Positions 1 to 64,000 of a DNA stretch of 64,000 nt are shown here, in pieces; within the stretch, counting starts at the first letter, position 1, and each line of letters begins with the position of its first letter. The DNA is taken from contig NZ_KK073874.1 in assembly GCF_000585375.1 (NCBI RefSeq), positions 4,092,001 to 4,156,000 on the forward strand. Direction: 5' to 3'. Origin of the DNA: Cryptosporangium arvum DSM 44712 (GTDB lineage Bacteria; Actinomycetota; Actinomycetes; Mycobacteriales; Cryptosporangiaceae). A program made the position numbers and the translations under genes. Below the pieces are notes generated by a model. That model was given only the letters and a program-made list of their open reading frames with translations. It searched no databases and was not told the DNA's origin.

Positions 1-38
1 ACCGTGCGCGCCACCGGTTCGGTGGTCGCCTCGCTCAT
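1..38 (-). CDS. N-terminus of the next gene of the peptide cluster, cut by the window edge
   Basis: An ATG at 38 reads leftward off the window and overlaps the stop codon of the TlpA-like gene by the ATGA arrangement used repeatedly in this cluster. Only twelve codons are visible (MSEATTEPVART). The 4-nt overlap suggests translational coupling, so the peptide cluster probably continues to the left. Function cannot be told from this fragment. Confidence 0.55.
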   Translation of the reverse strand, partial: MSEATTEPVART

Positions 39-571
39 ACGGCCGGCACGGCCAGCCGGTCCACCGACGACGCGTCGCTGACCAGGAGCCGGCCGTCACC
101 GTCGAGCTGGAACACGGTCGGGTAGCCGGTGACACCGAACGCCCGCTTCACGACGCCACCGGTGACGTCCTCGACGACCACCCGAGCCGCCGGGGACAGC
201 CGGTCGACGTACCCGGCCGCCTCCTCCGGCGTACCGACGACGACGGCGAGGGCGCTCTGCCGGCCGCCGGGGAGACGCTCCGCGTAGGACACGAACTTCG
301 GCAGGAGGGCTTCGCACGGCGTGCAGCCGGGGCTGAAGAACCCGATCACGGCACCGTGGGGGAGCTCGTTCCGGAGCAGCGGACGCCCGTCGGTGTCGGT
401 GGTGGTGAACGCCTCGATCTGCGCGCCGACCGGCAGAGCCCGCGGGCCCGGCAGACCACCGGGCGGGGTGTCGCCCTGCTCGCGCAGACGCCGGATGACT
501 CCGAAGAGCAGCAGCAGGTTCAGCAGGGTCAGCGCGTTGGTGACGGCGAGCGCGGCGACGACGTAGGTCAC
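35..571 (-). CDS. Membrane-anchored TlpA/MauD-like thioredoxin (first copy)
   Basis: This 178-residue protein has one N-terminal membrane segment (about residues 3-25), then a thioredoxin-like domain with the redox motif CTPC near residue 83 in the context FFSPGCTPC, and a cis-Pro region GYPTVFQLD near residue 150. The layout matches TlpA/ResA and MauD-type thiol-disulfide oxidoreductases that work outside the membrane. The GTG start at 571 is preceded by an AGAAGGGA ribosome site. It lies downstream of two cysteine-rich peptide genes, and a second protein of the same type is encoded at 3846-4370, so a role in making or shuffling disulfides in those peptides is inferred. A perfect hairpin separates it from the peptide genes. 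Confidence 0.85.
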   Translation of the reverse strand: MTYVVAALAVTNALTLLNLLLLFGVIRRLREQGDTPPGGLPGPRALPVGAQIEAFTTTDTDGRPLLRNELPHGAVIGFFSPGCTPCEALLPKFVSYAERLPGGRQSALAVVVGTPEEAAGYVDRLSPAARVVVEDVTGGVVKRAFGVTGYPTVFQLDGDGRLLVSDASSVDRLAVPAV

Positions 572-601
572 GTCGGAGGTCCCTTCTGCCGGTGGATACG
601 A

Positions 602-634
602 ACTAGCCGGCCGCAGGTGCAGCGGCCGGCTAGT
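602..634. terminator. Perfect 13-bp hairpin between peptide genes and the redox gene
   Basis: ACTAGCCGGCCGC (602-614) and its exact reverse complement (622-634) flank a 7-nt loop. It lies in the 114-bp gap between the stop of the second peptide gene (686) and the start of the TlpA-like gene (571). There is no long U tract, so it may act as a partial terminator or 3' stabiliser that makes the peptide mRNA more abundant than the downstream redox mRNA. The structure is seen directly; the role is inferred. Confidence 0.6.
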
Positions 635-685
635 CAGGCTGGTGCGCCGGAACCGCGACGAAGGACGGCGCCGGCGGATCTCGGA

Positions 686-874
686 TCAGCAGTAGTAGTC
701 ATGGCACTTGCCGATGTACCACTCGCTGCAGCTCCCGGCGCAGTACCGGTTGTCCTGCCGGTAGAACGAGCCGTAGCAGTGCACGCACCGGTACTCCATC
801 TCGGCCAGCGCGGTGGTCCGTGGGACGACGACGGAAAGGAGGCGGTCCGCCAGCTTGACGACGGTATTGATCAC
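686..874 (-). CDS. Cysteine-rich secreted peptide precursor (62 aa, 6 Cys)
   Basis: GTG at 874 follows CGGAG with a 7-nt gap. The 62-residue product has a 24-residue leader ending TALA and a 38-residue core with six cysteines (core positions 6, 9, 21, 25, 33, 38); the last residue is Cys, and the core is rich in Tyr. The leader matches that of the neighbouring peptide at a basic residue 7, Asp10, Leu13, Pro18, a basic residue 19, Ala22 and Ala24. A-L-A looks like a type I signal peptidase site, and a signal peptidase gene lies in the cluster. An even number of Cys suggests three disulfides. I recognise no known family; an antimicrobial or signalling peptide is a guess. Confidence 0.75.
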   Translation of the reverse strand: MINTVVKLADRLLSVVVPRTTALAEMEYRCVHCYGSFYRQDNRYCAGSCSEWYIGKCHDYYC

Positions 875-928
875 GGGGTTGCTCCGTTCGACGATCCGAT
901 TTCCCGGAAAGGCAGTTCAGAAGCTCGC

Positions 929-1156
929 TCAGCAGCACCCTGGTGACGTGCTGTACGGCGTCGAGTAGCAGGAGTTCTCCCGCATCGCGAAGCAGTACTG
1001 ACCGCCGGACACGTACTTGTTCCAGTAATAGACACAGCTACTGCCGCCGCAGGCGGTGTAGGCGTGCCGGCACATGATGCCGCAGGCGGACGCCCGTGCC
1101 TTGGGCAGCATGGCCGCGAGCATGGTGTCGCCCATCCTGGTGAGAAGTCTGGCCAT
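929..1156 (-). CDS. Cysteine-rich secreted peptide precursor (75 aa, 8 Cys)
   Basis: I start this gene at ATG 1156 rather than at the longer reading from 1210, because GGAAGGA sits at the right distance upstream and the product then lines up with the second peptide. The leader is 24 residues ending RASA; the 51-residue core begins with Cys and ends GCC, with cysteines at core positions 1, 5, 12, 17, 31, 39, 50 and 51. It carries several Tyr and a Trp. Eight Cys could form four disulfides. Its promoter region, inside the 3' end of the SARP gene, carries an 11-bp-period direct repeat of the SARP-operator type. No family match is recognised. It is not a methylamine dehydrogenase light chain despite the Mau-like neighbours, being much shorter. 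Confidence 0.75.
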   Translation of the reverse strand: MARLLTRMGDTMLAAMLPKARASACGIMCRHAYTACGGSSCVYYWNKYVSGGQYCFAMRENSCYSTPYSTSPGCC

Positions 1157-1215
1157 GATGGTCCTTCCGCCGCTGAGACCGACGCCGTGTCGGCAGGGGC
1201 ACCCTGACACGTGTC

Positions 1216-1233
1216 TTTAACGTTCCGCTAACG
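1216..1233. promoter_or_regulatory. Direct heptamer repeat, candidate SARP operator upstream of the peptide genes
   Basis: On the minus strand CGTTAGC and CGTTAAA are separated by 4 bp, giving an 11-bp period, the classic spacing of SARP operators. The pair lies about 60-75 bp upstream of the first peptide start and overlaps the last codons of the SARP gene. The related CGTTAA sequence recurs in the divergent promoter at 5041-5062. The repeat is visible; binding is inferred. Confidence 0.45.
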
Positions 1234-2008
1234 ATGTGCTATCGGCCCGGGGGCGGCGGATCGCGCCGATCAGGCGGCTGATGCGTACTCCCGGAGCGGT
1301 GCCCAGATCTCCGGCGAGGATCCGGCAGAGCTGGTCGTGCACCGCGAGCGCGGACGCGAAGTCGCCGCGCTCCAGATGAGCACTGATCAGGTGCTCCCAG
1401 GCGCGCTCCCGGTAGGGCGTCAGCTGCACCAGGGACTGCATCGCGTCGATGACGGCATCGTGCTCGCCGAGCGCGAGACGCGCTTCCGCGAGGTCCTCGG
1501 TGGCCCGCCGGCGACGTTCGTCCAGCGACGCGGCGACCGCGGCCACCCAGGGGGAGGAGAGGTCGGTACACGCGTCCCCGCGCCAGAGCAGCAGAGCCTG
1601 CTCCAGTGCGGCCGCGCGCCGCGCCGCGCCGGACGGGAGCGGGCTGTTCCTGGCCTGCCGCACGAGGTTCTCGAAGGCGTCGAGATCCGTGGTGGCGTCC
1701 GGCGCGCAGAGCACGTAGCCGGGGCGTCGGGTGCGCACGACCCGCGCCGCCCTCGGCCCGCCGAGCCGCACCAGCCCCTGGCGGAGCGCGCAGACGTGCC
1801 CCTGCAGTTTGGTCGTCGCCGTCGCCGGTGGATCGTCGCCCCAGATCGCCTCCAGCAGACGGGGGACACCGACGACGGTGCCGACGTCCAGCGCGAGCGT
1901 CGCGATCAGGGCACGGCGGCCGGGTCCGCCGAGCGCGAGCGGCTGCCCGGCGACGGTGACCTCGATCGGGCCGAGCACCGACACCTGTACCAGCCCGGCG
2001 GTGCTCAC
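1217..2008 (-). CDS. SARP-family transcriptional activator (OmpR-like DNA-binding domain plus BTAD)
   Basis: The start is GTG 2008, whose GTGA overlaps the stop of the ABC transporter, giving 263 residues. Residues 8-100 form a winged helix of the trans_reg_C type (VSVLGPIEV to VVRTRRPGYVL), followed by a bacterial transcriptional activator domain of TPR-like helices (about 105-250, with PYRERAWEHLISAHLERGD). This is the usual architecture of pathway-specific activators of specialised metabolism in actinomycetes. The position inside the peptide cluster, immediately upstream of the peptide genes, suggests that it turns on the peptide and export genes. Candidate operators lie at 1216-1233 and 5041-5062. 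The larger upstream reading frame is the transporter's complement and is not used. Confidence 0.9.
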   Translation of the reverse strand: MSTAGLVQVSVLGPIEVTVAGQPLALGGPGRRALIATLALDVGTVVGVPRLLEAIWGDDPPATATTKLQGHVCALRQGLVRLGGPRAARVVRTRRPGYVLCAPDATTDLDAFENLVRQARNSPLPSGAARRAAALEQALLLWRGDACTDLSSPWVAAVAASLDERRRRATEDLAEARLALGEHDAVIDAMQSLVQLTPYRERAWEHLISAHLERGDFASALAVHDQLCRILAGDLGTAPGVRISRLIGAIRRPRADSTSLAER

Positions 2009-3849
2009 GGCGCGATCCGATCGGCGCGCGTGTCGTCGTATCCGGAGGCTTGCAGGCGGAAGAGGTCGGCGTAGTGGCCGCCGCACGCCATGAGCTCCCG
2101 ATGGGTGCCCAGCTCGGTGATCCGTCCCTCCTGGAGCACGGCGATGGCGGTAGCGTCGCGCACGGTGTTCAGGCGGTGGGAGATGAGGAGGCTGGTCCGC
2201 TTCTCCCGGAGCGCGGTGAGCCGCCGATGGACCTCGTGTTCGGCCTCGACGTCGAGGCCCGCGGACGGCTCGTCGAGGACCAGGACGTCGGCCTCCACAC
2301 GCAGTGCCGCCCGGGCGAGGGCGATCCGTTGCCACTGGCCACCGGAGAGCACGACGCCGGTGCTGCGGAAGCCCGCGTCGTCGTCGGAGAAGGCGCGGGT
2401 CAGCAGGGTGTCGTAGCCCCGGGGGAGCTTCCGGAGCGTGTCGTCCAAACCGGCGGTGTCCGCCGCTGCACGCACCCGGTCGGTGTCGTCGAGCCCGTCC
2501 AGGTCTCCGAGGGCGATGTTCTCGTGCGCCGACAGGTCGTAGGTCATGAAGTCCTGGAAGGCGGCGCCGATGCGGGCCCGCACCGACGCCGGATCGTAGG
2601 TGCTGATGTCGACGCCGTCCCAGCGAACGACGCCGCGGGTCGGTCCGTAGAAGCCGCAGAGCAGTTTCACCACCGTCGACTTCCCGGCGCCGTTGCTCCC
2701 GACCAGGGCCAGCGACGTGCCGCGCGGGATCCGGAGCGTCAGGCCACGCAGCACCCAGTCGTGATCGGCCGCGTACCGGAACCAGACGTCGTCGAACTCC
2801 AGCGCGTCGCGCAGCCGGGGAGCGGGCGGGAGGGAGGAGGCGGCCGCGGATCGGCGTGCTCCGGCGGTGACGTCCACGTAGTGCCCGAACATGATCAGGG
2901 TCTCTCCGAGGTTGGCGATCTGCTGCACCAGGCTGGACACCGACATCTGGAGTGCGCCCAGCGCAGCGATCACGACGACGAGGTCGCCGATGGTGGCCCG
3001 TCCGCCGGCGACCTCCCGGACGAACACTCCGAGCGCGGCCAGCGACACCAGCCCGGTCAGCGCGGCCAGTCCGCTGTCGACGCCCAGCGCGAGCCGGTCC
3101 TGCTCCCGTTCCTGGCGCTGCGCCGAGCGGAGCTCACGGATCATCCGGCCGCGGAAGAACCCACTCAGGCCGAACAGCCGGATTTCCTTGGCGGCGCGCA
3201 TGTCCAGGAGGAGCGCGGCGTAGAAGGCCTGGCGACGGAAGATCGGTGCGACCCGCTCCATCATGGCGCCGCGGAGCCGGGCCAGCCGGGCCTGGGCGAC
3301 GAACGTCGGCACGGTGGCGAGAAGAATGAGCAGACCGACCACCCAGGACCAGCGCAGCAGCGGAACCGCGAACCCCACGATCGTGATCACGTCCTGACCG
3401 ACGCCGAGGAAGACCATGCTCAGCTGGGCGGGCGCGAACTGGCTGGCCTCGCGGGCGAGGCGGAGGCGGTCGTGGTAGGTGCTGTCCTCGAGCTCGGTCA
3501 GGCCGGGATTCGCCGACACGGCGCTGAACAGCTCGACCTGTGTCCGTACCGTCACCCGTCGTTCGGTCTCCGAGCGCACGTATCCGGAGAGATGGGAGAC
3601 CACCGGCGTCACGACCGCGAGCGCTCCGAAGCCGAGCACGCCGGCCCAGATCCGGGTGCTGTCCTGAGCGGACAGCCCGTCGACGATCGCGCGGGTGGAC
3701 CAGGCCACGGCCACCGGTGCCAGGCCGGCAACCACCATCACACCGACGCTCACCGCGGCGGCCCACGGCGCCGCTCCGACGTAGATCCCCAGCGCGCGCC
3801 GGAAGATCGTCGCGGCCCGGCGGATCCCTCGCGCCGACCGGGGGGTCAT
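2005..3849 (-). CDS. ABC exporter with fused membrane and ATPase domains, no C39 peptidase
   Basis: This 614-residue half transporter has a six-helix exporter domain (about residues 20-320) and a nucleotide-binding domain with Walker A GSNGAGKST, Q-loop QDF, signature LSGGQWQR, Walker B VLVLDEP and H-loop SHR. It lacks the N-terminal C39 cysteine protease of bacteriocin exporters, so leader removal must be done elsewhere, and a type I signal peptidase gene lies at 5110-5589. It overlaps both neighbours by 4 nt (ATGA with the TlpA-like gene, GTGA with the SARP gene). The likely cargo is the two cysteine-rich peptides or an unmodified precursor; this is inferred from position only. Confidence 0.88.
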   Translation of the reverse strand: MTPRSARGIRRAATIFRRALGIYVGAAPWAAAVSVGVMVVAGLAPVAVAWSTRAIVDGLSAQDSTRIWAGVLGFGALAVVTPVVSHLSGYVRSETERRVTVRTQVELFSAVSANPGLTELEDSTYHDRLRLAREASQFAPAQLSMVFLGVGQDVITIVGFAVPLLRWSWVVGLLILLATVPTFVAQARLARLRGAMMERVAPIFRRQAFYAALLLDMRAAKEIRLFGLSGFFRGRMIRELRSAQRQEREQDRLALGVDSGLAALTGLVSLAALGVFVREVAGGRATIGDLVVVIAALGALQMSVSSLVQQIANLGETLIMFGHYVDVTAGARRSAAASSLPPAPRLRDALEFDDVWFRYAADHDWVLRGLTLRIPRGTSLALVGSNGAGKSTVVKLLCGFYGPTRGVVRWDGVDISTYDPASVRARIGAAFQDFMTYDLSAHENIALGDLDGLDDTDRVRAAADTAGLDDTLRKLPRGYDTLLTRAFSDDDAGFRSTGVVLSGGQWQRIALARAALRVEADVLVLDEPSAGLDVEAEHEVHRRLTALREKRTSLLISHRLNTVRDATAIAVLQEGRITELGTHRELMACGGHYADLFRLQASGYDDTRADRIAP

Positions 3850-4370
3850 CCGTCACCCAGCACGTCGCTCAGTTCGTGGCCTCTGCGCGTGAGCCGGCCG
3901 TCCGCGTCGAAGAGCAGGAAGCTGGGCGTCGCCGTCTCGCCGAAGACCGCCGTCAGGTAACCCGGGTCGCTCTCGGTGACGAGGGTTCCGGTCTTCTCGA
4001 GCACGGGGCTGAGGTTGTCGGCCCGGCCCTCGGACACGGTCAGCACACTGACCACCCGGGTGCCGTCACCGGTGAGTTCGTCCGCGCGCGACGCCAGGCG
4101 CGCGGCCTGCGCCGGGCAGTGCGAACAGCCGGTGGAGAAGAACGCGACGAGTGCGGGGCCGCCCGCGAGGTCGTCGCGGCTCAGCCCGTCGTCGCCGGTG
4201 CTGAAGTCCGGGATGGTCGCTCCGACCGGTAACCCGGTGTCCGGAGGGGTGCGGAGGTCGATCAGGGCCGCCTCGGTCTCACGCAGGCGGCGGATGATCG
4301 CCGCGCTGAGCACGAGGTCGACGAGAACGAGGGCCGTCAAGACGGCCACGATCACGGAGAGGATTGCCAT
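3846..4370 (-). CDS. Membrane-anchored TlpA/MauD-like thioredoxin (second copy)
   Basis: This 174-residue protein has an N-terminal membrane helix (about residues 3-27), the redox motif CSHC in FFSTGCSHC near residue 79, and a thioredoxin-fold tail with TATPSFLLFDADGRL. It is a distant paralogue of the protein encoded at 35-571, sharing the layout anchor, PVGA, FFS-GC-xx-C. The gene overlaps the ABC transporter gene by 4 nt and lies 42 bp after a MauE-like gene. MauD and MauE are known together as factors needed for disulfide formation in the methylamine dehydrogenase light chain; here the client is more likely the Cys-rich peptides. Confidence 0.87.
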   Translation of the reverse strand: MAILSVIVAVLTALVLVDLVLSAAIIRRLRETEAALIDLRTPPDTGLPVGATIPDFSTGDDGLSRDDLAGGPALVAFFSTGCSHCPAQAARLASRADELTGDGTRVVSVLTVSEGRADNLSPVLEKTGTLVTESDPGYLTAVFGETATPSFLLFDADGRLTRRGHELSDVLGDG

Positions 4371-4412
4371 GCGGAGCCCCGTTCGAAGACGTGCCGCAGC
4401 GCCCGGACCGGG

Positions 4413-4958
4413 TCAGGAAGGCGAGGCCGGGCGGCGGAAGAGCCAGAGCAACTCGTCGAGCCAGACGAGGGACGCGACGAGGAATCCGGCGGCTGCGAAC
4501 GCGACGATCAGCTGAGCCGCCGGCAGGCCGGTCACTCGCTCGGTCGAGGTGGTCACGGCACCGCCGAGTGCGACGAGGGAAGCGGCAGCGAGAACACCGC
4601 TCCGCGCCACGTGACGTCGGGCGACCGGGGTGCTGGACACCCCGAAGCAGTGGCAGCCGGTGGTGGCGCGCCGCCCCACGGCGACGGACAGCGCGGCGGT
4701 GAAGCCGCCGAAGAGAAGGGTGGCTCCGGCCAGCCCGGCGACGAGGCCGCCGGGCCACACGAGGGCACCGAGCACCGCCGCCTCGGCCACCACGGCCAGT
4801 GCGGCCAGTGGAGGCGCCCAGCGGCCGGGAACGACCCGGAGTGCACCGAGCCCGCCGACGAAATCGCGGAAATCGCCACGGCTGCGGAGTTTGCTGAAGA
4901 GGGATACCGAAAGAACCCCGATGACCACTAGTGCCACCGTGGCGACAACGACGCGCAT
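4413..4958 (-). CDS. MauE/DoxX-type redox-associated membrane protein
   Basis: This 181-residue protein has four to five hydrophobic segments and a CHCFG motif near residue 97 (TTGCHCFGVSS), typical of MauE-like membrane proteins thought to pass electrons between a thioredoxin-like partner and the membrane. The opening LFSKLRSRGDFRDFVGGLG is the usual start of this family. It is the first gene of the leftward operon. With the two CxxC proteins it would form a complete oxidising relay for exported peptides. Regulation is probably through the SARP-like repeats in the divergent promoter at 5041-5062. Confidence 0.88.
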   Translation of the reverse strand: MRVVVATVALVVIGVLSVSLFSKLRSRGDFRDFVGGLGALRVVPGRWAPPLAALAVVAEAAVLGALVWPGGLVAGLAGATLLFGGFTAALSVAVGRRATTGCHCFGVSSTPVARRHVARSGVLAAASLVALGGAVTTSTERVTGLPAAQLIVAFAAAGFLVASLVWLDELLWLFRRPASPS

Positions 4959-5040
4959 GAGGCCCCCCGTGGGCCAATAGTCGGTGCGGACAAACGCGAG
5001 TCGAACTGTTTTGGCAACCTACGGAGATTCGAAACGTACG

Positions 5041-5062
5041 CGTTGTTAACGTTAACGTCAAC
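5041..5062. promoter_or_regulatory. Tandem GTTAAC repeats in the divergent promoter of the peptide cluster
   Basis: GTTAAC, GTTAAC and GTCAAC follow one another directly at 5045-5062, in the 150-bp region between the leftward MauE operon and the rightward signal peptidase gene. A/T-rich hexamers are scarce in this genome, and the CGTTAA core also occurs next to the peptide promoter. It is a candidate binding site for the cluster SARP; the period here is 6 bp rather than 11, so this is less certain. Confidence 0.4.
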
Positions 5063-5109
5063 CAATTGCGGAAGCGCTCCGGCGATCGGTGCGCGAGGAG
5101 GTGGAGCCA

Positions 5110-5589
5110 TTGTGGACGACGAAGTCCGCGGTCCGCGCGGTGCTGCCGACGGCCCTGGCGGCGACGCTGGGTGTCCTCGTCGGAGGCACTCTGGTGGCGC
5201 GCCGGCGATTGCTCGTGATCGACGTCGTCGGCGACAGCATGTCGCCGGTCTACGACCACGGTGACCGGCTCCTGGTCCGCCGGACCCGTCGGTTCCGGGT
5301 CGGCGACGTGGTGATCGCCCATCATCAGGTCGGTGGCCGGCGAACGCTGCCACCCGGATCACTGGCGACGAGTTGGCTGGTCAAGACGTTGGCGGCGCTG
5401 CCAGGAGATGCCGTGCCGCCCTCCGTCGCCGCCGCGGTCGGCAGTGACCGGCTGATCGTGCCGCCCGGTTCGGTGGTTCTGCTCGGCGCGCACCCGGCGA
5501 GTGCGGACTCGCGACTGTGGGGATTGGTCCCGGCCGAGGACCTCGCCGGTGTGGTGATCACCCGGCTGGGTTCCGCGCCGTCGCCCTGA
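5110..5589 (+). CDS. Type I (S26) signal peptidase of the peptide cluster
   Basis: The start is taken at TTG 5110 because AGGAGG lies 8 nt upstream; a GTG at 5089 has no such site. The 159-residue protein has an N-terminal membrane segment (about residues 12-30), the serine box GDSMSP with catalytic Ser43, and the lysine box LVKTLAALPGD with Lys92. These two boxes are diagnostic of S26A signal peptidases. It is divergent from the leftward operon and shares its control region. Since the exporter has no peptidase and both peptides end their leaders with A-x-A, this enzyme is the obvious candidate for leader removal. Confidence 0.88.
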   Translation: MWTTKSAVRAVLPTALAATLGVLVGGTLVARRRLLVIDVVGDSMSPVYDHGDRLLVRRTRRFRVGDVVIAHHQVGGRRTLPPGSLATSWLVKTLAALPGDAVPPSVAAAVGSDRLIVPPGSVVLLGAHPASADSRLWGLVPAEDLAGVVITRLGSAPSP

Positions 5590-6145
5590 TCGACGGTGGT
5601 GCCGAGCGGCGGAGGTGGTTCGGGCGCGTACCGCGGTTCGCACCGGAGTCGTCGGGCCGATGTGAGCGTTACCAATCGAGGATTGCGCCGAGCCCTCTCA
5701 GCCGGTCAACCACGACCGCACTCGCCTTTCCGGATGGCCCGGCCGTCCCGGCCGAAAACTATTCGCCTGTCCGAATCGGCGGCGTCGGCGGCGCCGATTC
5801 CCGTTCAGCGCCGGACCTACCGGTACGGCCCGGTTCCCGCGTTCGTGCCGGGCCGGGATCACGGTCTGCGCGCGACCGCCCGTGGACCGCGCTGTTCGGG
5901 CTGGGCTGTTCGTCCGGTCCGGCGAGGCGGTCTCCGGCGCCTCGCCGGCCGGGGCGGACCGGGCCGTCACCGCCCGCGTAGGCGCACCAACGCGAAGACA
6001 TGAAGTGCCATCGCCCGGTCCAGCTCGGTTCCCTCGCCGCTGTGACGGCGGAGCGTGTCGCACGCGTCGCCTAGATCTCGACGGCCGCGATGACGTCGAA
6101 ACCCTTTCGCCAGCCGCATCGAAACGTCAGGGTCACTTGCGCCGG
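5590..6145. other. Non-coding stretch with two hairpins
   Basis: No convincing gene is seen here. Two perfect inverted repeats are present: a 9-bp stem at 5773-5781/5792-5800 and a 10-bp stem at 5919-5928/5939-5948. Either could end transcription from the signal peptidase gene. The right part (6074 to about 6135) may hold a few codons of a lost minus-strand gene next to the truncated GH31 gene. Confidence 0.4.
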
Positions 6146-7219
6146 CTGGTCGAGCAGGGCGTCGACTGTTTCAAGACCGACTTCGGCGAGCGCATCCCGC
6201 TCGACGTCCGGTGGAGCGACGGAGCGGACCCGGACGGTATGCACAACCGGTACGCGCAGCTGTACAACGAGGCGGTGGCCGACGTGCTGTCGGACGCCCG
6301 CGGCGCCGGTGACGTCGTCCTGTTCGCGCGGTCCGCCACGACCGGTGGGCAACGTCTGCCGGTGCACTGGGGCGGGGACAGCACCTCGACCTTCGCCTCG
6401 ATGGCCGAGACCTTGCGCGGCGGTCTCTCGCTCGCGCTCAGCGGGTTCGGGTTCTGGAGCCACGACATCGGCGGCTTCGAGGGAACCCCCGATCCCACCG
6501 TGTTCGTCCGGTGGGTCCAGTTCGGCCTGCTGTCGTCGCACAGCCGCCTGCACGGCAGCGGTTCGTATCGGGTGCCCTACGCCTTCGGTGACGAGGCCGA
6601 GCGGATCACCCGCGAGTTCCTGCGCCTGCGCTACTCGCTGATGCCCTACCTGTGGGCGACCGGCCGGCAGGCGGCCGAACGCGGCCTGCCGGTCATCCGC
6701 CCCATGGCGCTGGAGTTCCCGGACGATCCCGGCGCCGCGTACTGCGACCGCCAGTACATGCTCGGGGCCGATCTCCTGGTCTGCCCGGTGTTCGATCCGG
6801 ACGGTGCCGTGGAGTACTACCTCCCGCCGGGCCGATGGACCGACTGGTGGACCGGCGACGTCACGCACGGCCCGGCCTGGCGCACCGACGAGTACCCGCT
6901 GGACCGCATCCCGCTGTGGGTGCGGGGACCGGCCGTCATTCCGATGACCACGCGGGTGGACCGCCCCGACCACGAGTGGCTCGACTCGCTGGAGCTGCGT
7001 GTCTTCCCGGCCGGTGGCGGGGCCGCGGTGAAGCAGGTGACCGTGACCGATGAAGCCGGACGGGAGGCGACCTGGCAGGTGACCATCGACGACGAGTTCC
7101 TCGCGGCCGTTGGCGCTGACGGAGCACCCGAGTTCTCCTTCTCGGACGCCGGTCAGCGGGTCGGCGTCTCGCGCGAGGGCCGCGCCCGACTCCCGCGGCG
7201 TGCCGGGACCCCCGGCTGA
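6146..7219 (+). pseudogene. 5'-truncated GH31 alpha-xylosidase (YicI-like)
   Basis: From about residue LVEQGVD onward the frame matches the C-terminal half of YicI-type alpha-xylosidases closely: the nucleophile motif KTDFGERIP, the acid/base region VHWGGDSTS, LSGFGFWSHDIGGFEG, HSRLHGSGSYRVPY and the distal beta domains. The N-terminal sandwich and first half of the barrel, roughly 390 residues, are absent, and the sequence upstream shows no family match. The frame itself stays open, so this is a deletion, not a frameshift. No start codon with a ribosome site precedes the domain. It should be inactive. Confidence 0.8.
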
Positions 7220-7356
7220 CCCGCGCGACCCCGGGTCGCCGCCCGCTCGAGCGCTTCACCCCGTCGACGGGCCAGGGTGCGGACCCGTGCCGGGCACCGG
7301 TGCGAACGGGGGTGGGCACGACCGAGGGTGGTGGGAACACCAGCTGAGGAGATGCC

Positions 7357-7959
7357 ATGGAGTACGCGATCGAAGTGATCGTCCTGCCGGTTTCCGACGT
7401 CGACCGCGCGAAGGCCTTCTACACCGCACTGGGCTTCCGGGAGGACGTCGACTACCGCGGGCCCGACGGGTTCCGGGTCGTGCACGTCACTCCGCCGGGT
7501 TCGGCGGCGTCGATCGTCATCGGCAGCGGGATCACCGAGCAGACGCCGGGGTCGTCGCAGGCCGTGCACCTCGTCGTGGACGACATCCGGGCCGCCCGGG
7601 CCGATCTCGAGGCCCGCGGCGCCCGGCCGAGTGCGGTCTTCCACGACGCGGGCGGTGTCTTCCACCACGCCGGGGTGGTGGACCGTGTCCCCGGCCCGCA
7701 TCCCGACCGGCAGTCGTACGGGTCCTTCCTGTCGTTCACCGACCCGGACGGGAACCTGTTCGTGGTGCAGGAGGTCACCACGCGCCGTCCGGGCCGCGTC
7801 GACCGCGTCGTCTACCGGTCGGTGGACGAGGTGGAGAAGGCTCTGATCGACGCCGCCCGCGCGCACGGCGAGTACGAGAAGGAGATCGGGCGGGCGGACG
7901 AGAACTGGCCGGCCTGGTACGCCGCCCACCTGGCCCGGGCGGCCGGGCTCGGCGCCTGA
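7357..7959 (+). CDS. VOC (glyoxalase/bleomycin-resistance fold) protein with helical tail
   Basis: The ATG at 7357 follows GAGGAGATGCC. Residues 1-140 form a VOC domain (VIVLPVSDVDRAKAFYTALGF near the start, FTDPDGNLFVVQEV at the end). Residues 145-200 are a charged helical tail (VEKALIDAARAHGEYEKEIG and WPAWYAAHLARAAG) often found attached to actinobacterial VOC proteins. The VOC fold binds metal in dioxygenases and glyoxalases but not in resistance proteins; the substrate is unknown. The gene stands alone, followed by a strong bidirectional hairpin. Confidence 0.85.
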   Translation: MEYAIEVIVLPVSDVDRAKAFYTALGFREDVDYRGPDGFRVVHVTPPGSAASIVIGSGITEQTPGSSQAVHLVVDDIRAARADLEARGARPSAVFHDAGGVFHHAGVVDRVPGPHPDRQSYGSFLSFTDPDGNLFVVQEVTTRRPGRVDRVVYRSVDEVEKALIDAARAHGEYEKEIGRADENWPAWYAAHLARAAGLGA

Positions 7960-7971
7960 GCCGTCAGCACG

Positions 7972-8012
7972 GCGTCGGTCCCGCCCGGCCACCGGCCGGG
8001 CGGGACCGACGC
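7972..8012. terminator. Bidirectional terminator with a 19-bp perfect stem
   Basis: A 19-bp stem with a 3-nt loop (ACC at 7991-7993) fills the 60-bp gap between the convergent VOC and SRPBCC genes. The stem contains GTCGGTCCCGCCCGGCC and its exact reverse complement, extended by GC on each side. It has no U tract, as is usual in high-GC actinomycetes, and should stop transcription from both sides. Confidence 0.85.
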
Positions 8013-8019
8013 GTGACGC

Positions 8020-8472
8020 TCACCCCCGTGGGGCGTAGCGGGCCTCGATGGCCTTGACGGTGTTGCCGAGCGCCTTGTCGAGCTGGCCCTTCGCGACCGT
8101 CCCGAGCAGGAATCCGACGATTTTTCCCTTCAGGTTCTTCCCCTCCCGGACGACGACGGCGTCCAGCACGGTCATCCCGTCGGCGCGCCGGGTGAGCGTG
8201 TAGGTGTGGCCCGAGGCCCCGCCCCACAGGTTCGAATCGATCGTCGTCATCACTATGCGGTGCGGATCCGACCAGTCGTACCGGAGCCGCTCCCAGACGC
8301 CGCCGGACCCTTCGGTCACGTCGGCCCGGGTGGGGCCCTGGTCGTGCACCTGGAGCCGGTCGTCCGCGCTGGCGCTGAAGAGCGTGGAACGGCCGGGCCC
8401 GAAATCGGTGATCCCGGCGACGAGCTGCTCCGGTGTGGCGGTGGTGGTCTTGCTCATGCGAATCGTCGACAT
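8020..8472 (-). CDS. SRPBCC (START-like) family protein
   Basis: A protein of about 150 residues with the polyketide-cyclase/START-like pattern: an N-terminal helix and strand, RLRYDWSDPHRIVMTTIDSN, HTYTLTRRADGMTVLDAVVVREGKNLKG, and a long C-terminal helix. Such proteins bind hydrophobic ligands; this subgroup is usually uncharacterised. I chose ATG 8472, with CGGAG upstream, over ATG 8457, but neither site is strong. The gene is divergent from the large LuxR-type regulator, with a 77-bp gap, so the regulator may control it. Confidence 0.75.
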   Translation of the reverse strand: MSTIRMSKTTTATPEQLVAGITDFGPGRSTLFSASADDRLQVHDQGPTRADVTEGSGGVWERLRYDWSDPHRIVMTTIDSNLWGGASGHTYTLTRRADGMTVLDAVVVREGKNLKGKIVGFLLGTVAKGQLDKALGNTVKAIEARYAPRG

Positions 8473-8549
8473 GCGCTGAGCGTCGCTCCGGGAACGGGGC
8501 CATCGCACCCGTGGTGGACACTGGTCCGTACCCGGGACGAAGGAGAGCG

Positions 8550-11246
8550 GTGCTGCTGGGGCGGGGGCGCGAGTGCGAGGCCCTGGACGGTCTGCTGCGT
8601 GACGTCCGGGCGGGGCGGAGCCGGGTGCTGGTGCTGCGCGGCGACGCCGGCATCGGGAAGAGCGCCCTCCTGGACCACGTGGCCGGGCGGGCCGCGGCGG
8701 GCCGGGTCGTCCGCGTCGCCGGCGTCGAGGTCGAGTCCGACATCGCCTACTCGGGGCTCCAGCAGCTGTGCGGCCCGCTGCTGCCGCACCTCGGCGCGCT
8801 GCCCGGCGTCCAGGCCGCGGCGCTGAGCACGGCGCTCGGGCTGAGCGCCGGGAGCGCGCCGGAGCTGCTCCCGCTCGGTCTGGCGGTGCTGAGCCTGCTC
8901 GCCGAGGCCGCGTCCGAACGGCCGGTCGTCGTCGTGGTCGACGACGCGCACTGGCTGGACCGGATGTCCGGGCTCATCCTCGGCTTCGTCGCCCGCCGCC
9001 TGGACGCCGAGGCGGTGGCGCTGATCTTCGCGACCAGGCAACCGAGCGACGAGCCGACGCTCGGCGGGCTGCCCGAGCTCCGGATCGGCGGATTGCCCGA
9101 CGGCCCGGCCCGGACGCTGCTGAACTCCGTGCTGCCCGAACCGGTCGACGCGGCGGTGCGGGAGCGGATCCTCGCCGAGGCCAGGGGGAATCCGCTCGCG
9201 CTGCTCGAACTGCCCCGGGGATCGACGTCGGCGGAGTTGGCGTTCGGGTTCGGCGGTCACCGACCCACGCCGATCGCCGGCCGCGTCGACGAGGGCTTCC
9301 GGCAGCGGATCGCCGCGCTGCCGGCCGAGACCCGGGTCCTGCTGCTGACCGCCGCGGTCGAACCGACCGGCGACGTCCCGCTGCTGCTGCGCGCACTCCA
9401 GCTGCTCGGCGTCAAGATCTCCGCGGCCGAACCGGCGGCCACCGCGGGCCTGCTCGAGCTGGGGGCGGGTGTGCGGTTCCGTCATCCGCTCGTCCGGTCG
9501 GCGAGCTGGCGTTCCGCCGACGCCACGCTGTTGCGTGCGGTCCACGCGGCGCTGGCCGACGCCACCGACCCGGCCGACGACCCGGATCGCCGGGCCTGGC
9601 ACCGCGGCCACGCGACGCTCGAGCCGGACGAGGAGGTGGCGGGCGAGCTGGTGGCCGCCGCCGACCGGGCGCTGGCCCGGGGAGGCCGGGCCGCGGCCGC
9701 CTCGTTCCTCGAACGCGCGGTGGTGCTCACCCCGGATCCGCAGCGGCGGGCCGCCCGGGTGCTCGCGGCCGCGCGTGCCCACCTCGGTGCCGGGGCCGCC
9801 GAGGCGGTGGCCGATCTGCTCGCCGCGGCCGAGCTCGGCCCGCTCGACGCGCGCCAGCGGGCCGAGGCCGGGCGGCTCCGCGCCTCCGCGGCGTTCCTGG
9901 TCGACCCGAGCGGCCGGTCCGGGCCACCGCTGCTCGACGCGGCGGCCGGCCTCGCGACCCTCGACGAGGCCGCGGCGCGGGAAACCGCCGTGATGGCGTT
10001 CGTCGCCGTGCTGCAGGGCGGCCGCTCCGGTGATCCGGACGCGGTGCGCCGCACCGCCGAGGCGGCCGGAACGCTTCCGCGCGGAGACGATCCGGCCGGG
10101 CGGCTGGTGGACGGTCTGGTCGCCTGGAGCCTCGACGGGCCCGGACCGGCCGCGCCCCGGCTGTCCGCGGCGCTGGAGACGATCACCGCCGCCGACGATC
10201 CGGAGGTGCTCTGGCTGTCGGCGTCGGTGGCGCTGGACCTCCTGGATCAGGCGGCGCTGGACCGGCTCACCCGCCGCGGCCTGGACTCCGCGCGCCGGAC
10301 CGGAGCACGGTCGGGCCTTCCGGGCGCGCTGTCCGGCCGGAGCGAGGCGCTGCTGGCCGCCGGTCGGCTCGTGGAGGCGCGGAGCCTTCTCGACGAGGCG
10401 CGCACGATCGCCGAGGCCACCGGTCGCCCGAGTCACCTCGGCACCGAGGCGCTCGTCGCCGCCCATCAAGGCCGGGAGAAGGACGCCGAGGAGGCGATCG
10501 CGGCGGCCGAGCGGGCCGCCGCGTCGACCGGGGTGGGCCGCCTGATCGGGGTCGCGGCGCTGAGCGGGGCGGTCCTCCGCAACGGCCTGGGTCACTTCCC
10601 GGCCGCGCTGGCCGCCGCTCGGGTCGGCACGGCGTTTCCCGAGCTGTCGCTCTACCCGCGGGTGTTGAGCGAGCTGGCCGAGGCCGCGAGCCGGGCCGGG
10701 GTGCCCGCCGCCGTGACCGAGGCCCGCGACCGGCTCGCCGAACGGGCCGCCGCCGGGACGCCGTGGGCGCTCGGTGCCCACGCGGTGGCGGAAGCGCTGA
10801 CCGGCCCGGCGCCGGCAGCGGAGGAGTGGTTCCGGGCGGCGATCGCGCACTTCGACGTCGACCTGCTGGCGTTTCCGCAGGCCCGGGCGCGGTTGCTCTA
10901 CGGCGAGTGGCTGCGCCGGGAGGGCCGCCGGGTCGACGCCCGCGCGGCGCTGCGTGCCGCCCACGAGGCCTTCGCGGCGATGGGGGCGGAGGCGTTCGCC
11001 GACCGCGCCGCCCGGGAGCTGACGGCCACCGGCGAGATCGTGCGCAAACGTTCCGCGGACGCGCGCGACGAACTGACGTCGCAGGAGGCGCAGATCGCCC
11101 GGCTGGCGCTGGCCCATCGCACCAACGCGGAGATCGCCGCGATGATGTACCTGAGCCCGCGCACGGTCGAGTGGCACCTGCGCAAGGTCTTCACCAAGCT
11201 CGGGATCACGTCCCGCCGGGAGCTGGCGGCCGTCCTGGAGGGCTGA
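8550..11246 (+). CDS. Large ATP-binding LuxR-family transcriptional regulator (LAL type)
   Basis: The start is GTG 8550 behind AAGGAGA, giving 898 residues. It begins with the family's typical LLGRGRECEALDGLL, then Walker A GDAGIGKS (residues 31-38) and Walker B VVVVDDAHWLD. A long middle of TPR-like helices follows, and the end is a LuxR helix-turn-helix (ELTSQEAQIARLALAHRTNAEIAA, SPRTVEWHLRKVFTKLGI). Such regulators sense metabolites and switch on neighbouring metabolic genes. Nearest targets would be the divergent SRPBCC gene or unlinked genes; no biosynthetic cluster adjoins it. Confidence 0.92.
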   Translation: MLLGRGRECEALDGLLRDVRAGRSRVLVLRGDAGIGKSALLDHVAGRAAAGRVVRVAGVEVESDIAYSGLQQLCGPLLPHLGALPGVQAAALSTALGLSAGSAPELLPLGLAVLSLLAEAASERPVVVVVDDAHWLDRMSGLILGFVARRLDAEAVALIFATRQPSDEPTLGGLPELRIGGLPDGPARTLLNSVLPEPVDAAVRERILAEARGNPLALLELPRGSTSAELAFGFGGHRPTPIAGRVDEGFRQRIAALPAETRVLLLTAAVEPTGDVPLLLRALQLLGVKISAAEPAATAGLLELGAGVRFRHPLVRSASWRSADATLLRAVHAALADATDPADDPDRRAWHRGHATLEPDEEVAGELVAAADRALARGGRAAAASFLERAVVLTPDPQRRAARVLAAARAHLGAGAAEAVADLLAAAELGPLDARQRAEAGRLRASAAFLVDPSGRSGPPLLDAAAGLATLDEAAARETAVMAFVAVLQGGRSGDPDAVRRTAEAAGTLPRGDDPAGRLVDGLVAWSLDGPGPAAPRLSAALETITAADDPEVLWLSASVALDLLDQAALDRLTRRGLDSARRTGARSGLPGALSGRSEALLAAGRLVEARSLLDEARTIAEATGRPSHLGTEALVAAHQGREKDAEEAIAAAERAAASTGVGRLIGVAALSGAVLRNGLGHFPAALAAARVGTAFPELSLYPRVLSELAEAASRAGVPAAVTEARDRLAERAAAGTPWALGAHAVAEALTGPAPAAEEWFRAAIAHFDVDLLAFPQARARLLYGEWLRREGRRVDARAALRAAHEAFAAMGAEAFADRAARELTATGEIVRKRSADARDELTSQEAQIARLALAHRTNAEIAAMMYLSPRTVEWHLRKVFTKLGITSRRELAAVLEG

Positions 11247-11253
11247 TGCCCGC

Positions 11254-11643
11254 TCAGGGGGTGTGGACCCTGTCCACCTCGATCGTGAGGAGGACACGCT
11301 GCTGCTCGCCGCCGCCGTAGTTGGGGTACGGGCGGCCGATGTACTTCTGGGACAGCTCTTCCAGGTTCTGCCGGGCGCCGCTGGTCTCGGCGGCGACGAC
11401 GGTGCCGCGCAGCGCCCAGGACCGCAGGGGTGCGGCCGGGTCGGCGATCCCGATCGCGACGCGCGGGTCGCGGCCGATGTTGCGGGCCTTCTGGTGGGTG
11501 TCGACCGTGTTGATGAGGACGTGCTTGCCGTCCGTGTCGGCCCAGGTCTGCGAGATCTGGGGCGAGCCGTCGGGCATCAGCGTGGTGACGAAGCAGATCG
11601 CCTTCCCGCGGAGAACCTCGAGCAGATCGTCGGGAAGTGGCAT
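11254..11643 (-). CDS. PPOX-class flavin/F420-dependent oxidoreductase
   Basis: A 129-residue split-barrel protein of the pyridoxamine-5'-phosphate-oxidase-like superfamily. Typical segments are AICFVTTLMPDGSPQISQTWAD near the start, HVLINTVDTHQKARNIGRDPRVAIGIADP in the middle and YPNYGGGEQQRVLLTIEVDRVHTP at the end. Many actinobacterial members use F420 or FMN for small-molecule reduction. It lies 13 bp after a TetR gene on the same strand, so the pair is probably co-transcribed from the promoter with the large operator at 12306-12345. Confidence 0.85.
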   Translation of the reverse strand: MPLPDDLLEVLRGKAICFVTTLMPDGSPQISQTWADTDGKHVLINTVDTHQKARNIGRDPRVAIGIADPAAPLRSWALRGTVVAAETSGARQNLEELSQKYIGRPYPNYGGGEQQRVLLTIEVDRVHTP

Positions 11644-11656
11644 GTCGGTCGCACCT

Positions 11657-12289
11657 TTATTTCTGCTTGTCGTGGTACAGGAGATCGATGACCGTCTCGT
11701 CCGGCGGGTCGCCGGAGAGATCGGCGTGGCGCAGGCCGGCCAGGACGACGACGAGCGCGCGCCGCCAGAGTTCCGGAGCGGAGGCGCGGGACGCGTCCAG
11801 CACGCTGCCCACCATCACGTGCGCCGCGGCGAAGTCGGCCGGGGTGGCCCCGGCGGGGAGCTGCCCGGCGCGTACGGCGCGGTCGATGAGGCCGGCCACG
11901 AGCGGGGTCATGCGATCGTGGGCGCGACGTACCGACTCGGTGGCCTGATTCCGGCTCCGGAGAAGTTCTCCCAGCCCGCGGCTCTGCGCCTCCAGTTCGA
12001 GTTGCCGCTCGAGGAACCAGGTGAGCCCGGCCCAGGCGTCGTCGGAGCGCGCGGCCTGCTCGGCGAGGTCGGTCACCGTGTCGATGTGGTCGCTGAACAG
12101 GGCGTCGAGCAGATCCTGCCGCTGCGGGAAACGCCGGTACATCGTGCCCATCCCGGTACCGGCGGCGCGGGCGATGTCCTCGTACGGGACGCCGACGCCC
12201 TCGGTGGCCATCAGCTCGTACGCGGCGCGCAGGAGCAGCTGACGATTGCGCTCGGCGTCGCGTCGCAGCGGCGGTTTCGGATCGGACAC
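11657..12289 (-). CDS. TetR-family repressor
   Basis: I start at GTG 12289; the upstream part of the open frame is the operator read as codons. The 210-residue protein has an N-terminal helix-turn-helix (RAAYELMATEGVGVPYEDIARAAGTGMGTMYRRFPQRQDLLDALF) and a helical ligand-binding domain with an all-alpha TetR C-terminus. It probably represses its own operon, which includes the PPOX-type gene, through the 40-bp inverted repeat that directly precedes it. The ligand is unknown. Confidence 0.88.
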   Translation of the reverse strand: MSDPKPPLRRDAERNRQLLLRAAYELMATEGVGVPYEDIARAAGTGMGTMYRRFPQRQDLLDALFSDHIDTVTDLAEQAARSDDAWAGLTWFLERQLELEAQSRGLGELLRSRNQATESVRRAHDRMTPLVAGLIDRAVRAGQLPAGATPADFAAAHVMVGSVLDASRASAPELWRRALVVVLAGLRHADLSGDPPDETVIDLLYHDKQK

Positions 12290-12305
12290 GCCCCTGACGC
12301 TAGCC

Positions 12306-12345
12306 AAGTGGAAGAGAAATTCCAAGTTGAAGTTCTCTTCCACTT
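12306..12345. promoter_or_regulatory. TetR operator: 13-bp perfect inverted repeat
   Basis: AAGTGGAAGAGAA (12306-12318) is repeated in exact inverted form at 12333-12345, with a 14-nt spacer that itself holds a related half-site TTCCAAGTT. It sits 16 bp upstream of the TetR GTG start. The A/T-rich make-up stands out from the surroundings. Three or four half-sites suggest that two dimers can bind. Confidence 0.7.
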
Positions 12346-12576
12346 ATGGGTCGGGGCGGCGCCGCGCTCACCGCCCGCGAGCTCGACGCGGTTGCGATCT
12401 GGGCCCACGAAGCCGGGCACGCCGTGGGCTGAGCCTTCGACTCACCGGTTCGACACTGCGGGCGTGGCCGACCGGATCGTCGACCCTCGCCTTGCCACAT
12501 TGGACGACGCGATGAAAACTGCCTAGATGAGGCGGCGCGGCATCGAGCCGGTGGACCGCCGGGGGGTGAGGCACTC

Positions 12577-13350
12577 ATGGACGGTCACCAGCCGGGCGAC
12601 GCTCTCAATCGGCCCAGTCATCCCACCGCGAGTCTCCCGGAAGTCCGGGCACGGACGGAGATCTCCCGGCTGTTGACGGAAACGCCGATTCCGCCGGAAG
12701 ACTTGACGAAGAATCTCGGGCTCTATCAATCCAAGGAGAGCGTCGCAACCATTCTGGCCATGAACGACGTCTACCGGCGTATTCGATCGATCCCGGGCGT
12801 CATCATGGAGTTCGGCTCGCTCTGGGGCCGCCGGTTGGCCCTTCTCATCGCGCTCCGCGAGATCTACGAGCCGTACGACTACACCCGGCGGATCATCGGT
12901 TTCGATACGTTCACCGGTCTTCCCGACCTCCATCGGAACGACGGGTCCTCCGTGGAGGTGCGGCCCGGATCGATGTCGGTGCCGCCGGACTACGCCCGCC
13001 ATCTCGAACAGGTGCTGCACGTTCACGAGATGGAGAGTTGCCATGCGCATATCCAGCGCTTCGAGGTGAGACAAGGGGACGTCCGCCGGACGCTGCCGGA
13101 GTATCTGACGTCGAATCCCGAGACGATAGTGAGCCTGGCCTATTTTGATCTCGACCTTTATGAGCCCACCATTGCCTGCTTGGAGGCTCTTCGCCCCCGG
13201 CTCGTTCCGGGAAGCGTCTTGGCGTTCGATCAGCTCGTGCACCGAAACTTCCCGGGCGAGACCATCGCCGTTCTGGAGTCGTTGGGACTGCGCCTGAAGT
13301 CGGTGGAGAAGCTGCCCTACCTGCGGTCGCCAAGTATCGTGACGGTCTGA
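12577..13350 (+). CDS. TylF/MycF-like class I SAM-dependent methyltransferase
   Basis: ATG 12577 follows GGTGAGG. The 257-residue protein resembles sugar O-methyltransferases of the TylF type: a nucleotide-binding strand-helix VIMEFGSLWGRRLALLIALREIYEPY, the acidic strand RRIIGFDTFTGLPD, IVSLAYFDLDLYEPTIACLEALRPRLVPGS and LAFDQLVHRNFPGET. Relatives act on deoxysugars or surface polysaccharide sugars. Codon use differs from the neighbours, with many A/T third positions (for example tattttgatctc, atatccag), which suggests recent transfer. It has no sugar-pathway neighbours, so the substrate is open. Confidence 0.78.
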   Translation: MDGHQPGDALNRPSHPTASLPEVRARTEISRLLTETPIPPEDLTKNLGLYQSKESVATILAMNDVYRRIRSIPGVIMEFGSLWGRRLALLIALREIYEPYDYTRRIIGFDTFTGLPDLHRNDGSSVEVRPGSMSVPPDYARHLEQVLHVHEMESCHAHIQRFEVRQGDVRRTLPEYLTSNPETIVSLAYFDLDLYEPTIACLEALRPRLVPGSVLAFDQLVHRNFPGETIAVLESLGLRLKSVEKLPYLRSPSIVTV

Positions 13351-13383
13351 TCCGGCCCAGCGTCGACCGGGGAGGGATGAGCC

Positions 13384-14715
13384 GTGCGACCAGACCGTGA
13401 CCGCCCCTTCGTCGACGTGGCAGAGCTTGTCGGTGACCCGTCCCGCGCGCGGGTGTACGAGCACGGCTGGCAGTCGTGGAGCCCGACCGGCATCTATCCG
13501 GCCACCGGGACCTCGCAGCGGCCGGCGGACGCCACGGCGCAGACGATGGTGTACCGGCCGGGCCGCCCGGCCCCGGCCCGCGGGTTCCAAGGCGAGGGAC
13601 TGATCGCCGTCCAGCCGGCCCCGCACGCCCCGGTGCACATCTGGTCGTCGTCCGCTCCCGAGCGTACGGTGCCGTCGATCCGGGTCCGGGCCGAGCGCGA
13701 CCGCCTGGTCGTCTCGGCCGATTCGGAGGTCACCGTGTCGGTCCACGACACCGGCTTGGGAACCGCGCTGGCGCGGTGGGCGGAGTCGCTCGCGGTCCGC
13801 TTGGGTGTCGGGCCGGTACGACCCACGCCGCCGGTCTGGTGCTCCTGGTACTGCTACTGGGAGGCGGTCACCGCCGAGGCGGTGCTGGCCAACCTCGACG
13901 CCATCGTGGACGCGCGCCTTCCGGTCGAGGTCATCCAGGTCGACGACGGGTGGGAGGCCGGCATCGGCGAATGGAGAGCCGGCGGCGACTGGGCCGGCTC
14001 GCTCACCGGGGTGGCCGCGCGCGTGCGCGACGCCGGGCTTCGCCCGGGCCTGTGGCTGGCGCCGTTCCTCGTCGGCGCCCGCTGCACGCTGGCCGCCGAT
14101 CACCCGGACTGGCTGGTCGGCGGGGCCGACGCCGGTCATAACTGGGGTCAGGACCTCGCGGTGCTCGACATCACCCGTCCGGCGGCGGCCGAGCATCTGA
14201 CCGGGATGCTGCGCGCGCTCGCCGACGCCGGGTTCGACTACTTCAAACTGGACTTCCTCTACGCCGGCGCGCTGGCGGGGCGCCGGTACGCCGACTGCAG
14301 CCCGGAGGCGGCTTACCGGGAAGGGCTGGAGCTGATCCGAGCCGCGCTGCCGGAGGGAACCACGCTTGTCGGTTGCGGCGCGCCCCTCCTGCCGAGCATC
14401 GGGCTGGTCGACGCCATGCGGGTCGGTCCGGACGTCGCCGGGGAGGGGGCGCGGGAGACTCCGGAGCGCCGGCCGGCCGCGATCCGGACCGGCAGCGCTC
14501 GCTCCTTCCAGCACGCCCGGTGGTGGGTCAACGACCCCGATTGCCTCCTTCTGCGCCCGGAGGTGCCCGACCGGGAGGAATGGGCCGGGTACGTCAGCTC
14601 CTCCGGGGGCGTCGCCGGGTTCAGCGATCCGGTCTGGCAGCTCGACGAGTGGGGTCTGGATACTGCGCGCCGGCTGCTGCGCCCGTCCTCGACCGAGCAC
14701 GTCGACCTCGTCTAG
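13384..14715 (+). CDS. GH36-type alpha-galactosidase (melibiase)
   Basis: GTG 13384 follows GGGAGGGATGAGCC; the nearby ATG runs into a stop after seven codons. The 443-residue protein has the family landmarks VYEHGWQSWSPTG, PVWCSWYCYWEAVT, EVIQVDDGWEAGIGEW, the nucleophile region FDYFKLDFLYAGAL and VGCGAPLLPSIGLVDAMRVGPDV. It is shorter than the usual 650-750 residues, missing much of the N-terminal beta-supersandwich. It has no secretion signal and would act on oligosaccharides in the cytoplasm. No transporter adjoins it. It is a glycosidase like the truncated GH31 gene 6 kb away. Confidence 0.85.
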   Translation: MRPDRDRPFVDVAELVGDPSRARVYEHGWQSWSPTGIYPATGTSQRPADATAQTMVYRPGRPAPARGFQGEGLIAVQPAPHAPVHIWSSSAPERTVPSIRVRAERDRLVVSADSEVTVSVHDTGLGTALARWAESLAVRLGVGPVRPTPPVWCSWYCYWEAVTAEAVLANLDAIVDARLPVEVIQVDDGWEAGIGEWRAGGDWAGSLTGVAARVRDAGLRPGLWLAPFLVGARCTLAADHPDWLVGGADAGHNWGQDLAVLDITRPAAAEHLTGMLRALADAGFDYFKLDFLYAGALAGRRYADCSPEAAYREGLELIRAALPEGTTLVGCGAPLLPSIGLVDAMRVGPDVAGEGARETPERRPAAIRTGSARSFQHARWWVNDPDCLLLRPEVPDREEWAGYVSSSGGVAGFSDPVWQLDEWGLDTARRLLRPSSTEHVDLV

Positions 14716-14725
14716 GGCGCCGCCA

Positions 14726-17305
14726 TCACTCGGTGGGACCGACCGGTGGGACCGGGTAGGTGGCCGTCGGCGGCCCGGCGACCGGTGCCGAGCGTTCCAG
14801 GAGCGAACGGGCCCGCTGGGTCTCCGGGTTGTCCGGGCCGAAGGTGGCGGTGGTGATGTCGACGGCGAGCGCGAACTGCTCGCGGGCACCGGACTCGTCG
14901 CCCGCTTGCCGCAGTAGCGTTCCCAGGTTGCTCCGGACCACCGCGAGTGAGCGGTGCTGCGGCCCGAACGACCGCTCGATGATCGTGAGTGCCCGCTCGT
15001 AGTGCGCCCGCGCGCCCTGCACGTCTCCGAGGTCCTGCAGCACACCGCCCAGGTTGTTCGCCCGCATGGCGACCTGGTACCGGCCGGAGCCGAGCGTCTC
15101 CTCGTCGATCTCCAGCGCACGTTCGAGCAGACGGCGTGCCCCGGTCAGGTCGCCGAGGTCGTGCAGCAGACGACCCAGGTTGTTCAAGTCGACGGCGAAC
15201 CGGGGATGGCTCGAGCCGTACCTGCGTTCGTCGATCTCCAGCGCGCGCTCGAGCTGGGCGCGGGCCGCGTCGGTCTCGCCCATCTGCTGCAGGACGCGGC
15301 CGAGGTTGCCGCAGATCGACGCGACCGCCGGATCGTCCGGACCGAACGCCGCCTCGTCGACGGCGAGCGCCTGCTCGAGCTGGTCCCGTGCGCCGGCGAG
15401 GTCGTCGAGGTCCTGGAGCACACCACCGAGTGTGTTGCGGACCGCCGCGATGCGCGGGTGGTCCGGTGAGAAGACCTGCATCAGGATCTCCAGCGCCTCC
15501 TCCAGCTCGGTCCGAGCCGCCGGCCACTCGCCGAGGTTCTGCAGGGTCCGCCCGAGGCTGTTGCGTGCCTCGGCCACGGCTTCGTGGTCCGGACCGTAGG
15601 CCGCCGAGGTGATCGCGACCGCCCGCTCCATGTACTGCCGGGCCTCGTGGAGTTCGCCCCCGGACTGCGCCACCGCGGCCAGGTAGCCGAGGTCGACGGC
15701 GACCAGCGGATGCTGTGGGCCGTGTGCGGACTCGTCGATGGCCAGCGCGCGCTGGAAGGCGCTGGCCGCGTCCTTCAGCCGGAACCGCTCGGCCAGGTAA
15801 CTGCCCGCCGAGGTGAGCAGTTCCGCAGTGCGATCGGGCTCGACGCCGAGCCGCTCCGTGCGCGCCACGACCGTCAGCGCGTGCGGCAGCATCCGCTCAC
15901 ATCCCGGCCAGCTCGCCGGTTCGTCGGTGGCGAAGGGGAACGCGTCGGCGATCAAGTGCAGGGCACGTGTCGCCCAGAACGGCTCATCGGCCGGGCCCGC
16001 CCGCGTGCGCACGACCGCCTGCACCAGCCGATGCACGCTCAACGAGTCGTCGTGGGCACTGACCAGCGAGAAGCGGACCAGGGCGCCGACCGCGTCGGCA
16101 TAGGTCAACGGGTCCGCCACCGCCTCGCGCAGCCGGTCCGGCAGCCTCGCCGCGCCCTGGACCGGCAGGCCGCGCGGGATGTCGTCCGGTGCCAGCATCG
16201 CGCATAACGTGAGCAGCTCGGCGGCGGCGGGGGCCCGAAGGTTGAGCTGGTCCAGCGCGATCGACCACGTGGTCGCGACCGGCTCCTTGTGCGCGAACGG
16301 CTCGCCGCGGTGCAGCACGTCCGGAAGCCGGTCCCGGACCAGCTCGACGTACGCGGACACGGTGATCTTCGTCTGGCTGACGTAAGCCGCGGCCTGCTCC
16401 AGCGCGAGTGGCAGATCGCCGAGCGCGTCGGCGAGATCCCGGGTCGCCTCGACGTCCGTGGCGACCCGGGACCGGAGAAACGCGACCGACTCGGCCCGGT
16501 CCAGCACGTCCACTTCGACCGTCCCGGCCAGCCCGGCCCAGTGCGGGTTGCGGGACGTCACCAGCACATGGCCGCCGATGGCCGGCCAGTAGGGCTCGAG
16601 GTCACCGCCGTTCTCTGCGTTGTCGAAGATCAGGAGCCAACGGATGCCGTCGCGCAGCACGTTCCACAGTGCGTCGGTCATGTCCGCCTGGTCGGCGACC
16701 TCGGCCACGCCCAGCCGGCGAGCCAACGCGGCCAGTTCGGCGGCCACCGTCGTGCCCTCCTCGGCCGCGATCCACCACACCACGTCGTAGTCGGCGCGGC
16801 GACGGTGGGCGTACTCCAGCGCGAGCTGGGTCTTGCCGACTCCGCCGAGCCCGTACAGCACTTGCCCGACCGGCCCGGACGCGGCCGCCGGATCCCCGAA
16901 CCGCGTCGCAAGGTCAGCGAGGATCGCCTCCCGGCCGGTGAAGTTCTGGTTGCGGGGATGGAGGTTCGACATCGCGAGAGGCCGAGCCGGTGTGGGCGCG
17001 GTGTCCTCCGTCGGCCCGGCGGGCGGCGCGTGGCGACCGCGGCGTACGGCGAAGCCGCCGGCCCGGGCCGTCAACAGCGCCAGCAGGCCGGACAACGTGG
17101 AGGCGACGAGTGCCTGCCCGAGCTGTGCGCCGCGCAGCCCGTCCTGCAGGTTGGCGAGGATCCCGGCGTACACGGCGATCCCCGCCAGGAGCCCGACCCC
17201 GGCCTCCGCGAGCAGTCGCTGGGGGAGCCTCCAGGCACGTCGACCGCGGGCGGCGATTCTGGCCGCGATGGGCCGTCTCGGCTCGTCCGCGTCTGCATTC
17301 TCCAT
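14726..17305 (-). CDS. Membrane-anchored NB-ARC/TPR STAND protein
   Basis: The start is ATG 17305, with GAGGG upstream, giving 859 residues. Two hydrophobic segments (about residues 33-52 and 60-80) precede NFTGRE and an NB-ARC ATPase with Walker A GLGGVGKT (152-159), WLLIFDNAEN as Walker B and VLVTSRN. From about residue 490 to the end there are some nine tetratricopeptide repeats of about 42 residues each (pattern ALAIDE...GPQHPLVA). STAND proteins oligomerise on ligand binding. The N-terminal effector slot is taken by membrane helices, which suits a membrane-perturbing or membrane-signalling output. It resembles TPR proteins of FxSxx-COOH loci, but no such peptide or radical SAM gene is near. 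Confidence 0.88.
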   Translation of the reverse strand: MENADADEPRRPIAARIAARGRRAWRLPQRLLAEAGVGLLAGIAVYAGILANLQDGLRGAQLGQALVASTLSGLLALLTARAGGFAVRRGRHAPPAGPTEDTAPTPARPLAMSNLHPRNQNFTGREAILADLATRFGDPAAASGPVGQVLYGLGGVGKTQLALEYAHRRRADYDVVWWIAAEEGTTVAAELAALARRLGVAEVADQADMTDALWNVLRDGIRWLLIFDNAENGGDLEPYWPAIGGHVLVTSRNPHWAGLAGTVEVDVLDRAESVAFLRSRVATDVEATRDLADALGDLPLALEQAAAYVSQTKITVSAYVELVRDRLPDVLHRGEPFAHKEPVATTWSIALDQLNLRAPAAAELLTLCAMLAPDDIPRGLPVQGAARLPDRLREAVADPLTYADAVGALVRFSLVSAHDDSLSVHRLVQAVVRTRAGPADEPFWATRALHLIADAFPFATDEPASWPGCERMLPHALTVVARTERLGVEPDRTAELLTSAGSYLAERFRLKDAASAFQRALAIDESAHGPQHPLVAVDLGYLAAVAQSGGELHEARQYMERAVAITSAAYGPDHEAVAEARNSLGRTLQNLGEWPAARTELEEALEILMQVFSPDHPRIAAVRNTLGGVLQDLDDLAGARDQLEQALAVDEAAFGPDDPAVASICGNLGRVLQQMGETDAARAQLERALEIDERRYGSSHPRFAVDLNNLGRLLHDLGDLTGARRLLERALEIDEETLGSGRYQVAMRANNLGGVLQDLGDVQGARAHYERALTIIERSFGPQHRSLAVVRSNLGTLLRQAGDESGAREQFALAVDITTATFGPDNPETQRARSLLERSAPVAGPPTATYPVPPVGPTE

Positions 17306-17465
17306 GCGAAACCCTCGCCGCCGGTGCCGATGTCCGACTGATCCGTTGTGAATCGCGCAGGTCGTGCTGTGCCGCGACCATACAGCCACGGCGGACAGCC
17401 GATCGCCCTCGCGAACGAAGCAGCGGAGGTCGTGCAGGCCGGCCGATCGGCCGAGGAGACCGCGG

Positions 17466-19790
17466 TCACCGTCCCGTGAGCGTGAGGGCGGCGTCCACGA
17501 TCGAGGCGACGTCGATTCCGTGCAGGCGGTAGGCGTCGTCCACGCCGGACGACTGGCCGAACTCGGTGACGCCCAGGTTGATCGTGCGGTCGCCGCGGAG
17601 ACCGGCCAGGAAGGACAGCGTGTGGGGGTGGCCGTCCAGCACGGTCACCAGCGGCGCGGGGTGCTCGGCGGGGAACAGCGCCGCGCTGATGTCGCTGCCG
17701 CGCCCCTGGGCGGACCGGAAGACCAGGTCCGGGCTGGTCAGGCAGACGACGCCCGCGGTGACGCCCTGGCTCGACAGGAGCTCGGCCGCGGCGACGACCT
17801 CGGGGAGGATGGCACCGGCGCCGACCAGCGTCACCTGCTCGTCGGCGGGGGAGTGGGCGGTGATCCGGTAGCCGCCGGCGACGGCCTGGCGCCGGCGGCG
17901 TTCACGCAGCACCTCGTCGAGCGGGAGCGCGGCCAGCCCCGGGTCGATCGGCCGGGTGGACAGGCGGAAGTAGCCGGAGGTCCCGCCGGGGACGCCGACC
18001 TGGTTCATCGCCTCGAGCAGGCACCACTCGAGGTCCTGGGCGAAGGCCGGTTCCCAGGCGACGCACCCGGGCTGCTCGAGCCCGATCGACGGCGTCGTGA
18101 TGGATTGGTGGGCACCGCCCTCGGGCGCGAGCGTCACGCCGGAGGGGGTACCGACGATGATCGACTGCCCACCGGCGTAGATGCCGTACGACCAGGGCTC
18201 GAGGGCGCGTGAGATGAACGGGTCGTAGAGGGTCGCGATCGGGATCAGCCGTTCGCCCCACCGCGACCACGTCGCTCCCAGCTCGCCGAGCAGGCCGACC
18301 AGGTTGACCTCGGCGATGCCCAGCTCGATGTGCTGGCCGGTGGTCACCTCCGACCACTTCAGGACACGCTCGGTGTCGTCGGCGAACCAGTCCGGGCGGT
18401 CCTGCGCCGACCAGACCCCGGTCTTGTTGATCCAGCCGCCCAGGTTCGTGGAGGAGGCGACGTCGGGGCTGCAGGTGACCACGCGCGCGGCGGCGGCGGG
18501 CGCTTCGCGGGTCAGATCGGCCATGAACCGGCCGAGCGCGGCCTGCGTCGAGATGGCTTTGCGGTGCGGGCGGGAGAGGGCCGCGGGCAGCACGTCCGGC
18601 CGGCGGGACGGGGTCGGCGGCCGCTCCAGCGCCGCGGCCCGCCGCCCGCACAGTTCGGCGGCGCGCGAGCCGGGCGCGAACGTGCGCCACGGGTCGGCCG
18701 GGTCGGCCCCGACCGCCTCGGCGAGGGTGGCCATCTGCGCCTCGGACAGCAGGGCGGAGTGGTTGTTGGGGTGACCCTCGGTGGGTAGCCCGCGACCTTT
18801 GACCGTGTAGGCGAAGATCACGGTCGGCCGGGTCGACTCCACGGAGTCGTAGGTGTCGAGCAGTAGACCGTGGTCGTGCCCGCCCAGATCGCGGATGGCC
18901 GCCGCCAGCTCCGCGGCGGGCAGCGACGCGAGCAGCGCACGCAGCCCGGCCGACCCCCGCTCGCCGGCGATGCGGTCGGCGACCAGCGAGGTGTCGACCC
19001 GCAGCAGCCGCTGGTACTCCTCGTTGGGCATCGCCTCGAGGCGGGCCCGCAACTCGTCGCCGCCCGGCCGCTCGAACAGCGCCGAGATGGCGCGGCCCCA
19101 CTTGAGGGTGATCACCTGCCAGCCGGCGGCGTCGAACATCCCCATCAGCCGGTGGATCTGGACGTCGGGCACCACGCGGTCGAGCGACTGCCGGTTGAGG
19201 TCGACGATCCACAGCAGCTCGCCCAGCCGTGCGACCGACGGGTCCGCGACCGCCTCCCAGATGGCGCCCTCGTCCAGTTCGGCGTCGCCGAGGAGGCTGA
19301 CGAAACGCCCCGCTTTCGGTGCGGTGTCGAAGTGCGAGGCGACGTAGCGGTGCGCCATCGCCGCCCAGATCGCCGCGGTGGCGCCGATGCCGACCGACCC
19401 GGTCGAGAAGTCGACGGTGTCGGGGTCCTTCAGCCGGCTCGGGTAGGACTGCAGCCCGCCCTGGGCGCGCAGCGAGGTCAGGTACTTCGGGTCGAGGTCA
19501 CCGAGCAGGTAGTTGATGGCGTGCAGCACCGGCGAGGCGTGCGGCTTGACCGAGACGCGGTCGTGGCGGCTCAGCTCGGAGAACCACAGCGACACCATGA
19601 TGTCGACCATCGACGCGCTCGACGCCTGGTGCCCGCCCACCTTGACGCCGCTGGTGTTGGGCCGGCCGTGGTTGGCCGCGTCCACGATGGCGGTCGAGAG
19701 CCAGAGCACCTTCCGCGAGATCTCGTCCAGCACCTCCGTGCCGGTGGTGGCGTCGATGTCGATGTCGATGTCGTGCCGCAGCTGGTTCAT
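17466..19790 (-). CDS. Homodimeric E1-type (AceE/transketolase-like) thiamine diphosphate enzyme
   Basis: ATG 19790 with GGAG upstream gives 774 residues. The TPP-binding region reads LLGDAELDEGAIWEA to LLWIVDLNRQSLD, as in AceE-like E1 components; GGHQASSASMVDIMVSLWFSEL is the usual N-terminal segment, and the transketolase pyrimidine domain and C-terminal domain follow (NLVGLLGELGATW, TVLDGHPHTLSFLAGL). Many actinomycetes carry this second, AceE-like protein next to an Lrp regulator; its physiological 2-oxo acid is not settled. It is divergent from the Lrp gene. Codons 5-10 include a GATGTC tandem repeat that encodes alternating Asp-Ile. Confidence 0.85.
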   Translation of the reverse strand: MNQLRHDIDIDIDATTGTEVLDEISRKVLWLSTAIVDAANHGRPNTSGVKVGGHQASSASMVDIMVSLWFSELSRHDRVSVKPHASPVLHAINYLLGDLDPKYLTSLRAQGGLQSYPSRLKDPDTVDFSTGSVGIGATAAIWAAMAHRYVASHFDTAPKAGRFVSLLGDAELDEGAIWEAVADPSVARLGELLWIVDLNRQSLDRVVPDVQIHRLMGMFDAAGWQVITLKWGRAISALFERPGGDELRARLEAMPNEEYQRLLRVDTSLVADRIAGERGSAGLRALLASLPAAELAAAIRDLGGHDHGLLLDTYDSVESTRPTVIFAYTVKGRGLPTEGHPNNHSALLSEAQMATLAEAVGADPADPWRTFAPGSRAAELCGRRAAALERPPTPSRRPDVLPAALSRPHRKAISTQAALGRFMADLTREAPAAAARVVTCSPDVASSTNLGGWINKTGVWSAQDRPDWFADDTERVLKWSEVTTGQHIELGIAEVNLVGLLGELGATWSRWGERLIPIATLYDPFISRALEPWSYGIYAGGQSIIVGTPSGVTLAPEGGAHQSITTPSIGLEQPGCVAWEPAFAQDLEWCLLEAMNQVGVPGGTSGYFRLSTRPIDPGLAALPLDEVLRERRRRQAVAGGYRITAHSPADEQVTLVGAGAILPEVVAAAELLSSQGVTAGVVCLTSPDLVFRSAQGRGSDISAALFPAEHPAPLVTVLDGHPHTLSFLAGLRGDRTINLGVTEFGQSSGVDDAYRLHGIDVASIVDAALTLTGR

Positions 19791-19955
19791 CGCTGTCGTC
19801 TCCGTCGGTGGTGGCGGTCGTCGGCCGCGAAGTGCCGACGTCCCTGAGCAACGAACTGTGCGTAGACCGGGCCGCGAGGGCAAGAGAAGTGCGAAACCGT
19901 GCTCGGGAGCGCACGAATGTTTCGGGTTCGACGCCCGGCGGTGCATCATGCGTTC

Positions 19956-20441
19956 ATGCCGAAGCACGAATCCCGGATGGCACGGCGGACCGTCCACCTG
20001 GACGAGGTCGACCGGCAACTGCTCGACCTGCTCCGCAAGGACGCCCGCGCGCCCGTCAACCAGCTGGCGCGGGCCGTCCGGCTCTCACCCGCGCCGGTCA
20101 GTCGACGGATCGCCCGGCTGGAGCAGGAAGGAGTGATCCGCGGCTACGTCACGGTCGTCGACGACCGGGCCGCGGGTGACGTGCACGCGTTCGTGGAGAT
20201 CCGGCTCACCGGCGAGACCGAGACCGGGGAACTCGAGGAGTGGCTGCGCCGGATGGACGAGGTGGAGAACTTCTTCACCGTCGCCGGCGACCCGGACGTC
20301 CTGGTCCGCCTGCGTGTTCACGACGTCGATCACCTGCAGCGCGTCGTCAACTCCATCCGCCGCACCGGGAAGGTGACCGGCACCAAGACGATGATCGTCA
20401 TGTACGACTGGACTCGCGGGGAGGACGTCGACGGCGGGTGA
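19956..20441 (+). CDS. Lrp/AsnC-family regulator
   Basis: ATG 19956 gives 161 residues, with a possible later start at 19977. The N-terminal helix-turn-helix (LDEVDRQLLDLLRKDARAPVNQLARAVRLSPAPVSRRIARLEQEGVIRGY) is followed by a ligand-binding RAM domain with VHAFVEIRL and FTVAGDPDVLVRLRVHDVDHL. It is divergent from the E1-type gene and almost certainly controls it in response to an amino acid or 2-oxo acid. Its 3' end overlaps the convergent GlxA-type gene by 44 bp. Confidence 0.92.
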   Translation: MPKHESRMARRTVHLDEVDRQLLDLLRKDARAPVNQLARAVRLSPAPVSRRIARLEQEGVIRGYVTVVDDRAAGDVHAFVEIRLTGETETGELEEWLRRMDEVENFFTVAGDPDVLVRLRVHDVDHLQRVVNSIRRTGKVTGTKTMIVMYDWTRGEDVDGG

Positions 20442-21432
20442 CCGGCCGGACCTCCGCCGGGCTTCCGCCCGCCCAGGACACGTTGCGCTGCCGGTAACCG
20501 GCGGGTGACTCGCCGGCCTGCCGGACGAAGGCGCGGCGCATCGCCTCCGACGTGCCCCACCCGCACCGGCGGGCGATCCGGTCGACGTTGTCCGGTGTAT
20601 CGGTGAGCATCCGCTGGGCCGCCTCGACCCGGACCTGCTCGACGTAGTGACCGGGGGTCGTTCCGGTCTCGCTCAGGAACAGCCGGGCGAAGTGCCGGGC
20701 CGACATCCGGGTCCGCTCGGCGAGAGCGGTGACCGACAGGTCCTCGTCGAGGTGGTCGGCTATCCACGCCCGGACGTCACGAAGCCTGGTCGAGCCGGAC
20801 GATTGGACCGCCAGCTGAGCGCTGAACTGCGCCTGGTGGCCCGGCCGGCGCACGAAGACCACGAGCAGGCGCGCTACCCGCAGAGCGAGTTCGCGGCCGC
20901 AGTCCTCTTCGATGAGCGCGAGCGCCAGGTCGATTCCGGCGGTGACGCCGGCGGAGGTGAACACCCCGTCGTCCTCGACGAAGATCGGGTAGCGCTGCAC
21001 GTGGACCCGGGGGTACGCCTGCGCGAAGTGGCCGCAGAACGACCAGTGCGTGGTGGCCCGCTTGCCGTCCAGCAGCCCGGCCTCGGCCAGCAGGAGTGAG
21101 CCGGTGCAGACCGAGGCCAGGCGCTCGGCCTCCGGGCCCAGGGTGCGAAGCCGCGCGGCGACCTCGGGGTTCGGGACCTCGGCGCCCGGTCCGCCGGGAA
21201 CCAGGAGGATGTCGGGCCGGCGGACGTCCTCGATGTCCAGGTCCGGCAGGACGGTCAGCCCTCCGGCCAGGCGCACCGGACGGCGGCCGATCGACGCGGT
21301 GCGGACGACGTAGGGCGGGCCGTCCGGGGACGAGTGGTACCGGGCGGCCCCGGTGAACGCGTCGTAGGGGCCGGTGAAGTCGAGTGGCTGCGCGCCGTCG
21401 AAGAGGAAGATGACCACGGTCCGGGAGCGCAT
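20398..21432 (-). CDS. GlxA-type regulator (DJ-1/PfpI domain plus AraC helix-turn-helix)
   Basis: I start at ATG 21432 (MRSRTVVIFLFDGAQPLDFTGP), giving 344 residues. Residues 1-180 form a DJ-1/PfpI-like domain with the nucleophile-elbow segment ASVCTGSLLLAEAGLLDG, and residues 215-320 an AraC-type DNA-binding domain (LAERTRMSARHFARLFLSETGTTPGHYVEQVRVEAAQRML; SEAMRRAFVRQAGESPAGYR). The C-terminal 15-20 residues extend into the convergent Lrp gene. The 394-bp region upstream separates it from the transporter operon; it may regulate either neighbour, but nothing shows which. Confidence 0.88.
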   Translation of the reverse strand: MRSRTVVIFLFDGAQPLDFTGPYDAFTGAARYHSSPDGPPYVVRTASIGRRPVRLAGGLTVLPDLDIEDVRRPDILLVPGGPGAEVPNPEVAARLRTLGPEAERLASVCTGSLLLAEAGLLDGKRATTHWSFCGHFAQAYPRVHVQRYPIFVEDDGVFTSAGVTAGIDLALALIEEDCGRELALRVARLLVVFVRRPGHQAQFSAQLAVQSSGSTRLRDVRAWIADHLDEDLSVTALAERTRMSARHFARLFLSETGTTPGHYVEQVRVEAAQRMLTDTPDNVDRIARRCGWGTSEAMRRAFVRQAGESPAGYRQRNVSWAGGSPAEVRPVTRRRRPPRESSRT

Positions 21433-21584
21433 GGCAGCAGTGTCCGTCCTCGGCCCGGTCGTGGCAACGAGGCGCTGCGCGCGGGCGTCCGTGCGTTCTG
21501 CGTGGTCATGGCCGCTCTCCTGGGTCTCGTGCCCGCCGCGGGCCGAACGTAACAACGCCCGGTGGCGCTCGGACCCGCGTGTCC

Positions 21585-21603
21585 GGATACGAGGGGTATC
21601 CGT
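21585..21603. promoter_or_regulatory. Inverted repeat CGGATAC-N5-GTATCCG in the long intergenic region
   Basis: A 7-bp perfect inverted repeat lies in the 394-bp region between the GlxA-type gene and the ABC transporter operon. A TAGTTT hexamer that could be a -10 element follows at about 21632. The rest of this region shows no gene. The bound regulator is unknown. Confidence 0.35.
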
Positions 21604-21773
21604 CGTTGTCCGGTCGGTCCCCGGAGCCTAGTTTCAGGCCAACCCCGCGGTATCCGCAGGTCAAGGACGTGTCGATAGGCGTTGGACGGCTCGCCGCCGA
21701 GGCTCACGGGCGTCGGCCGAATTCGTCCGCGGGCATGGCCAGGAGTCGACGTGGGCGCTACTGTGCGGGCTAA

Positions 21774-21800
21774 TGGTCTAGAAAACATTCCAACAGACCA
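21774..21800. promoter_or_regulatory. Candidate GntR (FadR-type) operator of the transporter operon
   Basis: TGGTCT at 21774-21779 and AGACCA at 21795-21800 form an inverted repeat 27 bp upstream of the first transporter gene. The 10-mer TAATGGTCTA (21771-21780) recurs exactly at 33085-33094, beside the GntR gene at the other end of the regulon. TGGTC half-sites are typical of FadR-like regulators. The pairing with that regulator is inferred. Confidence 0.6.
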
Positions 21801-21826
21801 ATAAACGAACCGGTGACGGGTGGTCC

Positions 21827-22819
21827 ATGGTGCGAACGGGAAACATGACAAGACGGGTGGCCGGCCTGACCGGCCTGGCGTTAGTCGCGCTCGGGCTCGT
21901 CGCCTGCGGCGACTCGGGCGACCAGGCCTCGGGTGACTGCCGGAAGACCTACACGATCGGATTCAGTCACCCGATCAGCGAGGCGGCCTTCGTCAAGGCC
22001 CTCAAGAAGGAGATCCAGGGTCAGGCCGACACGATCGGCTGCGTCGAGATGTTGTTCGACGACACCCAGGCCAACGACCTGGAGTCCCAGCGCAACACGG
22101 TCGAGACCTGGGTGACCCAGCGCGTCGACGCGGTCGTCGTGCTCCCGGTGGACGCGAAGGCGCTCTCTCCGCTGCAGAAGCAGGCGCAGTCGTCGAAGAT
22201 CAAATGGTTGCAGTACGCGACACCCGGCGACGGCGTGGACGGGTACACCGGCTTCGACAACGTGCGCAGCGGACAGATCGTCGGCCAGGCGGCCGTCGAC
22301 TGGATCAAGCAGCAGCAGGTCAGCGGGAAGGTGACCGCGGCCATCAGCTCGATCAGCGCTCTGCCGGACGTTAAGGGCCGCTGGGTGGAGCCGCAGAAGC
22401 TGATCCCCGCCGCCGGCGTGAAGGTGGTGTCGCTGCAGGACTGCGCCGACCAGACGTGCGGGCTGGAGCAGGCCGAGGCGCTGCTCAACGCGCACCCGGA
22501 CCTCCGGGTCTACATCGGGGCGAACGACGACGCGGCCCTGGGTGCGCTCAAGGCGTTCCAGAGCAGGGGCATCGACCCGAAGTCGGTGTTCATCGCCGGT
22601 CAGGACGGCAACATCGAGGCGTTGAAAGCCGTCAAGGCCGGTGGCGCCTACCGGGTGTCGGCCGCGATCGACCTGGTCGACCTGGCGCACGCGATCGTGC
22701 AGAACTCGATCAACGCGGTCGAGGGGTCGGGGGAGACCGAGACCGAGGCCGCGGTCATTCCCGCCTCGCTCACGGATCCGGCGAAGCTCGACGAGCTGAT
22801 CGCCCAGCTGGGCGGGTGA
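21827..22819 (+). CDS. Sugar-type ABC importer, substrate-binding lipoprotein
   Basis: A 330-residue protein with a lipoprotein signal (basic MTRR, hydrophobic stretch, lipobox LVAC at about residues 24-27) and a type I periplasmic binding fold of the ribose/galactose class (YTIGFSHPISEAAFVKALKKEIQGQA; DAVVVLPVDAKALSPLQKQA; VYIGANDDAALGALKAFQSRG; VFIAGQDGNIEALKAVKAGG). An internal ATG at 21845 is an equally good start. It is the first gene of an importer whose other genes overlap end to end. The family is named for sugars, but neighbours here handle amides and amines, so the ligand may not be a sugar. Confidence 0.9.
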   Translation: MVRTGNMTRRVAGLTGLALVALGLVACGDSGDQASGDCRKTYTIGFSHPISEAAFVKALKKEIQGQADTIGCVEMLFDDTQANDLESQRNTVETWVTQRVDAVVVLPVDAKALSPLQKQAQSSKIKWLQYATPGDGVDGYTGFDNVRSGQIVGQAAVDWIKQQQVSGKVTAAISSISALPDVKGRWVEPQKLIPAAGVKVVSLQDCADQTCGLEQAEALLNAHPDLRVYIGANDDAALGALKAFQSRGIDPKSVFIAGQDGNIEALKAVKAGGAYRVSAAIDLVDLAHAIVQNSINAVEGSGETETEAAVIPASLTDPAKLDELIAQLGG

Positions 22820-22824
22820 GAACG

Positions 22825-24348
22825 GTGAGCCGGAGCGGCATGACCATTCGGGGCCTGACCAAGTCGTACGGGACCAGCGTCGTCCTGCGCGGCGTCGATC
22901 TGGACCTGACGGCGGGTCGGATCCACGCCCTCCTCGGACCCAACGGCGCGGGCAAGTCGACGCTGCTGGGCTGCCTGAGCGGGGCGGTGCGGCCCGACAG
23001 CGGGACGATCGTCGTCGACGGGGAGACCCACGAGGGTTTCACGCCGTCGTCGGCGCTGCGCTCGGGTACCGCGATCATCTATCAGCACCTGGAGCTGGTC
23101 GACGACCTGTCCGCGGTCGAGAACATCTTCCTCGGCAGCGAGCTGCGGACCCGGTTCGGGACCGTACGACGGCGCGAGCAGCGCCGGATCGCCGCGGAGC
23201 TCCTCGCGCGGGTCGGAGCGGATTTCCACCCGACCCGCACGCTGAGCTCGCTCACGATGGGACAGAAACAGGTCGTCGAGATCGCCAAGGCCCTCCGGCA
23301 CCAGCCCGAGGTGCTCATCCTCGACGAACCGACGGCCGCGTTGAGCGCGCGGGAGACCGAGATGCTGCTCGCGCTCGTCACCCGCCTCGCCCACGAATCG
23401 GGCCTCGCCATCGTGTACGTCACCCACCTCCTGCGTGAGGTCACGGCGATCGCCGACGAGGTCTCCGTCCTGCGTGACGGGAGCGTGGAGTGGACCCGGC
23501 CGAAGTCCGAGCTCACCCTGGAGATCCTGGTCGAGGCGATCACCGGGACGCCGGTGACCGGTGCGTCCGCGGCCGGCGTCGCGGCCCGCCCCGGCGAGGC
23601 CGGGCCCCCGGTTCTCGAGCTCGTCGGCTTCCGCGCCGCCGGAGCGGCCGAGGTGTCGCTGACGATCGGCGCGGGTGAGGTCGTAGGGGTGTTCGGCCTG
23701 CTCGGCTCCGGCCGCACCAACCTCATCGAGGCCCTGGCCGGGGCCCGGCCGAGCCAGGGTGGCCTGCGCCTGGCCGGGCGGCCGCTCCGGCTGACCTCCC
23801 CCCGGGGCGCGCGCCGGGTCGGCATCGCGCTGGTCCCGTCCGACCGCAAGGTCCAGTCGCTGTTCTCGTCGCTCTCGGCCCAGGAGAACGTCCTGATGCC
23901 GCACTACCGGCGGCTGTCGCGGTGGCTGCGGAGGTCCGGCGCCGAGCAGCGCACGTTCCGCGCCGTCGCGGAACGGATGTCGCTGCACCCGATGGCCCCC
24001 GGGCTGGCCGGCGACGGGTTCTCCGGCGGGAACGCCCAGAAGCTGGTGATGGGCCGCTGGCTCATGGACGGCAGCGGCGTCACGGTGCTGCTGCTCGACG
24101 AACCCACCCAGGGCGTCGACGTGGGAGCGCGGGTCGAGCTGCACCGCATGATCCGGGAGTTCGCGCGGGAGAGCGAGCGCGCCGTCGTGTTCGTCTCGAG
24201 CGACGTCGAGGAGCTGAACGTGCTCGCCGACCGGATCGTCGTCCTCGCCGAATCCCGGGTCGCCGGGGTGGTGCCCGGCGACACCTCCGAGCGGGACCTG
24301 CTCACGCTGGCCCAGCCGGCCGAACTCCGAGGGAGCGCTGTCGCATGA
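22825..24348 (+). CDS. ABC importer ATPase with two nucleotide-binding domains (RbsA/MglA type)
   Basis: About 507 residues. The first domain has Walker A GPNGAGKST, a signature region LTMGQKQVVEIAKAL and Walker B VLILDEPTAAL; the second has the degenerate loop GLLGSGRTN and GFSGGNAQKLVMGRWLM with LLLDEPTQGVDVG. This tandem layout is typical of carbohydrate-uptake family 2 importers. Possible starts are GTG 22816 (overlapping the upstream stop as GTGA), GTG 22825 and ATG 22840; I use 22825 without strong evidence. Its stop overlaps the permease start by 4 nt. Confidence 0.9.
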   Translation: MSRSGMTIRGLTKSYGTSVVLRGVDLDLTAGRIHALLGPNGAGKSTLLGCLSGAVRPDSGTIVVDGETHEGFTPSSALRSGTAIIYQHLELVDDLSAVENIFLGSELRTRFGTVRRREQRRIAAELLARVGADFHPTRTLSSLTMGQKQVVEIAKALRHQPEVLILDEPTAALSARETEMLLALVTRLAHESGLAIVYVTHLLREVTAIADEVSVLRDGSVEWTRPKSELTLEILVEAITGTPVTGASAAGVAARPGEAGPPVLELVGFRAAGAAEVSLTIGAGEVVGVFGLLGSGRTNLIEALAGARPSQGGLRLAGRPLRLTSPRGARRVGIALVPSDRKVQSLFSSLSAQENVLMPHYRRLSRWLRRSGAEQRTFRAVAERMSLHPMAPGLAGDGFSGGNAQKLVMGRWLMDGSGVTVLLLDEPTQGVDVGARVELHRMIREFARESERAVVFVSSDVEELNVLADRIVVLAESRVAGVVPGDTSERDLLTLAQPAELRGSAVA

Positions 24349-25337
24349 CCGAGGTAGTTCCCACCCGCACGACGCTGCGGCCGGCCTTCTCGCTGCGGTC
24401 CGGCGTCCTCACCGGCATCGACAGCATCATGCCGGTCGCGACCGTCGCGCTGATGATCTTCTTCGCGGCGAACAAGTCGTCGTTCCTCACCACGGACAAC
24501 CTGCTGCTCGTCGCTCTGCAGTCGGCGCCGTTGATGGTCGTCGCCGTGGGGGCCGCGCTGCTGCTCATGTGCGGCTACATCGACCTCTCGATCGGCTCGG
24601 TGATCGCCGTCTCGGGCGTCTGCGCCGGGCTGACGTTCAACGCGGCCGGTGTCACGGCCGGCGTACTCGTCGGCCTCGGCGTCGGCCTCGCGTTCGGGGT
24701 GGTGAACGGCGTGCTCATCGGCTACCTGAAGCTGTCGCCGATCATCGTCACGCTCGGTCTGCTGGCGGCCGGCCGGGGCCTGGCGCAGGTCCTGTCGCCC
24801 GACGCGCTCTACGGCTTCCCCGACCCCGTGCTCGAGTTCGGCAACGCCAAGGTGTTCGGCGTGGGCACGCTGGTGTGGATCGCGGGCGCCGTCGTGGTGC
24901 TCGGCGCCCTGCTCATGACGTTTCTCCCGGTCGGGCGCCACATCGTCGCGGTGGGCGTCAACAGCCGGGCGTCCTACCTGAGCGGCATCCCGGTACGGCG
25001 CCTCGTGTTCGGTCTCTACGTCCTGGTCGGGCTCCTCAGCGCCCTGGCCGGTCTGCTGATCGTCTCCCGTCTGGACAGCGCGCCCAGCGGGACGCTGGGA
25101 GCCGGCTTCGAGATCAGCGTGCTCACCGCGGTGCTGCTGGGCGGCATCCCGTACAGCGGCGGCAGCGGCCACCTGTGGCGGGTCGTGCTCGGTGTCTGGT
25201 TGATGGGGATCCTCACCAACGGCATCACGCTGATGAACGTCAGCTCGCAGCTGAGCCAGGTGCTCACCGGTGGCGTTCTCGTCCTCGCGGCCGCGCTCGA
25301 AGGCGTCCGCTTCTGGATCCACCGGTCCTCCCGCTAG
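24345..25337 (+). CDS. ABC importer permease (RbsC type)
   Basis: ATG 24345 overlaps the ATPase stop (ATGA). The 330-residue protein has about nine to ten membrane segments and the family motifs MVVAVGAALLLMCGYIDLSIGS near residue 65, AFGVVNGVLIGYLKLSPIIVTLG, and ILTNGITLMNVSSQ near the end. With the preceding two genes it forms a complete importer. It is followed after 36 bp by the amidase-like gene, with GGAG as ribosome site, so uptake and breakdown are co-expressed. Confidence 0.92.
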   Translation: MTEVVPTRTTLRPAFSLRSGVLTGIDSIMPVATVALMIFFAANKSSFLTTDNLLLVALQSAPLMVVAVGAALLLMCGYIDLSIGSVIAVSGVCAGLTFNAAGVTAGVLVGLGVGLAFGVVNGVLIGYLKLSPIIVTLGLLAAGRGLAQVLSPDALYGFPDPVLEFGNAKVFGVGTLVWIAGAVVVLGALLMTFLPVGRHIVAVGVNSRASYLSGIPVRRLVFGLYVLVGLLSALAGLLIVSRLDSAPSGTLGAGFEISVLTAVLLGGIPYSGGSGHLWRVVLGVWLMGILTNGITLMNVSSQLSQVLTGGVLVLAAALEGVRFWIHRSSR

Positions 25338-25373
25338 CCGGGCCGGCTCCCCGATCAGTCAGGAGATCCTCCC

Positions 25374-27608
25374 GTGATCCCATCGATCCTCACGTCATAC
25401 ACCAATCAGCTGTCGTACTTCCCGGGTGACACGATCCGCCTGTACGTGTCGAGCCCCGCGGACGACCGGGCGAGCATCACGCTGGTGCGGCTCGACGCGG
25501 CCCTGGACTCACCCGGAAAGGAAGCGCAGACCACGGAGATCCCGTGGTCGGAGGCCACGACGCGACCGGTCGGAGGGCAGGACGGCCACTTCGGCGGGTT
25601 CCTGACCGGCACCCTGGTGACTCCGCCCGCGACCCGGTTCACGGTGGGCGCCTTCGTCCGCTTCGACGGCGAGGTCCGCCCGGTGGCGCAGTCGATCGTG
25701 GCGGTGGGCGACGACCAGCACTCGGTGACCCTCGGTGTCGAGGACGGCCGGGCGCTGCTGACCACCGGGGACCCGGCCGGAGCGGTCCGCTGCGCCGAGC
25801 CGCTCCAGCCCAACGCGTGGTACCTCGTCGCGGGCACCGTGGACGGCGATCGGGCCGAGGTCCACGCGATCGCGATGGACGTCGGCGCGCGCTCCACGTC
25901 GACGACCGGCTCGCTGACGCCGAGCGGCGCGCTCGGACGGGGCGTCGTCGTCGCCGGAGCATTCCCGATCGTCACCCACGGCACCGGGATCGCCGCCCAC
26001 GGACGCGCCGCGGCCAGCCTGACCGCCGCCGTGAGCTGGCCGTTCGTGGCGTCGACCGCAGTGGGCGCGGAGCAGCTGCGGACGCTGGCCGAGCGGCGCT
26101 CCCTCGACGCGACGACGATCGGCGCCGAGCTCCTCGGCGCCTGGGACCTCTATCCGGCCCACGGCGAGGACGGCTCCGCGGCCGACCTCGCGGGCGGAGC
26201 ACCCGGCCGGCTGTACAACCTGCCGACCCGGGCGGTACCGGGGCCGAACTGGCAGCGGCTGACGACCCGCTTCACCGAGGCGCCGGACGAGTACTCGGCC
26301 GCGCACTTCCACGAAACCGACGTCGTGGACGCGGGCTGGAGCGAGACCTTCTCCGGCGCGCTGCCCGCCGACCTTCCCTCGGGGGCCTACGCCGTGCGCG
26401 TCGCCACCGGGCGGGAGGTGGACTTCGTCCCGTTCGTCGTCGCGCCCGCGCCGGGAAGCGCGCGCAAACCCGTCGTCGTGGTGATCCCGACGTTCACCTA
26501 TCTCTCCTACGCGAACGAGTCGCTCTTCGAGGGCATGGACCCGTCGGTGACCGGCCACTTCACGATCGGCCCGAACGATGCCGACCTGGCCCACGTGGGG
26601 AACCGGACCTTCGGGCTCTCGCAGTACGACACCCACCCGGACGGCCACGGGGTCGTCTACTCGAGCGCGGCCCGCCCGATCGTGAACACCCGGCACGACT
26701 ACCGCATGTGGCTCAGCGACAGCGGCCGTGGCTTCTCCGCCGAGATGTACCTCCTCGAGTGGCTGACGAGTGTCGGCATCGAGTTCGACGTGATCACCGA
26801 CTTCGAGCTGCACACGCTCGGCGCCGACTACCTCGGCGGCTGGAAGGCGGTGCTGACCGGGGCGCATCCGGAGTACCACTCCGGCGAGATGCTCGACACG
26901 CTCACCCGGTACCGCGACACCGGCGGCCATCTCGTCTACATCGGAGGCAACGGCTTCTACTGGGTGACCGGCGTCATCTCCGAGTCGCCCCTGGTCGTCG
27001 AGATCCGCCGGGGCTTCGCCGGCATCACGGCCTGGAAGTCCCGGCCCGGCGAGACGAGCCTGCTGTCGACCGGCCTGCTGGGCGGCTCGTGGCGGCACCG
27101 GGGGCGTGAGCCACAGCGTCTCGTCGGCCTGGGGATGGCCGCGCAGGGCTGGGGCGGATCGCAGCCCTACCGGCGGACGGAGGCCTCATACGCACCCGAG
27201 GTCGCCTGGATCTTCGACGGCGTGGACGAGGACCCGATCGGTGCGTACGGGCGGGTGATGGGCGGCGCGGCCGGCGACGAACTGGACCGGGCCGACCCGA
27301 CGCTCGGAACCCCGGCCAACGCCGTCGTCCTGGCCAGCTCCCGCGACCACGGCCGCACCTACCAGCGCGACGCGTCCGAGGTCGCGTTCATCCTCGACGG
27401 TCAGCACGGCGGAGACGTCGACCCCGAGGTGCACTCGGACGTCGTCTACTTCGAAACCCCGGGCGGGGGCGCGGTGTTCGCGGCCGGATCGATCGCGTAC
27501 TCCGGGGCCCTGCTGGAGAACGGCTCGCAGAACGGGATCTCTCGGATGACCGAGAACGTCGTCCGCCGATTCGCCCACCTCGACGCAGCAGAAGGGAACC
27601 CGGCATGA
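25374..27608 (+). CDS. N,N-dimethylformamidase large-subunit-like amidohydrolase
   Basis: The 744-residue protein aligns along its length with the large subunit of N,N-dimethylformamidase: a lectin-like N-terminal part (residues 1-290), then the catalytic part with YLSYANE, LSQYDTHPDG, TGAHPEYHS, YIGGNGFYWV and ITAWKSRPGE. The three iron ligands of the known enzyme (two Tyr, one Glu) correspond to Tyr379, Tyr418 and Glu500 and are all kept. The known enzyme splits DMF to dimethylamine and formate and has a small subunit; no small-subunit gene is seen here. Placement behind an importer and before a gamma-glutamyl ligase suggests a different, larger amide substrate. Confidence 0.85.
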   Translation: MIPSILTSYTNQLSYFPGDTIRLYVSSPADDRASITLVRLDAALDSPGKEAQTTEIPWSEATTRPVGGQDGHFGGFLTGTLVTPPATRFTVGAFVRFDGEVRPVAQSIVAVGDDQHSVTLGVEDGRALLTTGDPAGAVRCAEPLQPNAWYLVAGTVDGDRAEVHAIAMDVGARSTSTTGSLTPSGALGRGVVVAGAFPIVTHGTGIAAHGRAAASLTAAVSWPFVASTAVGAEQLRTLAERRSLDATTIGAELLGAWDLYPAHGEDGSAADLAGGAPGRLYNLPTRAVPGPNWQRLTTRFTEAPDEYSAAHFHETDVVDAGWSETFSGALPADLPSGAYAVRVATGREVDFVPFVVAPAPGSARKPVVVVIPTFTYLSYANESLFEGMDPSVTGHFTIGPNDADLAHVGNRTFGLSQYDTHPDGHGVVYSSAARPIVNTRHDYRMWLSDSGRGFSAEMYLLEWLTSVGIEFDVITDFELHTLGADYLGGWKAVLTGAHPEYHSGEMLDTLTRYRDTGGHLVYIGGNGFYWVTGVISESPLVVEIRRGFAGITAWKSRPGETSLLSTGLLGGSWRHRGREPQRLVGLGMAAQGWGGSQPYRRTEASYAPEVAWIFDGVDEDPIGAYGRVMGGAAGDELDRADPTLGTPANAVVLASSRDHGRTYQRDASEVAFILDGQHGGDVDPEVHSDVVYFETPGGGAVFAAGSIAYSGALLENGSQNGISRMTENVVRRFAHLDAAEGNPA

Positions 27609-28375
27609 CTCGCCGCCACGACAACAAGGTCGCGTTCGTCACCGGCGCCGGTGCCGGGATCGGACGCGCGATAGCCCGGAACCTGGCCGCCGGGGGCGCG
27701 CGGGTCGTCGTCACCGACATCGACGGAGCCGCGGCCGCCACCGTCGCGTCCGGCCTCGCCGACGACGGCGCCGACGCGATCGCGATCCCGCTCGACGTGC
27801 GCGACGCGGCCCAGATCGACGCGGCGGTAGCCCGGGCCGAGGAGGCGTTCGGTGCCGTCCACCTGCTGGCCAACAACGCGGGGGTGGTGACCGACCACTC
27901 GTTGGCCACGCTCACCGAAGAGGCGTGGGACTTCGTCTTCGACGTCAACCTGAAGGGCCAGTTCCTCGTCGCGCGTGCCGTCGCCGCGGCCATGGCCCGC
28001 ACCGGCGGGGGCGCCATCGTCAACCTGTCGACGATCGAGGCGCTCGTCGTCGTCACCTCGGGGTCGACCGCCCAGCCGCACTACAACGCCAGCAAGGGCG
28101 GCGTGCCGATGCTGACGAAAGCCCTCGCCGTCGAGCTGGCCGGCGCCGGCATCCGCGTCAACTGCGTCGCGCCCGGCCCGATCGCGACCGACTTCTTCGA
28201 CTTCGAGACGGTGACGTCCGAGGCCGGTCTGGAGTTCATGAAGCAGCGGCTGCTGATCCCGCGGGTGGGCCGGCCCGAGGACATCGCCCAGGCGGTCTCC
28301 TTCCTGCTCTCCGACGAAGCGTCCTGGATCGACGGCGTCCAGCTGCCGGTCGACGGCGGGTGGCTGACGCGGTGA
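27605..28375 (+). CDS. Classical short-chain dehydrogenase/reductase
   Basis: A 256-residue SDR with the cofactor loop TGAGAGIG (residues 13-20), Asp38 favouring NAD, NNAG at 90-93, a Ser at about 142, and the catalytic YNASK (Tyr160, Lys164). The C-terminus ASWIDGVQLPVDGGW is typical of FabG-like enzymes. It overlaps the amidase-like gene by 4 nt and the ligase gene by GTGA, so it is tightly coupled. It could oxidise a hydroxyl produced in the pathway; substrate unknown. Confidence 0.92.
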   Translation: MTRRHDNKVAFVTGAGAGIGRAIARNLAAGGARVVVTDIDGAAAATVASGLADDGADAIAIPLDVRDAAQIDAAVARAEEAFGAVHLLANNAGVVTDHSLATLTEEAWDFVFDVNLKGQFLVARAVAAAMARTGGGAIVNLSTIEALVVVTSGSTAQPHYNASKGGVPMLTKALAVELAGAGIRVNCVAPGPIATDFFDFETVTSEAGLEFMKQRLLIPRVGRPEDIAQAVSFLLSDEASWIDGVQLPVDGGWLTR

Positions 28376-29742
28376 GCGATCAGATCCTCGCCGCGGCGGG
28401 CATCACCGGTGACGTCCACACGGTCATCGTCGCGACACCCGACCTGCAGGGCCGCCTGGTCGGCCGGCGTATCCCGATCGAGGGCTTCGAACGGGCCGTC
28501 GAGGAGGGCGTCGACGTCTGCACCTGCGTCTTCGCCTGGGACCTCACCCAGAGTCTGGAGCTGGTGGAGGCGAACGTCTTCGCGCTCTGCGGGGTGCACA
28601 ACGGGATACCGGACTTCACGCTCGTCCCGGACCTTTCGACCCTGCGCCGGGCGGCCTGGCTGAACGGGATCGCGATCTGCTTCGCCGACGCCGTCGACAA
28701 GCACACGCGTGAGCCGCTGGCCCTCTCGCCGCGGGAGATCCTGAAGAAGCAGATCGCCGAGCTCACCACGTCGGGCATTCGCGCCCGGACCGGCACCGAG
28801 CTGGAGTTCTACTTGTTCCTCAATGCTCCCAGGGCGTTGCGTCAGGCGGGGTTCCGCGGCCTCGAGCCGACCACGCTGACCCCGTCGGACTTCATGATCC
28901 ACGAGGGGAACCACTACGAGCCGTTCTTCCACCGGCTCCGCACGGACCTGCGTGACTCGCGGATCGAGATGGAGGCGGCGCAGAGCGAGTGGGGCTCGGG
29001 CCAGTGGGAGATGACGTTCCGCTACGGCGAGCCGCTGGAGATGGCCGACCGGCACGCCCTCTACAAGCTGGCGGTGCGCGACAGCGCCGCGGCCGCGGGA
29101 ATGTCGGCCACCTTCATGGCCAAGCCGCTCAACGACGGGCAACCCGGGTCGTCGTGCCACGTGCACGTCTCGATGGTCGACCTCGACGGTCGGCCGACGT
29201 TCTGGGATCCCTCGGCCGAGCACGGACTCAGCGCCACGATGCGTCACGCGATCGGCGGGGTCCTCGAGCACGCGCCCGACCTCATGGCGTGGTACGCCCC
29301 GACGGTCAACGCCTACCGTCGCGTCAACTCGGGGGACGTCGCCGGCTGGGGCAGCGCCTGGGGGCTCGACAACCGCACGACCTCGGTGCGCGTCGTCGGA
29401 CGGCGGGAGCAGGACCTCCGCTTCGAGTTCCGGCTGCCCGGCGCCGACACGAACCCGTACCTGACCCTGGCCGGGCTCCTCGCCTCCGCGCACCAGGGAA
29501 TCCTCGACAAGACCAACCCGCCCCCGATGACGACGGGCAACGGTTACGACACGCCGGTCGACCCGGCGTTCCCGTCGAATCTCGGGGAGGCCGCCGCCCG
29601 GTTGCGGCGCTCGGCCTTCGTCGCCGGGGCCATCGGGGAGGAACAGCGCGATCACCTGGCGGTCCTGGCCGATCACGAGTGGCGCACGTTCATGTCCCAC
29701 ACCAGCGACTGGGACCTCGATCGATACTTCGACCGGATCTGA
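28372..29742 (+). CDS. Glutamine-synthetase-like gamma-glutamyl amide ligase
   Basis: GTG 28372 overlaps the SDR stop (GTGA). The 456-residue protein has the GS catalytic set: TGTELEFYLF, EMEAAQSEWGSGQWEMTFRYG, GSSCHVHVSM, NAYRRVN, NRTTSVRVVG and EFRLPGADTNPYL. The N-terminal part is divergent (ATPDLQGRLVGRRIP), as in PuuA- and GlnA-like ligases that glutamylate amines rather than ammonia. The presence of an aldehyde dehydrogenase and a PuuD-type hydrolase in the same regulon favours a Puu-like route in which an amine is carried as its gamma-glutamyl amide. True glutamine synthetase activity is less likely. Confidence 0.85.
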   Translation: MSDQILAAAGITGDVHTVIVATPDLQGRLVGRRIPIEGFERAVEEGVDVCTCVFAWDLTQSLELVEANVFALCGVHNGIPDFTLVPDLSTLRRAAWLNGIAICFADAVDKHTREPLALSPREILKKQIAELTTSGIRARTGTELEFYLFLNAPRALRQAGFRGLEPTTLTPSDFMIHEGNHYEPFFHRLRTDLRDSRIEMEAAQSEWGSGQWEMTFRYGEPLEMADRHALYKLAVRDSAAAAGMSATFMAKPLNDGQPGSSCHVHVSMVDLDGRPTFWDPSAEHGLSATMRHAIGGVLEHAPDLMAWYAPTVNAYRRVNSGDVAGWGSAWGLDNRTTSVRVVGRREQDLRFEFRLPGADTNPYLTLAGLLASAHQGILDKTNPPPMTTGNGYDTPVDPAFPSNLGEAAARLRRSAFVAGAIGEEQRDHLAVLADHEWRTFMSHTSDWDLDRYFDRI

Positions 29743-29749
29743 GGCGACG

Positions 29750-31192
29750 ATGCACCTTCCCGTCCCACGCACCTGGCTCGCCGGCGTACCGGGCGCCAAC
29801 ACCGCGCCGGCCGTCCGCGACCTGTTCGACCCCAACACCGGAGAACACCTCCAGACCTACGCGTTCTCCGCCGACCAGCAGGTCGACGCCGTGCTCGACG
29901 CGGCGGTCGCGGCCCATGCCTCGGGGCGGTGGGCGGACGCCGACCTGGCGGAGCGCGCGGTCGTGCTCTCGGCGTTCGCCACCCGGCTGGAGGGGGTGGC
30001 CGACACGATCGCCGAGCTGGACGCACTCAACAGCGGTGTGCCGGTGCGCTTCACCCGCATGTTCGCCGAGAGCCTTCCGGGTACCGTCCGGCGCGCGGTG
30101 GAACTCGCGGAGGAGCAGTCCACCCGGCGCTGGCTCGAGGCCGACGGACGCCGCGTGCAGTTGCGCCGCCGTGCCTGGGGCCCGACCGCACTGCTGCTGC
30201 CCTGGAACGCGCCCGCGGCGGTGCTGGTGAAGAATGTGGCTTACGCCCTGGTCGCGGGAGCTCCGGTGGTCGCGAAACCGTCGCCGGAGTCACCGTGGAG
30301 CGCGGAGATCGTCGCGGACGCGCTGACCGCGGCCGGCGTCCCGGCGGGGGTCTTCGGGCTCGTCCACGGGGATGCCCGGGTCGGGGCGCTGATCGCGGCC
30401 GACCCGCGCATCCAGGCGATCTCGATGACCGGCTCCACGCACTCCGGACGCAGCGTGGCCTCGGCCGCCGGCCGCAACCTGACCCGGCTCCGTCTGGAGC
30501 TCGGCTCCAACAACCCGGCAGTGGTGCTCGCGGACGCCGACGTTCCGGCCACGGCGCGGGCGCTGGCCTCCGGCTTCACCAAGCTGAACGGGCAGTGGTG
30601 CGAGGCGCCCAGGGCGGTCTACGCCGACAGCGGCCTGACCGGGGAGCTCGTCGACGCGCTCGTCGCCGAGATCGAGCAGCTCCGGCTCGGACCGAGCACC
30701 TCCGGGGACACCACGTTCGGGCCGATGGCGTTCGCCGGCCGGAAGTCGGTCCTGGAGGACCAGGTCACGGCGATGGCCGCTCCCGGGGCCCGGTCGGTGG
30801 CGCCGCTCGCGCTGCCCTCCGACGGGTGGTTCCTCTCGCCCACCCTGATCGTCGGGGACGAGGTGCGCCTTCCGGGCGAGGTGTTCGGGCCGGTGCTCGC
30901 GATCAGCCCGGTGACCGGCGACCGCCGGGCGGTGGCCCGGGCGAACGCGCTCGGCGGCGGTCTGGCCGGCTACGTGTTCACCCGCGACGTGGAGCGCGGG
31001 CTCGAGGTCGGGTCACAGATCGTCGCCGGTGAGGTGAAGCTCAACGGGACGAGCCTCCTGGACATGGCGCGCGACTCGGCCCAGAGCTTCTTCGGCACCA
31101 GCGGGCTCGGCGGCCACGGTGACCGCGACGTCCTGGAGTTCTTCGCCGGCAAGCAGGTGCTCGGCGCCGACCTTCCCGACCCCGCGATCTGA
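29750..31192 (+). CDS. NAD(P)-dependent aldehyde dehydrogenase
   Basis: A 480-residue ALDH with Asn153 in PWNAP, Glu250 in LELGSNNP and the catalytic Cys284 in NGQWCEAPR, and EVFGPVLAI further on. These are the core residues of the family, so the enzyme should be active. It lies 8 bp after the ligase gene. In a Puu-like route it would oxidise the gamma-glutamyl aminoaldehyde to the acid (PuuC role). Confidence 0.92.
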
Positions 31193-31202
31193 GAGGAAAC
31201 CC

Positions 31203-32273
31203 ATGATCGACGACGTCTTCGGCAGCGGACACGAGCAAGTGGTGCTCTGCCACGACGAGGAGTCCGGCCTTCGCGCCGTCATCGCCCTCTACTCCACCGC
31301 GCTCGGACCCGCGATGGGCGGCACCCGCTTCTACCCCTACCGCTCGGCGCAGGCCGCCCTGGACGACGCGTTGCGGCTGTCCACGGCGATGGCCTACAAG
31401 AACGCCCTCGCCGGGCTCGACCACGGCGGCGGGAAAGCCGTGATCATCGGCGACCCCGACAAGCACAAGTCCGAGACCGTCCTGCGGGCCTACGGCCGGT
31501 TCGTGCACGGGTTGAACGGCCGCTACCTCACGGCCTGCGACGTCGGCACGTTCAGCCCGGACATGGACGTCGTCGCCCGGGAGACGCCGTACGTCACCGG
31601 ACGCACGGTGGCCAACGGCGGGGCCGGCGACTCGTCGATCCTGACCGCGTGGGGCGTCTACCAGGGCATGCGCGCGGCCGCGCAGCATCGCTGGGGGAGT
31701 CCCGACCTGGGCGGCAAGCGGGTCGGGATCGCCGGGGCGGGCAAGGTGGGATCCCGGCTCACCGAGCTGCTGATCGAGGCGGACGCGCGGGTGACGATCA
31801 CCGACCCGAACCGGTCGGCGATCGACGCGCTCGTGGGCCGCTTCCCCGGCGTCGACGTGGTGGCGGGCACCGAGGAGCTGATCGACGTCGATCTGGACGT
31901 CTACTCGCCGTGCGCGATGGGAGGGGCCGTCAGCCGGGCCTCGCTCGCCTCCCTCAAGGCGGAGATCGTGTGCGGGGGAGCCAACAACCAGCTGGCCGAG
32001 GCCGGGATCGACCGGGAGATGGCGGCCAGGGGGATCCTGTACGCGCCGGACTACTGCGTCAATTCGGGGGGCGTCATCCAGATCGCGGACGAGCTCCAGG
32101 GCTTCAACTTCGAGCGGGCCAAGGCCCGGGCCACCGGCATCTTCGACACCACGCTGCGGGTGCTCGAGCTGGCGGCCTCGACCGGTGTGACCACCGCGGT
32201 CGCCGCGGACCAGCTGGCCGAGGAGCGGATCGCGGGCGTCAGCCGGCTGCTCCGCCTCTACCGGGGAGCCTGA
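31203..32273 (+). CDS. Leucine/valine/phenylalanine-type amino acid dehydrogenase
   Basis: A 356-residue Glu/Leu/Phe/Val dehydrogenase: the N-terminal catalytic domain carries [31 protein letters not shown] with Lys66 and Lys78, and the C-terminal domain the NAD loop GIAGAGKVG. It interconverts a branched-chain or aromatic amino acid and its 2-oxo acid plus ammonia. It starts 10 bp after the ALDH gene with GAGAGGAA upstream and ends at a strong hairpin. Its presence suggests that the pathway releases an amino acid, or that it recycles nitrogen. Confidence 0.92.
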
Positions 32274-32285
32274 GCTCCGACCGGC

Positions 32286-32318
32286 GAAGCGCCCGTCCCC
32301 GGTGGGGGCGGGCGCTTC
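32286..32318. terminator. Bidirectional terminator
   Basis: GAAGCGCCCG-T-CCCC and GGGG-G-CGGGCGCTTC pair with one G-U wobble around a short GGT loop, in the 53-bp gap between the convergent amino acid dehydrogenase and PuuD-type genes. The stem is 15 bp. It should end both transcripts. Confidence 0.8.
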
Positions 32319-32326
32319 CGCGTCGG

Positions 32327-33085
32327 TCAGGGTCCGGTGTGCTGCCGGGCCGGTGCCCCGGCGGCGGTGACCAGCCAGTCGAAGACCGGGTCCCGGTCGA
32401 AGCACTCGGGATGCCACTGGACGCCGAGCACGGGGGCGTTCGCCATCTCGACCGACTCCACGACGCCGTCGCCGGCCCGTCCGGTGACCGTCAGCCCGGT
32501 GCCGGGCCGGTCCACGGCCTGGTGGTGGAATGAGTTGACCAGAGCCTGATCGCCGTACAGGCGGTGCGCGATGCTGCCGGCCTCGAAGCGGACGTCGTGG
32601 CGGCGGTGGGCCCGCGGGTACGCGTAGGAGGCGTGCGAGGCGCCTTCGCCGACCGGCAGGTCGGGCACGAGCGTGCCGCCGAGCGCCACGTTGATGAGCT
32701 GATTTCCCCGGCAGATGCCCAGGATCGGCTTCCCGGCGTCGAGGACGGCTTCGAACAGAGCGACCTCGAACGCGTCCCGGGTCGGGTCCAGCACGGTCGA
32801 CCTCGGGCCGGCCGCCGAGCCGTAGCGGACCGGATCCACGTCCTCGCCTCCGGTGAGCAGCAGGGCGTCGACGGCGTCGGCGACGGCCTCGGGCGGACCG
32901 TCCACCGCGATGTGGAACGGAAGCCCACCGGCGCGGGCGACGCCGCGCGCGTACTCGCTGTAGTAGGCCTCCGCCTGGGCATCGGCGAAGCCGGGCGGCG
33001 CTCCGATGCGCGACGCGGTGGTGCGCCGGCCGGTGAGGCCGACGAGGGGCCGGCGGGGTGCTCCACCGCTCGATAACGTAGGCAT
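32327..33085 (-). CDS. Class I glutamine amidotransferase-like gamma-glutamyl hydrolase (PuuD type)
   Basis: A 252-residue protein of the peptidase C26 family: the nucleophile Cys is in GICRGNQLINVALGGTL, and the His-Glu pair in LGVQWHPECF. LLLTGGEDVDPVRYG and the oxyanion-region glycine pair are also present. Family members split gamma-glutamyl-GABA or similar gamma-glutamyl amides, which completes the logic of the ligase and aldehyde dehydrogenase encoded opposite. ATG 33085 lies directly beside the GntR operator and has no clear ribosome site. Confidence 0.9.
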   Translation of the reverse strand: MPTLSSGGAPRRPLVGLTGRRTTASRIGAPPGFADAQAEAYYSEYARGVARAGGLPFHIAVDGPPEAVADAVDALLLTGGEDVDPVRYGSAAGPRSTVLDPTRDAFEVALFEAVLDAGKPILGICRGNQLINVALGGTLVPDLPVGEGASHASYAYPRAHRRHDVRFEAGSIAHRLYGDQALVNSFHHQAVDRPGTGLTVTGRAGDGVVESVEMANAPVLGVQWHPECFDRDPVFDWLVTAAGAPARQHTGP

Positions 33086-33107
33086 AATGGTCTATAGATT
33101 AGTCCAT
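33085..33107. promoter_or_regulatory. Candidate GntR operator between the PuuD-type and GntR genes
   Basis: ATGGTCTA (33087-33094) and TAGTCCAT (33100-33107) form an inverted repeat with one mismatch, immediately upstream of the PuuD-type start. Its left part, TAATGGTCTA, is identical to the site upstream of the transporter operon at 21771-21780. It would let the regulator act on PuuD and, through the 100-bp gap, on its own gene. Confidence 0.6.
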
Positions 33108-33142
33108 AAGGCCTTAGTGCGGTATCGGTGCGGTGCTCCGAA

Positions 33143-33148
33143 TAGACT
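33143..33148 (+). promoter_or_regulatory. -10 element TAGACT of a leaderless GntR transcript
   Basis: TAGACT is followed by exactly six bases and then the ATG of the GntR gene at 33155. No ribosome site is present. The expected start of transcription therefore falls on or next to the A of the start codon, as in leaderless actinobacterial mRNAs. The same spacing occurs at 38823, 52832 and 55977. Confidence 0.5.
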
Positions 33149-33154
33149 CGGGCC

Positions 33155-33853
33155 ATGACTGACACGCAGGTGCGCGTCCGAGCGGCCTACTCGGTGGTGC
33201 TGGAGAGGCTCCGGCGGGACATCATGTTGAGCCGGATCCTGCCCGGGGAGCGGTTCCCGCCGGAGCGCGAGCACGCGGAACGGCTGGGCGTGTCGCGGGT
33301 GACCCTGCGCGAAGCCCTGCGTGTCCTCGAGGGTGAAGGCCTGATCGAGGTGCGTCGCGGGGTCAACGGCGGGTCCATTGTCAAGGCGCCCGCCGTGCCC
33401 GACGGTCGCACGCCTCCGCTCGCGCCGTGGTCGGAGATCGAGGGCCTGCTCGAGTTCCGGGCCAGCATCGAACCGCTCGCGGCACGCCGGGCCGCGCAGC
33501 GCCTCACCGACGAGGGCCTCGCGGGCCTCGAAGCCGCGGTGCGGGGCCTGGACACGGCGTCGGACATCGCGACGTTCCGCAGCCTCGACTCCGCGTTCCA
33601 CCTGTTGATCGCCGAGCTGGCCGACCTGCCGCTGCTGCTGGACGCGGTCGAGGCGACCCGGATCGCGATGTTCGAGTCGCTGGACCGGCTGGACTTCGAC
33701 GTCGTGCTCGCGTCGACCCAGCGCGCGCACCGCCGCGTGCTGGCCGCCATCGTCGAGGGCAACCCCAAGCTGGCCGAGCGGCGGATGACCGCGCACCTCG
33801 CGGATTCCAGCCGGGAGGTGGCCGAGGTCTACGCCCGTTTCGTGAGCCCGTAG
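33155..33853 (+). CDS. GntR-family regulator, FadR subfamily (FCD domain)
   Basis: A 232-residue protein with the GntR winged helix (RLRRDIMLSRILPGERFPPEREHAERLGVSRVTLREALRVLEGEGLIEVRRGVNGG) and a C-terminal FCD helical bundle with conserved FHLLIAEL and HRRVLAAIVEGN. FCD regulators bind small organic acids and often a metal. It sits at the right end of the catabolic regulon; inverted repeats with TGGTC half-sites at both ends of the regulon are its likely targets, so it should repress import and breakdown when the inducer is absent. Confidence 0.9.
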   Translation: MTDTQVRVRAAYSVVLERLRRDIMLSRILPGERFPPEREHAERLGVSRVTLREALRVLEGEGLIEVRRGVNGGSIVKAPAVPDGRTPPLAPWSEIEGLLEFRASIEPLAARRAAQRLTDEGLAGLEAAVRGLDTASDIATFRSLDSAFHLLIAELADLPLLLDAVEATRIAMFESLDRLDFDVVLASTQRAHRRVLAAIVEGNPKLAERRMTAHLADSSREVAEVYARFVSP

Positions 33854-33887
33854 ACAGCGGTGGCCGCCCGGCGTCCCCGCGTTCCGG

Positions 33888-34631
33888 TTACTGACGCGCG
33901 AGCCACTCGTCGAACCGGATCGCGCCGAGCCGGGCGTCGGTACCCGGGAGCAGGGTCCGCTCGCTCACCCGGATGCCGAAGTACGGGGCCTGCTCGTCGG
34001 TGACGACCTCGCGCGGGTCGCCCTTCGCCGCCAGCGCCCTGCGCACGAGCGCGTCGAGCCCGGACTGCTCCGGGCCGCCGATCTCGCGGATCCCGTTGAC
34101 CGGCGCCTCCACCGCGGTGCGCCCGACCCCGGCGGCGACGTCGGCGGCCGCCATCGGCTGGAACCGGGCGGAGGGCAGCCGCACCGTGCCGTCGACGGTG
34201 CTGAAGTCCGCGATGGCCGCGATGAACTCGAAGAACTGGGTGGCGTGCACGAGCGAGTACGGCAGCCCCGACTCGCGGATCAGCGTCTCCTGTGCGGCTT
34301 TGGCGCGGAAATATCCCGACTCCTGCAGGCGGTCCGTGCCCACCACCGAGAGCGCCACGTAGTGCTCGACGCCGGCTTTCGCGGACGACTCGAGCAGGTT
34401 CGTGGTGGCGGTCCGGAAGAAGTCCATCGCGGCGTCGTCGGCGAACGACGGCGCGTTCGAGACGTCGACCACGACCGCCGCGCCCTCGAGCACCGGGTCG
34501 AGCCCTTCCCCGGTGACCGTGTTCACGCCGGTGCTGGGGGCGGCCGCGACCGCCTCGTGGCCGTGCTCCGCCAACTCGCCGACAAGCGTGGACCCGATCA
34601 GCCCGGTGCCACCGATCACAACAACCTTCAC
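33888..34631 (-). CDS. NAD(P)-binding epimerase/NmrA-like protein, ECF41 partner (COE)
   Basis: GTG 34631 with GAGGGA upstream gives 247 residues. It starts with a Rossmann loop (VVVIGGTGLIGSTLVGEL) and continues as an atypical SDR with YVALSVVGTDRLQESGYFRAKAAQE. Genes of carboxymuconolactone decarboxylase, oxidoreductase or epimerase type (COE) are the known genomic partners and targets of ECF41 sigma factors; this one follows the sigma gene and has an ECF41-type promoter in front. It probably answers to that sigma factor. The reaction is unknown. Confidence 0.85.
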   Translation of the reverse strand: MKVVVIGGTGLIGSTLVGELAEHGHEAVAAAPSTGVNTVTGEGLDPVLEGAAVVVDVSNAPSFADDAAMDFFRTATTNLLESSAKAGVEHYVALSVVGTDRLQESGYFRAKAAQETLIRESGLPYSLVHATQFFEFIAAIADFSTVDGTVRLPSARFQPMAAADVAAGVGRTAVEAPVNGIREIGGPEQSGLDALVRRALAAKGDPREVVTDEQAPYFGIRVSERTLLPGTDARLGAIRFDEWLARQ

Positions 34632-34694
34632 GGTCGTCCCTCGATTCGCGATGCGAGAACGCCGCCGACGGTCGTCGGCGGCTCCGCAACTCAC

Positions 34695-34721
34695 GACCGG
34701 ACAGCGAGCCGATCTGTGACA
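34695..34721 (-). promoter_or_regulatory. ECF41-type promoter (TGTCACA-N16-GGTC)
   Basis: On the minus strand TGTCACA (34721-34715) is followed after 16 bases by GGTC (34698-34695). The published ECF41 consensus is TGTCACA, 16 bp, CGTC, so only one base differs. It lies in the 98-bp gap between the sigma gene and the epimerase gene, 64 bp before the latter's start. Confidence 0.75.
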
Positions 34722-34729
34722 CCGGCGGG

Positions 34730-35626
34730 TCAGGTGACCGCGGTGATCTTCTCCGGGTTCACCATCCACAGCACCTGGTCGACGCCGTCGGCCGACGCGC
34801 TGATCGCCAGCACCCCGTAGACGCGGCCGTCCCGGCGCAGCACGGCCGAGGTCTGCCCGTTGGTCTGCGCCCAGCCCACCTCGACGTCGTCCCAGAACCA
34901 GCCGGAGATCGCGGTGAGGAACTTCGCGACCCGGGTAGCGCCCACGATCACCGTGCGGGCCACCCGGTAGCCGCCGTTGCCGTCCGACACGCTGGCGACC
35001 TCCGGGGCGAACAGCCGTTCCAGCCCGGCGAGGTCGCCGGACCGGGCGGCGTCCAGGAACGCGGCCAGCAGCTCCCGCTGCGCAGCCGGGGACACCGGCG
35101 TGCGCCGTTCGCCGGCCACGTGTTTGCGCGCCCGGCTGACCAGTTGGCGCACCGCCGGTTCGCTCGACTGCAGGATCTCGGCGATCTGGGCGTACGGGTA
35201 GTCGAACGCCTCACGCAACACGAACGCGGCGCGTTCGGCGGGGGAGAGCTTCTCCATCAGCAGCAGCGCCGCGAACTCCAGCGCCTCGCCGCGCTCGGCG
35301 CCCAGGTACGGGTCCGCGCTGGTGTCGACGGGCTCCGGCAGCCACGGCCCGACGTAGGTCTCGCGCCGCGCTCGCGCGGACGTCAGCGCGTTGATCGCCA
35401 GCCGGGTCGTCGTCGTCGCGAGGAACGCGGCCGGGTTCCGTACCGCACTGCGGTCGTACAGTTGCCAGCGCAGCCAGACGTCCTGCACCAGGTCTTCGGC
35501 CTCGGCCACGCTGCCGAGCATGCGGTAGGCGATGCCGAACAGGCGCGGACGGACGTCGGCGAAGACCTGTGCGGCGCTCTCCAGATCGGTGGCGTCGCTC
35601 GGGACGTCCACCTCTGAGTCCGTCAC
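34730..35626 (-). CDS. ECF41-family RNA polymerase sigma factor with SnoaL-like C-terminal domain
   Basis: The 298-residue protein has sigma-2 (FADVRPRLFGIAYRMLGSVAEAEDLVQDVWLRW) and sigma-4 regions (LSPAERAAFVLREAFDYPYAQIAEILQSSEPAVRQLVSRARKHV), the WLPEPV linker motif and a C-terminal SnoaL-like extension ending in NPEKI. WLPEP and NPxKL-like motifs mark ECF41, where the extension, not an anti-sigma factor, controls activity. It is encoded directly upstream of its probable target on the same strand. Confidence 0.93.
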   Translation of the reverse strand: MTDSEVDVPSDATDLESAAQVFADVRPRLFGIAYRMLGSVAEAEDLVQDVWLRWQLYDRSAVRNPAAFLATTTTRLAINALTSARARRETYVGPWLPEPVDTSADPYLGAERGEALEFAALLLMEKLSPAERAAFVLREAFDYPYAQIAEILQSSEPAVRQLVSRARKHVAGERRTPVSPAAQRELLAAFLDAARSGDLAGLERLFAPEVASVSDGNGGYRVARTVIVGATRVAKFLTAISGWFWDDVEVGWAQTNGQTSAVLRRDGRVYGVLAISASADGVDQVLWMVNPEKITAVT

Positions 35627-35727
35627 CTGTGCGCCCCGCCCGGTCGTGTCCGCTCCCGGAGAACGTACCTCGTCGACGGCGGCCGCGATGTCGGTTTAGT
35701 TCGCCAACAGGCGGATAACCGGCGGTG

Positions 35728-36336
35728 ATGTCGTCGCTGAAAGCCGTCGCGCTCTGCTGCTCGCTGAAGAAGTCACCGGCTCCCTCGAGTTCCGAGCTCA
35801 TCGCCCGGGAGATCCTGACCGCCCTGGCCGATCACGACGTCGAGGGCGACGTGATCCGGGTCGTCGATCACGACGTGCGGTTCGGGGTGTCGACCGACGA
35901 GGGCGACGGGGACGAATGGCCCGGGATCCGCGCGCGGATCCTCGGCGCCGACATCCTGATCGTGGCCACCCCGATCTGGATGGGCCAGCCCGCCAGCGTC
36001 AGCAAGGTCGTGCTCGAGCGCCTGGACGCCGAGTTGTCGGAGACCGACGACGAGGGCCGGCTGTCGACCTACGGCAAGGTCGCCGTCCTCGGTGTCGTCG
36101 GCAACGAGGACGGCGCGCACCACGTCACGGCGGAGGTGTTCCAGGCGTTGAACGACGTCGGGTTCACGATCCCGGCGAACGGGGCCACGTACTGGGTGGG
36201 CGAGGCGATGCAGTCGGTGGACTACGACGAGGCCGGCCCGAAGCCCGACACGACCGGCGCCGCCACCAAGTCCCTCGCCGCGAACGCGGCGCACCTGGCC
36301 CGGCTCCTCCGGGCGAGCCGGTATCCGCCCGCGTAG
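35728..36336 (+). CDS. Flavodoxin-like NADPH-dependent FMN reductase family protein
   Basis: About 202 residues (GTG 35725 and ATG 35728 are alternative starts). The flavodoxin fold shows in AVALCCSLKKSPAPSSSELIAREIL (FMN phosphate loop) and in ILIVATPIWMGQPASVSKVVLERLDAE and VAVLGVVGNEDGAHHVTAEVFQAL. Relatives reduce FMN, quinones or azo compounds. It is divergent from the sigma factor gene with a 100-bp gap and convergent with a peptidase gene. A direct link to the ECF41 response is possible but not shown. Confidence 0.85.
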   Translation: MSSLKAVALCCSLKKSPAPSSSELIAREILTALADHDVEGDVIRVVDHDVRFGVSTDEGDGDEWPGIRARILGADILIVATPIWMGQPASVSKVVLERLDAELSETDDEGRLSTYGKVAVLGVVGNEDGAHHVTAEVFQALNDVGFTIPANGATYWVGEAMQSVDYDEAGPKPDTTGAATKSLAANAAHLARLLRASRYPPA

Positions 36337-36345
36337 CGTCCGTGG

Positions 36346-37908
36346 TCAGGCACATCGCGTGTCTTTGTGCGGCAGTGTGCCGGTCGCCAGGAAGGTGTCG
36401 GCGGCCCGCGAGGCGCAGGCGGTCGGGCCGTGCGGGTTGCTGCCGTAGACGACGTGGCCGCCCGCGTTCACGGTGACCAGCACCGACCGGTGGCCCAGCG
36501 CCCGGTGCATGCCGCGTCCGGTCTCCAGCGGCGTCGCCGGGTCGCGTTCGTTCTGCAGGATCAGGATGTTCCGCGCGCCGCGGCCGGAGACCGCGACGGG
36601 CTTCCCGACCGGCTGCGTGGGCCAGAACGCGCAGGGCCAGAGGTTCGCGGGGGCCCCGGCGGAGAGCGGATACGCCTTCCGGTCGGCGGCCACGTTACGG
36701 GCGTATTCGCGGAGGTCCCGCGGCCAGCGCGCGTCGCCGCAAGCCACCGCGTACGCCGACGCGATCGCGTTGTCGGTGGGGACACCCGGGGAGGAGGCGG
36801 CGGCGACATTCATCGCTCCGAACAGGCCCTGGAGGGTCCGGAGTTGTTTCCCGGTGGCGTGTCCGGCGGCGAGGTCGGCCGCCGCGCGCCACCCTTCGCC
36901 CAGCATCGGAAAGTACTGGTCCGACGAGAGCAACGCGGTGGTCAGACCGCGCAGCACGGCCCCGGAGAGCGGGACCGGTGCGCCCGGAACGACCGCCGGG
37001 GCGGCGTCCAGCCGGGCCGTCAGTTCGGTGTAGGACGCGGTGACCGCGGACAGCGTGCGGCCGAAGCGCAGCGTGGCCGCGTTCGCCGCGACGTAGGCGG
37101 CGGCGTCCGGGAAGCGGATGGCCTGGCCCCGGCTCTGGGTACGGAACTGGTCGTACCAGACCTTCGACGGGTCGACGGCGCTGTCGAGCACCAGCCGGTC
37201 GGTGCGCGATGAGAACAGCGTCGCGTACGCCGCCCCGAGGTACGAGCCGTACGACGTGCCGTAGTACGAGATCGTCCGCTCGCCGAGGGCGGCGCGGATC
37301 CGGTCCAGGTCCCGGGCCGTGTTCGCGGTCGTGACGTATGGCAGCAGGTCGCCGGACCGGGCTCCGCACCGCTGCGCGGCCGACGTCGCGTACGCGACGT
37401 TCGCCGCGATCGAGCCGGTCCGGTCCGGGTAGGGGTACGGCGGGACGAGCTCGGCCGGTTGGAGTCCGCAGGTCACCGGCGAGCTGTGGCCGACTCCGCG
37501 GGGGTCGAACCCGATCAGGTCGTACGCGGCGAGCACCGGCTTGCCCGCCGTCCGGGTGAACGTACTCGGCAGGTTCAGGCCCTCGCCGCCGGGGCCGCCG
37601 GGGTTGAGCACCAGCACGCCGCGCCGCGCGGCCTTGCCGGTGGCCGGAATGCGGGAGATCGCGATCGGGATCGTCTTCCCGCCGGGCTTCGTGTAGTCGA
37701 GCGGAACCCGCACCGTTGCGCACCGCTGCCGGGGATCGACGGCGAGACCGGCGGGTGGCTTCGGACACGGCCCCCACCGGACGGCGGGCGCTTCGGAGAG
37801 CGACGCGTTCGCGACCTCCACCGTCCTCGTCGGAGTGAGGGCGGGTGTGCCGGCGGCGAGGGCCACCGCGACGACCACGGGCGTCGACCAGAGCAGCGTC
37901 TTCTTCAT
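36346..37908 (-). CDS. Secreted TAP-type alpha/beta-hydrolase (tripeptidyl aminopeptidase-like), first copy
   Basis: ATG 37908 behind GAGGAG gives 520 residues. An N-terminal signal (MKKTLLWSTPVVVAVALAAG, Ala-rich) precedes an alpha/beta-hydrolase: VLVLNPGGPGG near the oxyanion hole, DLIGFDPRGVGHSSP, the serine elbow YYGTSYGSYLG, Asp in ILQNERDPATPLETG and His in VNAGGHVVYG. The last segment is a TAP-like C-terminal domain. Streptomyces relatives remove tripeptides from secreted proteins. A paralogue lies at 59027-60367. Confidence 0.92.
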   Translation of the reverse strand: MKKTLLWSTPVVVAVALAAGTPALTPTRTVEVANASLSEAPAVRWGPCPKPPAGLAVDPRQRCATVRVPLDYTKPGGKTIPIAISRIPATGKAARRGVLVLNPGGPGGEGLNLPSTFTRTAGKPVLAAYDLIGFDPRGVGHSSPVTCGLQPAELVPPYPYPDRTGSIAANVAYATSAAQRCGARSGDLLPYVTTANTARDLDRIRAALGERTISYYGTSYGSYLGAAYATLFSSRTDRLVLDSAVDPSKVWYDQFRTQSRGQAIRFPDAAAYVAANAATLRFGRTLSAVTASYTELTARLDAAPAVVPGAPVPLSGAVLRGLTTALLSSDQYFPMLGEGWRAAADLAAGHATGKQLRTLQGLFGAMNVAAASSPGVPTDNAIASAYAVACGDARWPRDLREYARNVAADRKAYPLSAGAPANLWPCAFWPTQPVGKPVAVSGRGARNILILQNERDPATPLETGRGMHRALGHRSVLVTVNAGGHVVYGSNPHGPTACASRAADTFLATGTLPHKDTRCA

Positions 37909-38117
37909 CGTTCTCCTCGTCAGAGCGGTGACGGGAGCGACGCTACGGACCGCGATGCCCGAAATCGTCACCCGTCGGAGCGCACCCGACCGTCCCCCGC
38001 GCGAGCTACGCCGGGCGCGGGCGAGTGCGCCGACGGGGACTCGGCGATCGCACTCGCCGGGACGCCGCGCCCGGACGTGGTGGTGCGGATGCCCGGCGCC
38101 GACGGTGACCTAGGTGA

Positions 38118-38795
38118 TCACCGCAGGGACGACCGGGTCGTCGGTTCGAGGCGCAACTCGAGCGGCGGGCCCGCCGAGCGCGCGGCCAGGAGCGCTGCGA
38201 TCTGGTCACGGACTGGGGCGGCCGCCGCGTGCGCGTGCCGATCGGCGCAGCGTGCGAACCGGACGATGACCTGCTCGCCCTCACGGACGGGCAGCGCCGG
38301 GTAGGTGTTGGCTGACGGCTCGGTCCGCAGCAGCGCCGACCGGTGGCTACCGCACCGGGCCAGGAGCGGTTCGACCTCCCGATCGAAGAACTCCAGCGTG
38401 GCGTCGGCCACGGGCTCGGTGAACGGGTAGACGGTGGCCGTGGTCAGCGCCGGGCCGGCGGCGGCGTCGGCCGGCGGGAACCCGGTGCCGGGGCTCGCCG
38501 GGCGCAGCAGCAGGACGTCGTCGGAGTCGATCATCGTCGCGTTGGCGGCGTCCTTGTGCGCCGCCCAGACCGGGCCGCCGTAGAACGCCGAGAGCGCGGC
38601 TTCACGTTCCGGCATGCCGGCGAACCCGCGCACCCAGACGAAGTGATCCGGCCGATCGAGGTCGCGGAACTGGCCGACCACCGCGATGCCGACGTCCTCC
38701 TGGGTCTCGACGAACTCCCGGTCGAACAACTCGATCAGGTCGTCGCGCCGGCCGGGGTGGAGCGTGTACTGGCGTAGTTCGAAAACGTGGCTCAT
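38118..38795 (-). CDS. NIPSNAP-family protein
   Basis: ATG 38795 is preceded by GAGGAG at good distance. The 225-residue protein begins with the NIPSNAP signature FELRQYTLHPGRRDDLIELFDREFVETQEDVG and continues with DRPDHFVWVRGFAGMPEREAALSAFYGGPVWAAHKDAANATMIDSDDVLLLRPA, an alpha-beta barrel-like repeat. Function in bacteria is unknown. It is divergent from a TetR gene with only 39 bp between them, and a palindrome in that gap suggests repression by it. Confidence 0.87.
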   Translation of the reverse strand: MSHVFELRQYTLHPGRRDDLIELFDREFVETQEDVGIAVVGQFRDLDRPDHFVWVRGFAGMPEREAALSAFYGGPVWAAHKDAANATMIDSDDVLLLRPASPGTGFPPADAAAGPALTTATVYPFTEPVADATLEFFDREVEPLLARCGSHRSALLRTEPSANTYPALPVREGEQVIVRFARCADRHAHAAAAPVRDQIAALLAARSAGPPLELRLEPTTRSSLR

Positions 38796-38811
38796 CGGGC
38801 TCCTCATCACT

Positions 38812-38828
38812 AGAGCGCTCTGTATAGT
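38812..38828. promoter_or_regulatory. Palindrome AGAGCGCTCT next to -10 TATAGT, TetR operator and promoter
   Basis: The 10-bp perfect palindrome at 38812-38821 abuts a TATAGT hexamer at 38823-38828, which is six bases before the ATG of the TetR gene (38835). The palindrome fills the space between the divergent NIPSNAP and TetR starts. A repressor bound here would block both genes; the TetR transcript would be leaderless. Confidence 0.55.
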
Positions 38829-38834
38829 CAGCGC

Positions 38835-39434
38835 ATGGGGAAAGCGCAATCGCGACCGGGCGGCGGGCGGGAGCGGCTGATCACGGCGACGGTCGGGTTG
38901 CTCAGCCGGCAGGGGTACGAGGCGACGGTCGTCAAACAGATCACCACCGAGGCCGCCGCCCCGATGGGCTCGTTCTACTTCCACTTCCCCGGCGGCAAGG
39001 AGGAGCTCGCGCTCGCCGCGCTCGAGCGGGGCGCCGAGGGCGTCGACACGCTGCTGGCCGAGACGCTCGCCCGCGCGGCGGCGCCGGTGGACGCACTCGC
39101 CGACTGCGCGCTCGCGCTCGCCGACGTGCTCGCCCGCTCGGAGTGGCTGGACGGGTGTCCGGTCGCCGCGACCGCGCTGGAGTCGATCGGACGCTCGCCC
39201 GCGCTCCGGGCGGCCGCGGCGGCGGCGTTCGAGCGGTGGGTCGGGACGCTGGAACGTCACCTGGTGCGTGCCGGCGTGGCCGCCGAGCCGGCCCGCTCGC
39301 TGGCGACCACGACGCTGGCGCTGCTGGAGGGCGCCGAGATGCTGGCCCGGGTCCGGGGAAGCGCCGAACCGCTGCACGACGCGGCCGCCGCCCTGCGCGT
39401 CCTCGCCCGCACCGCGCTCGCCGCCGGGGACTGA
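38835..39434 (+). CDS. TetR-family repressor (LmrA/YxaF-like)
   Basis: The 199-residue protein has a helix-turn-helix (LITATVGLLSRQGYEATVVKQITTEAAAPMGSFYFHFPGGKEELALAAL) and a C-terminal domain with WLDGCPVAATALES and an Ala-rich helix, as in LmrA/YxaF-type repressors. It probably controls the divergent NIPSNAP gene and itself through the palindrome in the 39-bp gap. No ribosome site is seen; the promoter layout suggests a leaderless mRNA. Confidence 0.88.
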   Translation: MGKAQSRPGGGRERLITATVGLLSRQGYEATVVKQITTEAAAPMGSFYFHFPGGKEELALAALERGAEGVDTLLAETLARAAAPVDALADCALALADVLARSEWLDGCPVAATALESIGRSPALRAAAAAAFERWVGTLERHLVRAGVAAEPARSLATTTLALLEGAEMLARVRGSAEPLHDAAAALRVLARTALAAGD

Positions 39435-39450
39435 CCCGGTACCGGCCCGG

Positions 39451-39743
39451 TCACCGCGAGGGCGGATTGCGGAACACCGCGCTGGCCGTCAGCACGGTTC
39501 GTCCGTCGCTGTGGAGCCGGGCCGACACGAACGTCACGGTCGTCGTGGAGCGGTCGACGGCGTCCTCGCCGAACAGCAGCGCACCGCCGCGTGCGGGGCC
39601 AGCATCGAGCACGACGGCCGGAGCGTCACCGGGCGCCGGTCGGAGTCGATGCCGAGCAACGACTCGACGGTGGCGTCCAGCGTGATGTCGAGGACGGTCA
39701 GCAGGAAGCCGCCGTGCGCGGACCTCGCGGAACGCTGAGCCAC
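39451..39743 (-). pseudogene. Frameshifted PaaI-like hotdog thioesterase fragment
   Basis: Two minus-strand frames together give a hotdog thioesterase C-terminal half: AHGGFLLTVLDITLDATVESLLG and PVTLRPSCSML in one frame (from about 39743), then RGGALLFGEDAVDRSTTTVTFVSARLHSDGR and ASAVFRNP in another, to the stop at 39451. The switch falls near 39598-39605, consistent with a one-base loss. The N-terminus is also short. It is either decayed or carries a sequencing error; the former fits the missing start. Confidence 0.7.
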
Positions 39744-39751
39744 CGGCCGTG

Positions 39752-40453
39752 CTACCAGGGAAGGACACCGTCGCGGTCGGTCGCCGTTCCGGTCGGCGTC
39801 CGATCGCCGAGGGTGGCCAGACGCACCGCGGCGTCCGTCCCCTCCTGCGGGCTGTGACCGAGCCCGCCGGTGAAGTCGGTGGCCGACTGCCCGGGGTCGA
39901 CGACGTTGAACCGGACGTCGGGGATCGTCCTGGCGTACTGCACGGTGAGCATCGTGACGGCCACCTTGGACGATCCGTAGGCCGCGAGCGGGTACTGCGA
40001 CTCCACCCGGTCCGGGTCGTTGATCAGCGTGAACGACCCGACGCCGCTGGTGATGTTGATGACCGACGGCGTCGTCGCCGCGCGCAGCACCGGCAGGAAC
40101 GCGTGGGTGACCCGCACGGTGCCGAACACGTTCGTCTCGTAGACCGGCCGCAGGTGCTCGACGGTCATCTCCTCGGGAGGGGTGACCTCCCCGAGAATTC
40201 CGGCGTTGTTGATCAGGACGTCCAGGTGCCCGGCCTCGGCGCGGATCGTCTCGGCCGCGGCGAGCACCGACGCGTCGTCGGTGACGTCGAGCCGCACGAA
40301 CCGGGCGCCGATCCGGTCGGCGGCGGCCCGGCCCCGCTCGGCGTCGCGGGCGCCGATCCAGACGGACTGCCCGGCGTCGACGAGCCGGCGCGCGAGCTCG
40401 AAACCGAGGCCGCGGTTGCCGCCGGTGACGAGGGTGACGGTCGGCGCGGTCAT
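39752..40453 (-). CDS. Short-chain dehydrogenase/reductase
   Basis: The 233-residue SDR has the cofactor loop TGGNRGLG (about residues 10-17), NNAG in VLINNAGILGEV, the Ser of INITSGVGSF and YGSSK (Tyr-x-x-x-Lys). GARDAERGRAAADR after the second strand suggests NADP use. ATG 40453 overlaps the stop of the upstream monooxygenase-like gene by 4 nt, so the two are one operon. The adjacent divergent XRE regulator probably controls both. Confidence 0.9.
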   Translation of the reverse strand: MTAPTVTLVTGGNRGLGFELARRLVDAGQSVWIGARDAERGRAAADRIGARFVRLDVTDDASVLAAAETIRAEAGHLDVLINNAGILGEVTPPEEMTVEHLRPVYETNVFGTVRVTHAFLPVLRAATTPSVINITSGVGSFTLINDPDRVESQYPLAAYGSSKVAVTMLTVQYARTIPDVRFNVVDPGQSATDFTGGLGHSPQEGTDAAVRLATLGDRTPTGTATDRDGVLPW

Positions 40454-40773
40454 CGGGCGGGCCGGAACGGGCGGAGAAGCGTGATGCCGTCCTCGATGGA
40501 GCCGTCGATCAGCTCGAGCATCCGCGGCACGAGGTCGGCCATCCGGGGCGCGCCGAGGTGCGCGTCGAGGTGTTCGCGGCTCTCCCAGCGTTCGTAGATG
40601 ACGAACGAACCGGGCTGCCCCTCGACCTCGTGCGCCTCGTAGTCGATGTTGCCGGGGTCGTTGCGCGAGGGGGTGACGGCCGCGCTGATGAAGTCCTTCA
40701 GGTCGGTTTCGCGTCCGGGCTTGGCCCGGGTCTGCCAGATCACGGTCACGTATCCGTTGGGTGTTGCGGTCAT
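40450..40773 (-). CDS. Antibiotic biosynthesis monooxygenase (ABM) domain protein, YgiN-like
   Basis: The 107-residue protein is a single ferredoxin-like ABM domain: YVTVIWQTRAKPGRETDLKDFI at the start, GNIDYEAHEVEGQPGSFVIYERWESREHLDAHL in the middle. Such proteins act as cofactor-free quinol oxidases or monooxygenases, usually as dimers. It is the first gene of a two-gene operon with an SDR, divergent from an XRE regulator; a quinone or aromatic detoxification pair is a reasonable guess. Confidence 0.88.
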   Translation of the reverse strand: MTATPNGYVTVIWQTRAKPGRETDLKDFISAAVTPSRNDPGNIDYEAHEVEGQPGSFVIYERWESREHLDAHLGAPRMADLVPRMLELIDGSIEDGITLLRPFRPAR

Positions 40774-40808
40774 GCGTCGATCCTCCGGCGCGCCGGACGG
40801 GGTAACCA

Positions 40809-40826
40809 GGTAACACCCGTGCTACC
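40809..40826. promoter_or_regulatory. Operator palindrome GGTA-N-CAC-CC-GTG-N-TACC
   Basis: An 18-bp near-perfect palindrome (GGTAACACCCGTGCTACC) lies between the divergent ABM and XRE genes, with an additional GGTAAC half-site at 40801-40806. The symmetry fits an XRE dimer. It is the obvious target of the adjacent regulator and would control both directions. Confidence 0.7.
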
Positions 40827-40844
40827 CAGGCAGACTGATGGGCG

Positions 40845-41681
40845 ATGACCTCCGAACCCCTCTCGCTCGGCGAGCTGCTGCGTAGCCGGCGCGAGCACCT
40901 CACCCCCACCGACGTCGGGCTCGCGTCCTTCGGCCGGCGACGGACCGCCGGGTTGCGGCGGGAAGAGCTCGCCCAGCTGGCCGGCGTGAGCGTCGACTAC
41001 ATCACCCGCCTCGAGCAGGGCCGCTCCCGCACCCCGTCCCGGCAGGTGGTCGCCGCGCTGGCCCGGGCACTGCGGTTGAGCCGCACCGAAGCCGACCTGC
41101 TCCACCGGGCGGCCGGCCTGACCCCGCCGGGGTCGGGGATCGTGTCGCACTACGTCCCGCCCGGCGTGCGCCGGATGCTCACCCGGATGTCGGACCTGCC
41201 GCTGGCCGTGTTCGCCGCCGACTGGTCCCTGCTCGACTCGACGCCCCTCTGGCAGGCGTTGTTCGAGGCCCCGCCGGTCGACGCCGATCCGGACCAGAAC
41301 CTCCTCGTGCAGGTGTTCATCGACGACAGCGTCAGCGGGATCGCCACCGCGCACGGCGGCCCGGAGGCGTTCGAGCGCGCGCTGGTCAGCGACGTCCGGC
41401 GCTCCGCGGCCGACTACCGCGACGACGCGCGCTTCCGCGAGTTCGTCGCCGATCTGCGGGCACGCAGCCCGCGGTTCGCCGCGCTCTGGGACGCCGGACA
41501 CGCCGCCGCCCACCAGAGCCTGGTGAAGACCGTGCACAACTCGGTGGTGGGCGACGTCGTGCTCGACTGCGACGTCGTCGTGGTGCCCGACGGCCAGATC
41601 AAGGTCGTCGTCTACTCGACGTCACCCGACGGCCCGGACGCGGAGAAGCTCGACTCGCTGCGGCTGAGCGCCGCGCGCTAG
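40845..41681 (+). CDS. XRE-family regulator with MmyB-like sensor domain
   Basis: The 278-residue protein has the typical N-terminus LGELLRSRREHLTPTDVGL followed by RRTAGLRREELAQLAGVSVDYITRLEQGRSRTPSRQVVAALARAL (helix-turn-helix), and a C-terminal PAS-like MmyB ligand domain (LPLAVFAADWSLLDSTPLWQALF, DGPDAEKLDSLRLSAAR). MmyB domains may bind fatty acids. It is divergent from the ABM/SDR operon, which it probably represses via the palindrome at 40809. Confidence 0.92.
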   Translation: MTSEPLSLGELLRSRREHLTPTDVGLASFGRRRTAGLRREELAQLAGVSVDYITRLEQGRSRTPSRQVVAALARALRLSRTEADLLHRAAGLTPPGSGIVSHYVPPGVRRMLTRMSDLPLAVFAADWSLLDSTPLWQALFEAPPVDADPDQNLLVQVFIDDSVSGIATAHGGPEAFERALVSDVRRSAADYRDDARFREFVADLRARSPRFAALWDAGHAAAHQSLVKTVHNSVVGDVVLDCDVVVVPDGQIKVVVYSTSPDGPDAEKLDSLRLSAAR

Positions 41682-41686
41682 GCGGT

Positions 41687-42892
41687 TCACGCGGGGGCGT
41701 CCGTGGTTTCGGGGTGGGTGAAGCAGCCGGCGAACGGGTCGGGGAGCGTCGGCCAGGTGTCGTGGCCGTCGGCGAGTTCGTCGTCGGTGAGCAGGCAGTG
41801 GGTCAGGAGCGTGGTGAGCGCGTCGGAGGCGAGGTCGAGCCCGACGAAGGCGAGCGTGGTGCGGCGGTCGCCGTAGTAGGGGTCCCAGGTGGCGTCGGCG
41901 GTCAGCCGGCGGTCGAGCGACGCCTCGGTCCACCGGGCCGGGGGCAGCGCGGCGAGCCAGTAGCCGAGGCCGCCGAGCCCGATGCCACCGCCGGCGGCTT
42001 CGAAGCCGAGCACGGTGTCGGGCTGGCTGGCGATCCAGAGTTGCCCGCGGGCACGCAGGGTCAGGCCGGCGAGGTCCTCGAGGGCGTCGTGCAGGCGCTG
42101 CGGATGGAACGGGCGCCGGGCCTCGAACACCAGCGAGGCGACGCCCCAGTCGCCGGTCGGTGCCTGGTCGCCGATCGGGTAGCCCGCCAGCGCCCGGCCC
42201 AGCGTCGCGGGGAGCCGGGGGTCGTGCCGGTGGGTTCGCCGGATCGCGGCCGGGAGGTCGCCGGTGTCGGCGTCGACCGGGACCGCCCAGGGGACGAGGC
42301 GCCGCAGCAGGGTGGCGGTGCGGACGCGGTCGAGCGGGTCGGTGTCGGGGGGCGTCCAGGTGAGGATCGTGTCGGCGTACTCGAGTTGGCGGGCGACGAC
42401 GTCGGCGACCGCGCGATGGTCGTCCGGTGCGACGTGCAACCCGCGGTCACGCAGGTCGTCGGTGGTGTCCAGGTCGCCGGTGATCCGGCCGGCGTCGACG
42501 ACCGTGACGTAGGAGTCGAACCGCACGGCCTCGGCGACCCACGGCGAGTGGGCGCAGGCCGCGGCGACGGCCTCCGGTTCGACGGCGCGGGGCAGCGCGA
42601 GCAGCAGATCGCTGCCGGGGCGCTCGTGGGCGAGCCGGACCAGCGTCGGGAGGACGTCGTCGCGCAGCGTGCAGGAGAAGCAGCCGTGCACGAGTTCGAC
42701 GGTGACGTCCTCGACGATGCCGGCGGCGGTGCGGACCAGCCGCCGGACCGTGCCGTCGGCGAGATCGTCGATCGAGTGGACCACCAGCAGCAGGCTCGGG
42801 TCGTCGACGAGCAGGCGGCGGGCGACCGCGCCGGTCGCGGCGGGGGAGAAGCCGCTCAGCACGGTGACGGCGGGGCGGGGGATGTCGGTCAT
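41687..42892 (-). CDS. CobW/COG0523-like zinc-homeostasis protein with degenerate P-loop
   Basis: The 401-residue protein has the COG0523 layout: an N-terminal strand VTVLSGFSPAATGAVARRLL where GxxGxGKT should be, the metal motif GCFSC (for CxCC), SYVTVVDAGRI, and a C-terminal CobW domain (RRPFHPQRLHDALEDL; LRARGQLWIASQPD). The Gly-Lys-Thr of the P-loop is missing, so GTP use is doubtful; this variant is common next to Zur-controlled ribosomal genes in actinomycetes. The gene is transcribed away from a Zur box and is expected to be induced by zinc shortage. Confidence 0.85.
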   Translation of the reverse strand: MTDIPRPAVTVLSGFSPAATGAVARRLLVDDPSLLLVVHSIDDLADGTVRRLVRTAAGIVEDVTVELVHGCFSCTLRDDVLPTLVRLAHERPGSDLLLALPRAVEPEAVAAACAHSPWVAEAVRFDSYVTVVDAGRITGDLDTTDDLRDRGLHVAPDDHRAVADVVARQLEYADTILTWTPPDTDPLDRVRTATLLRRLVPWAVPVDADTGDLPAAIRRTHRHDPRLPATLGRALAGYPIGDQAPTGDWGVASLVFEARRPFHPQRLHDALEDLAGLTLRARGQLWIASQPDTVLGFEAAGGGIGLGGLGYWLAALPPARWTEASLDRRLTADATWDPYYGDRRTTLAFVGLDLASDALTTLLTHCLLTDDELADGHDTWPTLPDPFAGCFTHPETTDAPA

Positions 42893-42907
42893 GGTCCTTC
42901 CCGGGGG

Positions 42908-43243
42908 TCAGGCGAGGTCGCGTCGCTGGAGGTCGCGCAGCTGGGCGGGCAACGGCGCCGCGGACGGCCCGCCTCCGCGCACCCAGTCGGCGAGGGAGTG
43001 CAGGTCGGCCGGGTGGTGCAGCGGCCCGAGCATCGTGGCGGCCAGGGGACCGCCGCCGGGGTCCGATCGCGGCGCGACGAGCGCGACCGGAGCCCACACG
43101 CACGGGCCGAGGCAGCCCTGGCTGCGGATCAGCACCGCTCCGGACGTCTCGCGGACCGCCGCGCGCAACAGGTCCGTCGAGGCGTCGGGCCGCAGCGCCA
43201 GACAACGTCGGCCACCGCAGGTGACCACCACCGGATCAGGCAT
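42908..43243 (-). CDS. (2Fe-2S) ferredoxin-like domain protein, zinc-starvation locus
   Basis: I start at ATG 43243 behind GAGGAG (110 residues). The thioredoxin-like ferredoxin fold has four cysteines, CGGRRC near residue 9 and CLGPC near residue 43, in VLIRSQGCLGPCVWAPVALV, a pattern that can hold a 2Fe-2S cluster. It lies between the CobW-like gene and the Zur box, so it is probably zinc-regulated and co-transcribed with the CobW-like gene. Its role in zinc supply is unknown. Confidence 0.82.
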   Translation of the reverse strand: MPDPVVVTCGGRRCLALRPDASTDLLRAAVRETSGAVLIRSQGCLGPCVWAPVALVAPRSDPGGGPLAATMLGPLHHPADLHSLADWVRGGGPSAAPLPAQLRDLQRRDLA

Positions 43244-43305
43244 CGGTGCTCCTCTCGATCGGGCCGCGCCGGAGAGGTACCGGCGCATGCCCTACCGTAG
43301 AGCAA

Positions 43306-43322
43306 ATGAAAATCATTTTCGA
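43306..43322. promoter_or_regulatory. Zur box
   Basis: ATGAAAATCATTTTCGA contains the near-palindrome TGAAAATCATTTTC, close to the actinobacterial Zur consensus TGAAAATGATTTTCA. It is placed between the divergent ferredoxin/CobW genes and the L28-remnant/S14 genes, all of which are known Zur-type targets in relatives. Confidence 0.85.
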
Positions 43323-43334
43323 GAGCGGACGACG

Positions 43335-43433
43335 ATGAGCGCCCGCTGCCGGGGGACCGGCCGCACCCCCGGGTTCGGGAACGCCGGGTCGCCGTCGCAC
43401 CGCCGGACCACGCGGCGCGGGGAGACGATCTGA
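43335..43433 (+). pseudogene. rpmB: Truncated 50S ribosomal protein L28 remnant ahead of rpsN
   Basis: ATG 43335 encodes 32 residues, [16 protein letters not shown], then [14 protein letters not shown] and a stop. This is the first 27-28 residues of L28 (normal length about 78), ending where the conserved SHRRTxRRW continues in intact proteins. Its TGA overlaps the ATG of rpsN (TGATG). The open frame may survive only to couple translation of S14. The missing C-terminal two-thirds mean it cannot serve as L28. Confidence 0.75.
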
Positions 43434-43738
43434 TGGCGAAGAAGAGCACCGTCGCGCGCGACACCCGGCGGCGCGTCGTCGTCGCCCGGCACGCCGCGCG
43501 CCGGGCCGAACTCAAGCGGGTGATCGGCAACCCACGCAGCACCGACGACGAACGGACCGCCGCGAGGGCCGAGCTCACGCGTCAGCCCCGGGACGCCAGC
43601 CGCACCCGCCTGCGCAACCGCGACGTGGTCGACGGGCGGCCGCGCGGGCACCTGCGTGCGTTCGGGCTCTCCCGGGTGCGTTTCCGGCAGCTGGCCCACG
43701 CCGGCGAACTTCCCGGCATCAGCAAGTCCAGCTGGTAG
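43433..43738 (+). CDS. rpsN: 30S ribosomal protein S14, zinc-independent paralogue
   Basis: The 101-residue protein is the long, cysteine-free S14: [47 protein letters not shown]-like core and [24 protein letters not shown] end. The zinc-binding CxxC motifs of the standard S14 are absent. In actinomycetes this form replaces the zinc form when zinc is short, under Zur. The Zur box 110 bp upstream supports that. Relatives carry a full set (L33, L28, S14, S18); here only S14 is intact. Confidence 0.95.
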
Positions 43739-43756
43739 GTCGAGCCCGGGCGCGAG

Positions 43757-43780
43757 GTTAGTGATCGTCGCCCGGGGTAC
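43757..43780 (+). promoter_or_regulatory. SigB/SigF-type stress promoter (GTTA-N14-GGGTAC)
   Basis: GTTA (43757-43760) and GGGTAC (43775-43780) are 14 bp apart, matching the group-3 sigma pattern of actinomycetes (GnnT, 14-16 bp, GGGTA). It lies 52 bp upstream of the CsbD-like gene, a typical general-stress gene. Confidence 0.6.
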
Positions 43781-43831
43781 CAGGCGGTCTCCGGGCTCGC
43801 ATCAGGCGGGCTCGGAGCGTGAGGAGTGGTC

Positions 43832-44005
43832 ATGAGCGCCGAGGACAAACTGAGCAACAAGACCGAAGAGCTGGGCGGCAAGGTCAAGGAGGGCGCCGGC
43901 AAGGCGACCGACGACAAGGACCTGGAGGCGGAAGGCAAGGGCGACCAGGCCGGCGCGAACCTGAAGCAGGCCGGCGAGAAGATCAAGGACGTCTTCAAGT
44001 CCTGA
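43832..44005 (+). CDS. CsbD-family general stress protein
   Basis: This 57-residue gene has ATG 43832 behind GAGGAG. The product is small, charged and without Cys, Trp or Pro; KTEELGGKVKEGAGKATDDKDLEAEGKGDQ and NLKQAGEKIKDVF are the hallmarks of CsbD. The function of the family is not known beyond sigma-B-dependent stress induction, which the promoter here also suggests. It is followed by a hairpin terminator at 44024-44046. Confidence 0.92.
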   Translation: MSAEDKLSNKTEELGGKVKEGAGKATDDKDLEAEGKGDQAGANLKQAGEKIKDVFKS

Positions 44006-44023
44006 TCGCCGCGACGATCGCGC

Positions 44024-44046
44024 GCCCCGGCGACTGACGCCGGGGC
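44024..44046 (+). terminator. Hairpin terminator after the CsbD-like gene
   Basis: GCCCCGGCG (44024-44032) and CGCCGGGGC (44038-44046) form a 9-bp perfect stem with a 5-nt loop, 18 bp after the CsbD stop codon. No U tract follows. Confidence 0.65.
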
Positions 44047-44078
44047 CGGTCACGCTGCCGCTCCGCTGCCCGTACACA

Positions 44079-46034
44079 ATGGAGCCAGTGGACACCGTCT
44101 TCGTCGTCACGGCCGTGGCGCACCTGTGCGCTGTCGTTCTGCTCAGCGTCGAACTGGTCCGTGGCCGCAGGCTGCCGGCGGCGGTCGTCCCGGTGGTCTG
44201 CGCCGCGGCCGGCGCCGGCGGTGCGCTCCTGACCGGTCGGCCGGCGGCGTCGGCGGTGGGCGTGCTGGTGCTGGGCGCCGTGGCGGTCCGGTGCGCGCCG
44301 GGGCTCCGGCCGTCCGGCGCGGTCGCGTGGGCGACGCTGCTGGTCAGCACCGCGGCGGGCACGGTGGTCGGGTTGCTGCACCTGGCCGGGCTCACCGTCC
44401 ACCCGGTCGGGCTGGTGCTGATCTGGGTGGTCGCGCTCGTCGGTGTCGTGCGGACCCCGTCGAGCCTGCTGCAGTTGTACGAGAACTGGGAGATCGGGCT
44501 GCGCCGGCACTGGCGGCGCAGCCTCGCTCCGCTCGTCGACCGGGAGCCGGGCGGCGACGCCCCGCTGGTGACCGTGCAGGTGCCGATCCACGCGGAACCG
44601 CCGTCGGTCGTGATCGCGACGCTCGACGCGCTGGCCCGGCTCGATTATCCGCACTTCGAGGTGCTGGTCATCGACAACAACACCGGCGACGAGGAGCTCT
44701 GGCGCCCGGTCGAGCAGCACTGCGCCGAGCTCGGTGACCGCTTCCGCTTCCGGCACGTCGAGGGCATCACCGGCGCGAAGGCCGGCGCGCTCAACTGGTC
44801 CCGCCCGCACCTGGACCCCCGGACCGCGCTGGTCGCGCTCGTCGACGCCGACTACCAGGTCGACCCGCTCTGGCTGCGCCACACGGTCGGGTTCTTCGAC
44901 GACCCCGAGATCGGTTTTGTGCAGTGCCCGCACGCCTACCGGGCCTACGAGCACTCCGCGTACGGCCGCTGGGCGAACACCGGGTACGAGTGGGCCCAGG
45001 TCACCGAGATGCGCTCGCGCAACGAACACGGCGCGGGCATCACGGTGGGCACGATGTCGCTGATCCGGCTGGAGACGCTCGACGCCGCCGGCGGATGGGC
45101 CGAGTGGTGCCAGACCGAGGACTCCGAGTTCGCGATCCGGGCCCACGCGGCCGGATACAGCTCGGTGCTCGTCGACCGGGCCTACGGCTGGGGCCTGATC
45201 CCGGAGACCGTCGCGGAGCTGAAGAAACAGCGGTTCCGCTGGACCTACGGGCCGGGGCAGGAGTTCAAGGCCCATGCCCGGCTCTACCTCCCCCGGCCGC
45301 TGGGCGTGCCGTCGCGGCTGACCCGGGCCCAGCGGATCCGCCACGGCCACTACGGCCTGGTCGTGCTGGTCACCGGGCTCGGTGTGCTCTCGCTGCCGGT
45401 CAGCCTGGTGCTCGTCGGGATGATGTTCGCGCGCCACGACATCCCGGACGTGCCTGCGGTGTTGCTGCTGCCGCTGGCCGCCGGGCTGGTGGCGCGCCGG
45501 ATCATGCGGTGGACGCTGTTCCGGACGGCGGTCGGCGCCGGCTTCGGTGCGTTCCTCGGCGCGTGCGTCGCGCTGCTCGCGGTGAAGCCGACGATGTCCG
45601 GCGCGGCGTTCGGGGTGCTGATCGGCCGCCCGGCGCGCTGGCAACGCACGAACAAGTTCCGGGTGCTGCCGCGCCGGTTCCGGTTCGTCCGGGACGCCTG
45701 GTCGGAGATCGTGCTGGGGGCCGGGTGCCTCGCGCTGGCGATCGCGTTGCCGCTCGTCGCACCGATGAGCGTGGCGACGGTCGTGTTCGCGCTCGGATTC
45801 GGGTGGCAGGCGCTGGTGTACGCGTGCGCGCCGTTGCTCGCGGTGCTGGCCGAGCGGGCGCTGCGGCCCGGCCGCGCCGTCACCGATCACCGTGACGCCG
45901 GAACCGGCGGTGACCCCGGCCCGCACCGCCGGGTGGCGACCGGTGGTGCGGACGCCCGTGACGACGTCGGTGCCGGCCCGGCTCAGCCGGAGGAGAAACG
46001 CCACCCCCGAGCGGCATCCGCCGGGGCACCGTGA
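44079..46034 (+). CDS. Membrane-bound family 2 glycosyltransferase (BcsA-like processive fold)
   Basis: The 651-residue protein has four to five N-terminal membrane segments (residues 5-130), a GT2 domain with VTVQVPIHAEPPS, VLVIDNNTGDE, LVALVDADYQVD (DxD), WCQTEDSEFAIRAH (TED) and KKQRFRWTYGPGQ (QxxRW), then four to six further membrane segments. The full D, DxD, TED, QxxRW set marks a processive polysaccharide synthase rather than a simple transferase. The basic, disordered tail extends over an antisense carotenoid oxygenase relic. The polymer is unknown; no partner genes adjoin it. Confidence 0.9.
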   Translation: MEPVDTVFVVTAVAHLCAVVLLSVELVRGRRLPAAVVPVVCAAAGAGGALLTGRPAASAVGVLVLGAVAVRCAPGLRPSGAVAWATLLVSTAAGTVVGLLHLAGLTVHPVGLVLIWVVALVGVVRTPSSLLQLYENWEIGLRRHWRRSLAPLVDREPGGDAPLVTVQVPIHAEPPSVVIATLDALARLDYPHFEVLVIDNNTGDEELWRPVEQHCAELGDRFRFRHVEGITGAKAGALNWSRPHLDPRTALVALVDADYQVDPLWLRHTVGFFDDPEIGFVQCPHAYRAYEHSAYGRWANTGYEWAQVTEMRSRNEHGAGITVGTMSLIRLETLDAAGGWAEWCQTEDSEFAIRAHAAGYSSVLVDRAYGWGLIPETVAELKKQRFRWTYGPGQEFKAHARLYLPRPLGVPSRLTRAQRIRHGHYGLVVLVTGLGVLSLPVSLVLVGMMFARHDIPDVPAVLLLPLAAGLVARRIMRWTLFRTAVGAGFGAFLGACVALLAVKPTMSGAAFGVLIGRPARWQRTNKFRVLPRRFRFVRDAWSEIVLGAGCLALAIALPLVAPMSVATVVFALGFGWQALVYACAPLLAVLAERALRPGRAVTDHRDAGTGGDPGPHRRVATGGADARDDVGAGPAQPEEKRHPRAASAGAP

Positions 46035-46045
46035 CGGTCGCCCTC

Positions 46046-46183
46046 GGTCCCTTCTCGATCGTCGAGCCAGACGATGTGGTTCCGGGTGATCGCGAAGTCG
46101 TGCATCATCGTCAGCCCTGGCACCGCGACCGGCTCGCTGCGCACCAGGTTCCCCGCCGGGTCGAGGCGGTGGTAGGTGAGGCG
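46046..46183 (-). pseudogene. Fragment of a carotenoid cleavage oxygenase
   Basis: About 46 codons on the minus strand read RLTYHRLDPAGNLVR, then VPGLTMMHDFAITRNHIVWLDD. MMHDFAIT with its iron-ligand His, preceded by TYHRLD and followed by a hydrophobic NHIVWLD strand, is the internal signature of carotenoid/retinoid oxygenases. The frame lacks start and stop of its own and all other parts of the roughly 450-residue enzyme. It is a relic, cut on its 5' side exactly where the PadR-like fragment begins. Confidence 0.7.
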
Positions 46184-46188
46184 CGGCG

Positions 46189-46398
46189 GACCACGCCCGC
46201 GTGCTGGTCGAGCGGATCACCGCGGAGAGCGAGCGGGAGAGCGCCGACCCGCGTGCCGTGATCGCGCGCATGGAGAGCGCCGAGGACGGCGGACAGTTCG
46301 GGTTCGCCCGGTACGCGGCCGAGTTCGGCCTGCGCTGGTACAGCGTCCAGCGCGAGTGGGTGGCCTGGGTCGTCGAGCGAATGGACGCCGGTGCCTAG
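46189..46398 (+). pseudogene. 5'-truncated PadR-like regulator, C-terminal domain only
   Basis: About 69 codons (DHARVLVERITAESERE, VIARMESAEDGG, FARYAAEFGLRWYSVQREWVAWVVERM) resemble the helical C-terminal (Vir_act_alpha_C) domain of PadR regulators. The winged-helix N-terminus is absent; the sequence to the left is the antisense carotenoid oxygenase relic. A GTG at 46201 could start a 65-residue peptide but lacks a ribosome site. The family call is moderate. Confidence 0.45.
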
Positions 46399-47180
46399 CC
46401 TGCCGGTTCGAGGAACGGGCTCCGGAGGCCGGCCGGGTGTTCCCCGCGCTGGACGAACCATTCGCGGCCGGCGACCAGGGTGAACAGCGGCCCGGGCAGT
46501 CGCAGGAGGGTGGTGATCGTGCGTGGACCACGTCCGCCTTCGCCCTGGCTGACGTGGGCGCGCAGCGCGGCGCGCTTCTGCGGCAGGTAGCGCCGGACGT
46601 CGACGGAGTGGGTGATCTCCGCGCGCGGCGTGAACACGGCGTCGCCCAGCGGGAGAGCCGGGAGCCACCGCCGGGCCAGTCCGAGTGCACGGAGCAGCAG
46701 CCGGAGCGAGTCCCGGTCGATCGTGGCTTCGAGCACGACCGGTACGTCGGCCAGCTCGGCCGCGCGGGCGCCGACGCGGTGGACGGCCAGGTGATCGGGG
46801 TGCCCGTAGCCGCCGTGGACGTCGTAGCTGGTGAGGACGTCCGCCCGCTCGGCACGAAGGATCGCGGCCAGCCGGTGCGCGGCCTGCTCGGCCGGAGCGT
46901 CGGCGAAGCGCCGGGCCGCGGGGTGGGCTCCGTCCAGGCCGGAGTCGTCGTACCCCAGCACCTCGACCCGGGCGCAGCCGAGGGCGGCGGCCGACGCCAG
47001 CAGTTCCCGGTGCCGCCGCGCGGCCAGCGCCTCACCGCGGGGGTCCGCGGCCAGGCCCGCGCCGCCCAGCGTGGCGACGACCAGCACCACCCGGTGCCCC
47101 TCGGCGGCGGCCCGCGCGAGCGTCCCCCCGGTGAGCAGCGCCTCGTCGTCCGGATGGGCGTGGAAGGAGACCAGGATCAT
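46395..47180 (-). CDS. PIG-L/LmbE-family deacetylase
   Basis: The 261-residue protein starts with the zinc motif AHPDDE (residues 8-13) and has VLTSYDVHGGYGHPDHLAVHRVG in the middle, supplying the third zinc ligand His. The family removes acetyl from GlcNAc groups, as in MshB (mycothiol) and the GPI-anchor enzyme PIG-L. ATG 47180 overlaps the stop of a GT4 gene by 4 nt. It is the last gene of a flippase-like, GT4, deacetylase operon, so the GT4 product is its likely substrate. Confidence 0.9.
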   Translation of the reverse strand: MILVSFHAHPDDEALLTGGTLARAAAEGHRVVLVVATLGGAGLAADPRGEALAARRHRELLASAAALGCARVEVLGYDDSGLDGAHPAARRFADAPAEQAAHRLAAILRAERADVLTSYDVHGGYGHPDHLAVHRVGARAAELADVPVVLEATIDRDSLRLLLRALGLARRWLPALPLGDAVFTPRAEITHSVDVRRYLPQKRAALRAHVSQGEGGRGPRTITTLLRLPGPLFTLVAGREWFVQRGEHPAGLRSPFLEPAG

Positions 47181-48316
47181 CGGACGCCGACCCGACCCTG
47201 GTGGCCGGCCGCGCGATCGTAGAGCGCCGACGCGCGGTTCAGGACCGCGTCCCAGTTCACGGCCGGTGGCACGGCCCGGTTGTGCCGGCCGATCGCGGCG
47301 ATCCGGTCGGGGGCGTCGAGCAGGGCGCCCACGGTGGCGAGCAGGTCGGCCTCGGAGCCCACCAGCCAGCCGTCGACGCCGTCGCGGATGAAGTCGGCGA
47401 CGCCGCTGCCGGTGCGGGCGATCACCGGCAGCCCGGCGCTGCGCGCCTCCAGGGCGGCGATGCCGAACGACTCGCGGTGTGCCGGCGCCAGGTAGAGGTC
47501 CGCGGCCGCGAGCCGGGCCCGGATCGCGGTGCGGTCCAGGGCACCGGTCAGCACGATGTCGTCCGCCGCCCCGGCCCGGTCGACCTCGCGACGCAGCGCG
47601 GGCAGCAGCGGCCCGTCACCCACCAGCACCGCGGTGAAGGCCCCGGGACGGGTGGCGCGTAGCGCGAGCAGCGTCCGCAGCAGCGGACGCGGCTGCTTGC
47701 GCCGGACCATCCGGCCGACGCTGATCACCGTGGGGACCCGGGTCGGGTCCGGTGCTCCCGGCTGGAGCCAGGCGCCGGGGTCGATGCCGTTCGGGAGCAC
47801 GTCGACCGGTGCGCCGTCCAGCGCGTCGCGCACCCCCGCGGCGGCGACGCTGCTGACCGCGGCCCATGCCACCGGCCACCGGTTCGCGTGCCGCCGCCGG
47901 GCGTACCCGCGCACCAGTGGCGCGATGTCGTGCCACATCGAGTGCACCGATACGACGGTGGGCAGGCCGGTGCGCCCCGCCAGCCGCGCCGCGGCCCAGG
48001 CCAGCGGCGAGAACGTCGAGAGGTGGACGTGGACCGCGTCGATGCCGAGCGCGGCCAGCGTCGCGACGAGCTCGTCGTCGCTGACGCCGCGGTACGGACC
48101 GGCGCCGATCCGGCCGTGGCCGAGCCGCAGGACCTCGACGTCGGCGAGGCGGTCGGTGACCCGGCCGCTCGGTTCCAGGCCCGGGGGCGGCGCGGTCGTG
48201 GTGATCACGACCGTGTCGTGCCCGGCGGAGCGTTGGCGGAGGGCCAGGTCGTGGACCTGGAGCTCGACCCCGCCGAGCCGGGGCAGGTAGACGTCGGTGA
48301 CATGGGCGATGCGCAC
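47177..48316 (-). CDS. GT4-family glycosyltransferase (MshA/PimA-like)
   Basis: GTG 48316 behind GAAGGAG gives 379 residues. It has the N-terminal loop VTDVYLPRLGGVELQVHDLA and the C-terminal donor site HRESFGIAALEARSAGLPVIAR, the EX7E motif region of GT4, with VISVGRMVRRKQP at the domain join. The closest well-known types use UDP- or GDP-sugars on inositol or lipid acceptors. Coupled to a PIG-L deacetylase (4-nt overlap) and 22 bp after a flippase-like gene. Confidence 0.9.
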   Translation of the reverse strand: MRIAHVTDVYLPRLGGVELQVHDLALRQRSAGHDTVVITTTAPPPGLEPSGRVTDRLADVEVLRLGHGRIGAGPYRGVSDDELVATLAALGIDAVHVHLSTFSPLAWAAARLAGRTGLPTVVSVHSMWHDIAPLVRGYARRRHANRWPVAWAAVSSVAAAGVRDALDGAPVDVLPNGIDPGAWLQPGAPDPTRVPTVISVGRMVRRKQPRPLLRTLLALRATRPGAFTAVLVGDGPLLPALRREVDRAGAADDIVLTGALDRTAIRARLAAADLYLAPAHRESFGIAALEARSAGLPVIARTGSGVADFIRDGVDGWLVGSEADLLATVGALLDAPDRIAAIGRHNRAVPPAVNWDAVLNRASALYDRAAGHQGRVGVR

Positions 48317-48338
48317 GAGGGGGCTCCTTCGGGGGAGG

Positions 48339-49328
48339 TCAGGCGGTGGCGCGACGGCCGAGGGCCCAGAACGCGGTGGCGATGCCGCCGACGGGGATCT
48401 CGGCGGCGAAGACGAAGGCCCGGTAGAGCAGCACACCGGCCAGCACGCCGGTGGCGGCCGCGCCCAGCGCGACGAGGAGCGCGACCGTGCCGGCCTCGAC
48501 GAACCCGCTTCCGCCCGGGGTGACGGCGAGCAGGGTGAGCACGCGTTCGGCGACCAGCCCGGTCAGCACGACGACGACCGGGAGGTGGACGCCGACCGCG
48601 TGCAGGCAGAGCCAGAACAGCGCACCCTGCAGGACCAGGTAGGCGGACATTCCGCCGCTCAGCCCGGCCCATCGCCGCCGGACCAGCCGACTGGTGTCGG
48701 CCAGCAGCGTCTCGACCGACGCGGTCCAGGTGCCGGTGCGGTCCCGCCGGAACCGTTCGGCGAACCGGACCACGGCGAGCAGCGGCTTCGCCCGGCCGAG
48801 CAGCGCGGTCACGACGAGGGCACCGACGGCGGCGCTGAGCACGGCCAGGCCGAGCCAGCCGGCGGTGTGCCGGGTCGGTTCCAGCTCGTCCAGGCCCAGC
48901 AGAGCGACGAGGGCCAGCAACGGCAGCACCAGCTTGGCCGCGACGTCCCAGGCCTTGCTGACGATCGTGAAACGGGCGAAGTCGCGCGCGCTGTGGCCCC
49001 AGCCGCGCACCATGCCGAAGTTGAGGGCGGTACCGGCCACCCCGCCGAGCGGAAAGACGTTGGAGACCGCACTACCGGCCAGGTTCAGCGTCAGCGCGCG
49101 GCGGTGGGTGAGCCCGGGCAGCGACGCGGTGAGCACCCAGGTGTGCGCGCTGAGCCCGAGGATCCACACCGCGCCGAGCAGGAGCGGCCACTGCCAGGGA
49201 AGCCCGGTGATCAGGTGCAGCGCGGCCGACCACGAGGCGCCGAGGGCAGCGAGATGCCGGAGCGCGAGGACCGCGGCGCCGGTCGCCGCCAGGAGCAGAA
49301 GAGCTCGGCGGATGCGGTGGGCGTTCAT
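48339..49328 (-). CDS. Lysylphosphatidylglycerol synthase/UPF0104-type membrane protein
   Basis: The 329-residue protein has about eight membrane segments and the UPF0104 signatures GSAVSNVFPLGGVAGTALNFGMVRGWGHS and LLAVTPGGSGFVEAGTVALLVALGA. Related proteins are the flippase parts of MprF or are linked to glycolipid synthesis (AglD-like). As first gene of an operon with a GT4 and a PIG-L deacetylase, it may move the glycosylated product across the membrane. Confidence 0.87.
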   Translation of the reverse strand: MNAHRIRRALLLLAATGAAVLALRHLAALGASWSAALHLITGLPWQWPLLLGAVWILGLSAHTWVLTASLPGLTHRRALTLNLAGSAVSNVFPLGGVAGTALNFGMVRGWGHSARDFARFTIVSKAWDVAAKLVLPLLALVALLGLDELEPTRHTAGWLGLAVLSAAVGALVVTALLGRAKPLLAVVRFAERFRRDRTGTWTASVETLLADTSRLVRRRWAGLSGGMSAYLVLQGALFWLCLHAVGVHLPVVVVLTGLVAERVLTLLAVTPGGSGFVEAGTVALLVALGAAATGVLAGVLLYRAFVFAAEIPVGGIATAFWALGRRATA

Positions 49329-49389
49329 TCGCCCACCATCACCGGCGGTTTCTGAAAATTTGATGACAGTTCCCGCGATGGGGGAAGGC

Positions 49390-50805
49390 TCAGCGCGGTC
49401 GCAGGCCGGAGAGCGCGTCGGCGAGGGCTTCCACTCCCTCGGCGATCGCGCGCTCGGTGAGGGTGGCGTAGCCGAAGATCAGCCCGCCCGGTCCGTCGGG
49501 GTCCAGCCGGTACGGGGCGAGGCCCCGCACGATCAGCCCGTGCCGGGCGGCGGCCACCACGACCGCGTCCTCGTCGAGCGTCCGGGGGAGCCAGGTGACG
49601 ACGTGCTGACCCGCCGCGACGCCGGTCGGTTCCAGGTCGGGCAACCAGGTGCGCAGCGCGGCCAGGAGCGCGTCCCGGCGCCGGCGGTAGACCGGGCGCA
49701 TCCGCCGGAGGTGCCGGTCGAACTCGCCCCGGGTGAGGAAGTCGGCGAACGTCAGCTGATCCAGGACGGGGGAGCCCCGGTCGGCCAGCACCTTCGCCGC
49801 CGCGATCGCGTCGACCAGGTGCGCGGGTGCCAGCAGCCATCCGAGCCGCAGCCCGGGCGCGAGGGTCTTGCTCGCGCTGCCGCAGTACACCACGGTGTCC
49901 GGCGCCAGCCCCTGCATGGCGCCGATCGGCGAGCGGTCGTAGCGGTACTCCGCGTCGTAGTCGTCCTCGATCACCAGCGCGTCGCGGGCCTGCGCCCAGC
50001 GGATCACCCGGGCCCGCGCGGTGGCCGAGAGGACCCCTCCGGTGGGCCACTGGTGCGAGGGCGTCAGCACGACCGCGTCGGCGTCGGTGCGTTCGAGTTC
50101 GTCGACCAGGATGCCGTCCGGCCCGACCGGGACGCCGACCACGTCCAGGCCGGCGGCGGCCGCGAGCGGGCGGGCGTCGTCGTCGGCGGAGGGATCCTCG
50201 ACGGCCAGCCGCCGTGCGCCGCGCGCCGCGAGCACCTGGATCAGCAGCCCGACGCCCTGGCCGTAGCCACTGCAGACGACGACGTTCTCCGGGCGCGCCG
50301 AGGTGCCGCGGACCCGGTTGAGGTAGTCGCTCAGCGCGGTGCGCAGTTCGGGGACGCCACGCCCGTCGAGGTAGGCGAAGCGCTCGTTCGGCGCGGTGGT
50401 GAGGGCCGTGCGCACCGAACGCAGCCAGGCGGCCCGGGGGAACGACGACACATCGGTCCGGCCGTAGCCGAAGTCGATCCGGGCCGGCGGCCGATCCGCG
50501 GTGCGGCGATCCGCGGACGCCGGAACCGGCCCGGCCGCGACCCGGGTGTAGCCACCGGCCCGGCTGGTGAGGTAGCCCTCGGCGACGAGCTGCTGGTAGG
50601 CCTCGACCACCACGCCGCGGGACACCCCCAGATCGGCGGCGACGGTGCGGGTGGGCGGGAGCGACGTGCCGGGACGCAACCGGCCGTCCCGGACGCCGCC
50701 GCGGATCGAGGCGGCGATCTGCCGGTGCAGCGGATCGGCCGCGGACCGGTCGAGAGTGATCAGGAGGTCCTCGGCCGTGCTCGAATTGGTCCTGATCCGG
50801 CCCAT
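49390..50805 (-). CDS. MocR-type regulator (GntR helix-turn-helix fused to aminotransferase)
   Basis: The 471-residue protein has an N-terminal GntR winged helix (PLHRQIAASIRGGVRDGRLRPGTSLPPTRTVAADLGVSRGVVVEAYQQLVAEGYL) and a fold-type I aminotransferase domain with the PLP lysine in YCGSASKTLAPGLRLGW and VIEDDYDAEYRYDR. MocR proteins use PLP or amino compounds as effector; PdxR and GabR are known examples. It is divergent from the BBE-type oxidase gene with only 46 bp between starts, so control of that oxidase is likely. Confidence 0.92.
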   Translation of the reverse strand: MGRIRTNSSTAEDLLITLDRSAADPLHRQIAASIRGGVRDGRLRPGTSLPPTRTVAADLGVSRGVVVEAYQQLVAEGYLTSRAGGYTRVAAGPVPASADRRTADRPPARIDFGYGRTDVSSFPRAAWLRSVRTALTTAPNERFAYLDGRGVPELRTALSDYLNRVRGTSARPENVVVCSGYGQGVGLLIQVLAARGARRLAVEDPSADDDARPLAAAAGLDVVGVPVGPDGILVDELERTDADAVVLTPSHQWPTGGVLSATARARVIRWAQARDALVIEDDYDAEYRYDRSPIGAMQGLAPDTVVYCGSASKTLAPGLRLGWLLAPAHLVDAIAAAKVLADRGSPVLDQLTFADFLTRGEFDRHLRRMRPVYRRRRDALLAALRTWLPDLEPTGVAAGQHVVTWLPRTLDEDAVVVAAARHGLIVRGLAPYRLDPDGPGGLIFGYATLTERAIAEGVEALADALSGLRPR

Positions 50806-50851
50806 GTCATCGGACCTTACCGGGGGTACCGATTTCCGGGACGCTCAGCGC

Positions 50852-52192
50852 GTGACTCCTCACTTCGACGGCTCCCTGCTCACCGGGGGCGACCCCGGAT
50901 ACGACGCGGCCCGCACGGTCTGGAACGCGATGATCGACCGCCGTCCGCGGATGATCGTGCGGGCCGCGAGCGTCGCCGACGTGGTGACCGCGGTGCGTCT
51001 GGCCCGCGAATCCGAGCTGGAGCTCGGGGTGCGCTGCGGCGGCCACAACGCGGCCGGGTTCGCCGTGCCCGCCGATGGCCTGATGATCGATCTGACCCGG
51101 ATGAACGCCGTCCGGGTGGACCCCGTCGGGCGGCGCGCGACGGTTCAGGGCGGCGCGCTGCTCGGCGCGCTCGACCGGGCGTCGCAGCCCTACGGCCTCG
51201 CCACCACCAGCGGCAACGTCTCGCACACCGGGGTCGGCGGCCTGACCCTGGGCGGCGGCATGGGGTGGCTCGCCCGCCGGTACGGACTGGCCTGTGACAA
51301 CGTCGTCTCCTACCGGATGGTCACCGCCGACGGGGAGGTGGTGACCGCGAGCCGCACCGAGAACCCCGACCTCTTCTGGGGGTTGCGCGGCGGTGGCGGC
51401 AACTTCGGCGTCGTCACCGACTTCGAGTTCGCGCTGCACCACATCGGAACCCGGGCCCTGGTCGCCGAGCTCGACTTCCCGGCCGAGGACGCCGTGCCGG
51501 TGCTGGAAGGCTGGCGGGACCTCAACGCCGACGCGCCGCGGGAGGCGACGTTCACCGCCGACGTCCGGAGTGCGCCCGGCGGCGCGATCGCCACGGTCGG
51601 CTTCGTCTGGGTCGGGGACCCGGCCCGGGGTGCCCGGTTGCTGCCGGGGCTGCGCGCACTCAGGTGCCCGGTCGCCGAGCGGGTCACGACGCCGTCCTAT
51701 CGGGAACTCCAGAGCCGCGACGACAGCACCGGCGGGCACACCTACCGGCGCTACTCCAGCGCGCACTACCTGCGTGAGTTCTCCACCGCCGCGATCGAAG
51801 CGTTCCTGTTGCGCGGCGCGGCGGACGTGGGCACCGGCTCCTTCCGGCCCGACGTCGGCCTGCAGGCGTACGGGGGCGCGATCGCCGACGTCGCGGACGC
51901 CGACACCGCGTTCAGCTACCGCGGCACCCGGTTCGAGTTCGGCGCCGGTTCCCGCTGGACCGATCCGGCCGAGGACGACGCCCGGATCGCCGCCGCCCGG
52001 GCCGCGGGCGCGGCGCTCGGCCCGCACGCCGACGGCGTCTACGTCAACTCGCTCTCGGCCGACGAGGGCCGGCGTGGGGTTCGACGCGCGTACCCGGCCG
52101 CCAAGCTCGCCCGGCTATCCGATCTCAAGTCCGTCTGGGATCCACGCAACGTGTTCCACCTCAACCACAACATCCCGCCCGTCGGGGAGTGA
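50852..52192 (+). CDS. FAD-linked oxidase of the BBE/PCMH type
   Basis: GTG 50852 gives 446 residues; an ATG at 50804 would overlap the divergent MocR start. The PCMH FAD domain shows in VRCGGHNAAGFAV, whose His is the usual flavin attachment site, and SGNVSHTGVGGLTLGGGMGWLARRYGL, where the second attachment Cys of BBE enzymes is not present, so attachment is probably through His only. The C-terminus DLKSVWDPRNVFHLNHNIPP is the BBE tail. Such enzymes oxidise sugars, alcohols or phenolics in tailoring steps. The substrate is unknown. Confidence 0.9.
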   Translation: MTPHFDGSLLTGGDPGYDAARTVWNAMIDRRPRMIVRAASVADVVTAVRLARESELELGVRCGGHNAAGFAVPADGLMIDLTRMNAVRVDPVGRRATVQGGALLGALDRASQPYGLATTSGNVSHTGVGGLTLGGGMGWLARRYGLACDNVVSYRMVTADGEVVTASRTENPDLFWGLRGGGGNFGVVTDFEFALHHIGTRALVAELDFPAEDAVPVLEGWRDLNADAPREATFTADVRSAPGGAIATVGFVWVGDPARGARLLPGLRALRCPVAERVTTPSYRELQSRDDSTGGHTYRRYSSAHYLREFSTAAIEAFLLRGAADVGTGSFRPDVGLQAYGGAIADVADADTAFSYRGTRFEFGAGSRWTDPAEDDARIAAARAAGAALGPHADGVYVNSLSADEGRRGVRRAYPAAKLARLSDLKSVWDPRNVFHLNHNIPPVGE

Positions 52193-52201
52193 GGAGTCCT
52201 C

Positions 52202-52789
52202 ATGGCCGGTCGCTTCGTGTACTGGATGAACGTCTCGCTCGACCTCAAGATCGAGCACGCCCGGGGTGAGGAGGGCGGCGGGAGCTGGCTGCGCATCGGG
52301 GAGGCGCTGCACCGGGAATTCAACGCCCGGGCCCGCGCGCTGGCGATGATCGTGGAGGGGCGTACGGTCCGCGAAACGATGGAGGCGTTCTGGCCGGACG
52401 CGCGCGAGGACCGGTCGCTGCCCGGCTTCCTCCGCGAGTACGGCGAGATCTGGACGTCGAAGCCCAAGGTGCTGGTGTCACGCACCCGGACCGAGGCCGG
52501 GTACGACACGCGCGTGATCGGCGGGGACGGCGACGCGATCGAGGAGCTCGCGCGCCTGCGCGCGCGGACCGACGGTGACCTCGGGGTGGGCGGCGCCACG
52601 CTCGCCACCCAGCTGCTGCGGGCCGGGCTGCTCGACGAGCTGCTGCTCTTCACCCATCCCGTGGTCCTCGGTACGGGACGGCCGCTGTTCGATCCGCACG
52701 ACGAACCGATCGAGCTCGACCGGCTCGAGCAGGCGTCGTTCGACGAGGGCGTCACCCTGCATCGCTACGCGGTCCGAGGGGTGCGGTGA
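52202..52789 (+). CDS. RibD C-terminal/dihydrofolate-reductase-like protein
   Basis: The 195-residue protein follows the oxidase gene by 9 bp with GAGGAG, so it is in the same operon. It has the RibD_C layout FVYWMNVSLDLKI at the start, VEGRTVRETMEAFWP, PKVLVSRT and GDLGVGGATLATQLLRAGLLDELLLFTHPVVLGTGRPLF at the end. Such proteins use NADPH for small reductions. The usual N-terminal SLDGKI reads SLDLKI here. Confidence 0.88.
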   Translation: MAGRFVYWMNVSLDLKIEHARGEEGGGSWLRIGEALHREFNARARALAMIVEGRTVRETMEAFWPDAREDRSLPGFLREYGEIWTSKPKVLVSRTRTEAGYDTRVIGGDGDAIEELARLRARTDGDLGVGGATLATQLLRAGLLDELLLFTHPVVLGTGRPLFDPHDEPIELDRLEQASFDEGVTLHRYAVRGVR

Positions 52790-52818
52790 ACCCGGTCGCG
52801 GGCCGGGCTGTCCGAAGG

Positions 52819-52837
52819 TAGGAGTCCTATCTAGTAT
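52819..52837 (+). promoter_or_regulatory. Operator palindrome TAGGAGTCCTA with -10 TAGTAT, leaderless P450 promoter
   Basis: The 11-bp palindrome TAGGA-G-TCCTA (52819-52829) lies just upstream of TAGTAT (52832-52837), which is six bases before the P450 ATG. The same palindrome, including the following A-N-CTA context on the plus strand, occurs at 58956-58966 before the protoglobin gene. No ribosome site precedes the P450 ATG. Confidence 0.6.
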
Positions 52838-52843
52838 TGGGTC

Positions 52844-54094
52844 ATGGGAGAGAGCACCTTCGCCGTACCCGTGGCGCCGGGGCGTCAGCCGCTGGTGGGG
52901 CACATGCCGGCGCTGGCCCGGGACGTCGTCGGCTTCTTCGAGTCGCTGCGCGACGTGGGCGACGTCGTCGAGGTCCGCTTCGGACGCACACCGGTCTACG
53001 TGATCACCGACGCCGAGCTGGTGCACCGGGCGATGGCCGCCGACTCCGGCGACTTCGTGCAGGGCAAGCTCTACGACAAACTGGCCCGGGTCGCGGGCGG
53101 CGGTGTCGCCTGCACCGACGGGCCGGGCCACCTGGACCAGCGGCGGGCGTTGCTGCCGGCGTTCCGGCCGGCCCGGAACGCGGAGTTCGCGGACCTCTTC
53201 CGGGAACAGGCCCTCGAGCTGAGCCGGTCCTGGCGCCCGGGGCAGCCGGTGAACCTGCTCCGCGACATGTACCGGCTGACCACCAGGACGACGGCGCGGG
53301 CCCTGCTCGGCGGGGACCTCGACGACGCCGACACGAACTGGCTCGCCGACAACATCCCGTTCGTCTTCTCGATCTTCGCCCTGCAGACGTTGTCCCCGTC
53401 GGACCTGCTGGAGCATCTGCCGACGGCGACCAACCGGCGTTACGCCGCGGTGCGCGAGCGCCTGCGCGCGATCGTCGACGACGTGGTGGGCCGGAGCAGC
53501 GGCGACGGTGACGACATCGTGTCGACGCTGCGCCGCGCCCACCACGGTGGTGACGCCGCCGACGAGGTCGCGACTATCCTGATCACCGCGATCGAACCGA
53601 CCGCCACCGTCATCGCCTGGCTGTTCTACTACCTCGCCCGGAACCCGGCCGTCGAGGCGCGGGTGCACGACGAACCGGCGTACCTGAGACCGGTGATCAC
53701 CGAGGTGCTCCGCTTGCGGCACCCCATCTACTTCGTGATGCGGCGGACCGTGCGCGAGGTCCGGCTGGGGTCCTGGCCGCTGCCCGCCGGGGCCGACGTG
53801 CTCTGGAGCAACGCGGCGCTGCACCGGGACCCCGCCGCCTTCCCCGATCCGCACGTCTTCGACCCGGACCGCTGGGCGTCCGGGGAACCGCCGCACCGGC
53901 ACTACCTCCCGTTCGGCGGGGGCGCGCACAAGTGCCTCGGGCACCGGTTCGCGACGAGCGAGATCGACGTCGTCGTGTCCACGATCACCGAGCGCTGGCG
54001 ACTGGTCCTCGACCCGGACGTCGAGATCCCGCTGGGCGTCCTGCATCCGGACGAGATGCCGGTGTCCGTCGTCGCGCGGGACGGACGGCCGTGA
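52844..54094 (+). CDS. Cytochrome P450 of a terpene operon
   Basis: The 416-residue P450 has the heme loop FGGGAHKCLG with Cys364, the K-helix E287-x-x-R290, and an I-helix reading AIEPTAT (249-255), in which the usual acid-Thr pair is replaced by Glu-Pro-Thr. This is similar to a few terpene-modifying P450s. No membrane anchor. Its stop overlaps the GTG of the terpene-synthase-like gene, so the P450 very likely oxidises that cyclase's product. The promoter shares an operator with a globin gene, pointing to redox or NO-related control. Confidence 0.92.
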   Translation: MGESTFAVPVAPGRQPLVGHMPALARDVVGFFESLRDVGDVVEVRFGRTPVYVITDAELVHRAMAADSGDFVQGKLYDKLARVAGGGVACTDGPGHLDQRRALLPAFRPARNAEFADLFREQALELSRSWRPGQPVNLLRDMYRLTTRTTARALLGGDLDDADTNWLADNIPFVFSIFALQTLSPSDLLEHLPTATNRRYAAVRERLRAIVDDVVGRSSGDGDDIVSTLRRAHHGGDAADEVATILITAIEPTATVIAWLFYYLARNPAVEARVHDEPAYLRPVITEVLRLRHPIYFVMRRTVREVRLGSWPLPAGADVLWSNAALHRDPAAFPDPHVFDPDRWASGEPPHRHYLPFGGGAHKCLGHRFATSEIDVVVSTITERWRLVLDPDVEIPLGVLHPDEMPVSVVARDGRP

Positions 54095-55020
54095 CCGCCA
54101 CGACGTCGCCGAACCCGGCCGCCACCACCGGGTCCGCCCGCACCGCGGTCCGGGTCGTGCGGCTGCTGCGTGCGCTGCGCCGGTGGGCCGCCGAGGTGGG
54201 CCCCTCCTTCGCGGACGCGGTCGAGATCGACGAGGTCTCGGCGATGGTGCTCGTCGACGCCGGGCCGCACGCCCCCACCGGTGAACTGCTCGCGCCGGCC
54301 ATGACCGCGGTGTGGATGCAGGTGGCCGACGACCACGTCGACCGTTTCACGCACGACCAGGCCGAGTTCGACGGGCTGATCCAGCGCTGGCGCAGCGTCT
54401 CGGCCGGGGCGCGGCCGACGCCGGGGGACCCGTTGGAGCGTGGCCTGGCCGACCTGGTACGCCGGCTGCGCACCGCGCCCCGCTACCCGTCGCTGTTCCC
54501 GGTGTGGCGGCGGAGCTTCGGCCGCATGCTCGACGCCTGGGTCTTCGAGCAGACGACGGCCACCCGCCTGGCCCGGGGCGAACCCGCGCCGAGCATCGAG
54601 TCCTACCTGGCCCACCACCACAGCTTCGGCCTGCGCCCGATCGTCCTGGCCTGGTGGGTCACCGCCGGTGGCGACGATCTGCCGGACGCGCTCGAGGCGC
54701 TCCTGGCCGCACTCGACGAGATCGAGACCGCCGTGCGGCTGGCCAACGACCTGGTCATGGCCGACCGGGCGCGGACCGAGCCCGGCAGCGTCGACGCCCT
54801 GCTGCTCGGCGCCGACGCCACGTGGGTCAGCGACCGCGCGACCGAACACCTGCGCCGCGGTCACGATCTGCTGGCCCCGCTGATCGAGACCGGCTCACCC
54901 ACCGGCGAGGCGCTCGGCCGCATCGGCGAGTGGCTGGTGACCTTCTACCTGCTGACCGACGCCCGGCTCCAGGGCGGTGGTCCGGGGCGCCGGGCGGCTC
55001 CGGCTCCGATCGCGACCTGA
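54091..55020 (+). CDS. Class I terpene-synthase-like protein with altered metal motifs
   Basis: GTG 54091 overlaps the P450 stop (GTGA), giving 309 residues, about the length of bacterial terpene cyclases. The all-helical protein has DDHVD (80-84) in the place of DDxxD and LANDLVMADRARTE around 217-230 in the place of the NSE triad; the Ser and Glu of NDxxSxxxE are Met223 and Ala227. I also see no Arg-Tyr pair at the C-terminus. It is therefore a divergent cyclase; it may bind Mg2+ differently or work on an unusual prenyl diphosphate. No prenyl transferase gene is nearby. Confidence 0.75.
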   Translation: MTATTSPNPAATTGSARTAVRVVRLLRALRRWAAEVGPSFADAVEIDEVSAMVLVDAGPHAPTGELLAPAMTAVWMQVADDHVDRFTHDQAEFDGLIQRWRSVSAGARPTPGDPLERGLADLVRRLRTAPRYPSLFPVWRRSFGRMLDAWVFEQTTATRLARGEPAPSIESYLAHHHSFGLRPIVLAWWVTAGGDDLPDALEALLAALDEIETAVRLANDLVMADRARTEPGSVDALLLGADATWVSDRATEHLRRGHDLLAPLIETGSPTGEALGRIGEWLVTFYLLTDARLQGGGPGRRAAPAPIAT

Positions 55021-55172
55021 TCGCGGGCCCAGCCGGCGTACGCCGGTCCGGCGAGGACGGCGCGGGTGTGGCCGTGCTCGGCTGGCGTCCCTACCGCGGG
55101 GACGGCGGCGTACCCGCGACGAGTACGAGTCCGCGAATTCCCCGGGTGGTCGGATCGATCAGCCGGTTCCGC

Positions 55173-55754
55173 TCAGAACTGTTTGCCGAACGGGTTGGGC
55201 CGGTAATCGTCGTTCGCCGCTTCGGTCGGGGCCGGGCCGGTCGGGCTGGGCTCGGCGCTCGTCCGGTCCGCGGGGACGGGGTCGCCGGACTCCACGACGC
55301 CGAGGGTCACCAGGAACGCGGCCACGATGGCGACCGCGGCCAGCCCGAACACCAGGAGCAGACGCCGCGGCACGGACGGAGGCTGTGTACCCGACGCGGA
55401 GCGCGCCGGGTCTCGCGGCGCGGGGCGCGCCGGGTCTCGCGGCGCGACGAGAGGGCGTTCGCGCAGCGCGGATGTCGGGGCGGCGCGCGTACGCGGGTAG
55501 GTCGGGGGCAGCGGACGTCCGCCCAGTGCGACGGCCGGGGAGATGTACCCGGGCTGGGAACGTGGTGCGGCCCCGGGGGCGGCCGGCGCCGGGGCGGCCT
55601 GCGCCGGGCCGGCCTTGGGCCGCGGGCGCCGGGACAGGGCTGTGTCGGGGTGCGTGTAGGCGCCCGCAACCGGCGCGGTCGGGCGATCGACGCCGGACTC
55701 GCTCGGCCCGCTCGACTCACTCGGCTCAGGTCGGCTACCAGATGGCGTGCTCAC
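55173..55754 (-). CDS. Pro/Ala-rich single-pass membrane protein, function unknown
   Basis: GTG 55754 behind GGAAGGA gives 193 residues. The first 125 residues are low-complexity (Pro, Ala, Arg, Ser), then one membrane helix (RRLLLVFGLAAVAIVAAFLV, about 133-152), then a short acidic outer tail. A 24-nt unit is repeated at 55401-55424 and 55425-55447, giving two PAPRDPAR units. No family is recognised. It stands alone between the terpene operon and a YdeI-like gene. Confidence 0.65.
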   Translation of the reverse strand: MSTPSGSRPEPSESSGPSESGVDRPTAPVAGAYTHPDTALSRRPRPKAGPAQAAPAPAAPGAAPRSQPGYISPAVALGGRPLPPTYPRTRAAPTSALRERPLVAPRDPARPAPRDPARSASGTQPPSVPRRLLLVFGLAAVAIVAAFLVTLGVVESGDPVPADRTSAEPSPTGPAPTEAANDDYRPNPFGKQF

Positions 55755-55976
55755 GGCGTCCTTCCGTCCGGGCCGCCGGGGGAGCGGGGCCAGCGCGCGT
55801 CCAGTGTCGACGGTCGCGTTCGTGCCGATCTCCCCAATTCGTGCCAGGTTTCCTCCGGCGGCGTCCGCGGGCTCGTCACGCACACGCAGCGCGAGGCCGC
55901 CCGCGAGCACACGGCGGCGTCCCGGGACGCCGGCCGCGCGACCACCGAAGAGCAGGAACCCGCCGGACGGGTCGGC

Positions 55977-55982
55977 TAGCCT
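55977..55982 (+). promoter_or_regulatory. -10 element TAGCCT of a leaderless transcript
   Basis: TAGCCT is exactly six bases before ATG 55989, and no ribosome site is present. This is the fourth example in the window of TANNNT-N6-ATG. Confidence 0.45.
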
Positions 55983-55988
55983 GCCGTC

Positions 55989-56594
55989 ATGGGGAGCGCG
56001 GAGCTGGATGAGTTGATCGTCGCGGACGCCGAGGCGCTGCGTGACTGGTTGGCGGCGAACGGTGAAACGTCCCCCGGCGTCTGGCTGGCGCTGACCAAGA
56101 AGGGCGGCACGGTCACGACGCTGACCTGGCAGCAGGCGGTCGACGAGGCCCTGTGCTTCGGCTGGATCGACGGGCAGGCCCGGAAGCGGGACGCGGAGGC
56201 CTCCTGGATCCGGTTCACGCCGCGCCGGGCCCGTAGCTCCTGGTCGCAGCGCAACGTCGCCCACGTGGCCCGGCTGGAATCGGAGGGGCGGATGCGTCCG
56301 GCCGGCCGCGCGGCGGTCGACGCCGCGAAAGCCGACGGGCGATGGGCGGCGGCCTACGCCCCGCCCTCGGAGGCCGAGGTGCCCGACGACCTGCTCGCCG
56401 CCATCGCCGCCGTACCGGCCGCCCAAGCCATGTTCGACGTGCTCACCAAGACCAACCGGTTCTCGCTCATCTACCGGGTCAACGCGGTCAAGAAGGCGGA
56501 GACGCGCGAACGCAAGATCGGCGAACTCGTCGCGATGCTGGCCCGCCACGAGACGTTCTCCCCGCAGAAGGCCAAGCCCGTGAGCGGCGGGTAG
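55989..56594 (+). CDS. YdeI/OmpD-associated family protein
   Basis: The 201-residue protein has the YdeI pattern: LRDWLAANGETSPGVWLALTKKGG, LTWQQAVDEALCFGWIDGQARKRDAEASWIRFTPRRARSSWSQRNVAHVARLESEGRM and a C-terminal RFSLIYRVNAVKKAETRERKIGELVAMLARHE. The bacteriocin-protection name attached to this family rests on little evidence. Single gene, probably leaderless, convergent with a serine hydrolase relic. Confidence 0.9.
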   Translation: MGSAELDELIVADAEALRDWLAANGETSPGVWLALTKKGGTVTTLTWQQAVDEALCFGWIDGQARKRDAEASWIRFTPRRARSSWSQRNVAHVARLESEGRMRPAGRAAVDAAKADGRWAAAYAPPSEAEVPDDLLAAIAAVPAAQAMFDVLTKTNRFSLIYRVNAVKKAETRERKIGELVAMLARHETFSPQKAKPVSGG

Positions 56595-56595
56595 G

Positions 56596-57222
56596 TCACC
56601 GGGCGCAGAGCGCGTGGTCGATCAGGACCGTCGTGGGCTTCTCCTGCGCGAGCGCGCCCTCCAGCGAGTCGAGGAACTGCGTCGGCATCGAGACGACGGC
56701 GCTGCGCCGGGCGTCGGCGGTGATCGCGGTGCGGGTGCGGTAGCCGAGCTGGTCGCCGCTCGGGATCCAGGCGAGATCCCCGCACGGCAGCGGGCGGGAG
56801 AAGATGCCGAGCCCGTAGCGGGCGCCCGGCCACACCGCTTCGACGTCGGGCGGCACCGCCACCGTGCGCCGCATCGCGGCCAGCGAAGCGGCGTCCAGCA
56901 GCGTGCCGTCGAACAGGCCGTGCAGGAAGCGGTCGAGGTCGGCGGTGGTCGAGACGTGGCCGCCGGAGGCGTCGGCGTCGATCGGTTCGGTCGTGGTCAC
57001 CAGCGGGCCGCCGGGGGCGAAGCGGGTCCAGCCGTCGGCGTGCGGGGCCGGGAGGTGCGGTGACGCGCCGGGGAAGAACGTGTGGCGCATCCCGAGGGGG
57101 TGCACGATGCGGTCGTCCACCTCGCGGTGCCAGAGGCGTCCGGTGACCCGGCCGATGATCATTCCGACGAGGACGTAACCGGTGTTGGAGTAACTCCAGC
57201 CGGCGCCGGGCCCGAGCCGCGG
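56596..57222 (-). pseudogene. 5'-truncated serine hydrolase (beta-lactamase/DD-carboxypeptidase family)
   Basis: The frame begins to match at GWSYSNTGYVLVGMIIGRVTG, which holds the Tyr-x-Asn motif of class C-like serine hydrolases, and continues through GMRHTFFPG and SGGHVSTTADLDRFLHGLF to the C-terminus. The N-terminal part with the catalytic Ser-x-x-Lys, about 130-150 residues, is missing; upstream lies an unrelated membrane segment. It should be inactive. Confidence 0.72.
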
Positions 57223-57259
57223 GAGGGCACCCCGGGCGGACCGAGCCCGTCGTCGCTGA

Positions 57260-57430
57260 CCCGCAGACGGCGGCACCGGCCAGCCCGGCCGCGCCCCCCG
57301 CCCAGGGCCGGCGCGCCGGGTCCTCGCCGGTCGACAGGAACACGAGGGCCGCCACCGCCAGGCCCAGCTGGACCGACTCTCCGGTGCTCACGACGATCGA
57401 GCCGGCCGCACCGATGGCGACGCGGCGCAC
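57260..57430 (-). pseudogene. Membrane-segment fragment joined to the serine hydrolase relic
   Basis: About 57 codons encode two hydrophobic stretches (IGAAGSIVVSTG and LGLAVAALVFLSTG with RRPWAGGAAGLAGAAVCG). The reading frame differs from the serine hydrolase frame that follows. It resembles the start of a membrane sensor but is too short to name. Confidence 0.35.
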
Positions 57431-57587
57431 GCGCTAGGGGGTGACCACCCGTTCAGTGTGGCGATCGGCGCCCGCGCCGACCAGGTACCGGGGGTGCCGG
57501 TGAGGGTCGGCCCCCGGTACCGCCTCCGCGCTCCGATCGGCGCCGCGGCACGTTCCGCGTGCGCGTCCCGCGGCCGATCGTGCAGGG

Positions 57588-57948
57588 TTGGCGCCCACCG
57601 ACGTCGGTTCCTTCCGCACCGGTCACGCCGTGCTCGTCGTCGCACTGCTGGCGGCGGGCCAGACCGCGGGCGAGCTGCTCCTCTTCGCCGCCGCGCGTCG
57701 CGGTACCGGGCGGTTCGTCCGGAGGGGCCGATCCGCGCGCTGGGCCGAGCCGGTACGACGACGGCTCGCGCACCGCCGCACCGGCCTGCCGACCGTGTTC
57801 CTCGCGGCGACGCTCGGGCCCCCCGCTAGCCCTGGTGAGCGTCGCCGCCGGGGCGGCGGGCCTCCGGCACTGGGAGTTCGCGACCACCTGCTTCGCGGGG
57901 CGCCTGATCCGGTTCGCCGTGCTCGTTCTGCCGGTCGCGCTGCTCTGA
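57588..57948 (+). pseudogene. Frameshifted VTT/DedA-like membrane protein remnant
   Basis: Frame one gives VALLAAGQTAGELLLFAAARRGTG and HRRTGLPTVFLAATLGPP; frame two continues LALVSVAAGAAGLRHWEFATTCFAGRLIRFAVLVL. Together they match the VTT (DedA/SNARE-associated) membrane domain. The switch falls in a run of six C at about 57820, consistent with a one-base insertion there. The N-terminus is missing as well. Its 3' part is antisense to the tail of the DUF1622 gene. Confidence 0.6.
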
Positions 57949-58281
57949 CCCCGGCTGCCAGGGCCAGGATCCGGTGATCTCCAGTTCCAGCGAGAAGCTG
58001 AGGAACGTCCGGATGACGACGATCCCCGCGAGCACACCGACGCTCTCCAGCGTCGGGGTGATCGCGACGGTCCGGATGATGTCGGCGGCCACGAGCAGCT
58101 CCAGGCCGAGCAGGATCGAACGCCCCAGCTGCTGCCGGAACGAGCGGTAGGTGTCCGGCTCCGCCCGCCGGAGACCCCGGAGCGCCACGACGAGAGCCCC
58201 GAGGGCGCCGACGACCATCACGGCGGCGCCGGCGACCTCGATGCCTCTCCCGACTGCTTCGATCGCCTCGTTGAACGTCAA
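57826..58281 (-). CDS. DUF1622 membrane protein with run-on tail
   Basis: The 151-residue product has three membrane segments in the first 105 residues with the DUF1622 pattern YRSFRQQLGRSILLGLELLVAADIIRTVAITPTLESVGVLAGIVVIRTFLSFSLELEITGSWPW. The family normally ends soon after this point. Here the frame runs on for about 45 hydrophilic residues that are only the antisense of the VTT relic, so the native stop seems to have been lost by rearrangement. Function unknown. Confidence 0.8.
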   Translation of the reverse strand: MTFNEAIEAVGRGIEVAGAAVMVVGALGALVVALRGLRRAEPDTYRSFRQQLGRSILLGLELLVAADIIRTVAITPTLESVGVLAGIVVIRTFLSFSLELEITGSWPWQPGSEQRDRQNEHGEPDQAPREAGGRELPVPEARRPGGDAHQG

Positions 58282-58303
58282 GGCGTCGCTCGCGGAGGCC
58301 GAC

Positions 58304-58885
58304 TTACCAGACGGACTTCGCGTACGGGTACGACCACAGCGTGACCTGCATCGTCACCGACTTGAACCAGGCGTTGAACATCGCCTCGACCTCCTCCTCA
58401 CGGTGTCCGGCGGCGGTGAGGAACGGCCGGATCGTGGCGGTGATCGGGTAGATGAACCCGATCATGTAGCGGAGGGGGATGTAGGGGACGGAGTCGACGT
58501 GGTCGGTCTCGTTCTTCTTCTCGGCGGTGTGCCGGATCGCGATCTCCTGGTGGTACGCCAGCCACTGCTCGTCGTACGGGCGGTTGCAGGTGTCGAGGAT
58601 CCAGTGCGCGAAGCGGGCCCGGACACGCGCCAGGTAGTCGGGGAGCGGGGTCCCGGACGGGGTCGAGAAGTACGCGACCAGGTGGGGGTTCGCGCCCACG
58701 AAGCCGTACCAGACGTCGAGGATCTGGTCGATCTGCGGGGCGAGCACGTCACCGGCGGTCTTGAGCGCGGCCTCGTCGGCCGAGCTGAACAGGACGGTGG
58801 CTTTCAGCTTCTCGAGGTCGTCGAGGGTGACGGGAGAAGGCCGGAGCGACGGGTCGTCGTAGTCGTAGCCCGGAGTGGTCATCAT
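58304..58885 (-). CDS. Protoglobin (single-domain globin-coupled-sensor type globin)
   Basis: I start at ATG 58885, which follows GGAAGGAACTGAG, giving 193 residues; two further ATGs at 58939-58942 lack a ribosome site. The sequence matches protoglobins: LDDLEKLKATVLFSSADEAALKTAGDVLAPQIDQILDVWYGFVGANPHLVAYFS, then HWILDTCNRPYDEQWLAYHQEIAIRHT with the proximal His of the F helix, and YIPLRYMIGFIYPITATI. Protoglobins bind O2, NO and CO. The promoter region has the palindrome found before the P450 gene. Confidence 0.9.
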   Translation of the reverse strand: MMTTPGYDYDDPSLRPSPVTLDDLEKLKATVLFSSADEAALKTAGDVLAPQIDQILDVWYGFVGANPHLVAYFSTPSGTPLPDYLARVRARFAHWILDTCNRPYDEQWLAYHQEIAIRHTAEKKNETDHVDSVPYIPLRYMIGFIYPITATIRPFLTAAGHREEEVEAMFNAWFKSVTMQVTLWSYPYAKSVW

Positions 58886-58955
58886 CTCAGTTCCTTCCAT
58901 GGGGAGCCAGCGACGCACGCATGCGCGGTCGGGGCCCATCATGGCACACAGTCGA

Positions 58956-58966
58956 TAGGAGTCCTA
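58956..58966 (-). promoter_or_regulatory. Operator palindrome TAGGAGTCCTA upstream of the protoglobin gene
   Basis: The 11-bp palindrome lies 71 bp upstream of the protoglobin start and within a longer imperfect repeat (GATAGGAGTCCTACCTATC on the plus strand). It is identical to the site at 52819-52829. The regulator is not encoded next to either site. Confidence 0.6.
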
Positions 58967-59026
58967 CCTATCGACGCACTGATCGAACCGTCGATCACGT
59001 CGCGACTCCCCGTCCTGCGCGGGTGG

Positions 59027-60367
59027 TCATCCGGGGCACACCGTCCCCGGGGCCGGGAGCGCACCGGTGACGAAGAACCGGTTCACCGCCCCGGTGACGC
59101 AGGGACCGGTGCCGTACGCGCCGTGCCCGGTGCCGTCGCGGGTCAGCAGCCGGCCCGTCCCCAGGTTCCCGGCCGTACGCACCGCCCAGTCGTAGGGCGT
59201 CGCGGTGTCGTGCGTGGTGCCGACCAGCAGGATCGGCGTGGGGGAGGTGATGCGGTGCGGGTGGTAGGTGGCCGGGGTGGGCCACACGTTGCAGACGGTG
59301 GTCGCGGTCATCAGCCGCCCGAACAGCGGGTAGCGGGCGGCGGCGCGCCGGCTGTCCGCGATCACCTGGGCCGCGGTGCGGTGGTCGGGGAGGTCCAGGC
59401 AGTTGACGTCGGTGTTGAGGACGTCGCCGGCCTCGTCGTCGGCCGGCGGGTGGTACGTGCCCGCTCGCACCCGGGTGAGGTGCTCGTCGATCGCGGGCCA
59501 GTCGGCGGGGGAGGTCAGGTAACCGACGATCTCGCCACCGACGGCGGGTTCGGCGGTGATGCGCGGGATCAGCCAGGACCGGACCCGGGCCGGCGTCATG
59601 CCCTTCAGCGGGCAGCCGGGGCGGGACGCGCAGGTGTCCAGGTAGTCGGTGAACGCCTCCTCCTTCGCCCGGGTGGCTCCGTCGACGAACGGGCCGTTGG
59701 TGCTCGTCGTGTCGACCACCGCGTCCAGCGTCAGGCGCCCGACGCGCTGCGGGAAGAGGTCGGCGTAGAACTGGCCGATGCGGGTGCCGTAGGAGCCGCC
59801 GTAGTAGTTGAGCCGGGGCTCGTCCAGCACCTGGCGCAGGCGGTCGAGGTCGCGTGCGGTGCTGACCGTGTCGACGTGGTCGAAGAGCGGGCCGACGGCC
59901 GCGCGGCAGCGCCGGGCCCAGGCCGCGGTCTCCCGCTCGAACCGCTCCCGCTCGACGACGGTCGCCGGGACACCGGAGTCGGGGCGAGGACCGGGGCAGC
60001 TGATCGGCGCGGACCCGCCGACCCCGCGCGGGTCCCAGGCGACGACGTCGTAGGACGCGCGGAGGGCGGCGAACCGCGCTCCGGCCGCGGCGAGGAACTG
60101 GGTTCCCGGGATGCCGGGGCCGCCGGGGTTGACCACCACCGCACCGAGGCGCGTGCCGGTCGCCCGCAGGCGGGAGACCTTGAGGGTGATCGTGTCGCCG
60201 GCCGGCTCCGACCAGTCGACCGGAACCGTCACCCGGGTGCACTCCAGGGGCACGTCGCCGGCGGGGCACGGCTGCCAGCCCGGCGGTGCGGCCTGAGCGG
60301 TCCCGCCGAGCGCGGTCAGTGCGGTGGCGACGGCGGCCACGATGAGCGTCTTCGCGGAGCGGATCAT
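59027..60367 (-). CDS. Secreted TAP-type alpha/beta-hydrolase (tripeptidyl aminopeptidase-like), second copy
   Basis: ATG 60367 gives 446 residues with an N-terminal signal (MIRSAKTLIVAAVATALTAL, then GGTAQA as cleavage site). Hydrolase landmarks are AVVVNPGGPGIPG, DVVAWDPRGVGGSAP, the serine elbow YYGGSYGTRIG, Asp in VGTTHDTATPY and His in RDGTGHGAYG; TAP-like C-terminal domain. It is a paralogue of the protein at 36346-37908. ATG 60379 is an alternative start. Confidence 0.9.
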   Translation of the reverse strand: MIRSAKTLIVAAVATALTALGGTAQAAPPGWQPCPAGDVPLECTRVTVPVDWSEPAGDTITLKVSRLRATGTRLGAVVVNPGGPGIPGTQFLAAAGARFAALRASYDVVAWDPRGVGGSAPISCPGPRPDSGVPATVVERERFERETAAWARRCRAAVGPLFDHVDTVSTARDLDRLRQVLDEPRLNYYGGSYGTRIGQFYADLFPQRVGRLTLDAVVDTTSTNGPFVDGATRAKEEAFTDYLDTCASRPGCPLKGMTPARVRSWLIPRITAEPAVGGEIVGYLTSPADWPAIDEHLTRVRAGTYHPPADDEAGDVLNTDVNCLDLPDHRTAAQVIADSRRAAARYPLFGRLMTATTVCNVWPTPATYHPHRITSPTPILLVGTTHDTATPYDWAVRTAGNLGTGRLLTRDGTGHGAYGTGPCVTGAVNRFFVTGALPAPGTVCPG

Positions 60368-60438
60368 GACCCCAAGCATCGAAAACCGCGCGCGGCGGCG
60401 GAACCCGGTCAGCGGGCCCTCCGGGGGTGAGGCCAGCC

Positions 60439-60927
60439 CTACCGCCGGGTGCGCGTCGAGACCGGGCCGCGCGCGCCGGTGATCGTGATCGGACCCGGCG
60501 CGGTGACGTCGAGCGGCCCGGTCACGCCGGTGACGTCGACGCGCCCGGCGGTGGCCGCCACCAGCCGCGTCCCCGGCGGAACGTCGATCTCGTAGCTGAC
60601 GGCGCAGTTGACCCGGACGGTGATCACGCCGTCGCCGAGGCAGTCGCCGGTGAGCGTGAGCGTGTCGCCGCTCCGGCGCGCGGCGAGCCGGGGACGGGAG
60701 AGCGACCAGGAGGCCCGCCGGTGCACGGTGACGCGCGTGCCCCCGCCCCGCACGGCGAGCGTGCCGCTGCCGCCGGTGTTCTCGACGACCAGCCGGCGGA
60801 CCCCGGCGTAGGTGACGGTGGACTCGACGCTCCGGCGGGACGTCGACGACACCGCCACCAGCGTGCCGACGAGCAGGACGGCCACCGTGAAGACCGAGCC
60901 GCCGACCCGCCATCGGGCCCGGCTCAC
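60439..60927 (-). CDS. Small membrane-anchored beta-rich protein (DUF4097-like) of a two-component operon
   Basis: GTG 60927 overlaps the stop of the response regulator gene (GTGA), giving 162 residues. One N-terminal membrane helix (VFTVAVLLVGTLVAV) is followed by short repeated beta strands (RRLVVENTGGSGTLAVRGG; VDVTGVTGPLDVTAPGPITITGARGPV) as in DUF4097-type beta-helix proteins. It is translated with the kinase and regulator and may be a sensor accessory or an output. Function unknown. Confidence 0.75.
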   Translation of the reverse strand: MSRARWRVGGSVFTVAVLLVGTLVAVSSTSRRSVESTVTYAGVRRLVVENTGGSGTLAVRGGGTRVTVHRRASWSLSRPRLAARRSGDTLTLTGDCLGDGVITVRVNCAVSYEIDVPPGTRLVAATAGRVDVTGVTGPLDVTAPGPITITGARGPVSTRTRR

Positions 60928-61577
60928 GGGCGGTCGCCCCGCTCGAGGTAGCGCAGCACGGCCAGCACGCGCCGGTGATCGGTGTCGGCCGGCACCAGCC
61001 CGAGCTTGGCGAAGATGTTGTTGACGTGCTTCTCGACGGCGTGGCCACCGATCCCCAGCGTCGCCGCGATCGCCGAGTTGGACCGGCCCTCGGCCATCGT
61101 CGCCAGCACGTCGGTCTCGCGCGGGGTCAGCTGCCGCACCGGGCTCGTCCGCCGCCGCACGAGCAGCTGGGCCACCACCTCCGGGTCCAGGGCGGTACCC
61201 CCGGCCGCGACCCGGCGGAGGGCCTCGATGAACTCGTCGACGTCGGCGACCCGGTCCTTGAGCAGGTAGCCGAGCCCGCCGGTGTGACCGGCCAGCAGGT
61301 CGGCGGCGTAGCGCTCCTCGACGTACTGCGACAGCAGCAGCACGGCGACGTCCGGCCACCGCGCCTTGAGCGCGAGCGCGGCACGAACCCCTTCGTCGGT
61401 GTGCGTCGGCGGCATGCGGACGTCGACGAGCGCGAGGTCGGGGCGGTGCCGCTCGACCGCGCGCAGCAGCCCCTCGTCGTCGCCGACCTCGGCCACCACC
61501 TCGATGCCGGCCCCGGCCAGCAGCGTGACCAGCCCGGCCCGCAGGAGCACCGAATCCTCGGCGATCACGATCCGCAC
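60924..61577 (-). CDS. NarL/LuxR-type response regulator
   Basis: The 217-residue protein has a receiver domain (IVIAEDSVLLRAGL, phosphorylatable Asp in LALVDVRMPPTHTDEG, Lys in GYLLKDRV) and a LuxR helix-turn-helix (LTPRETDVLATMAEGRSNSAIAATLGIGGHAVEKHVNNIFAKLGL). ATG 61577 lies inside the 3' end of the kinase gene (13-bp overlap), so the pair is coupled. Confidence 0.95.
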   Translation of the reverse strand: MRIVIAEDSVLLRAGLVTLLAGAGIEVVAEVGDDEGLLRAVERHRPDLALVDVRMPPTHTDEGVRAALALKARWPDVAVLLLSQYVEERYAADLLAGHTGGLGYLLKDRVADVDEFIEALRRVAAGGTALDPEVVAQLLVRRRTSPVRQLTPRETDVLATMAEGRSNSAIAATLGIGGHAVEKHVNNIFAKLGLVPADTDHRRVLAVLRYLERGDRP

Positions 61578-62623
61578 GGCAACTCCGCCTCCACCCGCGT
61601 CGGTCCGCCGGGCGGACTCTCGATCCGGAACTCGCCGTCCACCGCGGCGACCCGCTGGGCCAGCCCCTCCAACCCGCCCCCGGCGCGGCCGGCGGCACCG
61701 CCGACCCCGTCGTCGACGACGGTCAGCCGCAACCGGTCGCCCCGGCGGACCACCACCACCTCGACCCGCGACGCGTGCGCGTGCCGGGTCACGTTCGTCA
61801 GCGTCTCCGACACGACGAAGTAGGCGATCGCCTCGATCGCCGGTGGACAGCGACCGGCGACGTCGACGTGCAGCTCGACCGGCTGCGGCAGCCCGGCGAC
61901 CAGGCCCGAGAGCGCGGCGTCCAGCCCCCGGTCGTCGAGCACGGCCGGGTGCAGCCCCCGGACGAAGTCGCGCAGCTCCGCGAGCACCGCCTTGGCCTGC
62001 CGGTGCGCCGACTCGACCGCGTCGCGCCCCGGCCCGTCGGCCAGTGCGGTGCGGGCCAGGCCCAGCGTCAGGGCCAGGGCGACGAGGCGCTGCTGGGTGC
62101 CGTCGTGCAGATCACGCTCGATCCGGCGGCGCTCGGCGTCGGCCGCCTCGATCGTCCGGGCCCGGGAGCGGGCCAGCTCGGCCAGGCGGGCGTCGAGCGC
62201 CTCGGCCGCGGTGGGCCCGAGCAGCCGCCGGGCCAGCGCGGCGTCGAGCCGGGCGAGCAGCGGGGCGGCACCGGCCGCGACGACCACCGGCACCACCCCG
62301 ACCGGCCGGGAGGTCACCAGCAGCGCCAGCCCGTACGAGGCGGTGCCGGCCACCACCGCGAACCCGGCCGCGCTCACCGGCACGGCCAGCAGGTGGTAGC
62401 CGGTCTGCCGGCGCACCGCGGTGACCTCGGCGATCCCGACGTCGAGCAGCGCGGCGAACCGCCGGCGCTGGGCCGCGGTACGCCCGGCCACGACCGCGCG
62501 CAGCGGCCGCCCCGAGATCCCCGCGACGACGAGCACGGGCAGGATCAGGACGGCGCCGCCCAGCGCGACCGGCAGGCTGGTCAGCACGTGCACGACGGAC
62601 GGCCAGAGGCTCCGCGGTCGCAT
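61565..62623 (-). CDS. Sensor histidine kinase (HisKA_3 type)
   Basis: I start at ATG 62623, giving 352 residues. Two membrane hairpins (residues 10-35 and 75-115) precede the dimerisation and phosphoacceptor helix ERRRIERDLHDGTQQRLVALAL with the His in DLHDG, then an ATP-binding domain with VSETLTNVTRHAHAS (N box), VVDDGVGGA and GGLEGLAQRVAAVDG. No extracytoplasmic sensor domain is present, so the signal is probably sensed at the membrane, perhaps through the small protein at the operon's end. Confidence 0.93.
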   Translation of the reverse strand: MRPRSLWPSVVHVLTSLPVALGGAVLILPVLVVAGISGRPLRAVVAGRTAAQRRRFAALLDVGIAEVTAVRRQTGYHLLAVPVSAAGFAVVAGTASYGLALLVTSRPVGVVPVVVAAGAAPLLARLDAALARRLLGPTAAEALDARLAELARSRARTIEAADAERRRIERDLHDGTQQRLVALALTLGLARTALADGPGRDAVESAHRQAKAVLAELRDFVRGLHPAVLDDRGLDAALSGLVAGLPQPVELHVDVAGRCPPAIEAIAYFVVSETLTNVTRHAHASRVEVVVVRRGDRLRLTVVDDGVGGAAGRAGGGLEGLAQRVAAVDGEFRIESPPGGPTRVEAELPCGS

Positions 62624-62696
62624 CAGCTCACCCCACCTCCCGACGGGCAGCACAATAGTCGCCCGGTGTCCACTGAGTACGGCGAGGGAGCACGCG

Positions 62697-63611
62697 ATGA
62701 GGGATATCCGTCCACCGCGGTTACGCCCCGGCGACCGGGTGGCGGTCGTCGCCCCGAGCGGCCCGGTGCCGGCCGACCGCCTCGACCGCGGCTGCGACCG
62801 CCTGCGGAAGGCCGGGTTCGAGGTGACGCTCGGCGCGCACGTTCTCGCCCGGCACGGCTACCTCGCGGGCACCGACGCCCAGCGCGCGGCCGACCTCACC
62901 TCCGCCTGGTGCGACGACGACGTCCGGGCGGTGCTGTGCGCGCGCGGTGGATACGGCGCCCTGCGGCTACTCGACCACCTCGACCCGGCGCGCTTCGCCG
63001 CCGCGCGGCCGAAACCGCTGCTCGGCTCCAGCGACGTCACCGTGCTGCACCGGTGGCTCGCTCGGCACGCCCCGGTGACGACGCTCTACGGCCCGATGGT
63101 GGCCGGCCGGGCGCTGGGCTCCGACGCGCTCGGCCCGCGCTGGGCCGAGCAGCTGATCAGCGTGCTGACCGCGCCGGACCGGTCCCGGCTCCTGCACAGC
63201 CCGCACGCGCGTGAGCTGGTCGCCGGACTCGCGACCGGCCCGGTCGTCGGCGGCAACCTCAACCTGCTGGCGGCGCTGCTCGGTACCACCGAGGTCGGCT
63301 CGGCGGACGGCTGTGTCGTGCTGCTGGAGGACGTCAACAAGGAGTCGCACCGGTTGGACCGGCTCTTCACCCAGTTGCTGCGGGCACGCTGGTTCGACGG
63401 TGCGGTCGGCGTCGTCGTCGGCAGCTGGCAGAACTGCGGCGAGGATGCGGACGCCATCCTGCTGGAGCGGCTCGGCCCGCTGGGGATCCCGGTGCTGACC
63501 GGCTTCGACGTGGGGCACGGCCCGCGTCAGCTCACGGTGCCGCTCGGCGTCCCGGCCGTGCTGGACACCGCGAGCCGCTCACTGCACTATCCGCGGCCGG
63601 CGCTGCGCTGA
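62697..63611 (+). CDS. LD-carboxypeptidase (peptidase S66, LdcA/MccF-like)
   Basis: ATG 62697 behind GAGGGAG gives 304 residues. The family pattern is clear: RLRPGDRVAVVAPSGPVPADRLDRG, CARGGYGALRLLDHLD, the nucleophile Ser in LLGSSDVTVLHRW, Glu in VVLLEDVNKESHRLDR and His in GFDVGHGPRQLTVPLG. The residue before the catalytic Ser-Asp is Ser rather than the usual Tyr. The enzyme trims tetrapeptides in peptidoglycan recycling, or, as in MccF, gives immunity to peptide antibiotics. Confidence 0.92.
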   Translation: MRDIRPPRLRPGDRVAVVAPSGPVPADRLDRGCDRLRKAGFEVTLGAHVLARHGYLAGTDAQRAADLTSAWCDDDVRAVLCARGGYGALRLLDHLDPARFAAARPKPLLGSSDVTVLHRWLARHAPVTTLYGPMVAGRALGSDALGPRWAEQLISVLTAPDRSRLLHSPHARELVAGLATGPVVGGNLNLLAALLGTTEVGSADGCVVLLEDVNKESHRLDRLFTQLLRARWFDGAVGVVVGSWQNCGEDADAILLERLGPLGIPVLTGFDVGHGPRQLTVPLGVPAVLDTASRSLHYPRPALR

Positions 63612-64000
63612 GACCGGCCGGGAAGGAGGTCGGTCAGCCGGACTCCGGCCAGCGACGTCAGCACGGTCTCGGCTCCCGAGAAGTCGTGGTCGACCGTGAC
63701 CGGGCCGGGCACGGCGACGCAGCGCACCCCGGCGGCCCGGGCGGCCGCGATGCCGGTCGCGGTGTCCTCGATGGCCACCGCGGACCCGGCCGGGACGTCG
63801 AGGGCGGCGAGCGCGGCCAGGTACAGGTCCGGCGCGGGTTTCCCGGCCCGGACGTCGTCCCGGCAGACCACGAGGTCGAACGCGTCGCGCAACCCGACGC
63901 GGTCGAGGTGGCCGTGCACCCACTCCCGGGTGGCGCCCGAGACGACGGCGGCGGGCACCCCGGCCGCCGCGATCTCGGTGAGCAACGCGTGGACTCCCGG
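63587..64000 (-). CDS. HAD-superfamily hydrolase (beta-phosphoglucomutase-like), cut by the right edge
   Basis: The visible 138 residues hold motifs II to IV of the family: AAVVSGATREWVHGHLDRVGL, VCRDDVRAGKPAPDLYLAALAAL with the conserved Lys, and AIEDTATGIAAARAAG. Motif I (DxD) must lie beyond 64000; the frame is open to the edge and reads GVHALLTEIAAAG there. Its 3' end overlaps the convergent LD-carboxypeptidase gene by 25 bp. Confidence 0.88.
   Translation of the reverse strand, partial: PGVHALLTEIAAAGVPAAVVSGATREWVHGHLDRVGLRDAFDLVVCRDDVRAGKPAPDLYLAALAALDVPAGSAVAIEDTATGIAAARAAGVRCVAVPGPVTVDHDFSGAETVLTSLAGVRLTDLLPGRSQRSAGRG

Follow-up and report, generated by a model that had tools for sequence, protein, structure and literature searches.

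Gene modules for candidate disulfide-rich peptides in Cryptosporangium arvum and other actinomycetes

The analysed window is a 64,000-nucleotide stretch of the Cryptosporangium arvum DSM 44712 genome. A preliminary description had placed a candidate system for export and oxidative folding of Cys-rich peptides at positions 1-5589, and all of the genes it named were found: an S26 peptidase, a MauE protein, two TlpA-like proteins, an ABC exporter, a SARP and two Cys-rich peptides. The extent of the locus had to be redrawn, as these genes form two adjacent modules reaching left beyond window base 1, one made up of S26 and MauE-TlpA1-ABC1-SARP-pepA and the other of pepB-TlpA2 followed by a second ABC and a second S26 gene.

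In the first module, the S26-family peptidase (5089..5589, forward strand) has one N-terminal TM segment and carries the Ser (GDSM) and Lys (LVKTLAALPGD) residues; its start is probably TTG 5110, 8 nt past AGGAGG. The other genes of the two modules inside the window lie on the reverse strand, beginning with a MauE/DoxX-type membrane protein of 181 aa (4413..4958; PF07291, E 4e-21) with a CHC (CxC) motif and MauD-like TlpA1 of 174 aa (3846..4370), which has an N-terminal TM segment followed by RRLRE and a CSHC motif. ABC1 (2005..3849) is a half-size exporter of 614 aa that matches PF00005, and PF00664 under its cut-off, with no Pfam match to a C39 peptidase across its 614 aa. The SARP-type regulator (1217..2008; 263 aa; BTAD, PF03704, E 2e-31) is followed by pepA (929..1156), a 75-aa precursor with a 24-aa leader ending in ASA and a 51-aa core with 8 Cys. 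In the second module, pepB (686..874) encodes a 62-aa precursor with a 24-aa leader ending in TALA and a 38-aa core with 6 Cys, and TlpA2 (35..571; 178 aa) is a MauD-like thioredoxin-fold protein with an N-terminal TM segment and CTPC, 71% identical to the TlpA of the paralogous locus L011. The AhpC-TSA match of TlpA2 is weak (E 2e-5; score 25 bits, cut-off 26), and that of the other TlpA-like protein is also weak (E 1.5e-6) and above cut-off. Only the first codons of the ABC2 half-exporter fall inside the window (1..38; whole gene G000:C1:4090209-4092038), and the second S26 gene lies outside it (G000:C1:4089739-4090212). ABC2 (L009:10209-12038) and ABC1 share 46% identity across 588 aa, and the second S26 (L009:9739-10212) shares 47% with the window S26 across 155 columns. 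The 4-nt overlaps reported earlier were confirmed for TlpA1/ABC1, ABC1/SARP and, at the window edge, TlpA2/ABC2, but do not occur at every junction.

Expression of the module would be under SARP control. A possible SARP site upstream of pepA (1218..1244, reverse strand) consists of CGTTA-like repeats at an 11-bp spacing: the window has three such matches with at most one mismatch against 0.41 expected, a count reached in 1/100 shuffles, and two of the three fall in this interval. The repeats are kept in the sister species G003, a conservation inseparable from coding constraint, and we rejected them as proof of SARP control because they coincide with the final (3') part of the SARP reading frame. 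In the gap that separates the divergently oriented MauE and S26 genes, a repeat read by eye, GTTAACGTTAACGTCAAC (5045-5062, within 5041..5070, strand unassigned), recurs in the sister species with one change, and its region is a possible promoter or operator. A promoter scan found no sigma-70-like site. Three terminator-like sites were found against 1.1 expected.

Both pepA and pepB look like real genes, because the pepA ortholog is conserved and pepB has relatives at the genome's four other loci. The G003 ortholog of pepA has 87% amino acid identity and keeps 8/8 Cys, and the comparison of the two sequences (dN/dS 0.19 by NG86; 7/7/15 differences by codon position) indicates that pepA is under purifying selection. 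The precursors have a common leader of the form ...DRLL..VPxxxAxA and hypervariable, Cys-rich cores. Across 28 aligned peptides, leader positions P18 and A24 are invariant and D10, R11 and A22 are each conserved in at least 90%; pepB matches all five, pepA is without R11, and neither leader contains Cys. Pfam and NCBIfam scans of 28 peptides gave no meaningful match, and a search of solved structures by sequence with the peptide profile gave 0 matches. Against solved structures, pepA gave seven matches (best E 0.4, not meaningful) and MauE one (E 0.34), with no relative of either among them.

After three matches had been removed, an even number of Cys was counted in 86/88 peptides (67/69 non-redundant cores), and the same was true of 28/28 peptides in the further and plasmid regions described below; L176 has two peptides with 7 Cys. 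This parity strongly supports full disulfide pairing of the cores. It also bears on an alternative in which the peptides would bind metal, as metallothionein-like, zinc-ribbon-like or scavenger proteins, while TlpA and MauE keep thiols reduced or aid loading. That idea draws on the CxxC-x11-CxxxC spacing common to pepB and one L011 paralog and on a very weak SCO1-SenC match of TlpA1 (E 0.03), but near-perfect even parity is unexpected for metal sites, Cys spacing is hypervariable, and no metal-handling gene appears among the recurring gene clusters, defined as those in three or more of 70 loci, so that we regard metal binding as improbable. Parity likewise suits Cys-Cys pairs and not the Cys-Ser/Thr links of a thioether or otherwise enzyme-modified peptide of the lanthipeptide, sactipeptide or ranthipeptide kind, made by a synthetase encoded away from the locus. 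Although the leader/core anatomy, hypervariable cores and SARP would suit such a RiPP, no lanthipeptide, sactipeptide or ranthipeptide synthetase or radical SAM enzyme was found in the eight window proteins or the recurring clusters, nor any YcaO in the latter, and this origin is very unlikely.

The same genome holds four further loci, two of them incomplete. When loci were collected by the peptide alone, all four partners (MauE, TlpA, ABC, S26) were present at 26/36 regions fetched, and five false matches with no short Cys-rich peptide had 0 partners at the thresholds used. In 18 further regions the full set occurred in 17 and TlpA, ABC and S26 in 18/18; six plasmid loci fetched from 29 records had TlpA, ABC and S26 in 6/6 and MauE in five. 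A tblastn search of plasmids with MauE found none and was too insensitive, as the profile found MauE at five of these six ABC-selected loci. Approached from MauE alone, leader-type peptides were present at 6/8 loci outside the genome itself, one of them weak (L175). The CxC motif was kept in 44/46 MauE matches and CxxC in 48/49 TlpA matches. MauE is absent at L012, L197 and L202, both TlpA and MauE show signs of decay at L013, and gene sets are partial at L057, L070, L073, L083, L085, L175 and L180. No further gene family was found in more than 10 of the 70 loci, and no peptide-modifying enzyme was recognized by Pfam names in one member of each of 17 minor clusters from these loci. None of 75 other ABC loci had the peptide, MauE, TlpA or S26, a weak control in that only 4/75 reach the ABC threshold used elsewhere and most are distant transporters. 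A phylum-wide peptide search hit 2/296 genomes, both of one class and one of them the window's own, and the MauD family gave one match, below its curated cut-off, in ten genomes reached through the loci. Small Cys-rich genes thus adjoin homologous MauE, TlpA, ABC and S26 genes in many genomes, an arrangement whose absence elsewhere would have told against the preliminary proposal. By their gene content, many soil actinomycetes appear to carry compact sets that produce small Cys-rich peptides, trim them, pair their Cys in disulfides and send them out of the cell.

This recurrence weighs against reading MauE and TlpA as stray methylamine-dehydrogenase accessory genes with the peptides unrelated. 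The automatic MauE annotation does say 'methylamine metabolic process', yet the link to peptide, ABC and S26 recurs in dozens of loci without other recurring mau genes, neither mauA nor mauB was found beside mauD/mauE in the eight window proteins or the recurring clusters, and a mau-like cluster (L205) looks different; we give this explanation almost no credence. MauD and MauE of methylamine dehydrogenase do resemble the present pair, both as proteins and in the charge pattern around the TM segment and CxC at L205, but their substrate is an enzyme subunit and no ABC or S26 gene was seen in the 3.6 kb of L205. A MauA-like protein at L205, named by eye, has a twin-arginine leader.

Leader cleavage after A-x-A by S26, as first proposed, is supported by analogy with nickel superoxide dismutase maturation, in which a short leader also ends in P-x3-A-x-A and the S26 protein aligns through the Ser/Lys dyad. 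These two residues are invariant across an alignment of nine proteins, one of them the S26 encoded next to sodN, and the two sodN leaders in the genome each finish with P-R-(T/A)-V-A-x-A ahead of the mature His; P-x3-A-x-A alone occurs in about 6% of gene N-termini (71/1258). For cleavage at residue 24, the calculated monoisotopic neutral masses are 5614.233 (reduced) and 5606.170 (oxidised) for pepA and 4686.847 and 4680.800 for pepB; two peptides of a Streptomyces clavuligerus locus on pSCL4 (BB341_RS28005 and RS33815) would have oxidised masses of 4913.219 and 4797.026. The dismutase differs in that its substrate is an enzyme, and no ABC, MauE or TlpA gene was seen at the sodN loci L091 and L092 (3.4 kb). 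The peptide cores also differ from the sodN start HCxLPC, and the two sodN genes are located away from this locus. Nickel superoxide dismutase is cytosolic in Streptomyces.

Given the computed gene sets, leader, Cys parity, conservation and charge patterns, we estimate a probability of roughly 0.7 that the genes of each module form a dedicated pathway whose product is one ribosomal disulfide-rich peptide or a small number of them. The conserved leader would mark the precursor, MauE (CxC), presumably quinone-linked by analogy with DsbB/VKOR, would oxidise TlpA (CxxC), and oxidised TlpA would make the core disulfides; S26, related to the nickel-SOD maturation protease, would remove the leader after A-x-A, and the ABC half-exporter would carry out the peptide, which may have an antagonistic role in nature.

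The order of these steps depends on which membrane face the enzymes occupy. TlpA is net positive right after the TM segment in 66/68 cases and reversed in none, the CxC loop of MauE is one of two positive loops (66 homologs), and S26, with approximate N-termini, shows the same side in 48/60 against 5 reversed; in a small control from the same genome, two LepB-type peptidases and one ResA-like lipoprotein have the opposite pattern. As a rule of thumb, these charge patterns point to the cytoplasmic face for the TlpA and MauE thiols and, less clearly, for S26, and folding may therefore precede export. We accordingly lean slightly towards oxidation and cleavage at the cytoplasmic face with export of the folded peptide last, and put the other order a little short of even odds. 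The preliminary order of export, cleavage and disulfide formation is thus not the one to which the charge patterns of TlpA and MauE (S26 less clearly) point, while its disulfides gain support from Cys parity. In full form, the tentative proposal, at less than even odds, is a membrane-bound machine for disulfide formation on the cytosolic side: TlpA, its N-terminus out and its thioredoxin domain in, and MauE, with CxC facing the cytosol, would fold the mini-proteins (knottin-like ones included), a nickel-SOD-type S26 would trim them there and the ABC protein would export them.

The opposing sequence, in which the ABC protein exports the precursor and S26 cleavage and then TlpA/MauE oxidation follow outside, is a serious possibility, a shade weaker still, with odds overlapping those of the best explanation. 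The charge patterns run against it, but members of the S26 and TlpA families typically work on the outer side of the membrane, and reducing conditions normally prevail in the cytoplasm. DoxX/Trx pairs are also named oxidoreductases in lasso clusters (PMC7168211). Those class I lasso clusters (sviceucin, humidimycin, MS-271) are alike in linking DoxX (SviE/HumE/MslE) and Trx (SviF/HumF/MslF) proteins to a disulfide-bearing exported RiPP, and unlike in their B1/B2/C enzymes and transporters D1-D4 (PMC7168211 and PMC9266682). The eight window proteins and the clusters that recur among the 70 loci include no B1/B2/C enzyme. According to PMC9266682, product survives deletion of sviF, mslE or mslF, with export lost in the sviF mutant and yield in the msl mutants; by this precedent, MauE and TlpA could contribute to export or to a different step.

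The preliminary description knew of no named system with this gene set, and we found none; however, decRiPPter (Kloosterman et al. 2020, PMC7794033) had already flagged Streptomyces RiPP candidates with mauE/mauD, so that the class was partly flagged before. Three candidate families from Streptomyces are described there, each with a mauE homolog and predicted precursors containing at least 8 Cys, and one also with mauD; the authors suggest a precursor-modification role, and their filter demanded a transporter, peptidase and regulator (PMC7794033). The window likewise has a mauE homolog beside a short Cys-rich precursor, transporter, peptidase and regulator. Compared by description, those families are from Streptomyces only and came from a learning method, and in the text consulted there is no mention of a leader common to the precursors, of S26 specificity, of Cys parity, of a distribution beyond Streptomyces or of topology (PMC7794033). 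Literature searches of open-licence papers found no later paper describing the peptide class.

Graspetides would call for an ATP-grasp peptide ligase, and none was found in the window locus or among the clusters that recur in the 70 loci; ATP-grasp genes occur at the related loci L174 (TIGR04187 profile, below cut-off) and L096 (PF21068), and one is annotated 3.5 kb from S26 at L199. Glycocins (sublancin) and actinomycete defensins (actinomycesin) are also bacterial peptides with disulfides, but have other leaders, exporters and modification genes. Two thiol-disulfide oxidoreductases are reported for glycocins (PMC9266682). The knottin order C-C-CC-C-C is present in 14/47 six-Cys peptides but absent from pepA and pepB. 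Eukaryotic knottins fold in the ER.

If the proposed pathway is true, these modules would represent a wide, unnamed actinomycete class of disulfide-rich mini-proteins, often several per genome, possibly including bacterial cystine-knot peptides. MauE/TlpA pairs would gain a function outside methylamine metabolism and nickel-SOD-type S26 peptidases a second use, and, if the cytosolic-side arrangement is true, the MauD/MauE pair proper, with its Tat-type-leader MauA substrate, would act in the same way. The modules would offer a direct test of dedicated bacterial disulfide formation on the cytosolic side, and their recipe of about five genes would be simple enough for transfer between hosts, making the candidate class a promising source of bacterial mini-proteins.

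Profile searches of the window proteins bore out the gene list of the preliminary description: all of its genes are present where it had placed them, and its names agree with the matches, which include MauE (PF07291), a SARP-type regulator (BTAD), an ABC transporter, an S26 peptidase and two thioredoxin-fold proteins, both weak. The same searches gave no meaningful family match for the precursors pepA and pepB. The cluster extends past the left edge of the window (G000:C1:4092001-4156000 of the 9.2-Mb host genome), where pepB-TlpA2 is continued by further ABC and S26 genes, one of each, so that two modules can be distinguished. The first comprises a divergent S26 gene, MauE, TlpA1, ABC1, SARP and pepA, and the second comprises pepB, TlpA2 and the ABC and S26 genes beyond the edge. 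The first module alone was found in the sister-species genome G003 (L173, 17 kb fetched).

Peptides of this kind, accompanied by ABC and S26 genes, are encoded at four further loci in the host genome, which brings the total to five loci, whose seven precursors contain 8 and 6 (window), 8, 8 and 6, 12, and 6 Cys. The complete set of four partners (MauE, TlpA, ABC and S26) is present at three of the five. MauE is absent from the stretch examined at L012, and the fifth locus (L013, 11156-11864) looks decayed, with a shortened TlpA ORF without Cys, MauE reduced to its C-terminal part and a 6-Cys peptide gene that is still open.

The preliminary description had proposed searching with an iterative profile of the two leaders and then inspecting the neighbors of each hit, and searches with peptide profiles recovered the partners repeatedly. 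Profile A1, built from the seven host peptides, was run against 296 class genomes with an E cut-off of 0.01. It hit 19 of them, with 47 matches in total; 7 of these matches lie in the host genome, and the remaining 40 are covered by 36 fetched regions. Using partner profiles made from the host genome's copies only, we found a Cys-rich peptide with MauE, TlpA, ABC and S26 all present in 26 of the 36 regions. Partial regions lacked S26 (L057), ABC (L070) or MauE (L073, at a contig start), or kept S26 alone (L083) or SARP alone (L085). In five regions (L081, L086, L088, L089 and L090) the profile had matched an unrelated ORF; these regions lack a short Cys-rich peptide, and none of the four partners was found there at the thresholds applied. 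At L081 a single S26 match, a weak one, lies over 6 kb away from the match to the peptide profile. Profile A4, built from 28 peptides, had matches with E no higher than 0.001 in 25 of the 394 class genomes searched and in 2 of 296 genomes of a phylum set, both from the same class and one the window's own. The 394-genome search supplied 18 regions new to the analysis (two from G167, also the source of other loci in the first set), with TlpA, ABC and S26 in 18/18 and MauE in 17/18.

Searching with the partners gave a similar picture. MauE alone, searched in 41 genomes, yielded 11 matches in 5 genomes; six of the eight outside the host had leader-type peptides nearby (the one at L175 is weak, with 4 Cys), four of the eight had a peptide and all four partners, L174 had a different Cys-bearing precursor together with an ATP-grasp maturase, and at L179 MauE occurred without other components. 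An ABC alignment scan of named genomes was followed for the best 80 of 551 relatives, five of which share 45-48% identity (Nonomuraea, two Streptomyces, Micromonospora and Actinomadura). All five loci contain MauE and TlpA; four contain peptide and S26, and in Actinomadura (L096) an ATP-grasp-type gene (PF21068) takes their place. The other 75 of these best 80 loci had no peptide, MauE, TlpA or S26, a weak control because only 4/75 pass the ABC threshold. In a plasmid collection, close ABC relatives occurred on 29 records, 16 from S. clavuligerus; six loci were fetched, all with peptide, TlpA, ABC and S26 and five with MauE, and at the four annotated loci the peptides are labelled 'hypothetical protein'. 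One of them, L199, lies on S. clavuligerus pSCL4; this large plasmid belongs to an antibiotic producer and carries the system with two precursors and, 3.5 kb downstream, an ATP-grasp gene.

The peptides share conserved leaders and have variable cores. The combined sets gave 91 profile hits, of which three were excluded before Cys were counted: L089 (1 Cys), L090 (a long unrelated ORF) and, from among the several at L180, a hit with 3 Cys. Core Cys number was even in 86 of the 88 peptides (6 in 47, 8 in 32, 10 in 4, 12 in 1 and 4 in 2). The two odd peptides, with 7 Cys each, are neighbors at L176 (7230-7766) and perhaps form an intermolecular disulfide pair. With cores about 60% alike or more removed, 67 of 69 remained even, for which independent coin tosses would give ~4e-18, the true figure being larger as the peptides are related. 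The 18 further regions and six plasmid loci gave even numbers in 28/28, including some near-duplicates (L200 of L097, for example). A Cys lies within the last two residues of 83/88 peptides, and the order C-C-CC-C-C appears in 14/47 six-Cys cores, several of them near-duplicates. Scanning 28 peptides returned no Pfam or NCBIfam model. At L177 and L180, 10-Cys and 8-Cys precursors occur together, several per locus, alongside a second or split frame for TlpA/S26.

Clustering the 667 predicted genes of 70 loci by similarity placed ABC in 60 loci, MauE in 49, TlpA in 36, SARP in 31 and S26 in 30, with the next cluster in 10; these counts fall below the profile counts because clusters split. A Pfam scan of one member from each of the 17 minor clusters present in at least three loci found general enzymes, regulators, kinases and transporters, three without a match, and no known peptide-modifying enzyme; no immunity gene was recognized among clusters in at least three of the 70 loci. 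The BTAD regulator was found at many loci, and peptide with a SARP-type match occurred in 23/36 first-set and 8/18 second-set regions. CGTTA-like repeats near pepA overlap the SARP gene end, and G003 shares the non-coding repeat that lies between MauE and S26. At L174 (G003, 6130-11271) and L096 (Actinomadura barringtoniae, 5138-9803), MauE, TlpA, ABC and SARP occur without S26, and Cys-bearing precursors with another leader lie beside an ATP-grasp peptide maturase (TIGR04187, under cut-off, at L174; PF21068 at L096). The MauE/TlpA/ABC part looks like a module that the peptide loci have in common with graspetide-like clusters.

The S26 Ser and Lys are kept in 9/9 aligned sequences, including a small S26 beside sodN in the host. 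The window S26 matched signal peptidase I at E 7e-13 and the nickel-SOD maturation protease model at E 1e-9, under its cut-off. Two nickel-SOD genes lie at G000:C1:7678252-7678629 (L091) and 8931485-8931859 (L092), the small S26 gene adjoining the former on the opposite strand. The two sodN leaders are MRLPRFLAPRTVAHA and MIRLFRPRAVANA, followed by mature HCDLPC, and the peptide leader at L011 ends SAVAPRTTAMA. By analogy, this likeness is the best evidence for the putative cut site of the peptide leaders, although P-x3-A-x-A alone occurs in ~6% of gene N-termini (71/1258).

CxC is present in 44/46 MauE hits and CxxC in 48/49 TlpA hits. TlpA opens with an N-terminal TM, and an RRLRE-like stretch comes next; K+R averages 3.56 in the 12 residues after the TM vs 0.01 before, and 66/68 are net positive after the TM and none the reverse. 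S26 is positive after the TM in 48/60 vs 5 reverse, with approximate N-termini, and the window S26 has K/R on both sides. Among 66 MauE homologs, two loops are positive, at residues 21-50 and 91-120, and CxC sits in the second. Positive loops mark the cytoplasmic side under the positive-inside rule, and the thiols would therefore face the cytoplasm. For comparison, the usual, opposite pattern was seen in three host proteins, namely two LepB-type peptidases and a ResA-like lipoprotein, a small control because the other five Redoxin matches were left out. By eye, L205 (902-2868), from a Sphingomonas record, is a mau-like cluster in which MauD and MauE have the charge pattern of the peptide clusters and a MauA-like protein has a twin-arginine leader, which suggests that MauD/MauE might act ahead of Tat export. 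PMC4727284 describes disulfides formed in the E. coli cytoplasm with inverted DsbB or VKOR, among others, and together with the charge pattern this makes it plausible that peptide folding precedes export.

Class I lasso clusters resemble these loci in pairing DoxX with Trx genes; deletion of these genes left the product in being, with a drop in export or yield (PMC9266682 and PMC7168211). The preliminary description knew of no named system with this gene set. We likewise found no name, but the decRiPPter study (PMC7794033) flags three candidate families that carry mauE, one of which has mauD as well. Their precursors have at least 8 Cys, a role in precursor modification is suggested there, and the sections consulted name no product. 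Open-licence literature gave no description besides this flagging. The gene system is real, recurrent and unnamed, if flagged in part earlier. It is most likely a pathway by which disulfide-rich peptides would be exported and oxidatively folded, and the pSCL4 locus is a convenient experimental site.
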